Translations under genes and position numbers: made by a program | Shown: piece by piece, positions 1-8,146 of the stretch | Position numbering within the stretch: position 1 is the stretch's first letter | Layout: every line of letters begins with the position of its first letter | The notes under the pieces: generated by a model | The model's input: the letters and a program-made list of their open reading frames with translations, nothing else | What the model was told of the DNA's origin: nothing | The model's database searches: none | Source of the DNA: Candidatus Poribacteria bacterium | GTDB lineage: Bacteria; Poribacteria; DTPJ01; WJIO01 | NCBI GenBank assembly: GCA_014730235.1 | Contig: WJIO01000169.1 | Location: 1-8,146 of the forward strand | DNA: 8,146 bases | Direction: 5' to 3'

Positions 1-833
1 GAATGATAGATTGTAACCTTTTCATTAATAAGCCAGCGGCTTAAATCTGTCAGGTTCTCAGTTCTCAGGTTATAGGGAAACAGGGATGCCCCGTTTAACA
101 GAGCCGCAAATATATCGGTGGCGGAGCCGCTGAAACTGCATGAATAAAGGAGGGAGTGGTTATCATCTGAGGATACATGGATTTTGTTGGTGTAATTCAT
201 GGTAAAATGCAGTATGTTCCTGTGGTTCTGAATAACACCTTTTGGATTGCCGGTGGAGCCGGAAGTATAAAGACACCAGGCCATGTCATCCGGGGAGATG
301 GATAAATCCAGGTTACCCGGGGTCAGGCTGGAGGATAGTTGGTCGATGTTTAATATTTGAAGTTTGTTTTCCGACCATTTTTCCGCCTGCTTGAGATTGC
401 GGTTATTTGTGACAATCAACTTTGCCCGGGAGTTTTCCAGGATATAACGGCTTCTTACAGGTGGTAAGGTGGGGTCCAGGGGGATATATATCTTTCCTGC
501 CTTCAGGACGGCGAATATGCCCGTAATTACAGGGGTTCCATGTTCCAGTATCAATACCACAGGTTCGGATTTTCGTCCTGTTACGGATATAATACCCCTG
601 GCGATGCAGTTGGAGTCTTTATTAAGCTGGCTGTAAGTTACCTGGCGGGTTCTGCTTTTGACAGCGATTTTTTCCGGATATTTTTTAGCCTGCATTTCAA
701 AACGTTGTGGTATTGACTGGTGGATTTCGGACTTTTCAAACCTCACAAAATCCTTTTTTGGGCCAGGGTGTTTTTTTTGTTTTAAATGCTGTTCTGCCAG
801 CATTTTAACATCCAGACCTGCCAGATTATCCAT
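1..833 (-). CDS. NRPS-like AMP-binding (adenylation) enzyme, N-terminal part, cut by window edge
   Basis: This is the first 277 codons of an adenylate-forming enzyme (ANL superfamily), open to the left edge. Such enzymes activate a carboxylic acid with ATP to an acyl-AMP, then pass it to a carrier-protein or CoA thiol. Visible motifs: a start segment around residues 40-70 (IPQRFEMQAKKYPEKIAV, then TYSQLN); an A2-type motif at 110-121 (LKAGKIYIPLDP); and the phosphate-binding A3 loop at 189-200 (YTSGSTGNPKGV), a textbook match. The A4 region at 231-246 reads SCSFSGSATDIF, with Ser235 where amino-acid-activating domains usually carry the Asp that holds the alpha-amino group. No condensation domain precedes it; only about 40 residues lie before the adenylation fold. 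The ATG at 833 is chosen because of a strong AAAGGAGG six bases upstream. It follows the lipoprotein gene by 33 nt, so co-transcription is likely. The family is sure; whether it is a multidomain NRPS-like protein or a stand-alone ligase cannot be seen, and the substrate is unknown. Confidence 0.88.
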   Translation of the reverse strand, partial: MDNLAGLDVKMLAEQHLKQKKHPGPKKDFVRFEKSEIHQSIPQRFEMQAKKYPEKIAVKSRTRQVTYSQLNKDSNCIARGIISVTGRKSEPVVLILEHGTPVITGIFAVLKAGKIYIPLDPTLPPVRSRYILENSRAKLIVTNNRNLKQAEKWSENKLQILNIDQLSSSLTPGNLDLSISPDDMAWCLYTSGSTGNPKGVIQNHRNILHFTMNYTNKIHVSSDDNHSLLYSCSFSGSATDIFAALLNGASLFPYNLRTENLTDLSRWLINEKVTIYH

Positions 834-839
834 AGCACC

Positions 840-847
840 CCTCCTTT
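840..847 (-). promoter_or_regulatory. Strong ribosome binding site for the adenylation enzyme
   Basis: On the minus strand this reads AAAGGAGG, a near-perfect anti-16S match, with six bases before the ATG at 833. It fixes the start of the adenylation gene. It lies in the 33-nt gap after the lipoprotein stop codon, which supports a two-gene transcript with independent, efficient translation of the second gene. Confidence 0.85.
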
Positions 848-866
848 GATTATCCTTGTGGAAACA

Positions 867-2192
867 CTAATATTCAGGCCAGTTTTCCAGGGATTCGATT
901 CGCATCTTGTAATTCATCCACTCTTTAGCCCATGCAACTTCATTGGCTGTGGGGCTGTCAGGCGGCGTTAATTCCTCAGCTTTTTTAATATGGAAAAAGG
1001 CCCTTCTGTAGGCCCAGGGGAGTCCTGACGTGGATGTTATGTTCGCATAATATCTGGCCATGCCCAGATGGCCTTCCGGAGTAGTCTTTGCGGTAACAGA
1101 TTCTCGATATAACAGCGAGCCAAAATGCTTCATACCCATATTATAATAGAGATTACCCAGATCAACGTAGGCCAGGGCTATCTTCTCCCGGGCGTATGCA
1201 GCGGTGTCCGAGTATGAATATGCAAAGATAACATCCTGCCATGTTTTAAAAGCTTTTTTATAATTTTCCGGTAGAAAGTCATAGGTCTGTTTCTTTTTAA
1301 TATCAGGATATTTGTTGACGATGCGTCTGGTCTGTGCATAGGCTAGTTCGTAGCTATCTCCCCGCTTACCTGCGGGCCAATGAACGTCCAGATGAAACAT
1401 CTCCAGCTTTGCTAACTGAGGGTACCTGTCAAATATCTCAATTAACTCTATATAGGCTTTTTTTTCATCTGAAAATACCCTGGAAGGCAGCTTTTTTCTG
1501 GCAATAGCCCAGTAAGATTCACCAATTTTCCACATGGCATCATCGGCAAGTTCGCTCTTGGGCCACCTGTCCAATACAACCTGGAATTCTTCTATCGCCC
1601 TTTTGTTATCATTAAAAACCGTAAAAAATATATTTGCTATATCATATTGTGCATTATCTTTTATGTTTGATCCAGAATCGCCATCCCTTATTATTCTTAT
1701 GTTTTCCTCTATATCACTTACGGCGTTAATGCGTTCCTGAGCATCTAATGTTACTTCTTTATTGAAACGGGGATATTTATCTATTATTTTTTCATAAGCT
1801 TCTATGGCTTTATGGTTTTTATTCATGGCAAAATAGGAATCCCCAATTCCCAGCATAGCCCAATCAGCGGAGTCACCATTTGGGAATTGTTTAATTATTT
1901 CATTATAAACCTCAATTGCCAGATCATATTGCCCCTGGTAGTAATGACCATCAGCTATTTTCAATTTTGCATTGTCTGCATTATTACTTTCAGGATATTT
2001 GGCCAGGAATTCCTGAAGTTGAGCACTGGCTTCATTATACAAATCAGCGTCCTGCAATCTATTTGCTTCGGCAAATATCATTTCGGCTTCTTGTTGAGGC
2101 GTCATGTTAACTCTAGGGCCAGCACAAGCGGTTATTAATGTTATTAATATTATTAAAGCAAGGAATGGAAGAAACTTCAAGCCGTTTGTCAT
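867..2192 (-). CDS. TPR-repeat outer-membrane-type lipoprotein
   Basis: A 441-residue secreted lipoprotein. Residues 1-22 are a lipoprotein signal peptide: a short polar start with Lys6, a long hydrophobic run, then LITAC, with lipidated Cys23. Ala at +2 would not retain it in the inner membrane by the E. coli Lol rule. The mature part is rich in TPR-like helical hairpins: about 37-68, 74-105, 111-142, 180-212 and 217-258, each with the A..Y..ii..yP pattern seen in BamD/YbgF-type proteins (for example ADGHYYQGQYDLAIEVYNEI, IGDSYFAMNKNHKAIEAYEK). The C-terminal 180 residues are also helix-like but less regular. Such proteins act as periplasmic protein-binding scaffolds, and BamD is a known member of this architecture. 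At 441 residues it is much longer than BamD (about 245), so I do not call it BamD. The ATG at 2192 has an AGAGGTG ribosome site, and a promoter candidate lies upstream. The adenylation gene follows it. Its partner is unknown. Confidence 0.85.
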   Translation of the reverse strand: MTNGLKFLPFLALIILITLITACAGPRVNMTPQQEAEMIFAEANRLQDADLYNEASAQLQEFLAKYPESNNADNAKLKIADGHYYQGQYDLAIEVYNEIIKQFPNGDSADWAMLGIGDSYFAMNKNHKAIEAYEKIIDKYPRFNKEVTLDAQERINAVSDIEENIRIIRDGDSGSNIKDNAQYDIANIFFTVFNDNKRAIEEFQVVLDRWPKSELADDAMWKIGESYWAIARKKLPSRVFSDEKKAYIELIEIFDRYPQLAKLEMFHLDVHWPAGKRGDSYELAYAQTRRIVNKYPDIKKKQTYDFLPENYKKAFKTWQDVIFAYSYSDTAAYAREKIALAYVDLGNLYYNMGMKHFGSLLYRESVTAKTTPEGHLGMARYYANITSTSGLPWAYRRAFFHIKKAEELTPPDSPTANEVAWAKEWMNYKMRIESLENWPEY

Positions 2193-2199
2193 ATTTTTT

Positions 2200-2206
2200 C
2201 ACCTCT
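2200..2206 (-). promoter_or_regulatory. Ribosome binding site of the TPR lipoprotein
   Basis: Minus-strand AGAGGTG, seven bases before the ATG at 2192. It supports that start, which is also the one that gives a complete lipoprotein signal peptide. Confidence 0.7.
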
Positions 2207-2244
2207 GATAATTATATTTTTGGAGAATTAATAGATGATAAGTA

Positions 2245-2273
2245 AAAATAACATAATGTTGAAAGATCGTCAA
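2245..2273 (-). promoter_or_regulatory. Candidate sigma-70-type promoter of the lipoprotein operon
   Basis: On the minus strand TTGACG (2268-2273, 5 of 6 matches to the -35 consensus) is followed after exactly 17 bases by TATTTT (2245-2250, 4 of 6 matches to the -10). Transcription would begin near 2238, giving a leader of about 45 nt before the ATG at 2192. The -35 lies only seven bases from the direct repeat that bounds the inserted element at 2290-2518, so any upstream activator site would now be inside or beyond the element. Call based on spacing and consensus only. Confidence 0.5.
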
Positions 2274-2280
2274 GTTATGA

Positions 2281-2289
2281 ATTTTATTT
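2281..2289. repeat. Left 9-bp direct repeat (probable target-site duplication)
   Basis: ATTTTATTT here is repeated identically at 2519-2527, directly outside the terminal inverted repeats of the element at 2290-2518. This position and identity are what a transposition event leaves behind. The sequence is simple A/T, so chance is not excluded, but the exact abutment to both ends makes it convincing. Confidence 0.65.
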
Positions 2290-2318
2290 CCAAGCATAAA
2301 TTTTATGTCCGTGAAAAC

Positions 2319-2465
2319 TTTGGCTTTTTTGGCTTGAGTGTGGTAAAGATAAGAAACTTTTTTATGCTGTCATTCCTGCTTCAAGCTTTTTGGAAAAGCT
2401 TGAAGCAGGAATGACAAGATTAGAGGATTTTCAATTATAACCCCACTAAACCCATAAGAACCAAA
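2319..2465 (+). repeat. Dispersed hairpin repeat, copy 1
   Basis: A 147-bp unit found again, inverted, at 4312-4478. The central 102 bp (2341-2442) differ from the second copy at only about four positions plus one 20-bp length difference. The unit is nearly symmetrical: the 72 bases at 2319-2390 pair with the 72 at 2394-2465 at 53 positions by direct complement, with the inner 22 perfect. The tips resemble TTTGGTTCTT on both sides. The core GTCATTCCTGC...GCAGGAATGAC is of the kind found as dispersed palindromic repeats in many bacterial genomes. Confidence 0.8.
2369..2415. repeat. Perfect hairpin, 22-bp arms with 3-base loop
   Basis: Left arm 2369-2390 (GTCATTCCTGCTTCAAGC then TTTT), loop TGG, right arm 2394-2415, all 22 pairs perfect. 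In RNA it would form a very stable stem on either strand. It lies upstream of both flanking genes, so it is not obviously a terminator for either; it is better read as the core of the mobile repeat. Confidence 0.85.
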
Positions 2466-2518
2466 CTTTTTTTACTCCGTTCTTCACAATAACACAGGGA
2501 TGTAAAATTTATGCTTGG

Positions 2519-2527
2519 ATTTTATTT
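2519..2527. repeat. Right 9-bp direct repeat (probable target-site duplication)
   Basis: ATTTTATTT, identical to 2281-2289 and directly outside the right terminal inverted repeat. Together they bracket the 229-bp element. Confidence 0.65.
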
Positions 2528-2591
2528 TCAATATTTTCAACAGTATATTTATTATAGCATATTCCATGACATAAATTATCAGTGTTTTTCC

Positions 2592-2621
2592 TTGACTTAG
2601 TAAGCTTATATCAGTTAATAT
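2592..2621 (+). promoter_or_regulatory. Candidate promoter for ftsEX
   Basis: TTGACT at 2592-2597 (5 of 6 to -35) and TAATAT at 2616-2621 (4 of 6 to -10) with an 18-base spacer. Initiation would fall near 2628, leaving a leader of about 60 nt before ftsE. It lies to the right of the inserted element, so the element does not separate it from its gene. The region is A/T-rich, which raises the chance of false matches. Confidence 0.42.
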
Positions 2622-2685
2622 ATGCACGTAAAACGATTTCTGGAGTGTAATTTTTTAGTTTTCAACTTCAACAGATCCTATAAAG

Positions 2686-3366
2686 ATGGAAAATTTACAA
2701 GAAAATCCCATGATACAGATGTTCGGTGTTTCCATGCAATACAAACGGGATGTGGAAGTGCTGCATAATATTAATATGGATGTGGAAAAGGGTGAGTTTG
2801 TATTCCTAGTTGGGCCAAGCGGCGCGGGAAAGAGTACAGTATTGAAATTACTGTATCGTGGTTTAGTTCCCAGTTCGGGAAGTATTGTGGTAGCAGGATA
2901 TAATCTATCAAAGATCAGAAATTCAAAGCTTCCACATTTTCGCAGAAGGCTTGGTGTAGTTTTCCAGGATTTTAAACTCCTGCCCCATAAAACTGTGGAA
3001 CAAAATGTGGCTTTTTCCATGCGTGTAACCGGCGCAAGGCGTTCTCAGATAAAGAAAAACGTTGAGCGCTGTCTCAACTGGACGGGGTTAAAACATCGGA
3101 AAAATGCTTTACCAGAGGATATATCCGGCGGTGAACAGCAGAGAACATCAATAGCCCGGGCAATAGTTAATGATCCTACCCTGATTTTAGCCGACGAACC
3201 CACAGGTAATTTAGATCCCAGATTATCCCTGGAGATAATGCATCTTTTTGAGAGGCTTAACACTCGCGGAACAACAGTTTTGGTGGCTACTCATGATATA
3301 AACCTGGTGGAGCAAATGGAAAAAAGAGTCATAAGAATAGAAAAAGGAAAAATACTGGAAGAATAA
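2686..3366 (+). CDS. ftsE: FtsE, ATP-binding subunit of the FtsEX cell-division complex
   Basis: A 226-residue ABC ATPase. With FtsX it forms a septal inner-membrane complex that uses ATP hydrolysis to switch periplasmic peptidoglycan hydrolases on rather than to transport a substrate. All ABC motifs are present: Walker A GPSGAGKST at 43-51, Q-loop Gln94, signature ISGGEQQR at 146-153 (Ile for the usual Leu), Walker B LILADEP at 166-172 with catalytic Glu171, D-loop NLD at 175-177 and H-loop His203. FtsE assignment rests on the family's typical opening (IQMFGVSMQY...L..IN..V..GEFVFLVG), the length, and the adjoining ftsX; LolD/MacB-type ATPases are the near alternatives. Start: the ATG at 2686 has only a weak AAAG before it. 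The ATG at 2710 would give MIQMF, the usual FtsE beginning, and may be the real start. The stop codon abuts the ftsX ATG, so the two are co-translated. Confidence 0.92.
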   Translation: MENLQENPMIQMFGVSMQYKRDVEVLHNINMDVEKGEFVFLVGPSGAGKSTVLKLLYRGLVPSSGSIVVAGYNLSKIRNSKLPHFRRRLGVVFQDFKLLPHKTVEQNVAFSMRVTGARRSQIKKNVERCLNWTGLKHRKNALPEDISGGEQQRTSIARAIVNDPTLILADEPTGNLDPRLSLEIMHLFERLNTRGTTVLVATHDINLVEQMEKRVIRIEKGKILEE

Positions 3367-4206
3367 ATGGCATATATCTGGAGTGAAACGTTTTCTAATA
3401 TAAGACACAGCGGTTTAATTGGTATATTAAGCGTAATAGTTATTGCATTAACTGCAATGGTCGTTAGTGTTCTACTTATGGTTGCAAATTATATACATGC
3501 GGAACTGAATATAGTAAAACAATCACCGCTTATCGTTGCCTTTCTTCAAGAGGGGTTGGACGATGATACCCGTCAGGACATTGGTGAAAAGATAAAAGCT
3601 TTACCCCAGGTTTACTCAACCCTGTATGTGTCCAAAAAAGATGCTCTTGAAAAGACCAGGGAAATGTTTTCTGACCAGGAGGAAATACTTGAAGGTCTCG
3701 AGGATTTCAATCCTCTGCCAGAATCATATGAAATTGAATTAAAGGCTGAATATATAGGTAGCGAAAGGATATTAGTCTCTAACCTGAAAGCTATACCGGG
3801 AATTGAAGATATACAGTATGCTCAGGAAACCTCCCGATTTGTCAGGAACATTGAGTTAGTAACCTTATTCATTGGAATAATACTGGGCCTTGCTTCTGTA
3901 GTTATTATATGCTTTTCTATTATTGTTACCACCTATATTCGCCGGGATGAGATAGTTATAATGCGCCTTGTAGGTGCTACCGGATTATTCATAAGAATAC
4001 CCCTGCTGTTACAGGGAATTGTCCAGGGGTTACTGGGAAGCGGGATCGGAATGGCCTGCCTTTACGGTATCCTGTATCTTCTGGCCCCAAGATTTGGACA
4101 TATAAATTTCTTACCGCCTATATATATAGCTGCTGTTGTAATTGCGGGTGGTTTGATTGGTTTTATTGGTGGAGCCTTACCCCTTCGGCGATTTATAAAG
4201 GCGTAG
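3367..4206 (+). CDS. ftsX: FtsX, membrane subunit of the FtsEX cell-division complex
   Basis: A 279-residue inner-membrane protein. It couples FtsE ATP hydrolysis to a periplasmic hydrolase or its activator through a large loop after the first membrane helix. Topology seen: cytoplasmic start (ETFSNIRHSG), TM1 about 17-42, periplasmic domain about 43-163, TM2 about 164-190, TM3 about 211-239, TM4 about 251-274, short cytoplasmic tail. FtsX hallmarks are NPLPESYEIEL at 115-125 in the periplasmic domain and EIVIMRLVGAT at 195-205 in the cytoplasmic loop that contacts FtsE. The length is normal for non-proteobacterial FtsX, which lack the long N-terminal tail of E. coli. The ATG follows the ftsE TAA with no spacer, with GGAAG inside the ftsE end as ribosome site. 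In many bacteria an EnvC-type activator gene or a peptidase gene follows; here a repeat and a convergent gene follow instead. Confidence 0.93.
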   Translation: MAYIWSETFSNIRHSGLIGILSVIVIALTAMVVSVLLMVANYIHAELNIVKQSPLIVAFLQEGLDDDTRQDIGEKIKALPQVYSTLYVSKKDALEKTREMFSDQEEILEGLEDFNPLPESYEIELKAEYIGSERILVSNLKAIPGIEDIQYAQETSRFVRNIELVTLFIGIILGLASVVIICFSIIVTTYIRRDEIVIMRLVGATGLFIRIPLLLQGIVQGLLGSGIGMACLYGILYLLAPRFGHINFLPPIYIAAVVIAGGLIGFIGGALPLRRFIKA

Positions 4207-4311
4207 GGTGCATCTGTCTTAATTTAGTATTTTAGTCACAATTCGGGGAGGGAAAAGCTCCTGCTGAATTATTGTGCAAAAAAGTTTAACAGGATTTTCA
4301 AATTTACAAAA

Positions 4312-4478
4312 TTTGGTTTTTCCGGATTTAGCGTGGTTATAATTGAAAATCCTCTCATCTTGTCATTCCTGCGAAACTCTTATTCCTTTTTGCTCAAGCT
4401 TTTTCAAAAAGCTTGAAGCAGGAATGACAGCATAAAGAAGTTTGTTATCTTTACCATGCCAAACCTGGAAGAACCAAA
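4312..4478 (-). repeat. Dispersed hairpin repeat, copy 2, inverted relative to copy 1
   Basis: A 167-bp unit. Read on the minus strand it matches 2319-2465: over the core (4335-4456) only about four substitutions plus a 20-bp length gain. Its tips form an inverted repeat with each other: TTTGGTTTTTCC at 4312 and, from the other strand at 4478, TTTGGTTCTTCC; 17 of 22 positions match. The outer 21-bp terminal repeats and the 9-bp direct repeat that frame copy 1 are not recognisable here, so this copy either lost them or moved as the smaller unit. It lies between two converging genes. Confidence 0.8.
4362..4428. repeat. Interrupted hairpin of copy 2, possible bidirectional terminator
   Basis: Outer stem GTCATTCCTGC (4362-4372) pairs with GCAGGAATGAC (4418-4428). 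Inner stem CAAGCTTTTT (4395-4404) pairs with AAAAAGCTTG (4406-4415) around a single C. Between the two stems on the left side lies a 21-base stretch (4373-4393) that replaces one T of copy 1 and would bulge out. Its location downstream of both ftsX and the kinase makes a two-way termination role plausible, though the T-run lies inside the stem. Confidence 0.6.
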
Positions 4479-4502
4479 AGAGATTGCTTATTCTGTCCGA
4501 AA

Positions 4503-6662
4503 CTACAGGGGTAGGATCACCGAAAACCTGCTGCCTTCACCTCTTTTACTCCTGACCACAATATCCCCGCCATGAGCAAAGGCAACAGCTTTTGCCAGGG
4601 TCAATCCCAGACCGGTGCCGCCTGTCCCCAGTTCTGCGGCGCTTTTGCCCCTGTAGAACTTTTGGAATATTTTTTTCAACTCGTCTTTATCCATGCCGAC
4701 TCCCCGGTCAATTACCTGCATTATCAGGCTTTCCCCCCTTTTGAACACATTAACGGTTATTTCGTCGTTTTCTTCCGAATATTTAATGGCGTTATCTATC
4801 AGGTTCATGACCATCTGGGAAAAGGCCTGCCTGTCAACTTCAATCCGGGGTATATTTTCTGCTACATTTAAGCTGATCCTTTTTTTTCTCTGTTCGGCAT
4901 GGAAGCTATATGCCTCTACTACCTCTTGAATTAATTCAGCAATATCTGTAGGCTGGAAATCAAACTCCTTGACCTGCCTTTCAAGTCTTGAGAAATCAAG
5001 GACGTTATCAACTAAACGGGCAAGACGCTCGCTTTCGCTGGATATGGTGTCCAGATACTGCTCCTGCTTATCTTTACTTTTTGTCTTACCCGCTTTAAGG
5101 GTTTCGCTGAATATCTGTATAGATGACAAGGGTGTTCGCAGTTCGTGGGAGACATTGGCTACGAAGTCCGAGCGCAACCGAGCCAATTCCGCCTCTTTAC
5201 GGGCTTCCCTCAGTATAAGATATATGCCAAAGGCCACAGCCAGTATAAGCCCAATAACAGCCATTATACGAAGGTTGGCCTTGCGTCTGGATATTTTATC
5301 AAGATACCGGGGTTCGGTTAGATAAACCCCCACCTGCCAAAAGGGCAGAGAATCAACAGGTACAGAAGTTATAAGCCTGCCTGAAGGCTCTGACGTAAAA
5401 AAATCCGCAGTTCTGACAGGAGATGGCCTTTTTGTCCCAATAATATTTCCCTCCGCGTCCAACACAGCCAGAACCACATTTTCCCTGATTTTAATTCCTT
5501 CCAGAATATCCCTTAACCCTCGAGAAAGCATATAAAACAGGTCTGCCTCAAAACCAATAACGGCTGGGACTGATGCCTTTGTATGCTGTTGTAATTTTGA
5601 ATAAGAAAAAAGGCAGATAAGCCTATTTTCATCGCTGAACATCTGCCTGATAAAACCCGGTTTATATTCTGATGAAAGAGCGAAATTTTTTATGTCACTT
5701 TCAGCCAATATTCTGTAATCTCTGAAAAATCTCAGCAGCTCAAAACGTCGTATAACCTTTGCGTCAATTTCAGCGAAATTGGCGGAAATACTATCATCAC
5801 CCGATTCTGCATGTGTTTTAAGTTTACTCCGGGCTTTATGGGCGTAAAAAGATAGCTCTTTTGCGTCCATATCCCAGATATTATCGGATAATCGCAGGTA
5901 TAGCTGGTAAAGCATATACAGGGCGGATTGGGAATCCCCTATATCCTCATATAGCTCAGCCATTCGCGTATAGGCAGAAGCAGGTATTTCAAACCATTTT
6001 TGGGTGACATCACCATATTCATCTACAATTTTTTTATATGTTTCGATAGCTTCACTTTTAAGATCCAGCTTATCATAACATCGGGCTATATTATTCAGGG
6101 CAAAAGCCCGGTAAACCGGGTCTTCTATTTTGTCAAGTATGTGCTGGTATTCGGCTATAGCCTTTTCATAGTTTTTATTCTCGAATTCCTGATTTTCTCC
6201 GGCTGATATGTGGGAATTATAGATGTTCTTTTCGTTATTATCATCGGGGTTATAACCGTTTTCTGATGGTCTTTGGGTTAGCTCGGGATTCAGGGGATAG
6301 ATTAGCTGACCGGCGTTATTTAACAGGAATAACTGGCTGATAACTGGATGAGAAGCTTTAACGCTGCTGGAAAGTGCATAAATTTCATCGGCAGAATAGA
6401 CCTCTACATCTTCCAATAAGTTCATAATATCTCTTTCTGCCGATGAGAGCATGTTATCCACCTGGTCAACCACCGCATTTGCCAAGCTTGTATAACTTTC
6501 TTTCAACTCCTCCCACAGCACCAGACGTTCAGTCTCCGAAGTCCTGACAGCAAGATAGCCAAGAATAATGGTAGGAAGCATTATCCCGCCGATGAACAAG
6601 ATAACTTGCAGGGGTATTGTTCGACTTTTTGTTATGTGTTTTGTTAAGCTCCTTTTGTTCAT
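4503..6662 (-). CDS. Sensor histidine kinase with TPR-like repeats in a periplasmic sensor
   Basis: A 719-residue membrane histidine kinase. TM1 lies about 17-39 and TM2 about 464-484, leaving some 420 residues outside the cytoplasm. That part begins with a long helix and a Cache/PAS-like stretch (about 86-124, SQLFLLNNAGQLIYP). It then has TPR-like hairpins (about 156-260, such as NYEKAIAEYQHIL, ALNNIARCYDKLDLKSEAIE and AYTRMAELYEDIGDSQSALY), and ends with a second Cache-like half (about 365-450, VVLAVLDAEGNIIGTKR and LPFWQVGVYLTE). The cytoplasmic part is a standard kinase: H-box SHELRTPL with phospho-acceptor His506, N-box NLIDNAIKYS around Asn624, G1 DRGVGM at 652-657, F-box FQKFYRG near 666-672, G2 GTGGTGLGL at 679-687. 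No HAMP or cytoplasmic PAS is apparent between TM2 and the H-box. No response regulator lies within the window. The ATG at 6662 has a stop one codon further upstream (one intervening codon) and a poor ribosome site. Signal and regulator are unknown. Confidence 0.92.
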   Translation of the reverse strand: MNKRSLTKHITKSRTIPLQVILFIGGIMLPTIILGYLAVRTSETERLVLWEELKESYTSLANAVVDQVDNMLSSAERDIMNLLEDVEVYSADEIYALSSSVKASHPVISQLFLLNNAGQLIYPLNPELTQRPSENGYNPDDNNEKNIYNSHISAGENQEFENKNYEKAIAEYQHILDKIEDPVYRAFALNNIARCYDKLDLKSEAIETYKKIVDEYGDVTQKWFEIPASAYTRMAELYEDIGDSQSALYMLYQLYLRLSDNIWDMDAKELSFYAHKARSKLKTHAESGDDSISANFAEIDAKVIRRFELLRFFRDYRILAESDIKNFALSSEYKPGFIRQMFSDENRLICLFSYSKLQQHTKASVPAVIGFEADLFYMLSRGLRDILEGIKIRENVVLAVLDAEGNIIGTKRPSPVRTADFFTSEPSGRLITSVPVDSLPFWQVGVYLTEPRYLDKISRRKANLRIMAVIGLILAVAFGIYLILREARKEAELARLRSDFVANVSHELRTPLSSIQIFSETLKAGKTKSKDKQEQYLDTISSESERLARLVDNVLDFSRLERQVKEFDFQPTDIAELIQEVVEAYSFHAEQRKKRISLNVAENIPRIEVDRQAFSQMVMNLIDNAIKYSEENDEITVNVFKRGESLIMQVIDRGVGMDKDELKKIFQKFYRGKSAAELGTGGTGLGLTLAKAVAFAHGGDIVVRSKRGEGSRFSVILPL

Positions 6663-6746
6663 CTGCTAAATATCTACAGCGCGCTTTATCAGGCATAATT
6701 TAACTTTATTATTAAGGTATCAGTCATAAAGTCAGCGACATTTAAT

Positions 6747-7538
6747 CTAACCTGAGATCGTCCAGTATTTTGGATGTTTGTCTACATAGTTGACTTCCAG
6801 CTCTGGAAAAGTTTCTTTCAGGTAACGGGCTAAGTTTTCTATGCCCCACATTTCTGATGTGCCATGGGATACAAGAACCACACCTATTCCCATTTCGTAA
6901 AATCTTTCCCCTCTGCTCCAATAGCTAAAGCCATCGTCGCATACCACCACAACGTCAGCGCCTTCCTTGATCATTCCCAGGCCGGGCGTTCCGCAGCCGG
7001 TACCCACAGCAGGATGCGAAACCCGCCAATTAGGTTCGCCCAGCACCCATATTGAATCCTGACCCAGGGATTCTACCTTCATGGCAACATCCTTGGCAAA
7101 AGCGTTTAATGTGGTTTCGGGAATTTCGTATGTGGCGACGAATTTTGTTTCATCTTCGGCTATGCGCTTTTCCAGACCAAGACCTGTTGCCCAGGAATCC
7201 CGGATGCCTATTTTTGGCCAGGGATCCCAGATGTCATGTACCCTTAGAATTACAAGGCCTGAATCGTCCAGCAGCTTTTGTTTTTCAATCCCCGGTTCTT
7301 CGCTCCGGGCTGGTGTTTCTTCCGGGGAGTGATGCCAGAATGTGGGTTCATGAGTAACAAATAGATCGCAACCCATGTCAACAGCAAGCCTTAAATTTGC
7401 AATACTGCTCATCCAGCCTACGGCCACGGTTTTAATCTCTTTCTTGGGATCACCGGCTTTTATGGTGTCCACAGTTCTGTCACGATTTACCCATGGAGCT
7501 TTGGACAAAAGATGTTCCCGGATTTCGGTTGTATTCAT
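6747..7538 (-). CDS. Nif3-like dinuclear metal-centre protein (DUF34/NIF3 family)
   Basis: A 263-residue protein of the NIF3/YbgI family, which forms toroidal hexamers with a two-metal site; the cellular reaction is not settled (GTP cyclohydrolase-like and hydrolase roles have been discussed). Likely metal ligands are His63 in CDLFVTHEPTF, His101 and Asp105 in RVHDIWD, and His225 and Glu229 in VSHGTSE. They fit the family pattern HH...HxxxD...HxxxE, except that the second His of the first motif is Glu64. Length matches the short form of the family (YbgI is about 247). The ATG at 7538 overlaps the stop of the oxidoreductase gene (TAATG), which implies translational coupling; GGTGA lies upstream as ribosome site. 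The gene sits 84 nt ahead of the kinase on the same strand. The partner oxidoreductase suggests a role in small-molecule or sugar metabolism, which is inference. Confidence 0.85.
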   Translation of the reverse strand: MNTTEIREHLLSKAPWVNRDRTVDTIKAGDPKKEIKTVAVGWMSSIANLRLAVDMGCDLFVTHEPTFWHHSPEETPARSEEPGIEKQKLLDDSGLVILRVHDIWDPWPKIGIRDSWATGLGLEKRIAEDETKFVATYEIPETTLNAFAKDVAMKVESLGQDSIWVLGEPNWRVSHPAVGTGCGTPGLGMIKEGADVVVVCDDGFSYWSRGERFYEMGIGVVLVSHGTSEMWGIENLARYLKETFPELEVNYVDKHPKYWTISG

Positions 7539-8146
7539 TATAACTTCACCGCCCTTTTCTCTTCAAAAGACTTAATAACAGCTTCCACAGCCTGGAGCGC
7601 TTTTAGTCCATCCATACCGGTGGGCGCAGGTTCGCGGCCGGCGTTCATGTCATCTACAAAGGCATGTATCCTGTTTTCGAATATCTTATCAAAGGTCAGT
7701 GCCCCGGCATCGAATATATTAGGCTTCCATGATTGAATTGCCTGTTCGTTATGGGGATAAAATTTTACACCTTCAACAATATTATCAACCCACATAATGC
7801 CATTTTTACCGCAGACTTCCATATATTCAATAGGATGAGAAAAAGAGCTATCCCAACTGGCCATCAATGTTCCTACCCGTTCATCGGTATATTTCATGCT
7901 GATGGCAATACTGGTGTAAACAACTTCCTCTCCTTCTTTGGGTTCAATGGCTCGGGGTGTGGCCATGTGCGCGCTTATTTCGGCAATATCACCGCCGAAA
8001 AATCGCATCAAGTCCAGAGAATGGGTTTGTAATTCGTATAACAGGTAGTATTTTCCCTTGCGAGAAGTAGCCGGACCGCCCTGGGAAAGCTTCATTATGA
8101 TATATGCCACATTTCCGACTGTACCGTTATCCAGATATTCCTTGGC
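7538..8146 (-). CDS. Gfo/Idh/MocA family oxidoreductase, C-terminal part, cut by window edge
   Basis: The last 202 codons of a protein that remains open to the right edge. The family comprises NAD(P)-dependent dehydrogenases acting on sugars, inositols and related compounds. The N-terminal Rossmann domain lies outside the window, so the dinucleotide motif and the catalytic EKP cannot be checked. What is seen is the junction AKEYLDNGTVGNVAYI, typical of the start of the C-terminal domain (k.lldsG.iG.v), and then LQTHSLDLMRFFGGDIAEIS, matching the family's H..D...w..G motif. Next comes a beta-sheet region ending in WDSSFSHPIEYMEVCGKNGI, and the closing helix FVDDMNAGREPAPTGMDGLKALQAVEAVIKS; both are characteristic. 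A GTG at 8110 could be mistaken for a start, but the frame is open and homologous upstream of it. The stop overlaps the Nif3-like start. Substrate unknown. Confidence 0.88.
   Translation of the reverse strand, partial: AKEYLDNGTVGNVAYIIMKLSQGGPATSRKGKYYLLYELQTHSLDLMRFFGGDIAEISAHMATPRAIEPKEGEEVVYTSIAISMKYTDERVGTLMASWDSSFSHPIEYMEVCGKNGIMWVDNIVEGVKFYPHNEQAIQSWKPNIFDAGALTFDKIFENRIHAFVDDMNAGREPAPTGMDGLKALQAVEAVIKSFEEKRAVKL

Follow-up and report, generated by a model that had tools for sequence, protein, structure and literature searches.

The 229-bp block at positions 2290-2518 of the window, the 8,146-nt stretch of DNA analysed here, is a genuine MITE, ordinary in kind, and its target specificity is unusually clear. 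Very probably, it belongs to a transposase-less multi-copy family which is moved in trans by UPF0236-type transposases, is targeted to promoters and forms a composite with an ISL3-like MITE. The value added to the initial annotation is the nested make-up of the block and a sharp target rule common to a known transposase group. The annotation had described one compact MITE; the identity as a MITE stood, but the 229 bp consist of two nested elements, which had been overlooked.

The outer MITE is complete, short and non-coding, with the B arm on the left and the A arm on the right. It is abutted by the perfectly matching 9-bp target-site duplication (TSD) ATTTTATTT at 2281-2289 and 2519-2527, and its 21-bp terminal inverted repeats (TIRs), CCAAGCATAAATTTTATGTCC at 2290-2310 (plus strand) and CCAAGCATAAATTTTACATCC at 2498-2518 (minus strand), match at 19 of 21 positions. 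Direct reading and a script showed that the block, repeats and 9-mers had been annotated exactly to the base. The perfect hairpin reported inside the block (TGTCATTCCTGC..., 2368-2416) is also present, and was identified by script to consist of two 23-bp arms (2368-2390 and 2394-2416) with a 3-nt loop, located in the centre of the inner ISL3-like MITE. Folding predicted that a single long hairpin is possible over the entire 229-bp element (-90.7 kcal/mol, z = -11.5). The outer MITE is flanked by a gene for a TPR/YfiO-like lipoprotein (867-2192, minus strand; Pfam TPR_6 and YfiO) and by ftsE-ftsX (2686-4206). A Pfam search with the proteins of the whole window found no transposase, in agreement with the initial annotation.

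The nested ISL3-like MITE (2322-2462, 141 bp) has the ends GGCTTTTTTGG and CATAAGAACC and belongs to blocks repeated in the genome with the consensus end GGYTCTTCCGGGTT. A script identified its 8-bp duplication as AAAACTTT at 2314-2321 and AAACTTTT at 2463-2470, with the 7 bp AAACTTT in common and one A lost on the right side. ISL3 elements are characterized by 8-bp duplications and GG ends of the GGYTCTTCCGG type, and the inner element has both the 8-bp duplication and GG...CC ends. In the retrieved sequence, the GGYTCTTCCGGGTT-ended family was found alone at 40 places, with a modal length of 141 bp, and the 8-bp duplications of these standalone copies match at 7-8 of 8 positions in 28 of 40 cases, compared to 26 of 1560 cross-pairs. 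One standalone copy (161 bp), a relative of the MITE core, is located in the window at 4315-4475, between ftsX and a histidine kinase gene; its duplication is unrecognisable (3/8). For the inner element, a complete partner ISL3 IS was not recovered in the genome, which contains ISL3-type transposase fragments as truncated genes only, with GGTTCATCCGG near one of them.

Within the outer elements, the site of the inner element is recurrent and bordered by variants of AAACTTT; since the element recurs at this same site, the simplest history would be a single nesting event, after which the composite spread. The ISL3-like MITE would thus have inserted into an ancestral outer element, with later amplification of both as a single unit. 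An outer element lacking the ISL3-like insert was identified at L159:658-822 (C46), which contains a GTCATTGCGAGGAACGGAGTGACAAAGCAAT...ATTGCTTCGCTTTACTCGCAATGA hairpin instead. This element may represent the ancestral core, the remnant of which would be the A arm.

The genome (5.53 Mb in 451 contigs) was searched for further copies, with the ends of the outer MITE being retrieved piecewise and then paired into elements. The 16-base end, with at most two mismatches, occurs 134 + 135 times (~269), compared to 2 + 2 times (4) for a reversed control pattern, and the family comprises roughly a hundred copies at unrelated sites. In 40 of 65 complete elements longer than 100 bp, the flanking 9-mers agree at 8-9 positions, a level of agreement reached by 6 of 4160 pairs when unrelated flanks were cross-paired. 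The two arms of every outer element are distinguished as A (...CATCCCTGTGTTATTGCGAAGAACGG...) and B (...TGTCCGTGAAAACTTTGG...), and the elements with good duplications are 163-333 bp long, very short derivatives excepted; many copies are decayed or cut. Two further full-length copies (C64 and C349) are 96% identical across the 229 bp, each with its own 9-mer, and many additional ones show 79-85% identity. The genome search proposed in the initial annotation thus yielded many copies with other 9-mers duplicated at their edges, and the case considered there, that no second copy with the same ends exists, is excluded. Recent mobility had been deduced from the near-identical ends; recent mobility is supported, but the similarity of the TIRs is a weaker basis for it than the C64 and C349 copies, which are 96% identical at other sites with other 9-mers.

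The family was not found in 57 other genomes of the phylum, where just two single one-mismatch matches occur, and the long end pattern gave 0 matches in viral contigs. Among the genomes of a named collection, which may lack the window's own genome, single unpaired matches to the 21-base end pattern were found in an Odoribacter MAG and a Ca. Fermentibacteria MAG; we estimate that these matches, in unrelated MAGs, are close to chance expectation. The nearest relatives compared belong to the same order, and their alignment to the locus is weak, located in ftsE, with none outside coding sequence. The genome also contains MITE-ended solo palindromes of some 23 bp (L075:1501-1523, L079:1494-1523, L108:740-762 and L211:2704-2726). 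Among such palindromes of 23-30 bp, like CCAAGCATAAAATTTATGCCTGG, the 9-bp duplication is present at L075 and L079. The short palindromes were probably left as scars when a deletion joined the CATAAAWTTTATG copies of both ends.

On the basis of predicted promoters, the outer family appears to target a site 16 bp upstream of the -35 box, a feature on which the initial annotation was silent and which was revealed here by offset counts. TTGACA, with one mismatch allowed, was scored by its offset outward from 175 element ends. Such a -35-like box starts at offset 16 for 40 of these ends, compared to a mean of 1.9 at offsets outside 15-17 (binomial p about 3e-40, with both ends of one element counted separately), and TATAAT peaks at offset 39, corresponding to a 17-bp spacer from the -35 box. 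The safer figure is the count per element: among the 40 complete elements whose duplications match well, 26 show a predicted promoter at offset 15-17, while other offset triplets gave 0-8. Among these 26 elements, the promoter is on the A-arm side 15 times and on the B-arm side 11 times, and an open frame follows the predicted promoter in 24; promoters on both sides were found for none of the elements in a 46-element table with looser criteria. Roughly one in three complete elements lacks a recognisable promoter. In the window, the predicted -35 box TTGACG (2268-2273, minus strand) starts 16 bp from the left end of the element, and the predicted -10 box TATTTT (2245-2250, minus strand) follows after a 17-bp spacer and ends 53 bp ahead of the start codon of the lipoprotein gene. 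This predicted promoter, TTGACG-N17-TATTTT, would serve the TPR/YfiO-like lipoprotein gene on the minus strand.

For ISLre2/TnGBS and some elements of the ISKra4 group, it was reported that insertion occurs 15-17 bp upstream of the -35 box with a peak at 16, and that both orientations are used when the two inverted repeats (IRs) are nearly identical (Guerillot et al. 2014; PMC3942029). The 16-bp rule is therefore already known from autonomous relatives; for a MITE, no earlier report was found in the open-access literature, in which a search for ISKra4 or ISLre2 combined with MITE gave nothing relevant and a search for a repeat motif gave nothing. At sigma-70-type promoters, the outer MITE would preferentially land 16 bp ahead of the -35 box, with the A or the B arm pointing to the promoter, and guidance to this fixed site might be provided by the promoter DNA sequence or by bound RNA polymerase. 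An insertion near -51 would spare both promoter and gene, so that many copies could accumulate.

A different reason for the retention of the copies might be that the element regulates the adjoining promoter, either with the A+T-rich end serving as an upstream element or with the hairpin serving as an insulator. This would be in line with the fixed spacing to the -35 box, the A+T-rich TIR block just upstream and the strong hairpin. However, the fixed spacing is already accounted for by targeting, and lengths of 163-340 bp, the use of either arm (15 A, 11 B) and the many decayed or cut copies argue against regulation, which we consider unlikely. There is likewise a slight chance that, with one non-coding module placed at about -51 of dozens of promoters, the A+T-rich end or the hairpin has been co-opted as a shared regulatory input.

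The nearness to promoters might also reflect the survival of harmless intergenic insertions upstream of promoters instead of targeting, as an intergenic bias is expected of any surviving insertion. Survival would result in a broad distribution, whereas the observed signal is confined to a single base offset with neighbours near background. In addition, the offset-16 peak is missing for the ISL3-like elements of this genome, while 6 of 8 related UPF0236 ISs from other members of the phylum are also located at offset 16. Survival instead of targeting is thus very improbable.

Returning to transposition in trans, we infer that UPF0236 transposases are the movers of the MITE. The CCAAGCATAAAWTTTA ends would be recognised by UPF0236-type transposases (ISKra4/ISLre2-like, Mutator-related) encoded elsewhere in the genome, which would act in trans on the MITE ends and generate the 9-bp duplication by a 9-bp stagger. 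The initial annotation had expected a parent IS elsewhere in the genome, and elements with the same end motif, a 9-bp TSD and a transposase were indeed identified; an intact IS with ends identical to those of the MITE was not recovered in the draft genome, the C45, C60 and C162 elements being broken. The CCAAGCATAAA end motif, by which the partner ISs match the MITE, is common to the UPF0236 ISs or remnants C354, C117, C45, C60 and C162. The IS at C354 is complete, 1509 bp long, with 25-bp perfect TIRs starting CCAAGCATAAA, a 9-bp TSD (CCGATTTGT), as for the MITE, and a frame of 447 codons, the product of which matches Pfam UPF0236 (PF06782) with E = 9.4e-26. Against curated family cut-offs, this transposase scores 152.9 bits compared to 205 for ISKra4, and 144.5 compared to 200 for ISLre2. 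Since both scores are below the family cut-offs, the C354 IS is filed as a relative only, its sequence pointing to a relationship to ISKra4 and ISLre2 and to membership in neither.

The IS copies at C354 and C117 show no promoter at offset 16, and the C354 IS may therefore not be the driver of the MITE. The end of the C162 IS fits the offset-16 rule. C162 represents the N-terminal half of a UPF0236 element and begins CCAAGCATAAATTTCTTGTCCGGAT; this transposase end is linked to the MITE, because this type of end also opens members of the MITE family whose 9-bp TSDs are good (L064, L083 and L123). C45 is a C-terminal UPF0236 remnant with the end CCAAGCATAAAATTTACATCCGC, and the ends of the C45 and C60 remnants closely match the MITE. 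The MITE ends begin 5'-CC, while the strand of the conserved terminal cytosine of the IRs is unstated in the main text of PMC3942029. In the truncated UPF0236 ISs at C45 (L068/L219) and C162 (L255), the interrupting sequence starts identically, with CTGGAATGAACCCCTTGCAACGGACACAG, and by eye reads like an IS3-type element. In other genomes of the phylum, UPF0236 ISs (L241, L245, L252, L257, L258 and L260) combine GGGTGTGTAAAG ends with 9-bp duplications, and are located 16 bp upstream of predicted -35 boxes.

Two other IS types were considered as parents. For an IS4/IS5-type parent, ten DDE_Tnp_1 loci were identified in the genome, and matching ends are present beside none of them. The MITE might also be derived from the IS1182-type IS of the genome, copies of which often follow CCAAGCATAAAWTTTA, and four IS1182-type junctions lie directly after MITE-end sequence. 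However, the constant IS1182 end GATACTGTTGGCGAATT is missing from the MITE, the junction point in the MITE end varies (after ...TTTAT, ...TTTAC or ...AAATT), and the IS1182 copy L217 sits in unrelated DNA. An IS1182 parent is thus largely refuted and scarcely credible; since its own end is constant while the junction points differ, this IS inserts into MITE ends instead. The GATACTGTTGGCGAATT ends were found inside MITE-end palindromes at 4 of 5 junction sites (L157/L230 C451, L062 C18, L116 C392 and L127/L232 C439), which suggests that the IS1182-type IS prefers such palindromes as targets. Finally, the block might be regarded as a REP- or BIME-like static palindrome with a 9-bp repeat by chance, and the strong hairpin and the 23-bp solo palindromes with the same ends might speak for this idea; it is refuted, however, by 40 independent 9-bp duplications compared to 6 of 4160 cross-pairings.

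Mutator-like targeting upstream of promoters has so far been inferred from autonomous ISs and ICEs. With dozens of independent non-autonomous insertions in one genome, a footprint of this targeting is obtained at one-base resolution, and the MITE insertions suggest that targeting needs the ends of the element alone in cis. They also flag where, in an uncultured lineage, sigma-70 promoters are likely to lie, and the effect of insertions at a fixed position on transcription becomes testable.

Compared to known systems, the inner element resembles the ISL3 family in its 8-bp duplication and GGYTCTTCCGG-type ends, with ISL3 transposase fragments present in the genome, but is non-coding and about 120-160 bp long. 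The outer MITE is similar to the ISKra4 group (p-MULT 4, Mutator-like; PMC3942029), with a UPF0236-type transposase in the same-ended IS, a 9-bp duplication, nearly identical IRs and insertion 16 bp upstream of the -35 box with either end facing it. In contrast to this group, the MITE carries no transposase gene, and the same-ended IS is below the ISKra4 cut-off of NCBIfam; its motif CCAAGCATAAA also differs from the GGGTGTGTAAAG ends of the other UPF0236 ISs of the phylum. With ISLre2/TnGBS (p-MULT 3; PMC3942029, PMC8024623), the MITE shares the target rule with a peak at 16 bp and, for ISLre2 members, the 9-bp duplications. However, most p-MULT 3 elements use one orientation while the MITE uses both, and the transposase is below the ISLre2 cut-off. 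Like the Correia elements and MITEAba12 (reviewed in PMC10969869), the MITE is short, non-coding and present in many copies with inverted repeats and a target duplication. While those elements are discussed for their internal promoters, the MITE described here is located upstream of an existing promoter, at a fixed distance.
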